Of a DNA stretch of 41,917 nt, positions 1 to 41,917 are shown piece after piece. A program made the position numbers and the translations under genes. This DNA is from an uncultured Eudoraea sp. (GTDB taxonomy: Bacteria; Bacteroidota; Bacteroidia; Flavobacteriales; Flavobacteriaceae). Within the stretch, counting starts at the first letter, position 1. The number at the start of each line of letters is the position of its first letter. The stretch spans positions 1 through 41,917 of the forward strand of contig CAMYJF010000022.1 in NCBI GenBank assembly GCA_947258555.1, in the 5' to 3' direction. Below the pieces are notes generated by a model, which made no database searches, was not told where the DNA came from, and saw nothing but the letters and a program-made list of their open reading frames with translations.

Positions 1-2222
1 GTTAATCCTGTCAGGTCAATAATACCATTACTTTCTCCGGTGATTACCGGATTTGCATCGATCTGGTAACTATAGGTCGTAGCAAAACCGTCTACCAGGA
101 ATCTTCCGGCCCCATCGGCATCACCTACACAAGTCACCACATCAACAGTTTGAGCCTGTACATTAATAGAGCTGATATCGGTAATAGCAAAAGCCTCGTC
201 GTAACTACAGCCTTCATTATCTGTTACGCGGAAGGTATACGTACCCAGGCCTAATCCCGTGAATACCGGGTTATTACCATTATTCACTGCGCTTGCTGCA
301 GGAGCGATGATCTCATAGGTATATGGAGCTGTCCCGCCAGTCGCTGTTACGGTTACACTGGCAGTAGCCGTCAGACAATCCAGGCTGGAGATCACAAAAT
401 CCATATCCGTCGGCTTATCCAACGTATTAAACGTGATCGGAGCTAAACTCTCCACACAGCCATTGGCATCCCGGATCTGTGGGGTATAGGTTCCTACTCC
501 AAGGCTGGCAAAAACATTGGCAGGGCTAAAACCAGCGCCCACACTGTAATCATAAGGAGGCACCCCTCCGGATACACCGGATATGGTGATCTGTCCGCCA
601 TTCTCATTTAAACAAGTAGGCACGCTATCTGGTGTTGCCGTACCGCTGATCGAAGAAGGCGTACTAACTGTTTCATTTGATGCGGGAGTCGTACAGCTAA
701 AACTTCCTTGCTGGTAGCGTACCATTACGTCGTAGCTGCCCGGCGCCAGGTTGTTAAAGACATTACTCAGCTGGTAATTGATCCCATTGTCTATGCTGAA
801 TTCCAGGGTATACCCAAAACCGTTGGTCACATTTACAGTAATACTACCGTTATTGGCACCTCCGCAATTGGCATCAATTGTCGTGATGGTGAAGACAGGT
901 GGTGGCAAGTCTTGCACATCCACACTGGCCGTTTTCTGGCAGCCATTGGCATCTTCCACTAAAATATTATACGTGCCTGCAGTAGTCACGGTAAAAGTAG
1001 CTGTACCGGTATACGTACCACTCCAGGTCGTTCCACCATTGAGACTATATCGGTAAGGAGCTGTACCTCCAGAAGTATCGATATCTACATCTACAGAAGC
1101 AGCCCCGCAACCAAAACTGTCATTGGCTGTTGCATCTACTGCGAGCGGACTTATCCCACTTCCGATCTCGATCGGATCGCTATTGATATCCAGCGTTATA
1201 AGCTGATTACAATCATTTGTTTGTACCCGAACTTCATAGATCCCGGAACTTACATTTGCAAAAGTGTAATTACTGGCGGCATCCGGTCCGAATGTATCTA
1301 CCGTAACACCGCCTTTGATAAGTCGGTATGTATAGAAGCCGGGAACACCGCTAACGCTTACATCAATACTTCCCAGTTCCCCACTACATAAAATATCGTT
1401 GGCCACAACAGTGGCAGTCATATCAAGTGAATTCACCGTCAACTGATTAGACGGGAATAGACATGTACTTCCGGGAACACCGGCAAGTCGTACCCAAACG
1501 GTGTAATCGCCGGCAGTCGCGATATCGAAATATGGATCGTTCTGATACGGCCCTGCAGAGCTGTTCAAGCTATACTCATAACCGGCAGGTACATTGGTTA
1601 CCTCCACCCTGCCCGGTACGCCACAAATAATATCTTCTTTGATCAACTGGGGATCCAGCGGATTCAATGTTGCTTTAAAATAGTAATAGGGTCCGGAATC
1701 TACGCGTACACGAAATTCTCCATCGGAATCCAGGTCGTAGGTGGCGCCTGTGCCAACTGTATTCCAACCACAATCCGGATCGGAAGTCGGACAATCATCA
1801 ATCACGGTGGGCACACAGCCCGGGGCGGTCGGATCCATCTTTTGCCACTGATAAGAGCTTCCACTCTGACTCAGGGTTAGGGTCCGGACATCACTCGTCC
1901 CGCATAAAAAGAATTTGGCTAAAGTGCTCCCATCGTTCGGACAGGTCACCTCTTCGTTTGCACCGTTGATGATCGTCACGAACATCGGGGCTTCGAATGA
2001 AGTTATATTCAGCGTGGAGGTAGATCTCCCCTGAATGGAATTAGTATTTAGTTCTGGCACTGAGGTTTCAGCTTTTTCCTCCTGGACCGAAAACAATCCG
2101 CTCAGGAACTGAGTAAAAGCTACTTTATAAACCTCGGGATTCGCGCTGGCTGATGAGCCTACTACAAAAAATGCCAAACATAACGCAGCATAGAGTATAT
2201 GCCTTGGTGTCTTTGATCGCAT
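1..2222 (-). CDS. SprB-repeat surface adhesin, 3'-truncated by window edge
   Basis: An open frame of about 740 codons begins at the ATG at 2222 and runs off the left edge, so the C-terminus is missing. It opens with a basic, hydrophobic signal peptide (ending near VVGSSASA). A Cys-rich region and a series of roughly 75-80-residue beta-sandwich units follow. Units show the SprB-repeat signature G-x-x-PY-x-Y: GTAPYRYS near residue 385, GVPPYDYS near 555 and GTAPYTYE near 630. Each is followed by a G-x-Y-x-x-x-V/I-x-D-x-x-G-C segment. SprB-repeat proteins of Flavobacteriia are large type IX-secreted cell-surface adhesins used in gliding or attachment. A type IX sorting domain would lie in the missing part. 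Assignment to the repeat family is confident; the exact role is inferred. Confidence 0.85.
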   Translation of the reverse strand, partial: MRSKTPRHILYAALCLAFFVVGSSASANPEVYKVAFTQFLSGLFSVQEEKAETSVPELNTNSIQGRSTSTLNITSFEAPMFVTIINGANEEVTCPNDGSTLAKFFLCGTSDVRTLTLSQSGSSYQWQKMDPTAPGCVPTVIDDCPTSDPDCGWNTVGTGATYDLDSDGEFRVRVDSGPYYYFKATLNPLDPQLIKEDIICGVPGRVEVTNVPAGYEYSLNSSAGPYQNDPYFDIATAGDYTVWVRLAGVPGSTCLFPSNQLTVNSLDMTATVVANDILCSGELGSIDVSVSGVPGFYTYRLIKGGVTVDTFGPDAASNYTFANVSSGIYEVRVQTNDCNQLITLDINSDPIEIGSGISPLAVDATANDSFGCGAASVDVDIDTSGGTAPYRYSLNGGTTWSGTYTGTATFTVTTAGTYNILVEDANGCQKTASVDVQDLPPPVFTITTIDANCGGANNGSITVNVTNGFGYTLEFSIDNGINYQLSNVFNNLAPGSYDVMVRYQQGSFSCTTPASNETVSTPSSISGTATPDSVPTCLNENGGQITISGVSGGVPPYDYSVGAGFSPANVFASLGVGTYTPQIRDANGCVESLAPITFNTLDKPTDMDFVISSLDCLTATASVTVTATGGTAPYTYEIIAPAASAVNNGNNPVFTGLGLGTYTFRVTDNEGCSYDEAFAITDISSINVQAQTVDVVTCVGDADGAGRFLVDGFATTYSYQIDANPVITGESNGIIDLTGL

Positions 2223-2351
2223 ATGCAATGAGTAAGCGAAAGAATATGAGATTCGGGGTCAAAATATTCTGAACGTATTAGTCTAAACTTATAATTTGAT
2301 TTACTTTTAGGTATTCTTTACCTTAATCTATATCTTATCAAACGCTCATTC

Positions 2352-3476
2352 ATGACAAATCGTATGGTTTTTTCGATGTATTGCACACTTTTGGCGCTAT
2401 TTTTCGCAGCCTGTGCAGATAAAACAGATAATTCAATAGAAACGCCCCAAGAGACGGACTTTACGGCAACATTGGTCGTAGATGATTTATCTATTCCATG
2501 GGGGATGACCTGGCTTCCAGATGGCAGTATGCTGATCGCTGAAAAATCCGGTACACTCCTAAAAGTGACAGACGGAGAACGAGCTGAAATCCAGAACGTT
2601 CCAGCTGTCTATGTACGCGGCCAAGGCGGCCTAATGGATATTGAACTTCATCCCGATTATGCCAATAACGACTGGATCTATATTTCCTATTCTTCGGAAG
2701 ATGGGGAAGGTCCTGGCGGAAACACTAAAATAATACGCGCCAAACTCGAAGGAAATGCGCTGACAAGTATTGAAACTTTGTATAAGGGTGCACCCAATAC
2801 TACCCGGGGACAGCACTGGGGTAGCCGACTCGAATTTGACCGGGATGGATATTTGTATTTCACTATTGGCGATCGCGGCGACCGAGATGTTAATCCACAG
2901 GATATGACCCGGGATAATGGGAAAGTGTATCGCATTCACGACGATGGCAGAATTCCTGCTGATAATCCTTTTGTAGGCCAGGCAAATGCCAAGGAGGCCA
3001 TATTTACCTATGGGAATCGGAATCCTCAAGGCATGGCCATGCATCCTGGAACAGGAAAGATCTGGATCCACGAACACGGTCCACGTGGCGGGGATGAGAT
3101 CAATGTAGTAGCCAAAGGCGTCAATTACGGTTGGCCTGTAATCACTTATGGGATCAATTATTCCGGAACCCCTATCACGGATCAGACGCAGATGGAAGGC
3201 ATGGAACAGCCCATTCACTATTGGGATCCATCGATCGCACCGAGTGGAATGGCCTTTGTAAATTCAGATAAGTACCCGGGGTGGGAAGGCGACCTGCTTG
3301 TAGGTTCTTTAGCCTTTCAGTACCTGGAGAAATTAGACCTGAATGGGGAAAGCGTTACCAAACGGGAAAAACTGGTGGAGAATATCGGACGGGTGCGCAA
3401 TGTGCGTCAGGGTCCTGACGGTTATATCTATGTAGCTGTAGAGGGTAAAGGGATATACCGACTAGATCCGCAATAG
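2352..3476 (+). CDS. PQQ-dependent aldose sugar dehydrogenase family lipoprotein (GSDH/Asd-like)
   Basis: 374 residues. The N-terminus has a lipoprotein signal with lipobox FFAAC (Cys21), so the mature protein should be anchored in the outer membrane or face the periplasm. The rest is a six-bladed propeller of the glucose/sorbosone dehydrogenase family: PWGMTWLPDG near residue 48, GGLMDIELHP near 92, TYGNRNPQG near 220 and HGPRGGDEIN near 243. The last two hold residues that contact PQQ and calcium in soluble aldose dehydrogenases. Length matches E. coli YliI (Asd, about 370). Likely activity is oxidation of aldose sugars; the substrate is not predictable. It ends exactly where the convergent murQ ends (3476/3477), leaving no room for a terminator. 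Its functional link to the amino-sugar cluster is uncertain. Confidence 0.88.
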   Translation: MTNRMVFSMYCTLLALFFAACADKTDNSIETPQETDFTATLVVDDLSIPWGMTWLPDGSMLIAEKSGTLLKVTDGERAEIQNVPAVYVRGQGGLMDIELHPDYANNDWIYISYSSEDGEGPGGNTKIIRAKLEGNALTSIETLYKGAPNTTRGQHWGSRLEFDRDGYLYFTIGDRGDRDVNPQDMTRDNGKVYRIHDDGRIPADNPFVGQANAKEAIFTYGNRNPQGMAMHPGTGKIWIHEHGPRGGDEINVVAKGVNYGWPVITYGINYSGTPITDQTQMEGMEQPIHYWDPSIAPSGMAFVNSDKYPGWEGDLLVGSLAFQYLEKLDLNGESVTKREKLVENIGRVRNVRQGPDGYIYVAVEGKGIYRLDPQ

Positions 3477-4292
3477 TTATTTTCTGAAGGTTTCAATTGC
3501 TTCTTTGACAGAGCCGTGCTTTTTCAGGAGGGAATTGGCTTCTTCGTAAGACAGGCCTAAACTATCCATCACATAGCGGGTACCGCGGTCTACTAATTTA
3601 TTATTGCTGAGCTGCATGTTTTCCATGCGATTGCCTTTTACCCTGCCGATGCGGATCATCAGGGCCGTCGTGATCATATTCAGCACTAATTTTTGGGATG
3701 TGCCGCTTTTCATTCGCGTACTCCCTGTGACGAATTCCGGACCTACTACGACTTCGATCGGGATTTCTGCGGCTACAGCCAAAGGAGAACCCGGGTTGTT
3801 CGTAATTCCGGCTGTAAGTATACCATTTTCCCGTGCTGCTTTTATCCCCCCTAGTACATAAGGCGTTGTTCCCGAGGCCGCAATGCCTACTACAGTGTCC
3901 AGGTCGGTTATATCATGCGCTTGCAGATCCTTCCAGGCTTGTTCTGTGTCATCTTCGGCAAATTCTACGGCTTTACGGATGGCTCCATCACCTCCGGCGA
4001 TGAGTCCGATCACCCTCTCATGTGGCATCCCAAATGTTGGTGGAATTTCAGAGGCATCTACAACCCCTAGTCTTCCGCTGGTTCCCGCACCGATGTAGAA
4101 AAGTCGACCTCCGTCATAAAAGCGATGCTCTAAACCTTCAACAAGGGAACCTACCTGAGTTAGGACATTTTTTACCGCCGCTGCAATTTTCTGATCTTCC
4201 TTGTTAATGTTGTAGAGTATCTCACTGATCTCCATCTTTTCCAGATTGTCATAAAGGGAAGAAGCTTCGGTGATCTTGATGTATTCAGACAT
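3477..4292 (-). CDS. murQ: N-acetylmuramic acid 6-phosphate etherase MurQ
   Basis: 271 residues from the start at 4292 (MSEYIKITE). A longer frame back to 4355 would overlap the upstream regulator and adds no family sequence. MurQ cleaves the D-lactyl ether of MurNAc-6-P to give GlcNAc-6-P and lactate in the cytoplasm. Family marks: the SIS-domain segment YIGAGTSGRLGVVDASE, whose final Glu corresponds to the catalytic Glu83 of E. coli MurQ; the GIAASGTTPYVLG loop; and GSTRMKSGTSQK near residue 200. It is slightly shorter than the 298-residue E. coli enzyme, mostly at the C-terminus. It lies 4 bp downstream of the DeoR-type gene on the same strand, so the two are probably co-transcribed. With anmK and nagZ nearby this marks peptidoglycan sugar salvage. 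Confidence 0.96.
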   Translation of the reverse strand: MSEYIKITEASSLYDNLEKMEISEILYNINKEDQKIAAAVKNVLTQVGSLVEGLEHRFYDGGRLFYIGAGTSGRLGVVDASEIPPTFGMPHERVIGLIAGGDGAIRKAVEFAEDDTEQAWKDLQAHDITDLDTVVGIAASGTTPYVLGGIKAARENGILTAGITNNPGSPLAVAAEIPIEVVVGPEFVTGSTRMKSGTSQKLVLNMITTALMIRIGRVKGNRMENMQLSNNKLVDRGTRYVMDSLGLSYEEANSLLKKHGSVKEAIETFRK

Positions 4293-4296
4293 AGAT

Positions 4297-5046
4297 CTAA
4301 AGAATTTTAAGTTCCGGGTCCCGAAAAAGATTGAGTCGGTTATGCGAAGGATCAAGCTCTGTGATCATGGTATGGATCGCACTCAGGTCACAGGTTTTAT
4401 AGCGATGATGTGAATTCAATTTTTGCGAGATACACAAAAGTACCGATTTTTTGGAGGCGTTGATGACTGCCTTTTTGATCTGCACTACATCCCAACTTAG
4501 ATCCGTTAGCCCGTGAACCGGGTCTACATAACCGGTCCCAATAAAACTAAAATCGACTTGAATTTCCGAGAACTGACGTGCGGTTTCGAGTCCGATCGTG
4601 ATCTGAGCCTCCGGGTCTATTTTTCCGCCGATAAAAATAGTTTCAATATTGGGTTTAGTCATTAGGATGTGGGCAACCGGGATGCTGAAAGTAAAGCATG
4701 TCAGGGAGACATCAAGCGGGAGCATGCGCGTGAATTCCATGCAGGTCGTTCCCCCGTCAATAAATATAACACTCCCCTCCCGGACAAGTTCTAAAGCCTT
4801 TTGGGCGATGACCATTTTCTCTTCCAACGCAAAGACATTAACATTGCGGGCCACCAGGCTGTTAAAACCCAAGGAAACAGCACCACCGTGTACTTTCCGC
4901 AACTTGCCATCCATATCTAATTCTTTAACATCCCGACGGGCCGTATCGATAGACACATCCAGCGTCTCCGCCAGATCTGCCAATAAGACTCGGTTGTGCA
5001 ATTCCACCTGCTTTAAAATAGCCTCTTTTCGTTCTGCTTTCAGCAT
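4297..5046 (-). CDS. DeoR/GlpR-family transcriptional regulator, probable amino-sugar regulator
   Basis: 249 residues. The first 57 form the DeoR winged helix-turn-helix (ILKQVELHNRVLLADLAETL, recognition helix around DTARRDVKEL, then KVHGGAV). The remainder is the DeoR C-terminal sugar-phosphate sensor, including VIFIDGGTTCMEFTRML near residue 93 and FIGTGYVDPVHGLTD near 169. Family members are usually repressors released by a sugar phosphate. It is transcribed divergently from the NagB-like/PIG-L gene and ahead of murQ, so an amino-sugar phosphate such as GlcN-6-P or MurNAc-6-P is a reasonable effector (inference). Its own promoter may be the -7-like TATCTTTG at 5063-5070 on the minus strand, which would give a leader of about 10 nt. 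Candidate operators lie in the divergent gap. Confidence 0.92.
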   Translation of the reverse strand: MLKAERKEAILKQVELHNRVLLADLAETLDVSIDTARRDVKELDMDGKLRKVHGGAVSLGFNSLVARNVNVFALEEKMVIAQKALELVREGSVIFIDGGTTCMEFTRMLPLDVSLTCFTFSIPVAHILMTKPNIETIFIGGKIDPEAQITIGLETARQFSEIQVDFSFIGTGYVDPVHGLTDLSWDVVQIKKAVINASKKSVLLCISQKLNSHHRYKTCDLSAIHTMITELDPSHNRLNLFRDPELKIL

Positions 5047-5083
5047 TGATCCAATTTGAAGTCAAAGATACAGAAGTATTTTT

Positions 5084-5171
5084 TAATTGCCGTTTTTTGA
5101 CGTTTTTACTTTATAAAATGTTAAATATTGCAATTTATTGCATATTAGATATTGATAATTGCTGTTTTTTG
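5084..5171. promoter_or_regulatory. Candidate operator cluster between deoR-type gene and nagB-like gene
   Basis: The 158-bp divergent gap holds a 16-bp direct repeat, TAATTGCcGTTTTTTG (5084-5099) and TAATTGCtGTTTTTTG (5156-5171). The copies match at 15 of 16 positions and their starts are 72 bp apart. A perfect inverted repeat, TGCAAT-TT-ATTGCA (5129-5142), lies between them. The right direct repeat fills the space between the -33 and -7 elements of the nagB-like promoter, where a repressor would block transcription. That they bind the adjacent DeoR-type protein is inferred from position only. Confidence 0.5.
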
Positions 5172-5180
5172 CTACCTTTG
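5152..5180 (+). promoter_or_regulatory. Bacteroidota-type promoter of the nagB-like/ampG/nagZ/anmK operon
   Basis: TTG at 5152-5154, 18 nt, then TACCTTTG at 5173-5180. This matches the flavobacterial -33/-7 pattern (TTG, about 17-23 nt, TAnnTTTG). The start codon at 5205 would follow a leader of about 18-20 nt. Confidence 0.7.
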
Positions 5181-5204
5181 TCATTCGCTTTAATTTAATA
5201 TTGT

Positions 5205-7160
5205 ATGTCAACAATGCTGAAATCACCTGAAATCACACGGATACCCAAGGATGAGGAATCCCGCAAATTTGAAAAGATCAACACTGCAATCTATGGAAGC
5301 TCTGACCAGGCTTCTTTTTTTGTGGCCAATGAGATCGCAGACCTCATAAGAGAACGACAGAAAAAAGGTAAGAATGTAGTCCTCGGACTCGCCACAGGCT
5401 CCACCCCTACCAAGGTTTATGATTTCCTGGTAAAATTCCACGAGGAAGAAGGTCTTTCCTTTAAAAATGTGATCACCTTTAACCTTGATGAATACTATCG
5501 AATGGAACCGGATTCCATCCATAGTTATGTGCGTTTTATGAACGAACACCTTTTTGATCACATCGATATCCCTGAGGAAAATGTCCATATCCCTGATGGG
5601 ACTCTTGAAAAAGACGAGCTGAAAGCCTATTTCGAGGACTATGAAAATAAGATCACTGAAGCAGGTGGCATCGATATCCAGGTCCTGGGGATCGGCCGTA
5701 CCGGACATATTGGGTTTAACGAACCGGGCTCAAGCCTGCGTTCCAAGACTCGGATGGTAAGGCTCGATCAGGTAACCCGACTCGATGCAGCTTCTGATTT
5801 CTTCGGCATAGACAATGTACCTGTTAAGGCGATCACCATGGGTGTAGGCACTATCATGGCCTCTAAACGGATCATCCTGATGGCTTGGGGAGAAGGGAAA
5901 ATGGAGGTGATTCGGGAAGCTGCGGAAGGCACAATTCGTGAATCTATTCCGGCTACCTTCCTTCAACAGCACCCGAAATGTGATTTTATCCTTGACGAAG
6001 CAGCGGCATCCGGACTCACCCGGGTAAGTACACCCTGGTTAGTGAGCGAATGCGAATGGGATGAGGCCCTGATCAAACGGGCAACGCTATGGCTATCTCA
6101 AAAAGTGAATAAGGCCATCCTCAAGCTTACCAATGAAGATTATAACGAACACGGTATGGGGAATCTCATTGCCGAAGTAGGCGCTGCTGAGATCATCAAC
6201 CTCAGCGTCTTTAACCAACTACAGCGCACCATCACAGGATGGCCAGGTGGAAAACCCAACGCAGATGATAGTCAGCGTCCGGAACGGGCAGAACCTTATC
6301 CAAAGCGTTCCCTGATCTTTAGTCCGCACCCTGATGACGATGTGATCTCTATGGGCGGCACCTTACTCCGACTCGTAGACCAGGGGCATGAAGTACATGT
6401 CGCCTACCAAACCTCGGGTAATATTGCTGTCTTTGATGACGAAGTGATCCGCTTTCTGGACTTCGCCACGGACACCATGCAGGGGAATAAAGAACTGATC
6501 GCCCAGCGACAACGCGTGCGTACTTTTTTAACGAATAAAAAACCCGGACAGGTAGATTCACCTGAGATCCAGGAGTTTAAAGGCTTGATCCGTAAAGGCG
6601 AAGCCCTGGCGGCTTGTCGCTATTGTGGAGTGAATGAAGACAATGCGCATTTCATGAACCTGCCCTTCTATGAAACCGGGAAGGTGAAAAAGAACCCACC
6701 TACCCAGGCCGATGTGCAGATCGTTTATGATCTCCTTCAAAAAGTAAAACCACACCAAATATATGCTGCAGGCGACTTGTCCGATCCACACGGCACACAC
6801 AGGGTCTGCCTCCAGGTGATCTACCACGCACTAGACCAATTGGTACGGGAAAAAGCAGAATGGCTGGATGATTGTTGGGTATGGCTCTACAGAGGTGCCT
6901 GGCAGGAATGGGAGGTTTCCGATATGGATATGGCCGTAGTTATCGGGCCAAAAGATCTGGACCGGAAAAAGAATGCAATTTTCAAACACCAGAGTCAGAA
7001 AGACAGCGCTATGTTCCCCGGTCATGATGACCGTGAGTTCTGGCAGCGGGCAGAACAGCGGAACATGCATACGGCAGAAAAGATGAACCAGTTAGGACTG
7101 GCAGAATACGAAGCGGTGGAAGGATTTGTGCGCTATCATTATAAAAACGAGTCGCGCTAA
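5205..7160 (+). CDS. NagB-like (glucosamine-6-phosphate deaminase family) / PIG-L deacetylase fusion protein
   Basis: 651 residues in two domains. Residues about 28-275 follow the glucosamine-6-P deaminase fold: GLATGSTP (61-68), FNLDEY with D95 (equivalent to E. coli Asp72), GHIGFNEP with H168 and E173 (His143, Glu148). The residue at the position of catalytic Asp141 is Thr166 (GRTGH, against GNDGH in E. coli). Residues about 365-645 form a PIG-L/LmbE zinc deacetylase: HPDDD (375-379) and DPHGTHR (527-533) supply the usual metal ligands. The same architecture is known in Bacteroides (the NagB-like protein BT_0258, from memory). It is the first gene of the rightward salvage operon. One option is a combined deacetylase/deaminase for GlcNAc-6-P; another is that the NagB half is only a sugar-phosphate-binding module. 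Fold assignment is firm, activity is not. Confidence 0.9.
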   Translation: MSTMLKSPEITRIPKDEESRKFEKINTAIYGSSDQASFFVANEIADLIRERQKKGKNVVLGLATGSTPTKVYDFLVKFHEEEGLSFKNVITFNLDEYYRMEPDSIHSYVRFMNEHLFDHIDIPEENVHIPDGTLEKDELKAYFEDYENKITEAGGIDIQVLGIGRTGHIGFNEPGSSLRSKTRMVRLDQVTRLDAASDFFGIDNVPVKAITMGVGTIMASKRIILMAWGEGKMEVIREAAEGTIRESIPATFLQQHPKCDFILDEAAASGLTRVSTPWLVSECEWDEALIKRATLWLSQKVNKAILKLTNEDYNEHGMGNLIAEVGAAEIINLSVFNQLQRTITGWPGGKPNADDSQRPERAEPYPKRSLIFSPHPDDDVISMGGTLLRLVDQGHEVHVAYQTSGNIAVFDDEVIRFLDFATDTMQGNKELIAQRQRVRTFLTNKKPGQVDSPEIQEFKGLIRKGEALAACRYCGVNEDNAHFMNLPFYETGKVKKNPPTQADVQIVYDLLQKVKPHQIYAAGDLSDPHGTHRVCLQVIYHALDQLVREKAEWLDDCWVWLYRGAWQEWEVSDMDMAVVIGPKDLDRKKNAIFKHQSQKDSAMFPGHDDREFWQRAEQRNMHTAEKMNQLGLAEYEAVEGFVRYHYKNESR

Positions 7161-7204
7161 ACACATAAAACCCTATTTTCGTATCCAAGCCAGCCAATGA
7201 CCAA

Positions 7205-8479
7205 ATGGTAGAAAAGAACAAACGGGCCTGGGCCTGGATCCCACTCCTTTACTTTACACAAGGATTCCCTTTTGTCATGGTGGTGGTTGTATCCGTCATC
7301 ATGTACAAAAAACTCGGGATCTCCAATGCCGATATCGGACTGTATACGAGCTGGCTCTATCTCCCATGGGTAATCAAGCCACTATGGAGTCCGTATGTAG
7401 ACCTGATCTCCACTAAGCGAAATTGGTTTCTGTGGATGCAGCTGATGGTTTCTGTTGCCTTCCTGGCCATTGGATTTTTCCTGCCGACTAACCTCTTTTT
7501 TGTAACGACACTCGCCTGTTTCTGGATGGCGGCCTTTGCTTCAGCGACGAATGATGTGGCCTCAGATGGCTACTATATGATCGGGCTTACCCAGGACAAG
7601 CAAAGCTTTTTTGTAGGGATCAGAAGTACCTTCTATAAACTGGCCAATGTTACAGGACAGGGCCTGTTAGTCATCCTGGCCGGCTTTTTGGAAAACGAGT
7701 TTGGCGACAATGCCAAAGCCTGGTCCTATACCATGATCGTTACCGGTATACTAATGTTGGCCTTGACAATAGGTAATTTCTTTGTAACACCTAAATACGA
7801 ATCTTCCGAAGCCATAACCCTGGAGAAGCCGAAAGGATTTCTTGAAGTTTTCAGGACATTCTTTAACAAGAAAGGTATGGGCATTGCCCTGGCTTTTGTG
7901 CTCTTTTTCCGCCTGGGGGAATCGCAATTGGTCAAGATGGCTGCGCCCTTTTTTCTGGACCCTGTCGAGAAAGGGGGACTTGGGTATACGACAGCTGAAG
8001 TAGGAACGATCTATGGGACTATCGGGGTCATCTTTTTGACGATCGGTGGTATATTAGGCGGAATCCTGATCTCGCGTGACGGTCTCAAAAAATGGCTGTT
8101 CCCTATGGTGCTTTCGCTCAATATTCCAAATGCATTTTATGCCTTCCTGGCGATTACAAATACCACCCATATTGTACCCGTAGTTACAACCGTTATCCTG
8201 GAGCAATTTGGCTATGGTTTCGGCATCGCCGGCTTTATGGTCTATTTGATCTATATAGCTGAAGGGGCATCCAAAACCTCCCACTACGCCCTGGCGACTG
8301 GCTTTATGGCCTTGGGAATGATGCTCCCCGGATTGATCAGCGGCTTTATGCAGGAATGGCTTGGCTATGACGGATTCTTTATCTGGGTGGTCATCGGAGC
8401 GCTTCCCGCTTTGTTTATTTTGAAGTATCTTGACTATCCGCCAGAATACGGAAAAAAAGGCGCCGGCAATGATACCTGA
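7205..8479 (+). CDS. MFS permease, AmpG-like (probable muropeptide importer)
   Basis: 424 residues with about 12 hydrophobic segments and no signal peptide. It has the AmpG-type MFS layout: WAWIPLLYFTQGFPFVMV at the first helix, LPWVIKPLWSPYVDLI near residue 55, and a central SATNDVASDGYYM segment resembling the FCSASQD region of AmpG. Transport is presumably proton-coupled across the inner membrane. Its position between the amino-sugar gene and NagZ/AnmK indicates import of GlcNAc-anhydroMurNAc or its peptides (inference). Family alone would also allow other anions. It follows the previous gene by 44 bp. The first ATG at 7197 encodes only four residues before a stop, so 7205 is the start. 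Its stop overlaps the nagZ start by 11 bp. Confidence 0.82.
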   Translation: MVEKNKRAWAWIPLLYFTQGFPFVMVVVVSVIMYKKLGISNADIGLYTSWLYLPWVIKPLWSPYVDLISTKRNWFLWMQLMVSVAFLAIGFFLPTNLFFVTTLACFWMAAFASATNDVASDGYYMIGLTQDKQSFFVGIRSTFYKLANVTGQGLLVILAGFLENEFGDNAKAWSYTMIVTGILMLALTIGNFFVTPKYESSEAITLEKPKGFLEVFRTFFNKKGMGIALAFVLFFRLGESQLVKMAAPFFLDPVEKGGLGYTTAEVGTIYGTIGVIFLTIGGILGGILISRDGLKKWLFPMVLSLNIPNAFYAFLAITNTTHIVPVVTTVILEQFGYGFGIAGFMVYLIYIAEGASKTSHYALATGFMALGMMLPGLISGFMQEWLGYDGFFIWVVIGALPALFILKYLDYPPEYGKKGAGNDT

Positions 8480-10112
8480 GTGGACAGTAGTTAACGAAGC
8501 ATACGATACCCTTTCACCCAAAGAACGGATCGGGCAATTCTTTATGCCCGCAGCCTTTATAAATGATACGGAAGAAGATGTGCAGGCCATGGAAGCTTTG
8601 ATACGTGAACATGGCATTGGCGGCCTCTGTTTCTTTCACTCCAAAGCCTCTGCAGCTACAAATTATGAAGGTCCTAAAGAGGTCGTCTACAATGAAAAAA
8701 GCAGGCAACGCCTTCAGGAGCTTATTGAGCGTTACCAGGCCGCTTCAGAAATTCCTCTTTTGATCGCTATTGATGCCGAATGGGGTTTGGCGATGCGGGT
8801 AGAGGAAACAGATCAATTCCCATATGCCCTTACCCTTGGCGCGGCAAAAGACAAGCAATTGATCACCCAGGTAGGTCAGACTATTGCCCGTGACCTTCGG
8901 AAAACAGGCATCCATTGGAATTTTGCCCCTGTGGTAGATATGAATGTTCAGCCTGAAAATCCGGTGATTGGCTATCGCTCCTTTGGAGAAGATGCCCATG
9001 CGGTCACAGAGAATGCCCGTGCATTTATCAAAGGCATGAAAGCTGAAGGCGTCTTGCATGCCATTAAACATTTTCCGGGCCATGGTAATACCAAAGTAGA
9101 CTCCCATCTTGGACTCCCGGTGTTAGAAGACAATAAAGAAACCTTGTTGCAAACAGACATTTTTCCTTTTGTAGAATTGATAAAAGAAGGGGTAGATGCC
9201 GTCATGGTAGGACACCTGGCCGTGCCTGCACTTACAGATGGAACCATAGAATCGGCTTCCCTCTCCCCTACTATCATCAAGGGTTTTCTGAGAGGAGAAC
9301 TGGGCTTTGATGGTGTTGTGGTGACGGATGCCATGAACATGCATGCCATATCACAGGATTATGACAAACCAGGCGAGCTGGAGTTGGCTGCGTTTACGGC
9401 AGGAAATGATGTGCTTTGTTATTGCCCTAACCCAGTGGCCGGGATACAGGCTATTTTTGAAAATGCCTCAGCGGGGGATATTAAAACCGCTTTTTATCGC
9501 ATCTGGGCCTTAAAACAAAAAGCGTTTCAGGAGCCAAAAAAATCCCCTCAGTATTTACCTGAGGCTGTGAATCTGAATAGCTGTCTGGCTAAATCTTGCA
9601 TTACGCTCTACTGTGGCGAACCGGATGGCATAGCACATTTTGTGAAGCAAGGATTTGCGATCGTAGAATGCGGTTCCGGGGCTCAGGCCGATTCGGGAGT
9701 TGTCGTTGATAGTTCATCGTTGATAGTTCCTGGTCAAAGCTTTTCAGACCGGATCAAGGATCAGTTTGGTGTAACCGATTTTAAAACAGTCACCCAAACG
9801 ACTGATGAAATTCGGGAAGGACTGGAAGAGCAGGAAAATATCCTATTAGTGCTGCGACCCCCGCAGGTGAAACCGCAGTATCAATTTGGCTTAAACCAGG
9901 AAGAGTTAAAGCTGATCCGGGAATTGTATGCGGAAAAACAATTGGTCATATATCATTTTGGGAACCCGTATATGATACGGGCTTTAGGCTTATTCAATAC
10001 ACTGGCAACCGTAATGTTGTACCAGGACTTCCCGGAATTCCATGAAGTAGCATTTCAGCATTTCATGGGCGAAGTAACGGCAAAGGGCAAATTACCCGTC
10101 TCACTGGCATGA
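8469..10112 (+). CDS. nagZ: Glycoside hydrolase family 3, NagZ-type beta-N-acetylglucosaminidase (cytoplasmic)
   Basis: 547 residues from the ATG at 8469, which overlaps the permease stop (coupled translation). An in-frame start at 8430 lies inside the permease gene and adds nothing conserved. The catalytic (beta/alpha)8 domain spans about residues 10-350 and carries the NagZ signature KHFPGHG-x4-D-S-H (200-213), whose Asp-His pair is the acid/base, plus the nucleophile D287 in VVVTDAMNMH. There is no signal peptide, as expected for the enzyme that removes GlcNAc from anhydroMurNAc products in the cytoplasm. Residues about 370-547 form a second GH3-C-like domain that short proteobacterial NagZ lacks. 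Residues 413-422 are encoded by four 7-nt repeat units (see 9705-9732). The stop overlaps anmK by 4 bp. Confidence 0.9.
   Translation: MIPEWTVVNEAYDTLSPKERIGQFFMPAAFINDTEEDVQAMEALIREHGIGGLCFFHSKASAATNYEGPKEVVYNEKSRQRLQELIERYQAASEIPLLIAIDAEWGLAMRVEETDQFPYALTLGAAKDKQLITQVGQTIARDLRKTGIHWNFAPVVDMNVQPENPVIGYRSFGEDAHAVTENARAFIKGMKAEGVLHAIKHFPGHGNTKVDSHLGLPVLEDNKETLLQTDIFPFVELIKEGVDAVMVGHLAVPALTDGTIESASLSPTIIKGFLRGELGFDGVVVTDAMNMHAISQDYDKPGELELAAFTAGNDVLCYCPNPVAGIQAIFENASAGDIKTAFYRIWALKQKAFQEPKKSPQYLPEAVNLNSCLAKSCITLYCGEPDGIAHFVKQGFAIVECGSGAQADSGVVVDSSSLIVPGQSFSDRIKDQFGVTDFKTVTQTTDEIREGLEEQENILLVLRPPQVKPQYQFGLNQEELKLIRELYAEKQLVIYHFGNPYMIRALGLFNTLATVMLYQDFPEFHEVAFQHFMGEVTAKGKLPVSLA
9705..9732 (+). 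repeat. Heptanucleotide array inside nagZ (4 units, 28 bp)
   Basis: Four consecutive 7-mers, GTTGATA, GTTCATC, GTTGATA and GTTCCTG, exactly 28 bp. A partial unit GTTGTC precedes them (9699-9704). They match intergenic arrays such as the one starting at 17519. The reading frame passes through so that the TGA and TAG triplets inside the units are out of phase, encoding residues 413-422 in the C-terminal domain. Confidence 0.75.
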
Positions 10113-11203
10113 AAAAAGAAGAATACAATGTATTAGGAATGATGTCCGGGACTTCTTTGGATGGCCTGGACATGGCTTATTGCAGATTCTGGCAGGAAGA
10201 GGGGCAATGGAAATATGAAATTAAAAAAGCCACGACCATCCCCTACTCAGATGAGCAAAAAAATAAGTTGACTACCGCCATTACCTTTGATCCGATGGAT
10301 CTGTTTAAAATGCACCACCGTTATGGAGAATGGTTAGGTAAGACAGCAAAAGAATTCATGGATAAACACAAATTGAAGGTTGACTTTATCTCCTCGCACG
10401 GACATACCATTCATCACAGGCCTGAGGAAGGCTATACGTTCCAGGCGGGCGATGGGGCCGAGTTAGCCAAGCACAGCGGTCAGACCGTGATCTGTGATTA
10501 TCGGACCGAGGATGTGAAGCATGGTGGACAAGGGGCACCACTCGTTCCCATAGGCGACAGACTTTTATTAAGCGAATATGATTACTGCCTGAACCTTGGT
10601 GGAATTTCTAATATTTCCTTTGAGAAAGACGGAAAACGGATCGCCTATGACATAGGGATCGCCAATATGTTATTAAACCCCCTGGCGCAAAAAGCAGGCC
10701 AGCACTATGACCACAATGGCGACCTCGCCCGGCAAGGAAGCCTCAATGAGGGCCTTTACGAAGCGCTGAACAATCTTGAATACTATAGTCTCCCCTGGCC
10801 GAAATCCACAGGCTATGAATGGTTTGCCAAGGAGATATGGCCCCTCGTTGAATCCTATGACGACAGCCCCGAAAACCTGCTCCGCACAGCCGTCCACCAC
10901 ATTGCCGAGCAGATCGCCAATGCAGTTCATAGCACCTTAGGAGGAATCCAAGAACTACGAACTAAGAACTACGAACTACTGTCCTCCGGCGGCGGGGCAA
11001 AAAACTCCTTCCTGATGGAAGTACTTCAAGAAAAGCTCGGGTCTGGAGTCCATGTACATATCCCGGATGGCAAGCTCATCGACTACAAAGAAGCTTTGGT
11101 CTTTGCCTTAATGGGAGTCTTAAAAATGGAGGGGGGAGTGAATGTGTTGAGTTCTGTGACAGGGGGAGTGAAAGACTTGTGTTCTGGTAAAGAATTTATC
11201 TAA
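10109..11203 (+). CDS. anmK: Anhydro-N-acetylmuramic acid kinase AnmK
   Basis: 364 residues, close to the 369 of E. coli AnmK. It opens with GMMSGTSLDGLD (residues 11-22), the phosphate-binding strand-turn of the family. SSHGHTIHHRP (about 94-104), GGQGAPLVPIGD (about 138-149) and LNLGGISNIS (about 156-165) follow. AnmK opens the 1,6-anhydro ring and phosphorylates to yield MurNAc-6-P, the substrate of MurQ, so the cluster contains consecutive steps. The start overlaps the nagZ stop (ATGA). Codons 282-290 come from a 7-nt repeat array just before the conserved SSGGGAKNSFLM loop. Near the 3' end the coding DNA is G-rich and slightly repetitive. Confidence 0.95.
   Translation: MKKEEYNVLGMMSGTSLDGLDMAYCRFWQEEGQWKYEIKKATTIPYSDEQKNKLTTAITFDPMDLFKMHHRYGEWLGKTAKEFMDKHKLKVDFISSHGHTIHHRPEEGYTFQAGDGAELAKHSGQTVICDYRTEDVKHGGQGAPLVPIGDRLLLSEYDYCLNLGGISNISFEKDGKRIAYDIGIANMLLNPLAQKAGQHYDHNGDLARQGSLNEGLYEALNNLEYYSLPWPKSTGYEWFAKEIWPLVESYDDSPENLLRTAVHHIAEQIANAVHSTLGGIQELRTKNYELLSSGGGAKNSFLMEVLQEKLGSGVHVHIPDGKLIDYKEALVFALMGVLKMEGGVNVLSSVTGGVKDLCSGKEFI
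10952..10979 (-). repeat. Heptanucleotide array inside anmK (4 units, 28 bp)
   Basis: Plus-strand units are GAACTAC, GAACTAA, GAACTAC, GAACTAC, exactly 28 bp, the complement orientation of the GTT-type arrays. They are translated as part of residues 282-291 (ELRTKNYELL), where AnmK homologues have a loop or short strand before the Gly-rich GGG-x-x-N motif. The same units fill the intergenic arrays near 17702 and 21146. Confidence 0.75.
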
Positions 11204-11238
11204 TTGAATTGCGATATGTTTTTGGTTTGCTGTGGCTT

Positions 11239-11259
11239 GTTGACAGTTGACGGTCAATT
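11239..11259. repeat. Short heptanucleotide array downstream of anmK
   Basis: Units GTTGACA, GTTGACG and GTCAATT in tandem, 36 bp after the anmK stop. This GTTGAC/GTCAAC subtype recurs near 15003, 16090 and 16575. Confidence 0.6.
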
Positions 11260-11262
11260 ATT

Positions 11263-11306
11263 TCCAAATCCACTCCAACTCATCCTTCTTCAAAATAAAA
11301 TAGGCA
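11263..11306 (-). pseudogene. Remnant of the 3' end of the membrane-protein gene at 11849-12325
   Basis: About 40 bp here match 11863-11906 almost base for base, at an offset of exactly 600 bp. Read on the minus strand both copies encode the same C-terminal segment, with FILKKD followed by LEW. Upstream coding sequence is absent, so this is a decayed fragment of a duplicate. The rest of 11204-11438 holds no supportable gene. Confidence 0.6.
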
Positions 11307-11337
11307 TATACCCCTTCGGGGAAAATTCCAAATGACC

Positions 11338-11361
11338 AACCTGCCTGCCGGTAGGCAGGTT
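11338..11361. repeat. Palindromic element (AACCTGCCT / AGGCAGGTT)
   Basis: Inverted repeat with 9-bp arms around a 6-bp centre (GCCGGT). A perfect 20-bp palindrome of the same family, CCTGCCTGCCGGCAGGCAGG, lies at 18453-18472, and a degraded relative starts near 14937. This is a dispersed intergenic palindrome of unknown role. Confidence 0.75.
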
Positions 11362-11438
11362 CCTAATTCCAACAAACCACCATGGATTTTGGTACTTGGC
11401 GCTTCATGCTGTTGGGCGATAATTTTAATGGAAATGGT

Positions 11439-11705
11439 TCATCCTTTTATTTTCCAAAATTCGTCCGCTTCCTTTTCCATTTTTTCGAGCCTTGTATAAT
11501 AGTCAGGAAACTCTTTTAAGTGAGCCCACGCAATTTTTCCGGTAAGCTTCGGATCATTCTCGGTCACATTAGTTTCGGGGTATCTGCTACCGTGTTCTAA
11601 CTCTACATCTAATCCGATTAAAAATTCATCTATACTTACTTCATCCCAATTTATACCGAGATAATCCCCAATTTCTTTTGCTGTTTTTAAATTAAAATTT
11701 TCCAT
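11439..11705 (-). CDS. Small DUF5661-like protein
   Basis: 88 residues from the ATG at 11705 (MENFNLKTAKEIG). An upstream in-frame start at 11756 adds an unconserved hydrophobic stretch and is less likely. The pattern AKEIGDYLGI, then VELEHGSRYPETNVTENDP, then KIAWAHLKEFPDYYTRLEKME resembles proteins annotated as DUF5661, found in many bacteria and phages. No function is established. It is acidic, soluble and probably helical. It stands alone on the minus strand, with spacers full of repeats on both sides. Confidence 0.75.
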   Translation of the reverse strand: MENFNLKTAKEIGDYLGINWDEVSIDEFLIGLDVELEHGSRYPETNVTENDPKLTGKIAWAHLKEFPDYYTRLEKMEKEADEFWKIKG

Positions 11706-11766
11706 GTTTATGATTTTTATGTTGACTAAATCGTAATAATTCAAAACAAAATACACAGTTATTTAC

Positions 11767-11857
11767 TAGTTGTTAGTTCGTAGTTCTTAGTTCTTAGTAT
11801 CCCTGCTATGAAACCATGAACCATGAACCATGAACTAGGAACCATGAACTAGGAACT
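11767..11857. repeat. Inverted pair of heptanucleotide arrays
   Basis: The left arm has TAGTTGT, TAGTTCG, TAGTTCT, TAGTTCT (11767-11794). The right arm is made of GAACCAT and GAACTAG units (about 11808-11857) and reaches into the adjacent minus-strand gene. The stop codon of that gene (TAG, 11849-11851 on the minus strand) lies in a unit. The two arms are complementary, so RNA from this stretch could fold into a long imperfect hairpin. Confidence 0.75.
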
Positions 11858-12325
11858 CTTCATCCAAAGCCACTCCAACTTATCCTTCTTCAAAATAAAA
11901 TATGCGGTAATGATCCCAATGATCGGAACCGGAAATCCTGCTCCAATTCCTAATGGGGTGATCCCCAGGAAAAATAGTATCGCCCCTATACAAGCCAGCT
12001 TTACCATCCATCCTTTTCCAAGAAAACCCAGGGCAATAAGGCCTTGACCTATGGCGATCACACTAACCATGGTGGCGATATTATCTTTAAACCAACCGCT
12101 GATAAAATCTTTATAAAAGCCGATAGGTGTTAGCTCTGCATAGCCCATATAATCCCCGGGGGAGATACTTGCCGTACGGAGATTGATCCAACAGGCCCAG
12201 GCGAAAAGGAGGAAAAAGGCCCAACGGGCCCAACGGGATCTTTTGATCGCAAGGATCAGTATTAGTAAGGCTATAGTGTTGGAGACGGTCCAGGGGATCC
12301 AGTATTCTTGAAGGTATTCGAACAT
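11849..12325 (-). CDS. Small four-helix membrane protein, unknown function
   Basis: 158 residues. Hydrophobic segments lie around residues 12-27, 32-46, 87-102 and 107-145 (the last is probably two closely spaced helices). The N-terminus MFEYLQEYWIPW leads straight into the membrane. No catalytic motif is recognised. The layout loosely resembles DoxX-like proteins but I would not assign it. The last codons are AGT TCC TAG, with the stop supplied by a 7-nt array. A Crp/Fnr-like box sits 47 bp upstream of the start, at the same distance as for the gene at 15108-15884. A 3' fragment of a second copy survives at 11263-11306. Confidence 0.7.
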   Translation of the reverse strand: MFEYLQEYWIPWTVSNTIALLILILAIKRSRWARWAFFLLFAWACWINLRTASISPGDYMGYAELTPIGFYKDFISGWFKDNIATMVSVIAIGQGLIALGFLGKGWMVKLACIGAILFFLGITPLGIGAGFPVPIIGIITAYFILKKDKLEWLWMKSS

Positions 12326-12341
12326 GGCTCTGAATTTTTGG

Positions 12342-12404
12342 GAAAGGTCTTACTTCACAACTCCATTAACAATGATAATTGTCAGGAAGGGTTGACAGTT
12401 GTGT
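12342..12404 (-). promoter_or_regulatory. Crp/Fnr-like box and -7-like element upstream of the membrane protein gene (module copy 1)
   Basis: On the minus strand CTGAC-AATT-ATCAT (12385-12372) is a TGA-N6-TCA box centred at 12378.5. GACCTTTC (12349-12342) begins 29.5 bp from the centre, where a -7 element is expected. The predicted leader is about 13 nt. Two GTTGNNN heptamers follow the box on the plus strand (12391-12404). Most of the module is repeated at 15901-15963. Confidence 0.55.
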
Positions 12405-12560
12405 GCGATGCCCCTAGCTGTCAGGTCGAGCGGAGTCGAGACCTTGCCAAGGGGTTTAGTGTTGACGGACAATATTTCATCCAGATCGAATCGTTTGCTA
12501 ATTTCATGATGTCATCAGGAATTTCGAATTAAATTGCAATGATGGTTACATTTACCCACT

Positions 12561-14112
12561 ATGGCCCTGATTACTTTCTTATTGTTTACCGGATTTGTTG
12601 CCTTTTATGCGACATGGAAGCTGCGAAGGGATAAACTGAACACCCAAGATGGTTATTTCCTTGGGGGCAGGTCGCTTACCGGAATCGTTATTGCCGGATC
12701 CCTTTTGTTGAAGAAATGGGGCTATCATTATTGCCTGGGAAGTAACTTCGGCATTGGCGCTGGTGGTAGCAGCCTTGTATTTCGCACCGCGCTACCTAAA
12801 AATGGGACTCACAACTATACCTGAGTTTCTGGAAAAACGTTTTGACGGGCTAACCCGTACATTGGTGGCTTTTTTGCTGATTATTTCATTTGTTGCCACT
12901 TTACTGCCAATAGTTCTTTATACAGGTGCTCTTAATATAGAGGCTATTTTCAATATTTCGAGCGTCCTGAATGTTAGTCAGAAAGATGGGATTGGGATCA
13001 CTATTCTTGTAGTGGGTGTCATTGGTGCTGTGTACGCCATTTTTGGAGGTTTGAAGATGGTGGCCTATACAGATACGATCAATGGTTTTGGCTTGCTGGT
13101 TGCCGGTCTGTTAGTGCCGATCCTGGCTTTACTGAGTATTGGTCAGGGTGATGTTTTGGATGGTTTGGGAAAAGTATTTGAGAATAGTCCTGAGAAGTTT
13201 AATATCATAAGCAGGGAATCTGGCATTGGTGCCGGTTCAAGGTCGGCCATTCTGCCCTTTGAAGTATTGTTTACCGGCTTGATGATCAATCAGATTTACT
13301 TTTGGGCCATGCACCAATCTATTATTCAACGAGTGCTGGGTGCAGTGAATCTGAAAGAAGCCCAAAAAGGCTTGCTGTATACCGGTTTGTTAAAGATATT
13401 GGTTCCTTTGATCATTGTTTTACCAGGGCTAATCGGCTTCTATTATTTTGGGGATAGCCTTTATGACAACCCGGACAATGTATATCCCCTTCTGGTAAAA
13501 AAAGTTCTTCCACTATGGCTTACTGGCTTTTTCGTGGCCGTCATGATGGGGGCTATCTTAAGCACTTTTAACAGCGCTTTGAACAGCGCTGCAACGGTTT
13601 TTAGTCTGGATATTTTTAAGCGATATATAAAAAGGAACACCAATGAAAAAAGCCTGGTTCTTATCGGCAAATTGACGTCCGCCATCCTTGCCATTTTTGC
13701 CATTAGTATTGCACCCTATGTGGCCAATGCCCCTGAAGGTCTTTACCAGCTTTTGCAGCAGTTGAATGGGATCTTTTTTGTGCCCATTGCGAGTGTCATT
13801 ATTGCGGGCTTTCTATTCCCCAGAGTTTCTGCTGGAGGAGCTAAAATTGGCTTGCTCTTCGGATTGCTTTTCTATATCATTACGTATTATGTCTTAGCGT
13901 TAGAATTACACTTTGTCCATATATGGGGCATTGAATTTGTGCTCAACATTTTGGTAATGCATCTTGCTTCTGCCTTATTGCCAAAGGATAAACCATTTGT
14001 CATGAAAGATTCAGGCATTTTGGATCTTACGCCGTGGAAATTTGCAAAGGCTTTTAGTGCTTTTTTGGTGGCGTTTACCATTATTTTGTACCTTTTCTTA
14101 GGCAATGTGTAA
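12561..14112 (+). pseudogene. Sodium/solute symporter (SSS/SLC5 family), disrupted by internal deletion and frameshift
   Basis: The first frame (from 12561) encodes a normal SSS N-terminus with DGYFLGGRSLTGIVIAGSLLL, then runs into unrelated sequence. The family sequence resumes at about 12715 in another frame (NGAIIIAWEVTSALALVVAALYF) and continues to 14112 with about ten further membrane helices. The expected segment after SLLL (typically TNLSTEQ and the following helix, about 17 residues) is missing. The frame change requires a loss of 2 modulo 3, for example 50 or 53 bp, with a junction near 12709-12714. The lost stretch includes part of the unwound first helix that binds sodium and sugar in SSS transporters, so the product should be inactive. 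It ends 2 bp before the myo-inositol oxygenase gene, which suggests it was an inositol transporter. Confidence 0.85.
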
Positions 14113-14114
14113 TT

Positions 14115-14924
14115 ATGGAGAAGACTTTTAGAAACTACGACCCTTTGGATGTTACCTCGGCCGTTAGGGAACACTACCGTAAAATGCGGCAACATCAGAC
14201 CCTGGATTATGTGCGCGGCATGCACAAAAAGTATTTGACCTTTGATAAACCTATGCCACTTTGGGAGGCTATGGAACATCTGAATAGCCTGATTGATGTG
14301 AGCGACCCTGATTTGGACCTTCCAAATGTTCAGCATCTTATCCAAAGTGCAGAGGCCATACGTGAGGATAACAGGCCGGATTGGATGCAGCTAACCGGGC
14401 TCATCCACGATTTGGGAAAGGTCATGTATTTATGGGGTAGTGATGAGGATGGTACGAGCCAGGCAGAACAATGGGGAATGGTTGGTGATGTATTTGTGGT
14501 AGGCTGTGCCCTCCCTGATACTTGTGTTTATCCGGAATTCAATACGCTGAACCCTGATATGAAGGATAAGCGCTACAATACGCCATCGGGCATTTATGAG
14601 GAAGGTTGTGGCCTGGATAAGTTGAACCTTGCGTGGGGACATGATGAATATTTATACCAAGTGCTGGAGAACCATAAGGAAAATAAGCTACCGGAAGAGG
14701 CCATGACCATGATACGATACCACTCCTTTTATCCATGGCATACCGGAGGAAGTTATACGGAATTGCTCAACGAAAAAGACCAGGACTATTTGGAAATCAT
14801 ACGCGACTTTAATCGGTATGATCTTTATACTAAGAGCAATACCATTTACGATCTGGAAGCTATCAAAGATTACTACCAACCTATTGCTGAGAAATACCTG
14901 GGCAATGGCCCGATATATTGGTAA
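14115..14924 (+). CDS. myo-Inositol oxygenase (MIOX)
   Basis: 269 residues, near the 285 of mammalian MIOX. The enzyme oxidises myo-inositol to D-glucuronate with a mixed-valent di-iron centre in an HD-domain fold. All six iron ligands can be placed: H74, H98-D99 (LIHDLGKV), H176 (WGHDEYLYQ), H203 (YHSFYPWHTGG) and D236 (RYDLYTK). It lies directly behind the broken SSS symporter, so the pair probably formed an inositol uptake and oxidation unit. No uronate-pathway genes (uxaC, uxuA, kduI) are in the window. The gene looks intact, which suggests the transporter was lost recently or that substrate arrives by another route. Confidence 0.95.
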   Translation: MEKTFRNYDPLDVTSAVREHYRKMRQHQTLDYVRGMHKKYLTFDKPMPLWEAMEHLNSLIDVSDPDLDLPNVQHLIQSAEAIREDNRPDWMQLTGLIHDLGKVMYLWGSDEDGTSQAEQWGMVGDVFVVGCALPDTCVYPEFNTLNPDMKDKRYNTPSGIYEEGCGLDKLNLAWGHDEYLYQVLENHKENKLPEEAMTMIRYHSFYPWHTGGSYTELLNEKDQDYLEIIRDFNRYDLYTKSNTIYDLEAIKDYYQPIAEKYLGNGPIYW

Positions 14925-14936
14925 ATTGTTTCAAGC

Positions 14937-15076
14937 CAACCTGCCTGCCCCAATAGCATAGCGCTATCGGACACTCGGCAGACAAATGACATTTTACTGA
15001 CAACGGTCAACAGTCAACACCCATTAGATTTCTCATGTTTGCCCTGCCTTCGTCGAGGCTTCGACAGACAGGTCGG
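14937..15076. repeat. Mixed intergenic repeat block
   Basis: Holds a decayed CCTGCCTGCC palindrome arm (from 14939), a small palindrome AGCATAGCGCTAT, heptamers GTCAACA and GTCAAC (15006-15018), and a CGTCGAGG-CTTCGACAG inverted segment near 15051-15069. The parts occur elsewhere in the 11-21 kb zone. No gene is supported between 14925 and 15107. Confidence 0.55.
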
Positions 15077-15107
15077 TTTGCAATGACTTGAATTTTGGAA
15101 TTTGGTG

Positions 15108-15884
15108 TTAGGTATTTAAACCAATTTTGGTTTCGTTTTTTAGGTGATCATGAAATCGATTTTCCCAGGCTTGGTGCTTTCTCATGGCGTCTGTCACATA
15201 AGATGATCTGCTAATCAACTTGACTATGAAATCGTTGATGGCAGAAAGGGGATATTTGAAAGGCCTTACCACATCCACCAGCAAGACTACTCTGGTTTTA
15301 TCGGTGTTGTTCCATACCTCATGCTCATAAGTATCATCAAATACCACCACTTCTCCTTCGCGCCAATTCACTTTTTGGTCGGCAATATGCATTGTGCAAT
15401 CTCCCACCTTACCTGGAACTATCAACCCTAAGTGGCTTCGAATCAGTCCTTTAAAAATACCTTTATGGGCGGGAATATGTTTTTTGGGAGACAGAATAGA
15501 AAAGAAGGCGGTTTTCATACCCGGTATTTGCTCCAATACCGAGGTGGTCACCGGGCAGGCTTTACAATTCAAGTTTGCTTTGATGCCAAAACCATACAGG
15601 AAAAACGTCTTCCATTGTTGGTCTTTATTTAACACCCATTGTTCCTGCTGGATTTCCTGGAGACTTGGAAGTGCTTGCCGGAGCGCAAGGATCCCTTCCA
15701 ATTCTTTTCGGATAGCCCCTGAGTGTACTTCTAGCATTTCGGTCCATTGAAATTGCTGATTACTAAAGATCGGGATATCACCTACCCGCGAATACCTGCC
15801 TATGACATTACCAATTCCTAATAGAACAGGCCTGACAAAATTAAACTTGACCCACTCTCTGATCGTATAGCATATTTTTTTCAT
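15108..15884 (-). CDS. Aspartyl/asparaginyl beta-hydroxylase family protein (LpxO/AspH-like)
   Basis: 258 residues. Residues about 70-215 fit the AspH/LpxO double-stranded beta-helix of Fe(II)/2-oxoglutarate dioxygenases. SILSPKKHIPAHKG leads into IRSHLGLIVPG (first metal His), and EGEVVVFDDTYEHEVWNN carries the second His, followed by the Arg-containing TRVVLLVDVVRP that binds 2-oxoglutarate. As in AspH, the family uses two His rather than the usual His-x-Asp/His triad. The N-terminal 25 residues are basic and weakly hydrophobic. Possible substrates are a lipid A acyl chain or a peptidyl Asp/Asn; the sequence does not decide. It is a single gene behind a Crp/Fnr-like box. Confidence 0.88.
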   Translation of the reverse strand: MKKICYTIREWVKFNFVRPVLLGIGNVIGRYSRVGDIPIFSNQQFQWTEMLEVHSGAIRKELEGILALRQALPSLQEIQQEQWVLNKDQQWKTFFLYGFGIKANLNCKACPVTTSVLEQIPGMKTAFFSILSPKKHIPAHKGIFKGLIRSHLGLIVPGKVGDCTMHIADQKVNWREGEVVVFDDTYEHEVWNNTDKTRVVLLVDVVRPFKYPLSAINDFIVKLISRSSYVTDAMRKHQAWENRFHDHLKNETKIGLNT

Positions 15885-15900
15885 TTTATGGAGTATTAAC

Positions 15901-15977
15901 GGAAGGTCTTATATGACTGCACCAATTGCAATGATAAATGTCAGGAAGGGTTGATAGTTGAGTGGTGACTGTTGCTT
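15901..15977 (-). promoter_or_regulatory. Crp/Fnr-like box and -7-like element upstream of the beta-hydroxylase gene (module copy 2)
   Basis: On the minus strand CTGAC-ATTT-ATCAT (15944-15931) is centred at 15937.5 and GACCTTCC (15908-15901) begins 29.5 bp away. The box ends 47 bp from the start codon, exactly as in copy 1 at 12342. The flanking sequence also matches copy 1 (TAAGACCTT and CAACYNTCAACCCTTCC). GTTGNNN-type heptamers continue to 15977 on the plus strand. Confidence 0.55.
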
Positions 15978-15994
15978 GAATATTACAATGCATC

Positions 15995-16038
15995 CTGATA
16001 AATATCATAGTACCTAAGACGTATAAAAGCGAACTTTG
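15995..16038 (+). promoter_or_regulatory. Crp/Fnr-like box and -7 element upstream of the 16118 gene
   Basis: CTGAT-AAAT-ATCAT (15995-16008) is a nearly perfect palindrome centred at 16001.5. GAACTTTG (16031-16038), one mismatch from TAnnTTTG, begins 29.5 bp downstream. No TTG lies at -33, as expected for an activator-dependent promoter. The transcript would start near 16042 and carry a heptamer array in its leader. Confidence 0.6.
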
Positions 16039-16075
16039 ATCTTTTGACCTCGCTGACGTGTGTCCTGTCCTAAAC

Positions 16076-16103
16076 TGTCAACACACAACAGTCAACAGTC
16101 AAC
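16076..16103 (-). repeat. Heptanucleotide array in the leader of the 16118 gene (4 units, 28 bp)
   Basis: Plus-strand units TGTCAAC, ACACAAC, AGTCAAC and AGTCAAC, exactly 28 bp, end 14 bp before the start codon. The same length and unit number are seen in the arrays inside nagZ and anmK. Confidence 0.75.
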
Positions 16104-16117
16104 AAAAACACAAGACT

Positions 16118-16579
16118 ATGAACGACATGCGATTACGACCAAAAAGTGATTATTTAAAAACCGCCAATTGGGAACAACTGTATGTGCTCAGTGAGCATTG
16201 GCGTACTGATATGGGATTTTATCTGGATGAACTGAAATTTTTCCAAAATCTCATCAATAAATATTTTCTCTGGCTGGCCAAAGACGAGAACATTGTGAAG
16301 GCCGAAGCGATATCAGTAGATGTTAAGAAGACCACCCAAGAAGCCAAATGGCTGGAGGAAGCTATCACAGAACACATGAGACACATCAGTGATCTCTTAA
16401 AAAACGCCTTTTCCCGTGATGCGGCAGAATTTCGTGAAGAACACGGGATCCTCGAAGATAAAATGGTAGACTTTACCAAGCTGTTCAGAAAACTTAAGAG
16501 CGAAGTATTTGCCGTGACGGAGCATATAATGGAAACAGAGGATTTACCTGAACGTATGCCATATAAAACAAGGAGTTGA
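16118..16579 (+). CDS. Helical cytoplasmic protein, unknown function
   Basis: 153 residues from the ATG at 16118 (MNDMRLRPKSDY). A GTG at 16058 is in frame, but the added residues would be translated repeat DNA. The sequence is charged and strongly helical, with long amphipathic stretches around residues 30-65 and 70-135 suggesting a helical bundle or coiled coil. There are no membrane segments, no Cys and no catalytic pattern that I recognise. The stop codon TGA is provided by the first unit (GTTGACA) of the downstream array. The Crp/Fnr-like box upstream suggests control by oxygen or another stress signal (inference). Confidence 0.7.
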   Translation: MNDMRLRPKSDYLKTANWEQLYVLSEHWRTDMGFYLDELKFFQNLINKYFLWLAKDENIVKAEAISVDVKKTTQEAKWLEEAITEHMRHISDLLKNAFSRDAAEFREEHGILEDKMVDFTKLFRKLKSEVFAVTEHIMETEDLPERMPYKTRS

Positions 16580-16622
16580 CAGTTGACGGTCGACGGTTGA
16601 CAGTCAACACACAACAAGCAAC
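16575..16622. repeat. Heptanucleotide array containing the stop codon of the 16118 gene
   Basis: Units GTTGACA, GTTGACG, GTCGACG, GTTGACA, GTCAACA, CACAACA and AGCAAC. The array switches from GTTGAC to GTCAAC, so the transcript can fold back on itself. The TGA at 16577-16579 in the first unit ends the gene. Confidence 0.8.
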
Positions 16623-16655
16623 CCTCTTACGCCAGTCTACTTCGCCGTCCGCGTG

Positions 16656-16715
16656 CCGCTGAAGCTTTAGCGGAGGCGCAAGTAGCTCGGCTACGAAGGC
16701 CGAAAGGCTTTGGCG
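16656..16715. repeat. Cluster of three GC-rich hairpins upstream of the GNAT gene
   Basis: CCGCTGAAGCTTTAGCGG (16656-16673, one G/T mismatch), GTAGC-TCG-GCTAC (16682-16694) and a GCC-GAAA-GGC stem near 16700 follow each other in the 170-bp gap between two plus-strand genes. They may be a mobile palindromic element or an RNA processing or attenuation structure. No T-run follows, so it is not an obvious terminator. Confidence 0.5.
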
Positions 16716-16749
16716 GGCACAGCAGTCAACAATCATCAAAAAAAGATCC

Positions 16750-17523
16750 ATGATAACCAAAGAACATATCAATCTCATTGAAGTCACCCCACTAAACGTG
16801 GAGGACTATGGCGTGTTTTGTGCTAAGAATAAAAAGGCGCCCGGATATGCGGAAAAAGTAAACTGGATGCGCAAGAAATTAAACAGTGGGGTAAAACTAC
16901 TCATCCTCGCAGATGGTCAAGGTAAGCAGTTAGGATTTGTAGAATACTGTCCGGCTGAAAGCTGCTGGCGCGCGGTAGATGCACCGGGTTATCTTTTTGT
17001 TCAGTGCATATATATTGCACGTAAAGTGAGTCGGAATCAGAATTTAGGCAGCAAACTGCTAAAGGCCATAGAAGAAGACGCCAGGGTCTCTGGAAAAAAA
17101 GGTATATGTACCCTTGCCAGTGATGGCCCCTGGATGGCTAATAAAACCTTATTTGAAAAGAATCACTTTACCCTGGCAGACAAACGCGGGCGTTTTGAAT
17201 TGCTCTACAAACCTTTGGATAAGGAGAGTTTGCCCCCAACATTCTTTGACTGGACGGATTCTTTAAAAGAACATCAGGGCTGGCATTTGCTCTATGCCGA
17301 CCAATGCCCCTGGCATGAGAAATCGGTCACAGCGATCTCCAATGTAGCCCGTGAACAAGGTGTGCCATTACAGGTCACCCACCTCAATTCACCAAAAGAA
17401 GCTCAGAAAGGACCTTCCGGCTTTGGAACCTTTGCCCTTATCAAAGACGGGAAACTGTTGGCAGACCACTATTTAAGTGCCACTCGGTTTAAGAATATTC
17501 TGAAGAAGGAGTTTGTGGGTTGA
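16750..17523 (+). CDS. GNAT N-acetyltransferase with C-terminal YoaP-like domain
   Basis: 257 residues. Residues about 5-150 fit the GNAT fold: LGFVEYCPAE, then YLFVQCIYIARKVSRNQNLGSKLL, where the Q/R-x-x-G-x-G/S acetyl-CoA loop is NQNLGSK, then CTLASDGPWMANKTLFEKN. Residues about 155-257 resemble the YoaP domain, a thioredoxin-like module with HLLYADQCPWHEKSV (a single Cys at the CPxC-like position) and GTFALIKDGKLLADHYLS. This GNAT-YoaP architecture is known as an uncharacterised family. The substrate is unknown. The stop codon TGA belongs to the first unit of the array starting at 17519. It is probably co-transcribed with the 16118 gene, or driven from within the hairpin-rich gap. Confidence 0.85.
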   Translation: MITKEHINLIEVTPLNVEDYGVFCAKNKKAPGYAEKVNWMRKKLNSGVKLLILADGQGKQLGFVEYCPAESCWRAVDAPGYLFVQCIYIARKVSRNQNLGSKLLKAIEEDARVSGKKGICTLASDGPWMANKTLFEKNHFTLADKRGRFELLYKPLDKESLPPTFFDWTDSLKEHQGWHLLYADQCPWHEKSVTAISNVAREQGVPLQVTHLNSPKEAQKGPSGFGTFALIKDGKLLADHYLSATRFKNILKKEFVG

Positions 17524-17715
17524 TAGTTCTTGGTTCATAGTTGTTAGTTGTCTGTTGTCTGTTGAAATTATAAGGTCATTTCGAACCAAGAGAAGCGAGC
17601 GTGAGAAATCTAATTCAAAACGGCACTGAATCCTATTAATGAGATTTCTCAATCGGCTTCGCCTCATATCGAAATGACTATAAACTACGAACTACAAACT
17701 AAGAACTATGAACTA
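17519..17715. repeat. Composite inverted-repeat element between convergent genes (copy 1)
   Basis: The left arm has seven GTTNNNN heptamers (17519-17567). The core is an inverted repeat: GTCATTTCGA (17575-17584) pairs with TCGAAATGAC (17669-17678), and GAGAAATC (17603-17610) with GATTTCTC (17643-17650). The right arm has five NNAACTA heptamers (17681-17715). The outer arms carry the stop codons of both flanking genes (TGA at 17521, TAG on the minus strand at 17715). A second copy is at 18264-18496. Confidence 0.85.
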
Positions 17716-18210
17716 TGTGCCCCTATTCATCCGCCTTTGTTTCCGTCTGTAATGCCAGATCACAAAAACGGCGATAACGCCTAGGATGGATAAAACAGCG
17801 GCAAAATAAATCCAAAACCAGTCGAATGTGTATGTTTCGCGATACTCGGGTTTGACATCAAAATTAACCCAGGGTCCGGTGCGACCCAAAACATAGATCA
17901 ATACACGAAAAGCATGGAGTAAAGCCGCTGTAGCGCCCAGTTTCAAAGCTGTACTTGCATATATCCATTTGCTAAGAACAAACCATCGCAAAGATGCCAT
18001 GAAACAAGCAACATCTACCATGAATTCCATGATCAGCAAGACATAGACCCAATCTACCAGGATCTCAAAGGCTTGCTCTACAGTTACCATACGCAGTGTG
18101 CGGAAGATCAGTATACCTGCACCCACCATAAGGAGGCCGGCATTGATCCGCTGCTTCGGATCTTTCACACGCCGCATTCGCCAATATCGATATCTGGTTT
18201 TAGGTTGCAT
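17713..18210 (-). CDS. Four-helix membrane protein, unknown function
   Basis: 165 residues with a basic N-terminus (MQPKTRYRYWRMRRVKDPKQR). Hydrophobic segments lie at about 23-40, 48-70, 78-108 and 133-155, followed by a basic C-terminal tail (YRRKQRRMNRGT). The second segment is rich in acidic and aromatic residues (VDWVYVLLIMEFMVDVACF), which is unusual for a lipid-facing helix. No family is recognised. Its TAG stop lies in the last heptamer of the composite element at 17519-17715. A TGA-N6-TCA box 41 bp upstream of the start points to the same control as the other small genes in this zone. Confidence 0.65.
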   Translation of the reverse strand: MQPKTRYRYWRMRRVKDPKQRINAGLLMVGAGILIFRTLRMVTVEQAFEILVDWVYVLLIMEFMVDVACFMASLRWFVLSKWIYASTALKLGATAALLHAFRVLIYVLGRTGPWVNFDVKPEYRETYTFDWFWIYFAAVLSILGVIAVFVIWHYRRKQRRMNRGT

Positions 18211-18221
18211 TTTTCAAATGG

Positions 18222-18264
18222 CAAGGAAGGAATTTATGTAAAGAATACCTATGATATTTCTCAG
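18222..18264 (-). promoter_or_regulatory. Crp/Fnr-like box upstream of the 17713-18210 gene
   Basis: On the minus strand CTGAG-AAAT-ATCAT (18264-18251) is centred at 18257.5. It shares AAATATCATAG with the box at 15995. The sequence at the expected -7 position (around 18229-18222, CTTCCTTG) is a poor match, so this is the weakest of the set. Confidence 0.45.
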
Positions 18265-18496
18265 GGTTTAGTTCTTGGTTTTTGGTTCTTTGTTCATAGT
18301 TGTTTGTTGAAGTTATTAGGTCATTTCGAACCGAGCTGTCACCCCGAGCGGAGTCGAGGGGAGCGAGTGTGAGAAATCTAATTCAACATGGCTCTGAATT
18401 CTGTTAATGAGATTTCTCAATCGGCTACGCCTCATATCGAAATGACTATGAACCTGCCTGCCGGCAGGCAGGCTACCAACTATGAACTATGAACCA
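18264..18496. repeat. Composite inverted-repeat element (copy 2)
   Basis: The left arm has GTTNNNN heptamers (18271-18312). The core repeats that of copy 1 (GTCATTTCGAACC, GAGAAATC, GATTTCTC, CGAAATGAC) but carries two extra modules: CCCCGAGCGGAGTCGAGG near 18341-18359, and the perfect palindrome CCTGCCTGCCGGCAGGCAGG (18453-18472). The right arm has CCAACTA, TGAACTA and TGAACCA units, which hold the TAG stop (18489-18487) of the CPBP gene. Modules nest inside modules, as expected if elements insert into each other. Confidence 0.85.
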
Positions 18497-19209
18497 GCCA
18501 TAAATAACTGCAGTATAAGAATCGTATCCATATAAGCATGGGCCAGTACCAGGACCCACAGTTTCTTTTTTAACCACAGATAACAGATCCCTAAAGCGAG
18601 TCCCATAAAAAAGGTTTGCACAATGCCCATGGGTCCCCATCCATAATGTGCGAAACCAAAGATGATGGCACCGATAAGGACGGCAAAAACACGACCCCAT
18701 TTTGTATTCCCGACCAATTCTGTGATACGGGTAATAAGAAAGCCGCGATACACCACCTCTTCCCCAAAAGAAGAAACAATATAGATCCCAACTAGTGATA
18801 GTAGAAGCAAACCGATATTATCTTTCAGATAGTCATAAGCACTCATGTCAGATGGCTCAGGGATGCCCGTAATATTGGCCATAACGATAGACCCAATTAC
18901 AAAACCAAGCATGGCCAGCACAAAAACGACCAGGGATACCCCCACATTTTTAAGTGCCTCTTTTACTGTTGGGAGTTTAAATGAAAGTCCAAGGTGACTA
19001 CAATCTTCACCTCGCAATTTTAATCCGGCCCAGACCCAAAGGAGCATAAAGACATTGGCCAACCAGAGTATCCCCATATTCAGCAGCTGATTTTCATTAC
19101 TCCTATCCATAAATAAGTAAATGAATATAGCTGCCAGGAAAAAGACCAAGATTAATTCCAGGATTTTAGCAATTCTGTTTTCTTGAAGTTGCTGACCTAA
19201 TTTTAACAT
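18487..19209 (-). CDS. CPBP-family intramembrane metalloprotease
   Basis: 240 residues with about 7-8 hydrophobic segments. The CPBP (CAAX protease / bacteriocin-processing) motifs are present in order: E150-E151 with R155 (GEEVVYRGFL), FAH at 186-188, and H224 with D228 (LAHAYMDT), lying within the membrane. Members cleave prenylated proteins or act in bacteriocin immunity and membrane-stress roles; the target here is unknown. The start is 29 bp downstream of the first PPK2 stop on the same strand, so a ppk2-ppk2-CPBP transcript is likely. The gene ends GGC TGG TTC A-TAG-type, with its stop inside a heptamer array. Confidence 0.9.
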   Translation of the reverse strand: MLKLGQQLQENRIAKILELILVFFLAAIFIYLFMDRSNENQLLNMGILWLANVFMLLWVWAGLKLRGEDCSHLGLSFKLPTVKEALKNVGVSLVVFVLAMLGFVIGSIVMANITGIPEPSDMSAYDYLKDNIGLLLLSLVGIYIVSSFGEEVVYRGFLITRITELVGNTKWGRVFAVLIGAIIFGFAHYGWGPMGIVQTFFMGLALGICYLWLKKKLWVLVLAHAYMDTILILQLFMAGS

Positions 19210-19238
19210 ATTAATGACTTCTTGATGATCTCTATCCC

Positions 19239-20012
19239 CTAATTATATGGGATCGCCTCTAAAATATGCTTGATCGATCCGAGTCGCGCTGTGGATTTTT
19301 TATTCGCATCAATGATGACCCAGGGCGCATCTTTGGTGTTTGTCTGCTCAAACATGCGGTCTTTAAAGGCGGTATATTCATCCCACAATTCCTGGGCCTT
19401 TTCATCCAGTGGGGTCATTTTCCAGCGTTTTAGTGGATCCTCTTTTATATTGATAAATCGCCTGGCTTGTTCTTCTTTAGTGATAGACAAATAGAATTTG
19501 ATCAGGTAGGTATCACTCTGAATGAGCATCTTCTCAAAGCTGTTCACTTGCTCCATAAAAACCTGATACTCCTCTTTGGTGCAAAACTGATTTACAGGCT
19601 CAACCACAGCCCGGTTGTACCAGCTTCTGTCGAAAAAGACGATCTCCCCAGGCTTAGGAAGCTCATTAATATATCGCTGGAAAAACCATTGCTTTCGTTC
19701 ATCTTCTGTTGGAATATTCAAGGCCACGATCGTCAAATGCCTTGGGTTGATATATTCTGTAATACGGCGTATGGCACCTCCTTTTCCGGCAGCATCGCGC
19801 CCTTCGAAAAGTACAACGACTTTCTTATCGTTCTTGATCACCCAGTTTTGCAACTTGATCAATTCTTCCTGATGCTTTTTCAGTTCCGTCTCATAAGCCG
19901 TCTCCTCAAGTGCATTCGAGAGATTTACCTTTTTACTGCTCAAGAGAGAATACAAGCCCAATTTGGAATTCAATAGGACTACCTCTTCTTCACTTAATAG
20001 CTTCTTCTCCAT
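19239..20012 (-). CDS. Polyphosphate kinase 2 (PPK2) family protein, copy A
   Basis: 257 residues, single-domain PPK2. Walker A GRDAAGKGG (71-79), the lid-associated RYINELPKPGEIVFFDRSWYNR with Walker B Asp128 (DRSWYNR, 128-134), and the PLKRWKMTPLD region near residue 195 are typical. PPK2 enzymes transfer phosphate between polyphosphate and nucleoside mono- or diphosphates in the cytoplasm. Single-domain forms usually use NDPs or NMPs, and the preference cannot be read here with confidence. It lies 2 bp downstream of a second, divergent PPK2 gene (20015-20863) and upstream of the CPBP gene. Confidence 0.93.
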   Translation of the reverse strand: MEKKLLSEEEVVLLNSKLGLYSLLSSKKVNLSNALEETAYETELKKHQEELIKLQNWVIKNDKKVVVLFEGRDAAGKGGAIRRITEYINPRHLTIVALNIPTEDERKQWFFQRYINELPKPGEIVFFDRSWYNRAVVEPVNQFCTKEEYQVFMEQVNSFEKMLIQSDTYLIKFYLSITKEEQARRFINIKEDPLKRWKMTPLDEKAQELWDEYTAFKDRMFEQTNTKDAPWVIIDANKKSTARLGSIKHILEAIPYN

Positions 20013-20014
20013 AG

Positions 20015-20863
20015 CTATATATCTATTTGGACGGCAGAACGGTAATACCTGAGTATAACGTTAGGGTCGGGCAGTAAAGCGATTCCCGAATTTCCCTTGC
20101 CTTCATATTCAAATTGCGAGAGTACATAACGCATGCTTTCAATGCGAGCTTCTCGTTTGTTGTTGGTTTTGACGATCATCCATGGACTGAATGTCGTATG
20201 CGTCTTACTGAACATCTGTTCCTTGTAATATGTATACTTATCCCAGAGCTCTTGCCCTTTCATATCTACCGGACTGAACTTCCACCTTTTAAGTGGATTT
20301 TTAAGTCGCGCATCAAAACGTTTTTTCTGTTCTTCCTTGGAGATGGAGAACCAGAATTTGATGACTTTTACATTGTCTTCGTAAAGCAAATGTTCAAATT
20401 CGGGCACCTGCACCATAAATTTGTGGTATTGTGCATCATTACAAAAGCCCATGACCGGTTCTACTACAGCCCGGTTATACCAACTACGGTCGAAAAAAAC
20501 GATCTCACCTGGATTAGGCAAAACCTTGATATACCGCCTGAAATACCATTGACCCCGCTCTACTTCCGTAGGCTTGGTCAAAGCCACAACTTGTGAAGAA
20601 CGAGGATTTAAATGCTCTTTAAAACGCTTAATAGAGCCCCCTTTCCCGGAGGCATCCCTTCCTTCAAAAATTATGGCCACCCTGAGATTATGCTTGGCTA
20701 CGTGATTCTGAAGACTAACCAGTTCGCTTTGAAGTCGCCTCAGTTCCACTTCATATTTTAACTTGGATAAAACCCGATTGATATCAATGCCTTCACGTTT
20801 AGCAATCTTGATCAACTCCTTGCGGGTCTTGGCTTCCAGTAAATGATCGGATGTATACGTCAT
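20015..20863 (-). CDS. Polyphosphate kinase 2 (PPK2) family protein, copy B
   Basis: 282 residues, first gene of the leftward ppk2-ppk2-CPBP group. Walker A GRDASGKGG (68-76) and DRSWYNR (125-131) are intact. The C-terminus is about 30 residues longer than in copy A and ends GIALLPDPNVILRYYRS, a tail seen in some PPK2 class I proteins. The two copies differ clearly outside the motifs, so this is an old duplication, and they may differ in substrate (ADP against AMP or GDP). Upstream are TATTTTTG at 20928-20921 and a TGA-N6-TCA palindrome at 20951-20964. Confidence 0.93.
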   Translation of the reverse strand: MTYTSDHLLEAKTRKELIKIAKREGIDINRVLSKLKYEVELRRLQSELVSLQNHVAKHNLRVAIIFEGRDASGKGGSIKRFKEHLNPRSSQVVALTKPTEVERGQWYFRRYIKVLPNPGEIVFFDRSWYNRAVVEPVMGFCNDAQYHKFMVQVPEFEHLLYEDNVKVIKFWFSISKEEQKKRFDARLKNPLKRWKFSPVDMKGQELWDKYTYYKEQMFSKTHTTFSPWMIVKTNNKREARIESMRYVLSQFEYEGKGNSGIALLPDPNVILRYYRSAVQIDI

Positions 20864-20920
20864 AAAAATTAGTACAGTTTAGTAAGGCTGTTTAAAGAGA
20901 TAGAATAACATCTTAGACCT

Positions 20921-20964
20921 CAAAAATAGCAGCGTTAAACCCTTTAAAACATGAATAAAATCAT
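20921..20964 (-). promoter_or_regulatory. ppk2 promoter: -7 element with upstream TGA-N6-TCA palindrome
   Basis: TATTTTTG on the minus strand (20928-20921) is a perfect TAnnTTTG. The palindrome ATGATTTTATTCAT (20964-20951), part of a longer stem AAAACATGA/TCATGTTTT (20946-20969), is centred at 20957.5. That is 29.5 bp from the first T of the -7 element, the spacing seen at 12378, 15937 and 16001. No TTG is found at -33. Confidence 0.6.
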
Positions 20965-21145
20965 GTTTTTACCAGTCTCTCAGTCTTACACTTGCCAATA
21001 ATTATCTCAAAAGACAGAAACAACTAAAGTAAATGAAATGGATGAAAGTTGCCTCCTTTTGTTCCATCTACCTACCTTTCTAGTAGGTCTTAAATGGGGT
21101 AATTATATAGATTGTGTACTAATCAAAATTGGAAGCGGAAACATG

Positions 21146-21180
21146 GAACTATGAACTAAGAACCAAGAACTAAGAACAAA
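21146..21180 (-). repeat. Heptanucleotide array upstream of udk (5 units)
   Basis: Plus-strand units GAACTAT, GAACTAA, GAACCAA, GAACTAA and GAACAAA (35 bp). This is the only array in the window that lies just ahead of a core gene. It replaces the place where a -33 element of the udk promoter would be. Confidence 0.75.
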
Positions 21181-21195
21181 AACCCGCCAATTCAC

Positions 21196-21203
21196 TAATT
21201 TTG
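21196..21203 (+). promoter_or_regulatory. -7 element of the udk promoter
   Basis: TAATTTTG matches TAnnTTTG and ends 16 bp before the udk start codon. No TTG is found at the usual distance upstream, because the heptamer array occupies that position. Confidence 0.5.
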
Positions 21204-21219
21204 ACCTAAACTCACAGGA

Positions 21220-21831
21220 ATGCTGATCATAGGAATCGGGGGTGGTACAGGATGTGGAAAAACAACGGTTGTCAACCAGATAGTAAATGAACTCTCCCAA
21301 GACGAAGTAGGTGTTATTTCCCAGGATGCATATTATCAAGACCTCTCACATCTAACCTATCAGGAACGGGAGGAGATCAATTTTGATCATCCGCATGCGA
21401 TTGATTTTGACCTCTTATCTGAACACCTCATTGCACTTAAATCCGGCAATTCAATAGAACAACCTGTCTATTCCTTTCTTGAGCACAACCGAACCTCAGA
21501 GACTGTAGAAGTCCACCCGAAAAAAGTGATGATCGTTGAAGGCATCCTGATCATGACAAATAAGGAGATCCGGGAGATGTGCGATATAAAGATCTATGTG
21601 CATGCCGATTCGGACGAGCGACTCATACGCCGACTCAAACGCGATATCAATGATAGAGGACGTGACCTGACGGAAGTACTAACGCGCTACCAGTCGACCT
21701 TAAAGCCTATGCACGAGCAGTTCATAGAACCTACCAAGGAATATGCAGACTTAATAATTCCCAACAACCATTACAATACAGTGGCCATAGATATTGTACG
21801 TACGATCATTAACGAAAAGCTTCACGCCTGA
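21220..21831 (+). CDS. udk: Uridine kinase
   Basis: 203 residues, matching the usual 205-215. P-loop GGTGCGKTT (residues 8-16), DAYYQDLSHLTYQER (36-50), NFDHPHAIDFDLL (about 53-65) and the lid region RRLKRDINDRGRDL are diagnostic. It phosphorylates uridine or cytidine to UMP or CMP in pyrimidine salvage. It is the first gene of the conserved flavobacterial unit udk-divIC-mutA-mutB, and its stop shares one base with the next start (TGATG). Confidence 0.96.
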   Translation: MLIIGIGGGTGCGKTTVVNQIVNELSQDEVGVISQDAYYQDLSHLTYQEREEINFDHPHAIDFDLLSEHLIALKSGNSIEQPVYSFLEHNRTSETVEVHPKKVMIVEGILIMTNKEIREMCDIKIYVHADSDERLIRRLKRDINDRGRDLTEVLTRYQSTLKPMHEQFIEPTKEYADLIIPNNHYNTVAIDIVRTIINEKLHA

Positions 21832-22169
21832 TGGGATTAAAGGAATGGCGCCAAAATAAGTGGTTCCGGTTCTTCACGAACGCCTATGTGCTCGTGCTTA
21901 CCGTTTTTCTGATCTGGATGCTCTTTTTTGATACGAATTCACTACTGATCCATCGGGAATTGCAGAGAGAGGTAAAGAAACTGGAAAAGCAAAAAGAATT
22001 CCTGGAAGAAGAGATAGCCAGGGACAAGGCCATTATTGAAAAGTTATCCGATCCTGAAGAATTAGAAAAATTCGCCCGAGAAAAATACTATCTCAAAAAA
22101 CCTAAGGAAGAAATTTTCCTGATTGAATACGAGGACAGTTTGAAAAACAAAGAGGATGAAAAAGAATAA
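21831..22169 (+). CDS. Septum formation initiator family protein (FtsB/DivIC-like)
   Basis: 112 residues. One membrane helix (about 17-33) is followed by a coiled coil (about 40-72: REVKKLEKQKEFLEEEIARDKAIIEKL), then the DPEELEKFAREKYYLKKPKEEIF segment typical of FtsB/DivIC. Proteins of this family sit in the inner membrane with the coiled coil outside and link division proteins at the septum. It overlaps the next gene by 14 bp, so translation is probably coupled. Confidence 0.93.
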   Translation: MGLKEWRQNKWFRFFTNAYVLVLTVFLIWMLFFDTNSLLIHRELQREVKKLEKQKEFLEEEIARDKAIIEKLSDPEELEKFAREKYYLKKPKEEIFLIEYEDSLKNKEDEKE

Positions 22170-23493
22170 CCTCTTTTCTGAATTTGATCCTGTTTCCGAA
22201 AAACAGTGGAAACATAAGATCCATGCAGACCTGAAAGGCGCAGACTATAATGAAACCCTTATTTGGCAGTCGGGGGAGGGAATAGATGTGCGGCCTTTTT
22301 ATATGGCCGATAGTGAGGAATTCTCATATTCCAGTAAACATCCCGAGGCATGGAGAATAGGTCAAAGGATTGCCTCAGGAGACGACTTTCCCAAGGACCT
22401 GGAAGTCATCATCATCAAAATTTCAGAGGCTGATGAAGTGCCTCAAGCATTAATAGAAAAAGCGATGAGCCAGGGCCTCTTCCTGCATCTTGAGATGGGA
22501 TTTTTGTCCCAGGAGTATATTGGACGAGTAGAAGGAATAATAGGTGATTATGCCAACTTTGCCCTCAATGTTGATCTGCTGGGGAACGTATCCCGTACCG
22601 GGAATTGGTATAAAAACAATGCAGAAGATCATGCCATCCTGCAATTCCTGCTCCAACATTCTAAAGCGACTTATGTCTGTTCTGTAGATACCGGGCTCTT
22701 TCAAAATGCCGGGGCTAATCGTATACAGCAATTGGCCTATGGATTATTGCAGGCTAATGAGTACCTGAACTTCGGTGAGCAGCACGGTCTGAATCCTAAG
22801 CCCTTTGTTTTTAAATCCGCTATTGACGGAAACTATTTCTTTGAGATCGCCAAGCTGAGGGCACTCCGTTGGCTATGGGACACCCTGGCCGCTGAATATG
22901 GTTTGCATACCACATGCCATATCATAGCCGAACCTTCACTTAGAAATAAAACCACTCTTGATTATAATACTAACCTGCTGCGTTCTACCATGGAATGTAT
23001 GTCGGCCATAAACGGTGGAGCAGACACAATTGTAAACCGTCCATACGACAGCCATTTTAAATACGAGAACGATTTTAGTAGTCGCATTGCCCTAAACCAA
23101 TTGCGTATTCTCAAGCATGAGAGTTATTTGGATAAAGTAATTAATCCGGCAGATGGTGCTTACTATATAGAAAATCTCACCGAGCAACTCGCACAAAAAG
23201 CCCTGTCGCTATTTAAAGAACTAGAGGCTTCAGGCGGCTACTATCAGCATCTCAGATCGGGGATGCTCCAAAAGAAGATCAAGGAACAAGCACAAACACA
23301 AGCAAGCGATTTTGAAGCTGGCACTGAAAAATTAGTCGGTGTGAACGCCTATATGAATGAGGAAGATTCCGTTATGGATCAATTAGATTTTTCTCCCTTT
23401 TTACAAAAAGAAGCTCGCAAGACAGAAGTAGAACCTATCGTCACCAAACGACTAGCCTCAAGGCTGGAAAAAACACGTATGAAAGATGGGTAG
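22156..23493 (+). CDS. mutA: Methylmalonyl-CoA mutase, small (beta) subunit
   Basis: 445 residues. The sequence follows the mutase TIM-barrel ([14 protein letters not shown] near residue 34, ETNG-like segments, [17 protein letters not shown] near 330). The C-terminal cobalamin-binding domain is absent, as is usual for the short Bacteroidota small subunit. It pairs with the catalytic large subunit for the adenosylcobalamin-dependent interconversion of methylmalonyl-CoA and succinyl-CoA, connecting propionate metabolism to the TCA cycle. It overlaps divIC by 14 bp and mutB by 8 bp. Confidence 0.94.
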
Positions 23494-25648
23494 AAAAAAT
23501 CTGCAACATATTAATCTAAAGACAGTCGGTCAACCCTCCTTCGTTAAAACTTCGGAGGGCGTGGCAAACAACTTTAGTACAGCCGAAGGTATTGATGTGC
23601 AACCAATTTATGGTCCCGAAGACATTCGCGATCTGGAACATCTCGACTTTCCCGCGGGTATTCCGCCCTATCTGCGAGGTCCTTATTCTACCATGTATGT
23701 GCGGCGTCCCTGGACCATCAGGCAGTACGCGGGCTTTTCCACTGCAGAAGAAAGTAATGCCTTTTACAGGCGTAATCTGGCTGCCGGTCAAAAAGGATTA
23801 TCTGTAGCCTTCGACCTGCCAACCCACCGTGGCTATGACAGTGATCACGAACGTGTGGTGGGAGATGTGGGCATGGCCGGAGTGGCCATTGATTCTATCG
23901 AGGATATGAAGATCCTCTTTGACGGGATCCCCCTCGATAAGATGTCGGTTTCCATGACCATGAACGGAGCCGTATTACCTATCATGGCTTTTTATATAGT
24001 GACCGCCGAAATTCAAGGCGTTAAACCCGAACAACTGGCAGGTACCATTCAGAACGATATTTTAAAAGAGTTCATGGTGCGCAATACTTATATCTATCCG
24101 CCTACACCATCTATGCAGATCGTGGCCGATATTTTTGAGTATACCAGCAAGCACATGCCTCGATTTAATAGTATCAGTATAAGCGGTTACCATATGCAGG
24201 AAGCAGGAGCCACTGCAGATATTGAACTGGCCTATACATTGGCCGACGGACTGGAGTATATCCGCACCGGGCTAAAGGCGGGTTTAAAGATCGATGATTT
24301 CGCGCCCCGACTCTCATTTTTCTGGGCGATTGGGATGAACCATTTTATGGAGATCGCAAAAATGCGGGCCGGCAGGATGCTCTGGGCGAAGTTGGTAAAG
24401 CAATTCGACCCGAAAAATCCAAAATCCCTCGCCCTGCGCACACACTGCCAGACCAGTGGCTGGAGCTTAACAGAACAAGATCCATTTAATAATGTAGCCC
24501 GAACTGCAATTGAAGCAGCTGCAGCTGCTTTTGGAGGAACGCAGAGCCTGCATACCAATGCCCTGGATGAGGCCATTGCCTTACCGACAGATTTCTCGGC
24601 TCGGATCGCCAGGAATACACAAATATTTTTGCAGGAAGAGACGAAGATCACTAAGACGGTAGATCCATGGGCCGGTAGTTATTATGTGGAGTACCTGACC
24701 GATGCGATCGCAAAAAAAGCCTGGGAGCGTATCCAGGAAGTAGAAGAATTAGGCGGGATGACCAAGGCCATCGAGGCAGGAATTCCCAAGCGCCGCATTG
24801 AGGAAGCCGCGGCCAGGAAACAAGCACGAATTGATACCGGACAGGAGATCATTGTAGGAGTCAACCAGTTTACCCTGGAAGAGGACGAGCAGATGCAGAC
24901 ATTGGAAGTAGATAATGACCAAGTGAGAAGACTGCAGCTTGATCGCCTTAAGAAACTTAAAAAAGACAGGGACGAATCTCAGGTAAAAAAAGCCCTTCAA
25001 AATCTTTCTGAAGCCGCAAGGGCCAAGCAAGAAGGGAATACAAAGGGTGCACAGAATTTGTTAGCTTTGGCCGTGGAGGCCGCAAGGAAGAAAGCGACCT
25101 TAGGAGAGATAAGCACTGCACTGGAGGAAGTCTATGGCCGATACAATGCACAGATCCAATCTTTTACCGGAGTTTATGCAAAAGAAGTGAAAGAAGACAA
25201 GACATTTATACAAGCACGTGCCCTGGCCGACAGCTTTGCCAACTCGGAGGGTAGAAGGCCGCGAATCATGGTAGCTAAAATGGGTCAGGATGGACATGAC
25301 CGTGGAGCTAAAGTAGTCGCCACAGGCTATGCCGATCTTGGCTTTGATGTAGATATTGGACCCCTTTTCCAGACTCCAGCCGAAGCCGCCAAGCAGGCAG
25401 TGGAAAATGACGTTCATATTTTGGGAGTTTCTTCCCTTGCAGGCGGACATAAAACGCTGGTTCCACAACTTATAGAAGAGCTTAAGAAATACGGTCGGGA
25501 AGACATCCTTGTTGTCGTGGGAGGGGTTATTCCCAAGAAGGATCATACCGCCTTAAAAGAAGCGGGTGCTGTGGCCGTTTTCGGGCCCGGATCCAAGATC
25601 CCGGAAGCCGCTATGGAATTGCTTGAAATTCTGATGAATAGAGGGTAA
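23486..25648 (+). CDS. mutB: Methylmalonyl-CoA mutase, large (alpha) subunit
   Basis: 720 residues, the normal length. The barrel contains [18 protein letters not shown] (CoA/substrate region, with the conserved Tyr), [26 protein letters not shown] (with the active-site His) and [11 protein letters not shown]. The C-terminal cobalamin-binding domain has the D-x-H-x-x-G motif ([12 protein letters not shown]) and the later SSLAGGH and GGVIP strands. The subunit is catalytically complete. The gene overlaps mutA by 8 bp. The meaB chaperone and the epimerase are not in the window. No B12 riboswitch precedes the operon. Confidence 0.97.
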
Positions 25649-25747
25649 ATCTTCCCATTTTCAGGGCTTTTCCGCTCAACACCCTCACTTTAACAGACTT
25701 TAACGCTAAAGCAAAAAGTTATTCACTTGGTGTTAACAAATTCCTTT

Positions 25748-25776
25748 TTGACCGATTGCAAATAATCGTATTTTTA
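25748..25776 (+). promoter_or_regulatory. Promoter of the parA-parB operon
   Basis: TTG at 25748-25750, 18 nt, then TATTTTTA at 25769-25776 (one mismatch from TAnnTTTG). The parA start follows 19 bp after the -7 element. The 147-bp gap shows no clear terminator for mutB. Confidence 0.6.
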
Positions 25777-25795
25777 GACCCTAACTTACGTTTAC

Positions 25796-26569
25796 ATGGG
25801 TAAAATAATTGCTATTGCAAATCAGAAGGGCGGTGTAGGAAAGACAACAACAAGCGTAAACCTGGCAGCCTCACTAGGTGTTTTAGAGAAAAAAGTATTG
25901 CTGATCGATGCAGATCCACAGGCAAATGCCACTTCAGGATTAGGAGTCGATTGCGATGCCGTAACCGAGGGTACCTATCAGGTATTGGAACATTCCTTAA
26001 CGGCTGCAGAAACTATAATAGAAACTTCCTCCCCCAATGTAGATCTTATTCCTTCGCACATAGATCTGGTCGCTATTGAGATAGAACTCGTAGACAAGCC
26101 TAATCGTGAATATATGCTGAAACAGGCCATTAATGACCTGAAGACGATCTACGATTATATATTGATCGACTGTGCTCCATCATTGGGATTGTTGACTTTA
26201 AATGCCCTGACTGCGGCTGATTCTGTCATCATTCCCATCCAATGTGAATATTTCGCCCTGGAAGGCCTGGGCAAATTATTAAACACATTAAAAAGTGTAC
26301 AACGTATCCACAATCCGGATCTCGATATTGAAGGCATGGTATTGACCATGTACGATTCCCGACTCCGACTTTCCAACCAGGTTGTGGAAGAAGTTCGCAA
26401 GCATTTTGGCGATATGGTTTTTAAGACCATTATCCAGCGAAATGTACGCCTTGGGGAAGCGCCCAGCTATGGGGAAACCATCATAAAATATGATGCCAGC
26501 AGCAAGGGGGCAGCGAATTACCTGAATATGGCAAGTGAACTCCTCAAGAAAAATAAGGAGCATGTATAA
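25796..26569 (+). CDS. parA: Chromosome partitioning ATPase ParA (Soj)
   Basis: 257 residues. Deviant Walker A KGGVGKTT (10-17), LIDADPQANATSGLG (37-51), Walker B-type YILIDCAPSLGLLT (about 118-131) and the RLGEAPSYGETI region mark a chromosomal Soj-type ParA. It dimerises on ATP and binds DNA non-specifically to move ParB-parS complexes. Its stop shares one base with the parB start. Confidence 0.96.
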   Translation: MGKIIAIANQKGGVGKTTTSVNLAASLGVLEKKVLLIDADPQANATSGLGVDCDAVTEGTYQVLEHSLTAAETIIETSSPNVDLIPSHIDLVAIEIELVDKPNREYMLKQAINDLKTIYDYILIDCAPSLGLLTLNALTAADSVIIPIQCEYFALEGLGKLLNTLKSVQRIHNPDLDIEGMVLTMYDSRLRLSNQVVEEVRKHFGDMVFKTIIQRNVRLGEAPSYGETIIKYDASSKGAANYLNMASELLKKNKEHV

Positions 26570-27477
26570 TGGCTAAAGCAGTAAAAAAACAAGCCTTGGG
26601 ACGTGGACTTTCAGCCTTATTGAAAGACCCTGAAAATGATATTCAATCCGTGGCGGATGAGAATGCTGATAAGGTAGTCGGCAGCATCGTGGAATTGGAA
26701 TTGGATTCGATCGAGGTCAATCCCTTCCAACCAAGGACGCACTTTGATGAAGAATCCTTGCATCAACTCGGATCTTCCATAAAACAATTAGGAGTGATCC
26801 AGCCGATCACTGTACGCAAAACAGATTTCAACAAATTTCAGTTGGTTTCCGGTGAAAGGCGGTACCGGGCTTCCAAGCTTATCGGCCTAAAAACCATCCC
26901 TGCGTATATCCGCATTGCCAATGACCAGGAAGCGCTGGAAATGGCCCTGGTTGAAAATATTCAGCGGCAGGACCTGGATCCCATTGAGATCGCCCTTTCG
27001 TATAGACGGTTGATCGAAGAGATCGGTCTGACACAGGAACAACTGAGTGGTCGTGTGGGTAAAAAACGCTCGACAATTGCGAATTATATGCGACTCCTGA
27101 AACTGGATCCCATTATTCAAACGGGCATGCGTGATGGTTTTATCAGCATGGGACATGGTCGGGCATTGGTGAATATTGACAATCGTTCAGACCAAATAGA
27201 TCTCTATGAGCAACTGGTAAGTAACAATTGGTCTGTTCGCGAAATAGAACAGGCTGTTCAGAACTTCCAGAAGGGAGGGGAAACCTCACAAAAGGCAAGC
27301 GGCGGAGCTTCCAGGGAGATCCCGGGCTATGCCAAGGCCTATTTAGATGACCTGAAACGCTACCTGGATGCAGATGTTAGCCTGAGCTCAGGCGGATCGT
27401 CAAAAGGGAAGATAAACATACCTTTTACCTCAGAAGAAGATTTCAGGCGACTGAAGAAACTGATCACGGGTGTTTAA
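26569..27477 (+). CDS. parB: Chromosome partitioning CTPase/DNA-binding protein ParB (Spo0J)
   Basis: 302 residues. The N-terminus KKQALGRGLSALL is the usual ParA-stimulating peptide. The ParB CTPase motifs follow: NPFQPR (about 51-56), VSGERRYRAS (about 93-102, containing GERR) and ALVENIQRQDLDPIE. The helix-turn-helix is around LSGRVGKKRSTIANYMRLLKL, and the C-terminal dimerisation region ends FRRLKKLI. No full parS palindrome was seen in this window. The parB stop lies inside the start region of the next gene (GTG at 27470). Confidence 0.96.
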   Translation: MAKAVKKQALGRGLSALLKDPENDIQSVADENADKVVGSIVELELDSIEVNPFQPRTHFDEESLHQLGSSIKQLGVIQPITVRKTDFNKFQLVSGERRYRASKLIGLKTIPAYIRIANDQEALEMALVENIQRQDLDPIEIALSYRRLIEEIGLTQEQLSGRVGKKRSTIANYMRLLKLDPIIQTGMRDGFISMGHGRALVNIDNRSDQIDLYEQLVSNNWSVREIEQAVQNFQKGGETSQKASGGASREIPGYAKAYLDDLKRYLDADVSLSSGGSSKGKINIPFTSEEDFRRLKKLITGV

Positions 27478-28108
27478 AAAGCACATATTCCTTCTATTAT
27501 TTACTTGTGTGCTCTGCACGCTTCACGCCCAGGAGACAGCAACGGATACCTTGCGTGTAGATACGGTGCTGACCAAAAAGCAGAAGCGCAAACTGAAGAA
27601 GAAAAATGAAATTAAGGGCCCGATTGATCCCCTTAAACCTAGTAGAGCTGCTTTTTATTCAGCTGTCTTACCGGGCTTGGGTCAGGCGTATAATAAACGG
27701 TATTGGAAGATCCCTCTGGTATGGGGCGCTTTGGGCGCAGGGATCTATGCATTTAATTATAATAACGGAGAGTACAACAGGTTTAGATCGGCCTTTAAAC
27801 GCAGGCAGGCAGGCTTTATTGACGATGAATTCTATGACCTAAACGGGAGTGGGATAGTGCCCGGGGAACCCGACTTTTCGGATGAAGCCTTACAAGATGC
27901 CCAGGAACGCTTTCAGCGAGACAGGGATCTGTCATTACTAATTACTATCGGACTCTATGCCTTGAATATTATTGATGCCAATGTAGATGCGCATCTGAAA
28001 CAATTCAATGTAGATGAAAACCTCAGCATGGATATAAAACCCTACTTGCACTGGGAAGAACAATACGGACAGGCCCATTACGGCCTGGCGCTACAAATAA
28101 AATTTTAA
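27470..28108 (+). CDS. DUF5683-type membrane protein
   Basis: 212 residues from a GTG start overlapping parB by 8 bp; no ATG alternative keeps the signal peptide. Signal peptide (IFLLLFTCVLCTLHAQ) is followed by a basic linker KKQKRKLKKK. Then come two close hydrophobic segments around AAFYSAVLPGLGQAYNKRYWKIPLVWGALGAGIYAF and a later one (LSLLITIGLYALNIID). The LPGLGQxYN core is shared by the Bacteroidota family annotated as DUF5683, which is commonly found between parB and dapB. Function unknown. Confidence 0.85.
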   Translation: MFKKHIFLLLFTCVLCTLHAQETATDTLRVDTVLTKKQKRKLKKKNEIKGPIDPLKPSRAAFYSAVLPGLGQAYNKRYWKIPLVWGALGAGIYAFNYNNGEYNRFRSAFKRRQAGFIDDEFYDLNGSGIVPGEPDFSDEALQDAQERFQRDRDLSLLITIGLYALNIIDANVDAHLKQFNVDENLSMDIKPYLHWEEQYGQAHYGLALQIKF

Positions 28109-28810
28109 ATGCGGATCGGACTTTTTGGATATGGAAAAATGGGTCAATTGATCGGGAAGCTAGCGACAGATCAAGGCCATGAGATCGTGGCCCGTATTGA
28201 TATCGATTCAGCGCTGGCACCATATGCTTCAATGGATGTTGCGATCGATTTCAGTACGCCCGAAGCTGCTTTCGACATAGTGAAAGGCTGTCTAGAAAAT
28301 GGCGTGCCGGTGATCTCCGGGACTACGGGGTGGCTTGATAGAAGATCGGAGATCGAAGCCATTTGTAATAAAAATAAAGGAGGATTCCTTTATGCGTCCA
28401 ACTTTAGCCTGGGGGTTAACTTATTCTTTAAACTGAATAAAGACCTAACAAAAATGATGGACAAACATTCGCATTATCGTGTTCGGATGCATGAGACGCA
28501 TCACGAAAATAAACTAGATGCGCCAAGTGGAACAGCGATCCGATTGGCTCATGACATCGCCGATAATTCCCGGTATACCGGCTGGTCTATGGATTCTAAA
28601 GATCCGGAGATGATCTCCGTAACATCTACTCGCGAAGGAAAGGTCCCCGGAACACACGAGATCTTGTGGGAGAGTGCAGACGATGCCATACAGATCACGC
28701 ATACAGCCCACAGTAGAATGGGATTTGCTGCCGGAGCACTCCTGGCCGCCAAGTGGATCGTAGGGAAAAAAGGGCTGTTTAGCATGCAAGATGTGTTAGA
28801 GGATGGGTAA
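28109..28810 (+). CDS. dapB: 4-Hydroxy-tetrahydrodipicolinate reductase
   Basis: 233 residues, the shorter Bacteroidota form (E. coli 273). N-terminal NAD(P)-binding GLFGYGKMGQLIG (residues 3-15), GTTGW (about 72-76), and the catalytic/substrate segment HYRVRMHETHHENKLDAPSG, including the His-His pair and the Lys-x-x-x-PSGT loop. It reduces the product of DapA in the lysine/diaminopimelate pathway, needed for peptidoglycan. It starts on the base after the DUF5683 stop, so it is part of the par operon. Confidence 0.96.
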   Translation: MRIGLFGYGKMGQLIGKLATDQGHEIVARIDIDSALAPYASMDVAIDFSTPEAAFDIVKGCLENGVPVISGTTGWLDRRSEIEAICNKNKGGFLYASNFSLGVNLFFKLNKDLTKMMDKHSHYRVRMHETHHENKLDAPSGTAIRLAHDIADNSRYTGWSMDSKDPEMISVTSTREGKVPGTHEILWESADDAIQITHTAHSRMGFAAGALLAAKWIVGKKGLFSMQDVLEDG

Positions 28811-28828
28811 AGTTTGTAACACAGTCCG

Positions 28829-28836
28829 TAATTTTG
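28829..28836 (+). promoter_or_regulatory. -7 element of a lepB promoter
   Basis: TAATTTTG matches TAnnTTTG and ends 23 bp before the lepB start. The only upstream TTG (28814-28816) is 12 nt away, closer than usual, so strength is uncertain. Confidence 0.45.
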
Positions 28837-28859
28837 CGTCTTAAATCCAAATAGAACAT

Positions 28860-30560
28860 ATGAACGGTACACAATGGTTACTCTTTATCCTGCTAGTTCA
28901 GGTGGTTCATTTCCTGGGGACCTGGAGATTGTATGTTAAAGCAGGAAGGAAGGCCTGGGAGGCTGCAGTACCCATCTATAACGCCGTTATTCTCATGAAG
29001 ATCATCAAGCGCCCCTGGTGGTGGGTGATCTTGCTTTTTATCCCTATTATAAATTTATTGATGTTTCCTGTAGTTTGGGTAGAAACGATCCGGAGTTTTG
29101 GCAGGAATAGTGTTTGGGAAAGCTGGGTAGTCGTACTCACTCTGGGTTTCTATGTCTACTATGTGAACTATGCCATGGATGTAGTCTATGTCCCGGACCG
29201 ATCCTTGCACCCGCGGACAGGACTAGGTGAATGGGTTAGTTCTATTGTTTTTGCCATCGTAGCCGCAACCCTGGTACATACCTATTTTATGCAGCCCTAT
29301 GTGATCCCTACCGGATCGCTGGAACGCACACTACGCATAGGCGACCTCCTCTTTGTGTCGAAATTCCACTACGGGGCACGTACACCCATGACTACTGTTG
29401 CGGCACCTATGGTGCACGATACCCTACCGGGTTTGGGTATACGTTCGTATCTGAATAAGCCTCAACTACCCTATTTCAGGCTTCCGGGATTTGAGAGTGT
29501 AGAGAAAAACGATATTGTCGTCTTTAGCTGGCCTGCCGATACAGTGCGCATCTTTTTCAAGAAGGAGCAAGGGGTTAGGAAACCGATCGATAAAAAATCG
29601 AACTATGTAAAACGCTGTGTGGGAACACCCGGGGATTCCCTGGAAGTCCGCAACGGTTTTGTCTATATCAATGGGGAGCAATTGGTCTTACACGATCGGG
29701 CAAAGCCGATGTATGACTATACACTGTATGCCCAAAAAGGTGTAAGCAGCCGCTTACTCAGATCGGCCGGTGTAGATGACTTCTCCCGAAAGTATTTATC
29801 CGGACCGCTCAATCAAGAGCAATTCAATTTGATCAGTAAATATCTCATAGGTGCGAACCAGAATGATCGGGGGGAGATCGAATTATACGCAAAAGCGGCA
29901 GGCATTCCTATAGAGGCGATCCGTGCGGCCGGACTCAATTTACGCGAAGAGACCGGAAGAGAGCGTATGGCTACTATGACGGATGAGATGGTAGAAAAAG
30001 TAAAAGCCGACTCCCGTATTGATTCTGTCGTAAAGATCATGGAAGTACCTGGCAAACCAGGCCATAATATTTTCCCGCAAGATCCGCGATACCCTTGGAA
30101 CAACGATAATTTTGGTCCTATCTACCTTCCCAGGGCAGGCGATAAGGTTGACATGAATCCGGATGTACTCCCTCTGTATAAAAAGATCATTCGCGATTAT
30201 GAGCAAAACACTATTTCTATAAGTGGCAACCAGGTTATGATCAATGGGCAGGCTGCAGATAGCTATACGTTTAAAATGGACTATTACTGGATGATGGGAG
30301 ATAACAGGCATCATTCTGAGGACAGCAGAACCTGGGGCTATGTCCCGGCAGACCATATTGTAGGCAAGCCTGTATTTATCTGGTTGAGTTTTGACAATTT
30401 CAATGATGGCCTTGCCAAATGGCGCCCGAGATGGGAGCGTATCTTTACGACCGTTGGTGGCTCAGGAGAACCCCGCTCCTACTTCATCCCCTTCCTTATT
30501 TTTATCGGTGCCTGGATCGTATATGCCAAGATCCGAAAACGCAAACAAAAAACTGGCTAA
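28860..30560 (+). CDS. lepB: Signal peptidase I (enlarged Bacteroidota form)
   Basis: 566 residues, far larger than the 324 of E. coli. The first 110 residues contain about three membrane helices resembling DUF5684. The peptidase then begins: catalytic Ser153 in PTGSLERTLR, Lys251 in NYVKRCVGTPGDS (S26 boxes B and D), and box E MMGDNRHHSEDSRTWGYVP near residue 475. Between boxes D and E lies an insertion of about 200 residues. A final membrane helix ends the protein (FIPFLIFIGAWIVYA). It removes signal peptides on the outer face of the inner membrane. The stop shares one base with the wbqC-like start. Confidence 0.93.
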   Translation: MNGTQWLLFILLVQVVHFLGTWRLYVKAGRKAWEAAVPIYNAVILMKIIKRPWWWVILLFIPIINLLMFPVVWVETIRSFGRNSVWESWVVVLTLGFYVYYVNYAMDVVYVPDRSLHPRTGLGEWVSSIVFAIVAATLVHTYFMQPYVIPTGSLERTLRIGDLLFVSKFHYGARTPMTTVAAPMVHDTLPGLGIRSYLNKPQLPYFRLPGFESVEKNDIVVFSWPADTVRIFFKKEQGVRKPIDKKSNYVKRCVGTPGDSLEVRNGFVYINGEQLVLHDRAKPMYDYTLYAQKGVSSRLLRSAGVDDFSRKYLSGPLNQEQFNLISKYLIGANQNDRGEIELYAKAAGIPIEAIRAAGLNLREETGRERMATMTDEMVEKVKADSRIDSVVKIMEVPGKPGHNIFPQDPRYPWNNDNFGPIYLPRAGDKVDMNPDVLPLYKKIIRDYEQNTISISGNQVMINGQAADSYTFKMDYYWMMGDNRHHSEDSRTWGYVPADHIVGKPVFIWLSFDNFNDGLAKWRPRWERIFTTVGGSGEPRSYFIPFLIFIGAWIVYAKIRKRKQKTG

Positions 30561-31204
30561 TGCCCATATGCCTGCATCCCACTTATTTCCCGAATGTAAT
30601 GACCTTTTCGGTTATTCTTTCGAATGATATAGTCTGGGAAGTGCATGATAATTACCAAAAGCAAACCTATCGTAACCGTTGCCATATTTGTACGGATCAA
30701 GGCAGGCATGTATTATCTGTGCCGATCAAACATGCAGGCACACATGAGGGGAGGCAGTTATATAGGGATGTACAATTAGACGATAGCACACGCTGGCAGC
30801 GCCAGCATTGGCGTGGGATACAAACGGCCTACCGCGCTTCTCCTTTTTTTGAATACTACGAAGATGATATCGCTCCATTATTTGAGCCCGGGTTTACCCA
30901 TTTGATGGAATTAAATTTTGAGATCCTAAAAGTTCTTGGGGAACTGATCGGGTTTGAAGTGAGCCAAACCAAAACTACTTCCTATGCGCCCGAACTGGAG
31001 GACTTAAAAGATGGGCGTTATTTGGTGAATGCAAAATTGGATCTGAAAAAATCGCCGGAGGCATATCACCAGGTATTCCATGATAAACACGGTTTTATTG
31101 ATAAGCTATCGGTTTTGGATGTGTTATTCAATCTGGGTCCACAGGCCTCAGCCTATTTGAAAAAAGTATGGGATCAGTCTTCTTTGCCGGCTTTAAAGAG
31201 ATAG
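30560..31204 (+). CDS. WbqC-like family protein
   Basis: 214 residues from an ATG that overlaps the lepB stop (TAATG). This start gives MPICLHPTYFPNV, the expected WbqC opening with the conserved HPTYFP. EVHDNYQKQTYRNRCHI, LDDSTRWQRQHWRGIQTAYRASPFFEYY and NLGPQA are typical of the family. WbqC proteins occur in O-antigen clusters and, in Bacteroidota, beside lepB; the biochemical role is not settled. The last 31 bp overlap the end of the convergent rhomboid gene. Confidence 0.85.
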   Translation: MPICLHPTYFPNVMTFSVILSNDIVWEVHDNYQKQTYRNRCHICTDQGRHVLSVPIKHAGTHEGRQLYRDVQLDDSTRWQRQHWRGIQTAYRASPFFEYYEDDIAPLFEPGFTHLMELNFEILKVLGELIGFEVSQTKTTSYAPELEDLKDGRYLVNAKLDLKKSPEAYHQVFHDKHGFIDKLSVLDVLFNLGPQASAYLKKVWDQSSLPALKR

Positions 31205-32049
31205 TCTTTTTCTTCTTTGGACAGGCTTTCATAGCCAGACTTGCTGATCTTATCGAGAATTGTATCGATCTTGCGCTGCTTGCTTTCTTTATCGTAATCT
31301 ACCGCCTCTTTCTTTGCCTTCCTGTCTTTTTTCTTTCGATAAACCGTTTTCATAGGAGCTTTGGCCGACTTCTTTGAACTAAAGAGATCAGCAATGCCAT
31401 CCAGCATATTGGAGAACCATGCTCCAATATCATTACCCTTGGTGAGCTGCCTGGCATAGAGATAACCTAAGAACGCACCGCCCAAATGTGCCAGGTGTCC
31501 CCCTGCATTCCCACCTGGAAGTTGTATCAGGTCCAGTAAAACAACGAATACACCTAAATACCAGAGTTTAATGTTGAAGAAAAAGAGTCGGACTTCCTGG
31601 TTCGGGATATAGGTACAGATAAAGATCAGAACTGCTGTCACACCGGCAGAAGCACCAATAAGTGCTGTGCGGGCTCCGGCAAAGACCGGGAAGACATTAT
31701 AGCTCAGTAGAAATATGAGTCCGCCCAGGATCACGCCAAGAAAATAGACATTGATCAATTTGCGGCCTCCGAACAAATTAAGGAAGATGCGGGAGGAAAA
31801 GTAGAGGATGATCATATTCCAAAACAAATGCCAGATGCCGCCGTGAAAAAAGGAATACGTGACTATAGACCAAGGCTGAGTAAGGAAACGCCCAAGGTCT
31901 TTTGGCAACTCAAACCACTGTACCAACACGTCCTTGTCCCAGCCAAAGAGGAAGGGAAGGATAGCATTCACGATAAATATCAGCACATTGACTACTATGA
32001 GCTTTTGTGCAATATTCAAGCGCGCGTATTGATACTTCACGTCATTCAT
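31174..32049 (-). CDS. Rhomboid-family intramembrane serine protease A
   Basis: 291 residues with six helices in residues about 15-200. The catalytic dyad can be placed: S134 in IGASAGV and H188 in GGHLAHLGG. HGGIWHLFWNMI near residue 69 is the oxyanion/structural helix. A charged cytoplasmic tail of about 90 residues (KKKDRKAKKEAVDYDKE and so on, ending GYESLSKEEKDYLFKAGKE) follows, as in many Bacteroidota rhomboids. The gene starts on the base after the second rhomboid's stop. The 3' end overlaps the wbqC-like gene on the other strand. Confidence 0.92.
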   Translation of the reverse strand: MNDVKYQYARLNIAQKLIVVNVLIFIVNAILPFLFGWDKDVLVQWFELPKDLGRFLTQPWSIVTYSFFHGGIWHLFWNMIILYFSSRIFLNLFGGRKLINVYFLGVILGGLIFLLSYNVFPVFAGARTALIGASAGVTAVLIFICTYIPNQEVRLFFFNIKLWYLGVFVVLLDLIQLPGGNAGGHLAHLGGAFLGYLYARQLTKGNDIGAWFSNMLDGIADLFSSKKSAKAPMKTVYRKKKDRKAKKEAVDYDKESKQRKIDTILDKISKSGYESLSKEEKDYLFKAGKED

Positions 32050-32793
32050 CTAATTCCAGCGATTTTTATCAAATTGGTTTCTTTTCCAATACCACATCAT
32101 CAGGAACCCAAACAGGGCTCCACCCACATGGGCAAAATGCGCTATTCCACTTCCAAAGATAGGGTAGCCGGTAACGCCGGAAAAAAGGTCAAGGCCTACC
32201 AGGACGGGGATAAAGTATTTTGCTTTGATAGGAATAGGCAAAAAGATCAGGAAAAGTTCACTGTTCGGGTAGGACATACCAAAGGCCACCAGAATTCCAT
32301 AAATGGCACCGGAAGCCCCTACAGCGGGTGTATTATAAGCCCCAAGGAAATTATCTATAGTACTTTGAGACGCCTCACGATACCAATCCGGACTGTATTT
32401 CCCCTCCCCAAGGATCTCCAGTAAGCTCGTTTCCGTAAGGCCTGAGTTAACCAGGGCTTCAACACCTTGGTTGAAATAATAATAATTAACACCGGTGTGG
32501 ATCAAGGCCGCGCCGAGTCCAGCTGAAAAATAAAAGAACAAGAATTTATTCCTGCCCCACATTCTTTCCAAAGGGGAGCCAAACGCCCAGAGGGCATACA
32601 TGTTAAAAAGGATATGCATAAGGCCACCATGCATGAACATATGCGAGATGACCTGCCAAAATTGCCAATTTTCATTTTCAGGAAACCAGAGGGCAAACAA
32701 CTGTATTAATTGATCTCCGTACATTCCCGTGGCAATGAAAAATAGAATATTAATGATCAAGAGGTGCTTGATGGCACCAGTGAGTCTTCCCAT
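32050..32793 (-). CDS. Rhomboid-family intramembrane serine protease B
   Basis: 247 residues. S161 in VGASGAIYG (canonical GxSG) and H222 in AHFAHVGGALFGF form the dyad; MHGGLMHILFNMYALW near residue 54 is the conserved N-terminal motif. A loop of about 50 residues (TGVNYYYFNQGVEALVNSG and so on) separates helices 3 and 4. It lacks the long tail of copy A. It directly abuts mutL upstream and rhomboid A downstream, so the three are one minus-strand transcript. Confidence 0.93.
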   Translation of the reverse strand: MGRLTGAIKHLLIINILFFIATGMYGDQLIQLFALWFPENENWQFWQVISHMFMHGGLMHILFNMYALWAFGSPLERMWGRNKFLFFYFSAGLGAALIHTGVNYYYFNQGVEALVNSGLTETSLLEILGEGKYSPDWYREASQSTIDNFLGAYNTPAVGASGAIYGILVAFGMSYPNSELFLIFLPIPIKAKYFIPVLVGLDLFSGVTGYPIFGSGIAHFAHVGGALFGFLMMWYWKRNQFDKNRWN

Positions 32794-34623
32794 CTAATTG
32801 AATTTATTATCAATGTCGTTCTCAGAAATTACGACATATACTGTTTTATTAAACGGACTGCGTCCCGATTCTGAACATGCGAACAGATCATTTACCAGGC
32901 CTTGTTGTGATGCGATATCCAGGAGGGCGCCGCTCTTAACAGCCATCGCCTTGGACATAGACTTTGCCAGAAGTTCTGTGGTAGAAAATGAGGGCGCAGC
33001 CCCTTCCCTTCGAGTGGCGATCAACTCGTCTATCACAATACCCACTTCCCCTTCTGTGATCTGTATTGGCACTCCGCTTAAAGTCAGTTGCTCTTCTCCT
33101 ATTTCATCGAACAAAAAACCGTGGTCGATAAGTTCCTGTTGAATTTCTCGGATCAGGTTCATATCTGTTTTTGAGAAAGATAGAGACAAAGGGAATAAGA
33201 GTTGTTGACTAACCGTATTCTGTTGGCTTAGCTCTTTAAAAAATTTATCAAATAATATCCGCTGATGTGCGCGGTTTTGATGGATGATCAGCATCCCGGA
33301 TTTGATCGAAGAGACCACATACTTCTGTTTATACTGAAATGTACGTGCCCCAGATTCCGATACAGCCGTCTTAGCAAACATACCCGTTTGCACAGGGTCC
33401 ACTTCCATTTGTGAGCTGATACGCGTTGAACTTTCCAGGTTTTCTGTTTGCAGATAAAGCGCTTCCCATGCCTCCTTAGTTGCTTTTTTAAATCCTGAAG
33501 CCGGTCTTACATTCCCGCTAAATGGATTAAAGGCCCGATCTACTTCAATGGTAGGAGCCTCTGCTCTTTTTTGCTTGAAGGCATAAGGGGTTTCTAAATT
33601 GGGATCTTTTTCAAAGTCAAGGACCGGAGCTACATTAAACTGACCCAGGCTGTGTTTTAATGCCGATCGAAGGATGGCGTACAGGCTGTGGTCATCATGG
33701 AATTTGATCTCTGTTTTTGTCGGGTGAATGTTCACATCAATAGCCGAAGGTTCCATTTCCAGGTATAAAAAATATCCGGGAAAGGTATTGGGTTTGATAA
33801 GGCCTTCAAAGGCGTTCATTACGGCGTGATGCAGGTATGGGCTTTTAATAAAGCGGTTGTTGACAAAGAAGAATTGTTCGCCCCTACTCTTTTTGGCAAA
33901 CTCCGGTTTACAGAGAAAACCGCTCACTTTTACCAATTGGGTTTCTTCCGTAACAGGCACCAATTTTTCATTGGTTTTGGATCCGAATACATGAACTATA
34001 CGCTTACGCAAGTTCGTCTTTGGTAAATTGAAAAGTTCGCTTCCATTCGAATAATATTGGAAGGCAATATCGGGATGCGCAAGAGCTACCCGGTGAAATT
34101 CATCTGTTATGTGCCTGGATTCTACTTGTGGAGATTTCAGGAAATTTCGTCTCGCCGGGATGTTGTAAAACAGATTTTTCACGAGGATAGCTGTGCCCTC
34201 AGGCGTAGCGATGGCTTGCTGGTCTGTTACTTCACTGCCGGCGATACGGATCTCGGCACCTACCTCTTCCTCTTTTGTTCGTGTTTGGAGTTCTACATGG
34301 GCAATGGCCGCAATGCTAGCTAGCGCTTCTCCGCGAAAGCCTTTTGTTTTGAGAGCATATAATTCCTCAGCTGTACTAAGTTTGGAAGTGGCGTGGCGTT
34401 CAAAGCACATGCGAGCATCTGTTGTGCTCATTCCACACCCATTATCCACAACCTGGATCAGGGTTTTTCCGCCATCCTTTACGATAAGTTTGATATGATC
34501 TGCTCCGGCATCGATCGCATTTTCCAAAAGTTCCTTCACGACAGAAGCCGGGCGTTGTACCACTTCCCCTGCAGCGATCTGGTTCGCTACATGATCCGGT
34601 AAAAGTTTAATTATCCCTGCCAT
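32794..34623 (-). CDS. mutL: DNA mismatch repair protein MutL
   Basis: 609 residues. GHKL ATPase motifs: ELLENAIDAGAD (about 31-42), DNGCGM (about 60-65), TKGFRGEALASI (about 89-100) and GTAILVKNLFYNIPARRNFLK (about 143-163). The C-terminal dimerisation domain ends in CSESGRSPFN. I did not see the DQHA-x2-E-x4-E endonuclease metal motif (the corresponding stretch reads IHQNRAHQRILFD), so this MutL may lack nicking activity. Its start overlaps the preceding gene's stop by one base. Confidence 0.95.
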   Translation of the reverse strand: MAGIIKLLPDHVANQIAAGEVVQRPASVVKELLENAIDAGADHIKLIVKDGGKTLIQVVDNGCGMSTTDARMCFERHATSKLSTAEELYALKTKGFRGEALASIAAIAHVELQTRTKEEEVGAEIRIAGSEVTDQQAIATPEGTAILVKNLFYNIPARRNFLKSPQVESRHITDEFHRVALAHPDIAFQYYSNGSELFNLPKTNLRKRIVHVFGSKTNEKLVPVTEETQLVKVSGFLCKPEFAKKSRGEQFFFVNNRFIKSPYLHHAVMNAFEGLIKPNTFPGYFLYLEMEPSAIDVNIHPTKTEIKFHDDHSLYAILRSALKHSLGQFNVAPVLDFEKDPNLETPYAFKQKRAEAPTIEVDRAFNPFSGNVRPASGFKKATKEAWEALYLQTENLESSTRISSQMEVDPVQTGMFAKTAVSESGARTFQYKQKYVVSSIKSGMLIIHQNRAHQRILFDKFFKELSQQNTVSQQLLFPLSLSFSKTDMNLIREIQQELIDHGFLFDEIGEEQLTLSGVPIQITEGEVGIVIDELIATRREGAAPSFSTTELLAKSMSKAMAVKSGALLDIASQQGLVNDLFACSESGRSPFNKTVYVVISENDIDNKFN

Positions 34624-34913
34624 TAACCTGTAGAGAATATGGAAAGATCAAAATCAATGATATACAAGAATATCAGTACCAAAATAGATACGATGATAAT
34701 GATCCTTAATCTCATATGTTTATCTCCGGTTATACTGAGGTCGTGCAGAACATTCTGCCATTTTCGTTTTATTCCGCGATTATTGCCAGTAGTAATTCTG
34801 TACTTATCAAATTTGGGTTCTATTCTAAATGGGTTACCCTCCCCTTTATCGTCGTAATAGCGGGGCGAATATTTGAAAGATTTGTTCTTTCTAAGCCGAT
34901 AAAACTTACCCAT
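34623..34913 (-). CDS. Small conserved membrane protein between ribH and mutL
   Basis: 96 residues from the ATG at 34913 (MGKFYRLRKNKSF). In-frame starts at 34922 and 34928 fall on or inside the -7 element, which argues for 34913. A basic, aromatic N-terminal half (SFKYSPRYYDDKG-x-NPF) precedes one strong membrane helix at about 72-88 (IIIIVSILVLIFLYII). Homologues lie between ribH and mutL in many Flavobacteriia, with no assigned function; some are mislabelled as riboflavin synthase subunits. Confidence 0.7.
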   Translation of the reverse strand: MGKFYRLRKNKSFKYSPRYYDDKGEGNPFRIEPKFDKYRITTGNNRGIKRKWQNVLHDLSITGDKHMRLRIIIIVSILVLIFLYIIDFDLSIFSTG

Positions 34914-34925
34914 CTTCACCATATT

Positions 34926-34933
34926 CAAAGGTA
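34926..34933 (-). promoter_or_regulatory. -7 element ahead of the small membrane protein / mutL / rhomboid transcript
   Basis: TACCTTTG on the minus strand (34933-34926) matches TAnnTTTG. It lies 12 bp from the ATG at 34913 and overlaps the two upstream ATGs. No TTG at a normal -33 distance. Confidence 0.5.
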
Positions 34934-35011
34934 TCTAATTTACAAAAAACGGTCCGAAGGTTGGAACCATATTTTGTTAACATTTTCCCTTATTCCTGGA
35001 AATATCAAAAT

Positions 35012-35488
35012 TTAGAGAGTGGCCATGCGTATAGCGGCAATGGCAGATTCCACACCTTTGTTCCCATGCTTACCGCCGCTGCGGTCCCGTGCTTGCTGTA
35101 AAGTATCGTCAGTAAGAACACAGAAGATCACCGGTGTATCTGATTGCACATTAAGGTCTTTGATGCCCTGGGCCACTGCCTGGCAAACAAATTCAAAATG
35201 CCTTGTCTCCCCCTGGATCACGCTTCCTATGGCAATGACAGCATCAGGTTTATTTTCTTTTATCATGTGCTTACAGCCCATGATCAATTCAAAACTGCCG
35301 GGTACATCTGTTTTAAAAATGTTATTCTGCCACACCCCATTTTCCAGTAAAGTGCTCTGTGCTGCCTCAAACAAACTATTTGTGATCTCAGGATTCCATT
35401 CAGAAACGACCAAGCCCACTTTTAAATGCGATGCGTCGGGCAGGGAATCCTTGTCGTATTCCGATAGATTTGTATGGTCCGTGGCCAC
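35012..35488 (-). CDS. ribH: 6,7-Dimethyl-8-ribityllumazine synthase
   Basis: 158 residues starting with GTG at 35488, overlapping the stop of the TPR gene by one base (TAGTG). EWNPEITNSLFEAA (about 31-44), VPGSFELIMGCKHM (about 64-77), AIGSVIQGETRHFEFVC with the catalytic His in the TRHFE turn (about 86-102) and FCVLTDDTLQQARDR are typical. It condenses 5-amino-6-ribitylaminouracil with dihydroxybutanone phosphate in riboflavin synthesis. No FMN riboswitch is visible and other rib genes are absent. Confidence 0.96.
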   Translation of the reverse strand: MATDHTNLSEYDKDSLPDASHLKVGLVVSEWNPEITNSLFEAAQSTLLENGVWQNNIFKTDVPGSFELIMGCKHMIKENKPDAVIAIGSVIQGETRHFEFVCQAVAQGIKDLNVQSDTPVIFCVLTDDTLQQARDRSGGKHGNKGVESAIAAIRMATL

Positions 35489-36255
35489 TAGTTGGATTTT
35501 TGAGCCATTCCAATGTAGGCATCAATGCTGGCTGCTTCAGCGGAATTGCTATAGGTGTCTTTAATTAACTGAAAGTATTCCAAAGCCTTGTTATGCTGAC
35601 CTATCTCCAGGGAAGTGATCCCTGCTTTCAGTAAAAATCGCGGTGCTGTAAATTCATTGTCGTCATGCTTATAGGCATTTTCATAATACCCCAAAGCATC
35701 TTCAGGCTGACCCAACTGTATAAAGGCATCTCCAATTCCACCGATAGCCAGTGAGCCGGTCACAGCATCTTTAGGCTTGTAGTCTTCCAGGTAGGATATG
35801 GCTTCCTGGTATTGCTGCAGGTTTAAATACGACATCCCTGCTGCGTACGTAGCCAGGTTAGCCGCATCCGTCCCCTTATATTCTTCGATCACGTCCAATA
35901 GACCATACTTTCCATCCGCACCTTCCAATGCCAATCTGAAAAGCGAATCCTTTTCCGTGGTACTGTTGACTGCCTGATTAAAATATTGCTGCGGATAATA
36001 GAGTTCTGCAGAGGCATTTTCGTTCAAAGGTGCTTGAACGAATTGGGTATAGGCCAGATATGCGATCACACAAACGGCAACGACTCCAATAATTCCTAAA
36101 ATATACTTTTGGTTGCGGGCAACCCACTGTTCCGATTTGGATGCAGTTTCATCCAGGGTACTGAATACTTCAGCCGTCGCACTCTTTTGTGCAGCCAGTT
36201 CCCTTTCTTCGGCTTTAGTCTTGGGTTTGTATCCTCGCTTTTTATATGTCGCCAT
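35488..36255 (-). CDS. Membrane-anchored tetratricopeptide repeat protein (YfgM-like)
   Basis: 255 residues from the ATG at 36255 (MATYKKRGYKPK); the frame extends to 36330 but the promoter-like -7 element lies between. A basic, Lys-rich N-terminus is followed by one membrane helix (about 51-69, YILGIIGVVAVCVIAYLAY). Then come several TPR-like helical pairs (for example YLNLQQYQEAISYLEDYKP, AFIQLGQPEDALGYYENAYKHD and LEIGQHNKALEYFQLIKDTY). The layout resembles YfgM-type periplasm-facing TPR proteins. It is co-transcribed with ribH. A chaperone or complex-assembly role is inferred. Confidence 0.85.
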   Translation of the reverse strand: MATYKKRGYKPKTKAEERELAAQKSATAEVFSTLDETASKSEQWVARNQKYILGIIGVVAVCVIAYLAYTQFVQAPLNENASAELYYPQQYFNQAVNSTTEKDSLFRLALEGADGKYGLLDVIEEYKGTDAANLATYAAGMSYLNLQQYQEAISYLEDYKPKDAVTGSLAIGGIGDAFIQLGQPEDALGYYENAYKHDDNEFTAPRFLLKAGITSLEIGQHNKALEYFQLIKDTYSNSAEAASIDAYIGMAQKSN

Positions 36256-36276
36256 TATGCTTATGAATTGGTGGCG

Positions 36277-36311
36277 CAAAAATAATGGATTTATTGAAAA
36301 ATGAAGGTCAA
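36277..36311 (-). promoter_or_regulatory. Promoter of the TPR-ribH transcript
   Basis: TATTTTTG on the minus strand (36284-36277) matches TAnnTTTG. A TTG at 36311-36309 lies 24 nt upstream, slightly beyond the usual spacing. The start codon at 36255 follows after 21 bp. Confidence 0.5.
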
Positions 36312-36371
36312 TTCTTTCGTTTATTTTCAATAATTTGCAAGGCTCACAAGCAATAGCACCTATCCCTGTTC

Positions 36372-37451
36372 ATGTTTCTAAAATCCCTTTCCATTACGAA
36401 TTACAAAAACTTTGAATCTGCCTCCTTCGAATTTGACAAGACGATCAACTGTTTAGTAGGGGATAACGGCAAGGGAAAGACCAATATCCTGGATGCGATC
36501 TACCACCTATCAGTAGGAAAGAGTTATTTCAATCCAATAACCTCTCAGAATATCAGGCACGGGGAAGATTTCTTTGTGATCGAAGGGGTTTTTGAGAAAG
36601 GCAAACGTGAAGAGCGAATTACCTGCAGTGTAAAAAGAGGGCAAAAGAAAAGCATCAAACGCAATAATAAAGCCTATGACAGGCTTTCGGAGCATGTAGG
36701 CCTCTTGCCGGTTGTAATGATATCCCCGTCGGATCGAGACTTGATCTTAGAAGGCAGTGAAACACGCCGAAAATTTATGGACGGGGTTATCAGTCAGTCA
36801 GACAAAGGCTATTTACAAGATCTTATTAAATACAATAAAGTACTAGCACAGCGAAATTCCCTGCTAAAATTTTTCGCCTTGAATCATACGTTCGACTCCG
36901 ATACCCTATCTGTATATGACACCCAAATGGCAGAACTCGGTGAGCGGATTTTTGACAAGCGAAAGGAATTCGTAGATGACTTTGCCCCCATCTTTATGGA
37001 ACAGTACGCGGCCATTTCCGGGAAACAAGAAGACGTATCCCTTACGTATCAAAGTCAGCTTAACCAGGAAGAACTCGGGCCATTGCTTGAGAAACACCTG
37101 CAAAAAGATATGAATTTGCAATACACGACCGCAGGGATCCACAAAGACGACCTGGCTTTTCGGATCAAGGAGTATCCCATCAAAAAATTCGGGAGTCAGG
37201 GCCAGCAGAAATCCTATTTGATCGGGTTGAAATTTGCCCAGTTCTTCTTCTTGAAAAAAATGGCCAAAACCGCGCCTATATTGCTTTTGGATGATGTTTT
37301 TGATAAGCTGGATGAGCAACGTGTAGGGCATATAGTCGGATTGGTAGACCACGAGAATTTTGGACAGATCTTTATCAGTGATACCCATCCCGACAGAACA
37401 GAAAAGGTCGTACAATCTGTGCACCAATCCTATAAAATATTCCCCTTGTAA
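36372..37451 (+). CDS. recF: DNA replication and repair protein RecF
   Basis: 359 residues, matching E. coli RecF (357). Walker [10 protein letters not shown] (31-39), the signature-like [19 protein letters not shown] (about 273-291) and Walker [17 protein letters not shown] (about 301-316) are all present. RecF is an SMC-like ATPase that loads RecA at gaps with RecO and RecR. It is transcribed divergently from the TPR gene and followed two bases later by a lipoprotein gene. No dnaA or dnaN is nearby, unlike the layout in many bacteria. Confidence 0.95.
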
Positions 37452-37452
37452 G

Positions 37453-37875
37453 ATGCGAAAATCGTTACTGCTTCTTGGGGTTTTGTTACTGTTCAATTGC
37501 GGACCTAAAAACGTACCATTGGAAATGGACAGCCTGAATGGGTATTGGGAGATCGAGGAAGTTCGCTTTCCAGATAAGTCGGTCAAGACCTATGATATAA
37601 GTACAACGATAGATTTTTTCACATATGAGGATGGCAAGGGATTCCGAAAAAAAGTACAGCCGTCCCTGGATGGAACCTATACCACTTCTGATGATGCTAT
37701 ACCCTTTGTTAAGGTAGAAATAGAAGGTACCGTATATTTGCGTTACACGAATGAGCAAGAGAGTTGGGAGGAAGAAGTGCAGCTAGTACAAGCAAATATG
37801 CTGCGCCTGCGCAATGCTGCGGGTATACAATATACCTACAGCAGGTATGAACCCATAGCGATCACCGATGAGTAA
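37453..37875 (+). CDS. Small lipoprotein, lipocalin-like
   Basis: 140 residues from the ATG at 37453, 1 bp after the recF stop. Lipoprotein signal peptide LLLLGVLLLFNC with lipobox Cys16. The mature part opens with LNGYWEIEEVRFPDKSVK (the G-x-W strand of bacterial lipocalin-like proteins). It continues as alternating beta strands, rich in acidic and aromatic residues. Orthologues sit between recF and the DUF721 gene in related genomes (from memory). Ligand unknown. Overlaps the next gene by 8 bp. Confidence 0.75.
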   Translation: MRKSLLLLGVLLLFNCGPKNVPLEMDSLNGYWEIEEVRFPDKSVKTYDISTTIDFFTYEDGKGFRKKVQPSLDGTYTTSDDAIPFVKVEIEGTVYLRYTNEQESWEEEVQLVQANMLRLRNAAGIQYTYSRYEPIAITDE

Positions 37876-38164
37876 ACGATATAAAAATCAACGCAGCCTC
37901 TCAGAGGCCATGAATGAATTCATCCGCAAGAACCACTTACAAAAAGGGATGAATAAGGTAGATGCGCGCCGTGCCTGGAAAGAAGCTATGGGACCGGGTG
38001 TGAACACCTATACTACCCGGGTAGAACTAAAAGATGATATTCTTTATGTGAATCTCTCCTCTTCTGTATTAAGGGAAGAACTCAGCCTGGGCAAAACAAA
38101 GATCATCAAGATCCTGAATGAAGCCCTGGGTAAGGAGTTAATAAAGAAGCTGGTACTGCGTTAG
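37868..38164 (+). CDS. DUF721 family protein (DciA-like)
   Basis: 98 residues. The pattern SLSEAMNEFIRKNHLQKGMNKVDARRAWKEAMGP, then TYTTRVELKDDILYVNLSSSVLREELSLGKTKII, is the DUF721 core. DciA, a DUF721 protein, loads the replicative helicase in bacteria lacking DnaC; whether this short form does so is inferred. The link with recF fits a DNA replication role. It ends 6 bp before the convergent ndk stop with no hairpin between. Confidence 0.85.
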   Translation: MSKRYKNQRSLSEAMNEFIRKNHLQKGMNKVDARRAWKEAMGPGVNTYTTRVELKDDILYVNLSSSVLREELSLGKTKIIKILNEALGKELIKKLVLR

Positions 38165-38170
38165 CGTTTC

Positions 38171-38590
38171 TTAGAAGATTTCCCGGCCAGAGAAATGGAA
38201 GGCACCTTCAATTGTTGCATTCTCATCACTGTCTGAGCCGTGAACCGCATTTTCTCCGATATCTTTAGCAAACAGTTTTCGGATAGTTCCTTCTGCCGCT
38301 TCTGCCGGATTCGTGGCCCCAATTAGCATTCGGAAATCTTCAACGGCATTTTCTTTTTCAAGTATGGCCGCTACAATGGGTCCACGTGTCATAAATGCGA
38401 CAAGCTCTCCGAAGAAAGGACGCTCTTTGTGGATCGCATAGAATTCCTGAGCGTCGCGCTTGCTCATCTGAGTAAACTTCAATGCCTTGATCTTAAACCC
38501 TGCTGAAGTGATCTTTTCGATGATAGGACCAATGTGCCCGTTTTCAACAGCATCTGGTTTGATCATGGTAAATGTCCTCTTTCCGGCCAT
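38171..38590 (-). CDS. ndk: Nucleoside diphosphate kinase
   Basis: 139 residues from the ATG at 38590 ([15 protein letters not shown]). The frame continues upstream to 38635 but crosses the promoter, so that extension is rejected. [17 protein letters not shown] (5-21), [14 protein letters not shown] (about 90-103) and the active-site His in [12 protein letters not shown] (about 114-125) match the family exactly. It balances NTP pools by a phospho-His intermediate. The spelling of the last part ([12 protein letters not shown]) is normal. Confidence 0.97.
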
Positions 38591-38605
38591 GTGTAAAAAT
38601 TTTGG

Positions 38606-38635
38606 CAAAAATACAGCTTTTGGGAGAACCCACAA
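38606..38635 (-). promoter_or_regulatory. Promoter of ndk
   Basis: On the minus strand TTG (38635-38633), 19 nt, then TATTTTTG (38613-38606). The start codon at 38590 follows 15 bp later. This is one of the best matches in the window to the Bacteroidota consensus. Confidence 0.7.
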
Positions 38636-38637
38636 GC

Positions 38638-39675
38638 CTAATATGTACGGGAGATCTCCTGTAATACCTCACCATTGTCTCCCAGCATCTGGAATTCTAC
38701 CTTCCCTGTAAACGGATGGATGACTACCAAACCAAAACTTTCGGTGAAGACTACTTCCCCGATCCGTGTGGGATTATATTCTCCGGTATAGTCCCTGTAT
38801 GCATGGGTTAAGCCACTGCTTGTAAAATCAATAAGTTCATAAGGAAGGCCTTCGATCTTACCGCCTGAAAATTCTGAAATATGCCGGTCACCGGACAAGA
38901 GGATCGTTCCTTTGGGTTTAGCGCTGGATAATAATTTTTTAAAACGGGTTACTTCATGCGGAAAGTTGGCCCATTTTTCCCAACCGTGATCGGCAGACCA
39001 GAATTGGATACTGCTCATGATCACGTGAAAATCGGCTCCGGAATTTGTCAGCGTCTGACCGAGCCACATCCATTGGGTTTCTCCAAGCAACTCCCCTTCA
39101 CCATCTGCATTAGGTTGGTAGCGCGCGCCCTCTGTACCGTCGGTGAGTGCTGTCCGGAAATACCGCGTATCCAATAAGATCACCCTGATCTTCTTGCCAC
39201 CGGCCCGATAATCGTGATAGGTATATGTTCCTTCCTGGTTTCGCCTGGGGCTATCAGCGGGTACGCCCATAAAATCTAAAAAAGCGTCCTGACTTTCGAC
39301 CTTAGACACATATTCGATCCCGGCGTCGTTCTTACCATAATCATGATCGTCCCAGGTACCAATGATGGGTACTTCCGCAATCAATTTTGCATAATCAGCG
39401 ATCTCATTCTGCTCTTTATACATCTGTCTCATTTTCTCAATATCGTCTGTATCGGCATAAATATTATCTCCTCCCCAGATCCATACATCCGGTTTTGTAT
39501 TTAATATATCATCCCATAATAGATTGGGTCTGAGATGGTCATTACAGGATCCAAAGGCAATGACAAAAGCACCCGGATCTTTAACTTCTGATATATTCGC
39601 ATTGCTGGTTGATTTTTTTGTAGTACAGGAAAAAAGAAAAAGTAGAGAAAGTGTAGAGAGAAATACGATTCGCAT
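38638..39675 (-). CDS. PhoD-like metallophosphatase, lipoprotein
   Basis: 345 residues from the ATG at 39675 ([10 protein letters not shown]), which places the lipobox LFLFSC (Cys17) correctly; starts at 39705 and 39750 would spoil the signal peptide. IAFGSCNDH (about 44-52), [12 protein letters not shown] (about 69-80), [15 protein letters not shown] (about 111-125) and [11 protein letters not shown] near residue 265 are the metal-binding motifs of PhoD-type alkaline phosphatases/phosphodiesterases. Probable location is the outer membrane or periplasm. Substrate may be a phosphodiester, such as a phospholipid head group or teichoic-like polymer (inference). Confidence 0.88.
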
Positions 39676-39735
39676 AGTATTGGCTTTAACAGAGTAAAAA
39701 TACATATTAAGATTTACGCAGATACTATAAAATTG

Positions 39736-39743
39736 TATCTTTG
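39736..39743 (+). promoter_or_regulatory. -7 element abutting the nrnA start (possible leaderless transcript)
   Basis: TATCTTTG matches TAnnTTTG and ends only 5 bp before the ATG at 39749. Transcription would begin at or next to the start codon. A TTTAC at 39713-39717 is the nearest -33 candidate (20 nt). Confidence 0.5.
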
Positions 39744-39748
39744 CGTGC

Positions 39749-40765
39749 ATGAATTCAGCTCAAGTGGCGGCTCTGCAAACCCTGCTCTCCACACCCAAAA
39801 AAATTGCGATTATACCCCATAAAAATCCTGACGGTGATGCTATAGGCTCATCCCTGGGTTTATATCACTATCTCAGACAGCTGGGCAATGATGTTCATGT
39901 GGTGAGTCCGAATGACTATCCGAAATTCCTTAAGTGGATGCCTGGTTCTTCTGATGTTTTGAACTGGGAAAAAGTAAACTCAGACTGCGTAAAAATCCTC
40001 GAAGAGGCGGATGCCATCTTCACCCTCGATTTTAATGATCTGAGTCGAACGGGCGATATGGCTGAATTACTGCAAACACTTCCTACTCCCTTTGTCATGA
40101 TAGACCACCACAGGGAACCTACCGATTATGCACAGATCATGTTCTCAGAACCAGAGATGAGCTCTACTTCTGAAATGGTCTATCACATCATTGACGCTTT
40201 GGGACATAAAAATGCTATTTCGAGGGAAATTGCTTCCTGCCTCTATGCAGGCATTATAACTGATACAGGATCTTTCAAATTTTCAGCGACTACCGTCAGC
40301 ACCCATCATGTTGCCGCTGAGCTTATTGAAAAAGGCGCGGCCAATAATGAGATCCACACATTGATCTATGACAATAATTCGGCAGACCGACTCTATCTTT
40401 TGAGCACTGCCTTACAGAATATGAAGATCTTTCCTGAGTATCATACTTCGTATATGACGCTGAGCGCAGAAGAACTAAAAAAGCACAATTTTAAAAAAGG
40501 TGATACAGAGGGCTTTGTAAACTACGGCCTGTCTATCGACGGTATTGGATTTACTGCGATTTTTATTGAAAATGGCGAAGAGGGACTTATTAAAATATCG
40601 CTGCGTTCCAAAGGCAATTTCGATGTGAATACCTTTGCAAGAGCCCATTTTAATGGAGGCGGCCATAAAAATGCGGCCGGGGGCAGACAGATAGGAACGC
40701 TCGAAGAAACTACTGCGCTATTTGAATCCTTATTACCACAATATAAATCTGAATTATCGTCATGA
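39749..40765 (+). CDS. nrnA: Bifunctional oligoribonuclease / pAp phosphatase (DHH/DHHA1 family)
   Basis: 338 residues. DHH motifs: IIPHKNPDGDAIGSSLG (21-37), TLDFND, MIDHHREPTDY (about 117-127) and GIITDTGSFKFSAT (about 169-182). The DHHA1 domain ends in FARAHFNGGGHKNAAGG. NrnA degrades short RNA and dephosphorylates 3'-phosphoadenosine 5'-phosphate. It overlaps gldI by 4 bp (ATGA), so both are translated from one message; the same pairing is common in Flavobacteriia. Confidence 0.95.
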   Translation: MNSAQVAALQTLLSTPKKIAIIPHKNPDGDAIGSSLGLYHYLRQLGNDVHVVSPNDYPKFLKWMPGSSDVLNWEKVNSDCVKILEEADAIFTLDFNDLSRTGDMAELLQTLPTPFVMIDHHREPTDYAQIMFSEPEMSSTSEMVYHIIDALGHKNAISREIASCLYAGIITDTGSFKFSATTVSTHHVAAELIEKGAANNEIHTLIYDNNSADRLYLLSTALQNMKIFPEYHTSYMTLSAEELKKHNFKKGDTEGFVNYGLSIDGIGFTAIFIENGEEGLIKISLRSKGNFDVNTFARAHFNGGGHKNAAGGRQIGTLEETTALFESLLPQYKSELSS

Positions 40766-41310
40766 AGAAGCTTCTATTCCTGTTGATAGTTGTATTTATA
40801 TTTGGCTGTGAAGGTCCTGAACCCCGAAGACCCGTTCAGGGAAAAACAGATAAATTCATTGAGAAATCTGTTATCCGAAACAGGCAACTACTGGCCCATG
40901 AAGAAGCTGAGATTAAACAAGTGATCGAACAAGATACGCTGCATGAATATCGACAATCCGGTTCAGGTTCCTGGTTTTTTTATGACGTGCGCAATCCCAC
41001 TGATAGCCTGGGTATTGGCCCCGATGATACGGTGACATTTACCTATGCCTTGTCAGGTTTGGCAGAAGAACCTATTTACTCTGAGGAGGAGATCGGTGTG
41101 CAGACGATACGTGTAGATAAAGACGAATTATTTCCCGGTTTACGTGAGGCGATCAAAGTTTTGAGAGATAAAGAGCGAGCAACTTTCCTGTTTCCATCGG
41201 CCATGGGCTATGGATATCCGGGAGATCAAAATAAAATTGGAACCAACGTACCTTTGCGTTGCCGAATTACCATATTGAATGTTCAAAAATCAAAAGATAG
41301 TATCCTTTAA
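40762..41310 (+). CDS. gldI: Gliding motility-associated peptidyl-prolyl isomerase GldI
   Basis: 182 residues. Lipoprotein signal ending FIFGC (Cys16) and an FKBP-type domain in the C-terminal two thirds: DTVTFTYAL, FPGLREAIKVLRDKERATFLFPSAMGYGYPGDQNKIGTNVPLRC. GldI is an envelope FKBP lipoprotein needed for gliding in Flavobacterium johnsoniae and probably helps to fold motility or type IX secretion proteins. This fits the SprB-repeat adhesin at the left end of the window. It overlaps nrnA by 4 bp and is followed by a second isomerase. Confidence 0.92.
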   Translation: MKKLLFLLIVVFIFGCEGPEPRRPVQGKTDKFIEKSVIRNRQLLAHEEAEIKQVIEQDTLHEYRQSGSGSWFFYDVRNPTDSLGIGPDDTVTFTYALSGLAEEPIYSEEEIGVQTIRVDKDELFPGLREAIKVLRDKERATFLFPSAMGYGYPGDQNKIGTNVPLRCRITILNVQKSKDSIL

Positions 41311-41324
41311 ATAAAGAAAGTAAA

Positions 41325-41917
41325 ATGAAGAAAATTATAGTCCTCCTCAGTGTTGTACTACTAGCTGCAACAGCCTGTAAGACAAATAAATACGCCGATC
41401 TTGGCGATGGCATGTTTGCCGATGTAAAGACTACTCAAGGCGATATTTTATTAAAATTAGAGTATCAGAAAACCCCCTTGACCGTGGCTAATTTTGTGTC
41501 CCTGGCAGAGGGTAACAGTCCGTTTGTGGACGAAGAATTCAAGGGCAAGAAATACTACGATGGCTTAACGTTTCACCGGGTCATGAAAGATTTTATGATC
41601 CAGGGAGGCGATCCTACCGCGACCGGTACCGGGAGTCCGGGTTACCGATTCAAAGATGAGATCGACGAATCCCTGGTACACGATCGTAAAGGTGTGTTAT
41701 CCATGGCCAATGGCGGACCTAAGACAAATGGGAGTCAGTTTTTCATTACCCATGCCGAAACCCCCTGGTTGAATGGCATTCACACTGTGTTTGGAGAAGT
41801 GATCAAAGGCATTGAAGTGGTAGATTCTATCGCGAAGGTAGCAGTTGGAGACCGTAATAAGCCAGTAACAAATGTGGTGATGAATGAGATCGCAATTGTT
41901 CGTAATGGCGCAGAGGC
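41325..41917 (+). CDS. Cyclophilin-type peptidyl-prolyl isomerase lipoprotein, 3'-truncated by window edge
   Basis: 197 codons are visible from the ATG at 41325. A signal peptide with lipobox LAATAC (Cys18) precedes a cyclophilin domain: GLTFHRVMKDFMIQGGDP (with the catalytic Arg), KGVLSMANGGPKTNGSQFFITH and WLNGIHTVFGEV. It lies 14 bp behind gldI, so two periplasm-facing isomerases of unrelated folds are encoded in tandem. The remaining C-terminus lies outside the window; in Flavobacteriia such proteins are often longer, with extra C-terminal sequence. Confidence 0.93.
   Translation, partial: MKKIIVLLSVVLLAATACKTNKYADLGDGMFADVKTTQGDILLKLEYQKTPLTVANFVSLAEGNSPFVDEEFKGKKYYDGLTFHRVMKDFMIQGGDPTATGTGSPGYRFKDEIDESLVHDRKGVLSMANGGPKTNGSQFFITHAETPWLNGIHTVFGEVIKGIEVVDSIAKVAVGDRNKPVTNVVMNEIAIVRNGAE

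Follow-up and report, generated by a model that had tools for sequence, protein, structure and literature searches.

The closest described relatives of the protein treated here are found in the family NF002557/PRK02122.1, which has the same full-length two-domain architecture: a glucosamine-6-phosphate deaminase (NagB) domain joined to a PIG-L/LmbE-type deacetylase domain. The family record names only the deaminase-like part. Among proteins of known structure the best match, both structurally and by sequence, is the monomeric deaminase of Bacillus subtilis (2bkv/2bkx). Both proteins have a GR-x-GH motif with a residue other than Asp at the position of Asp141 in Escherichia coli NagB, but the B. 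subtilis enzyme has Asn where the fusion has Thr, carries an Arg in the Arg172 column, and lacks the PIG-L domain. It is described as an active monomer with a K_M of 0.13 mM (PMC9812318).

The substrates of the characterised LmbE-like enzymes contain a GlcNAc core, and the HXDD+H metal motif of these enzymes is the source of the ligand and base roles assigned to the PIG-L domain below (PMC4101496). BshB, diacetylchitobiose deacetylase and MshB share the fold and this motif with the fusion, but they are not fused to NagB. The enzymes named in the available part of this LmbE review act on GlcNAc conjugates or chitobiose; that part names none that acts on GlcNAc-6-phosphate (GlcNAc-6-P) and no substrate class of this type for the superfamily, and neither NagB nor glucosamine-6-phosphate (GlcN-6-P) occurs in it (PMC4101496). 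NagA (TIGR00221), an amidohydrolase, belongs to an unrelated family, and has in common with the fusion the proposed reaction and the place in the pathway.

One member of the fusion family has probably been studied under another name. Larsbrink et al. called the product of Fjoh_4557, in the chitin locus of Flavobacterium johnsoniae, NagB; its expression failed, and deletion of the gene left growth on chitin unaffected in a strain with three further nagB-like genes and a predicted NagA, Fjoh_3974 (PMC5127042). The failed expression is repeated in a later paper (PMC7426924). In F. johnsoniae CI04 the gene order SusC-SusD-fusion-GH20-GH18 is that of the published ChiUL (PMC5127042), and Fjoh_4557 is therefore very likely a fusion, the locus compared being that of strain CI04 and not of the published strain. 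It differs from the fusion described here in lying in a chitin locus and in coming from a genome with further fusion copies and a putative NagA (PMC5127042). For Bacteroides thetaiotaomicron BT0258 the mention that was found is an entry in an expression table (PMC10434189). A search of the open-licence literature returned no study of a NagB-PIG-L fusion as a deacetylase, and no papers on PRK02122 or on a glucosamine-6-phosphate deaminase-PIG-L fusion. The family is thus already catalogued, while the role proposed here was not found in print. An earlier note on this DNA had suggested that the arrangement would be new; this does not hold, since PRK02122 is on record and the F. johnsoniae "NagB" appears to be of the same family.

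Domain Structure of the Fusion

The window is a stretch of 41,917 nucleotides from an uncultured Eudoraea sp. (GCA_947258555.1, contig CAMYJF010000022.1). The fusion gene lies at 5205-7160 on the forward strand, starts with ATG and encodes 651 amino acids. The reading frame and the motifs reported for it earlier (D95, T166 within GRTGH, H168, E173, HPDDD and DPHGTHR) were all found as described. Residues 14-646 match NF002557/PRK02122 ("glucosamine-6-phosphate deaminase-like protein") with 1046.8 bits against a cut-off of 384, making the protein a full-length member. The curated nagB profile TIGR00502 gives 254.5 bits (cut-off 236.9), Pfam Glucosamine_iso (PF01182) matches residues 35-255 with 79.4 bits, and Pfam PIG-L (PF02585) matches residues 370-542 with 70 bits (cut-off 28.2).

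An AlphaFold2 model built with 61 family sequences as input had a mean pLDDT of 90.8 and a pTM of 0.85. NagB structures align to it over residues 25-277 or thereabouts, and LmbE-type deacetylases over about 366-651. The NagB domain (5277-6035, forward strand) is delimited by the range aligned to 2bkv, 1dea and 1ne7 and by the TIGR00502 score; VIA-align superposes model residues 25-272 on B. subtilis NagB (2bkv_B) with Z 37.5 and 1.1 A over 242 residues. A linker (6036-6299, residues ~278-365) follows, which is mostly helical in the model and almost uncovered by structural matches. The PIG-L/LmbE-type domain (6300-7157), placed by Pfam and by structure alignment, is matched by BshB (6p2t; Z 22.0, 2.4 A over 208 residues) and by a diacetylchitobiose deacetylase (8bgo; Z 21.2, 2.9 A over 227 residues). 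Profile score, fold and HXDD+H motif (H375-P-D-D378 and H532) all place this half in the PIG-L/LmbE superfamily.

Besides the window's own copy, 149 of the fusion places listed were selected, of which 140 entered the alignment and nine were left out. Eight of the 140 frames are interrupted by one or two stop codons, given as X, and one named locus (L271) was retained whose match length is no multiple of three. The fusion is no chance reading frame, since these 140 homologous copies among the matches listed keep near-invariant active-site columns. Residue counts below refer to 221 sequences: 141 from 105 genomes (among the matches listed) and the best 80 of at least 592 named loci. Within a family that is already known and widespread, though apparently uncharacterised, the protein is ordinary and well conserved.

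The 68 sequences around the window fusion were considered as a possible clade, which was rejected because their common ancestor is that of the whole 141-sequence tree; the remaining 73 do form a clade.

Active Site of the NagB Domain

Active-site residues of E. coli NagB include Asp72, His143, Glu148 and Lys208. The corresponding residues in the fusion are D95 (5487-5489), H168 (5706-5708), E173 (5721-5723) and K232, and they are kept in 219, 219, 221 and 221 of the 221 sequences, respectively (80 being the best of at least 592). At the Asp141 position, which is Asp in the E. coli-type hexameric NagB, the window fusion has T166 (5700-5702). This column holds 91 Thr, 32 Asn, 16 Ser and two Val among the 141 sequences from 105 genomes (among the matches listed), and 155 Thr, 45 Asn, 19 Ser and two Val in all 221 (80 the best of at least 592), with Asp in none of them. 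In the alignment B. subtilis NagB has Asn in the same place (GRNGH). A residue other than Asp is thus normal for NagB domains of this kind, as Thr, Asn and Ser are usual in the family and the B. subtilis enzyme is active with Asn; nor does it exclude membership of NagB at large. Thr166 as the mark of a dead site was ruled out on the same grounds. The missing Asp to which attention had been drawn is accordingly real, but it is not a defect.

The unusual trait of this half, to judge from the alignment, is another one, absent from the earlier note. The column of E. coli Arg172, a phosphate contact, is Ser197 in the window fusion and varies across the family, with 110 Ser and 30 Arg in the 221 sequences (80 the best of at least 592). 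Together with the absent Asp, this loss might suggest that the NagB half is a non-catalytic sensor or binding platform and that the PIG-L half works alone. Thr166 had been offered as a ground for such a role, which the family-wide pattern and the active B. subtilis enzyme with Asn (PMC9812318) take away. The near-complete retention of the other four residues and the close fit of the model to B. subtilis NagB also speak against a sensor, and we regard it as very improbable.

Loss of active-site residues in this half was found in two genomes of one genus (G230 and G238), where the motifs read FNMYEYY/FNLYEYY and GRVGN, so that the Asp72 equivalent is Tyr and the His143 equivalent Asn. Of 59 near-invariant NagB columns these two sequences have lost 11 and 10, against at most three in any other sequence; of 64 near-invariant PIG-L columns they have lost four each, where another sequence lost up to eight. 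The phosphate loop is changed too (LALPGGNSP and LALTGGTSP versus LGLATGSTP) but retains its Gly and Pro, and the half retains the equivalents of Glu148 and Lys208; the PIG-L motifs are undamaged. A canonical NagB is encoded separately in each genome, and no NagA was detected in either by TIGR00221 at 1e-25 or by a profile made from 15 NagA-like sequences of the phylum. While these two sequences could represent a NagB half that has lost catalysis, the pattern is what would be expected if PIG-L were the deacetylase and NagB the deaminase. As the two belong to one genus, they count as a single event.

Metal Site of the PIG-L Domain

HPDDD (6327-6341, residues 375-379) contains the putative metal ligands H375 and D378 and the putative general base D377, and the third ligand H532 lies in DPHGTHR (6783-6803, residues 527-533), both on the forward strand. 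H375 and D378 are present in all 221 sequences, H532 in 219 and D377 in 217 (80 of the 221 being the best of at least 592). The four sequences without the base (D377A) are second copies in G108, G119, G171 and G203, each accompanied by another, intact fusion copy.

Such losses would fit a fusion that is only a deaminase in the source genome, the PIG-L half being a relic or structural and an unrecognised enzyme deacetylating. The F. johnsoniae gene has likewise been discussed solely as NagB, in a strain for which NagA is predicted to be another protein (PMC5127042). A relic would not be expected to keep its metal ligands, however, and the near-invariance of H375, D378 and H532 makes this reading very improbable too.

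Gene Neighbourhood

The fusion had been said to lead an operon, and this is borne out. Only 44 bases downstream, on the same strand, begins a gene for an AmpG-like muropeptide MFS transporter (7205-8479; TIGR00901 177.8 bits, below the cut-off of 350), followed by a NagZ-like GH3 beta-N-acetylhexosaminidase (8430-10112; Pfam Glyco_hydro_3 250 bits, NF003740 171.9 bits, below the cut-off of 207) and by AnmK, the anhydro-MurNAc kinase (10109-11203; NF007144 491.1 bits, cut-off 436), each of the last two overlapping its predecessor. Upstream and divergent, on the reverse strand, are a DeoR-family regulator (4297-5046; NCBIfam and Pfam) and the N-acetylmuramic acid 6-phosphate etherase MurQ (3477-4355; NF003915 360.6 bits, cut-off 168). 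The DeoR-type protein may control the operon. Between the regulator and the fusion, TACCTTTG at 5173-5180 on the forward strand is a candidate promoter element by its resemblance to TAnnTTTG, the Bacteroidetes -7 element.

The anhydro-MurNAc branch of peptidoglycan recycling ends in GlcNAc-6-P, which is supplied by MurQ. The arrangement in the window would accordingly read as a pathway: peptidoglycan fragments would be imported via AmpG, NagZ would free anhydro-MurNAc, AnmK would convert this to MurNAc-6-P, and MurQ would give GlcNAc-6-P. The C-terminal PIG-L domain would then deacetylate GlcNAc-6-P, with H375, D378 and H532 binding the metal and D377 as base, and the N-terminal NagB domain would turn the GlcN-6-P into fructose-6-P and ammonia. 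The product might pass from one site to the other.

The same complement is found at other loci. MurQ, AmpG, AnmK and NagZ all lie within 6 kb of the fusion at three of the 140 loci among the matches listed (G130, G234 and G182), and the full cluster is kept in loci of Maribacter, Robiginitalea, Muriicola and Lentiprolixibacter (L217, L218, L219 and L233), the nearest named relatives of the window fusion with 77-79% identity (among the best 80 of at least 592 loci). At least one of the four genes lies within 6 kb at 22 of the 140 loci among the matches listed, where a rough estimate gives about 1.2% as expected, and at 13 of the 80 named loci (the best of at least 592). A chitin-related context is also recurrent. 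GH20 or GH18 is within 6 kb of the fusion at 27 of the 140 loci (among the matches listed) and 12 of the 80 named ones (the best of at least 592), and GH20 accounts for six of the 46 close co-directional neighbours gathered from 59 diverse fusion loci. In the chitin loci of other lineages the fusion would act likewise on chitin-derived GlcNAc-6-P. Over half of the fusion loci among the matches listed lack both contexts.

Occurrence of NagA

The source genome (2.73 Mb in 104 contigs, 95.25% complete) was searched for NagA. The best match to TIGR00221 scored 32.5 bits, with none over the cut-off and none at 1e-25, and the profile of 15 NagA-like sequences from the same phylum found none at 1e-15. 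The fusion itself is not matched by TIGR00221, which is not among its nine NCBIfam families. Likewise no stand-alone NagB over the cut-off was found. The genome does hold a second gene of the NagB superfamily; it scores best as galactosamine-6-phosphate isomerase-like, by which a 6-phosphogluconolactonase was ruled out. The earlier note had asked whether canonical nagA and nagB are lacking; in this genome neither NagA nor a stand-alone NagB over the cut-off was found, with this isomerase-like gene as a reservation.

With intact motifs in the fusion, a peptidoglycan-recycling operon headed by it and NagA not found, the best reading is that one protein carries out deacetylation and then deamination. 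The fusion would be a bifunctional GlcNAc-6-P deacetylase/GlcN-6-P deaminase that stands in for NagA and also catalyses the NagB reaction; to this reading we give a probability of roughly 0.65. Of what the earlier note had proposed, this part is supported.

The wider distribution was followed in 296 sampled genomes of the phylum, in which the fusion is over the cut-off in 121, NagA is found at 1e-25 in 50 (42 over the cut-off), TIGR00502 at 1e-40 in 149, and MurQ in 211. Eight of the 50 NagA matches are thus below the curated cut-off; for each of the six that were read, NagA is the best-scoring assignment. The fusion and NagA occur together in 29 genomes, the fusion alone in 92, NagA alone in 21 and neither in 154. 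Fusion genomes tend to lack NagA (92 of 121 at E<=1e-25), and of the 26 fusion-bearing families 24 are represented among these 92 genomes. MurQ is present in 120 of the 121 fusion genomes and in 91 of the 175 without fusion. MurQ alone demands neither protein, however, as 70 of the 211 MurQ genomes have neither.

The 15-sequence profile detected no NagA at 1e-15 in the 92 fusion-only genomes, and it was also applied to 58 of the 70 MurQ genomes without fusion or NagA. As a control, it matched 10 of 10 genomes outside the profile set at 3.6e-98 or better, these controls being run with only one of the two profile-search batches. B. subtilis, which is known to have NagA, was left unmatched by TIGR00221 at 1e-25, and since the ten control genomes were also all TIGR00221-positive already, a divergent NagA could be missed.

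NagA is commoner where a PIG-L partner is absent. Among NagB genomes it occurs in 11 of the 12 without such a partner and in 37 of the 137 with one (121 with the fusion, 15 with the longer protein described below and one with adjacent genes), or in 11 of 12 and 29 of 137 when only matches over the cut-off are counted; the Fisher p values of 1.5e-5 and 1.6e-6 are too small because the genomes are related. On the fusion tree, NagA status needs 25 changes, while 500 shuffles gave 38.4 on average and never fewer than 33, and seven of the 68 sequences around the window fusion come from NagA-bearing genomes versus 38 of the 73 in the clade. Comparative genomics hence supports the idea of NagA replacement, with the fusion as a good candidate for a single protein in place of NagA plus NagB.

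The chief evidence against NagA replacement is the 29 genomes that have both the fusion and a NagA-like gene, in which the PIG-L ligands are mostly kept. In one of them (G068) 32 bases separate NagA from the fusion, both genes being on one strand, and in a Flavobacterium segetis locus the distance is 85 bases. If limited to the NagA step, the PIG-L half should be redundant there. It is thus conceivable that only the NagB half acts in this pathway, as a GlcN-6-P deaminase, while the PIG-L half deacetylates some other GlcNAc compound, for instance a chitobiose, MurNAc or GalNAc derivative, and is no substitute for NagA. The presence of two or three fusion copies in some genomes would agree with this, as would the diacetylchitobiose deacetylases among the Foldseek and VIA neighbours of the PIG-L part. 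Against it stand the window cluster, where MurQ delivers GlcNAc-6-P yet no NagA was found in the source genome, and the contrast between NagB genomes with and without a PIG-L partner. We consider another substrate unlikely, though this is the alternative to be taken most seriously.

Other Couplings of NagB and PIG-L

The reading as a bifunctional deacetylase/deaminase also draws on genomes without the fusion, 77 of which were searched; every fusion-less genome that TIGR00502 hits (28 in all) is among them. In 23 of the 77, the C-terminal profile of the fusion matched a protein of about 590-810 codons. Of the 28, 15 have this longer PIG-L-like protein, while in one (G219) NagB and a PIG-L of the fusion type are encoded by two frames that adjoin or overlap. 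In the four loci where the NagB half was read (L213-L216; elsewhere it is inferred from the frame length), a NagB part with the motif GPDGHIxFNV is joined to HHDD...THYK, with Asp at the 141 position and Val at the 148 position. The longer proteins score 210-229 bits with NF002557, below its cut-off, and the two that were scanned were not matched by Pfam PIG-L. Judged by coordinates, the distance of the gene to MurQ is about 1.8 kb in G132 and G236 and about 6 kb in G035, G074, G082, G176 and G224; in G120 it adjoins NagB.

Taken over much of the phylum, the balance tips slightly towards NagA having been replaced rather than lost. An LmbE/PIG-L-type GlcNAc-6-phosphate deacetylase would have been coupled to NagB at least twice, giving the PRK02122 form and the longer, divergent one that lies beside MurQ or NagB, and once more through two neighbouring genes. 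This would make a one-protein route from GlcNAc-6-P to fructose-6-P, which may pass GlcN-6-P between sites.

Biological Meaning

If the proposed function is true, it would close a gap in GlcNAc-6-P catabolism in NagA-less Bacteroidota and their relatives, both in peptidoglycan recycling and in the use of chitin. Pathway annotation that looks for NagA only would score the NagA-less fusion genomes as incomplete. A phosphosugar would be added to the known substrates of LmbE/PIG-L enzymes, and a family with at least 592 loci would gain a function beyond "deaminase-like". In many related bacteria, the fusion probably stands in for the separate deacetylase in the recycling of cell-wall or chitin sugars.

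Other Genes in the Window

A gene for a sodium/solute symporter adjoins one encoding a myo-inositol oxygenase-family protein (12754-14924), and these genes possibly form an inositol cluster. The region 19239-20863 holds two adjacent and mutually similar ORFs, which we take, from recognition by eye, to resemble PPK2-type polyphosphate kinases.

Variants and Relatives of the Fusion

Residue column 197 of the NagB-PIG-L fusion corresponds to Arg172 of E. coli NagB, a phosphate contact. This column is variable across the fusion family, and the fusion in the window (5205-7160, forward strand) has a serine there. A divergent and longer NagB-PIG-L-like protein is encoded at loci L213, L214, L215, L216, and L045. 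It scores below the cut-off of the fusion family model NF002557 and has a valine at the Glu148 position, and neither of the two such proteins scanned gave a match to Pfam PIG-L. Judged from coordinates, MurQ or NagB is found near this protein in several genomes. At locus L212 of genome G219, NagB and a fusion-type PIG-L are encoded on the same strand in two adjacent or overlapping frames. This arrangement reflects either two separate genes, as a split pair, or one fusion gene interrupted by a frameshift.

The genome containing the window has a second NagB-superfamily gene, which is galactosamine-6-phosphate isomerase-like (positions 1417-2133 of locus L005) and adjoined by oxidoreductase-type genes. 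Against the galactosamine-6-phosphate isomerase profile, a 194-aa piece of its product scored 248.3 bits, the cut-off being 271.

Context and Distribution of the Fusion

At one Flavobacterium segetis locus (L254) and in genome G068 (L075) the fusion is directly preceded by NagA on the same strand, showing that an operon can hold both deacetylase types. Among the matches listed, the best 80 of at least 592 loci, the fusion also occurs in records whose labels name Planctomycetota, Phycisphaerales or related groups (L244, L260, L263, L264, L269, L271, L274, L277, and L285). The fusion family thus extends beyond Bacteroidota.
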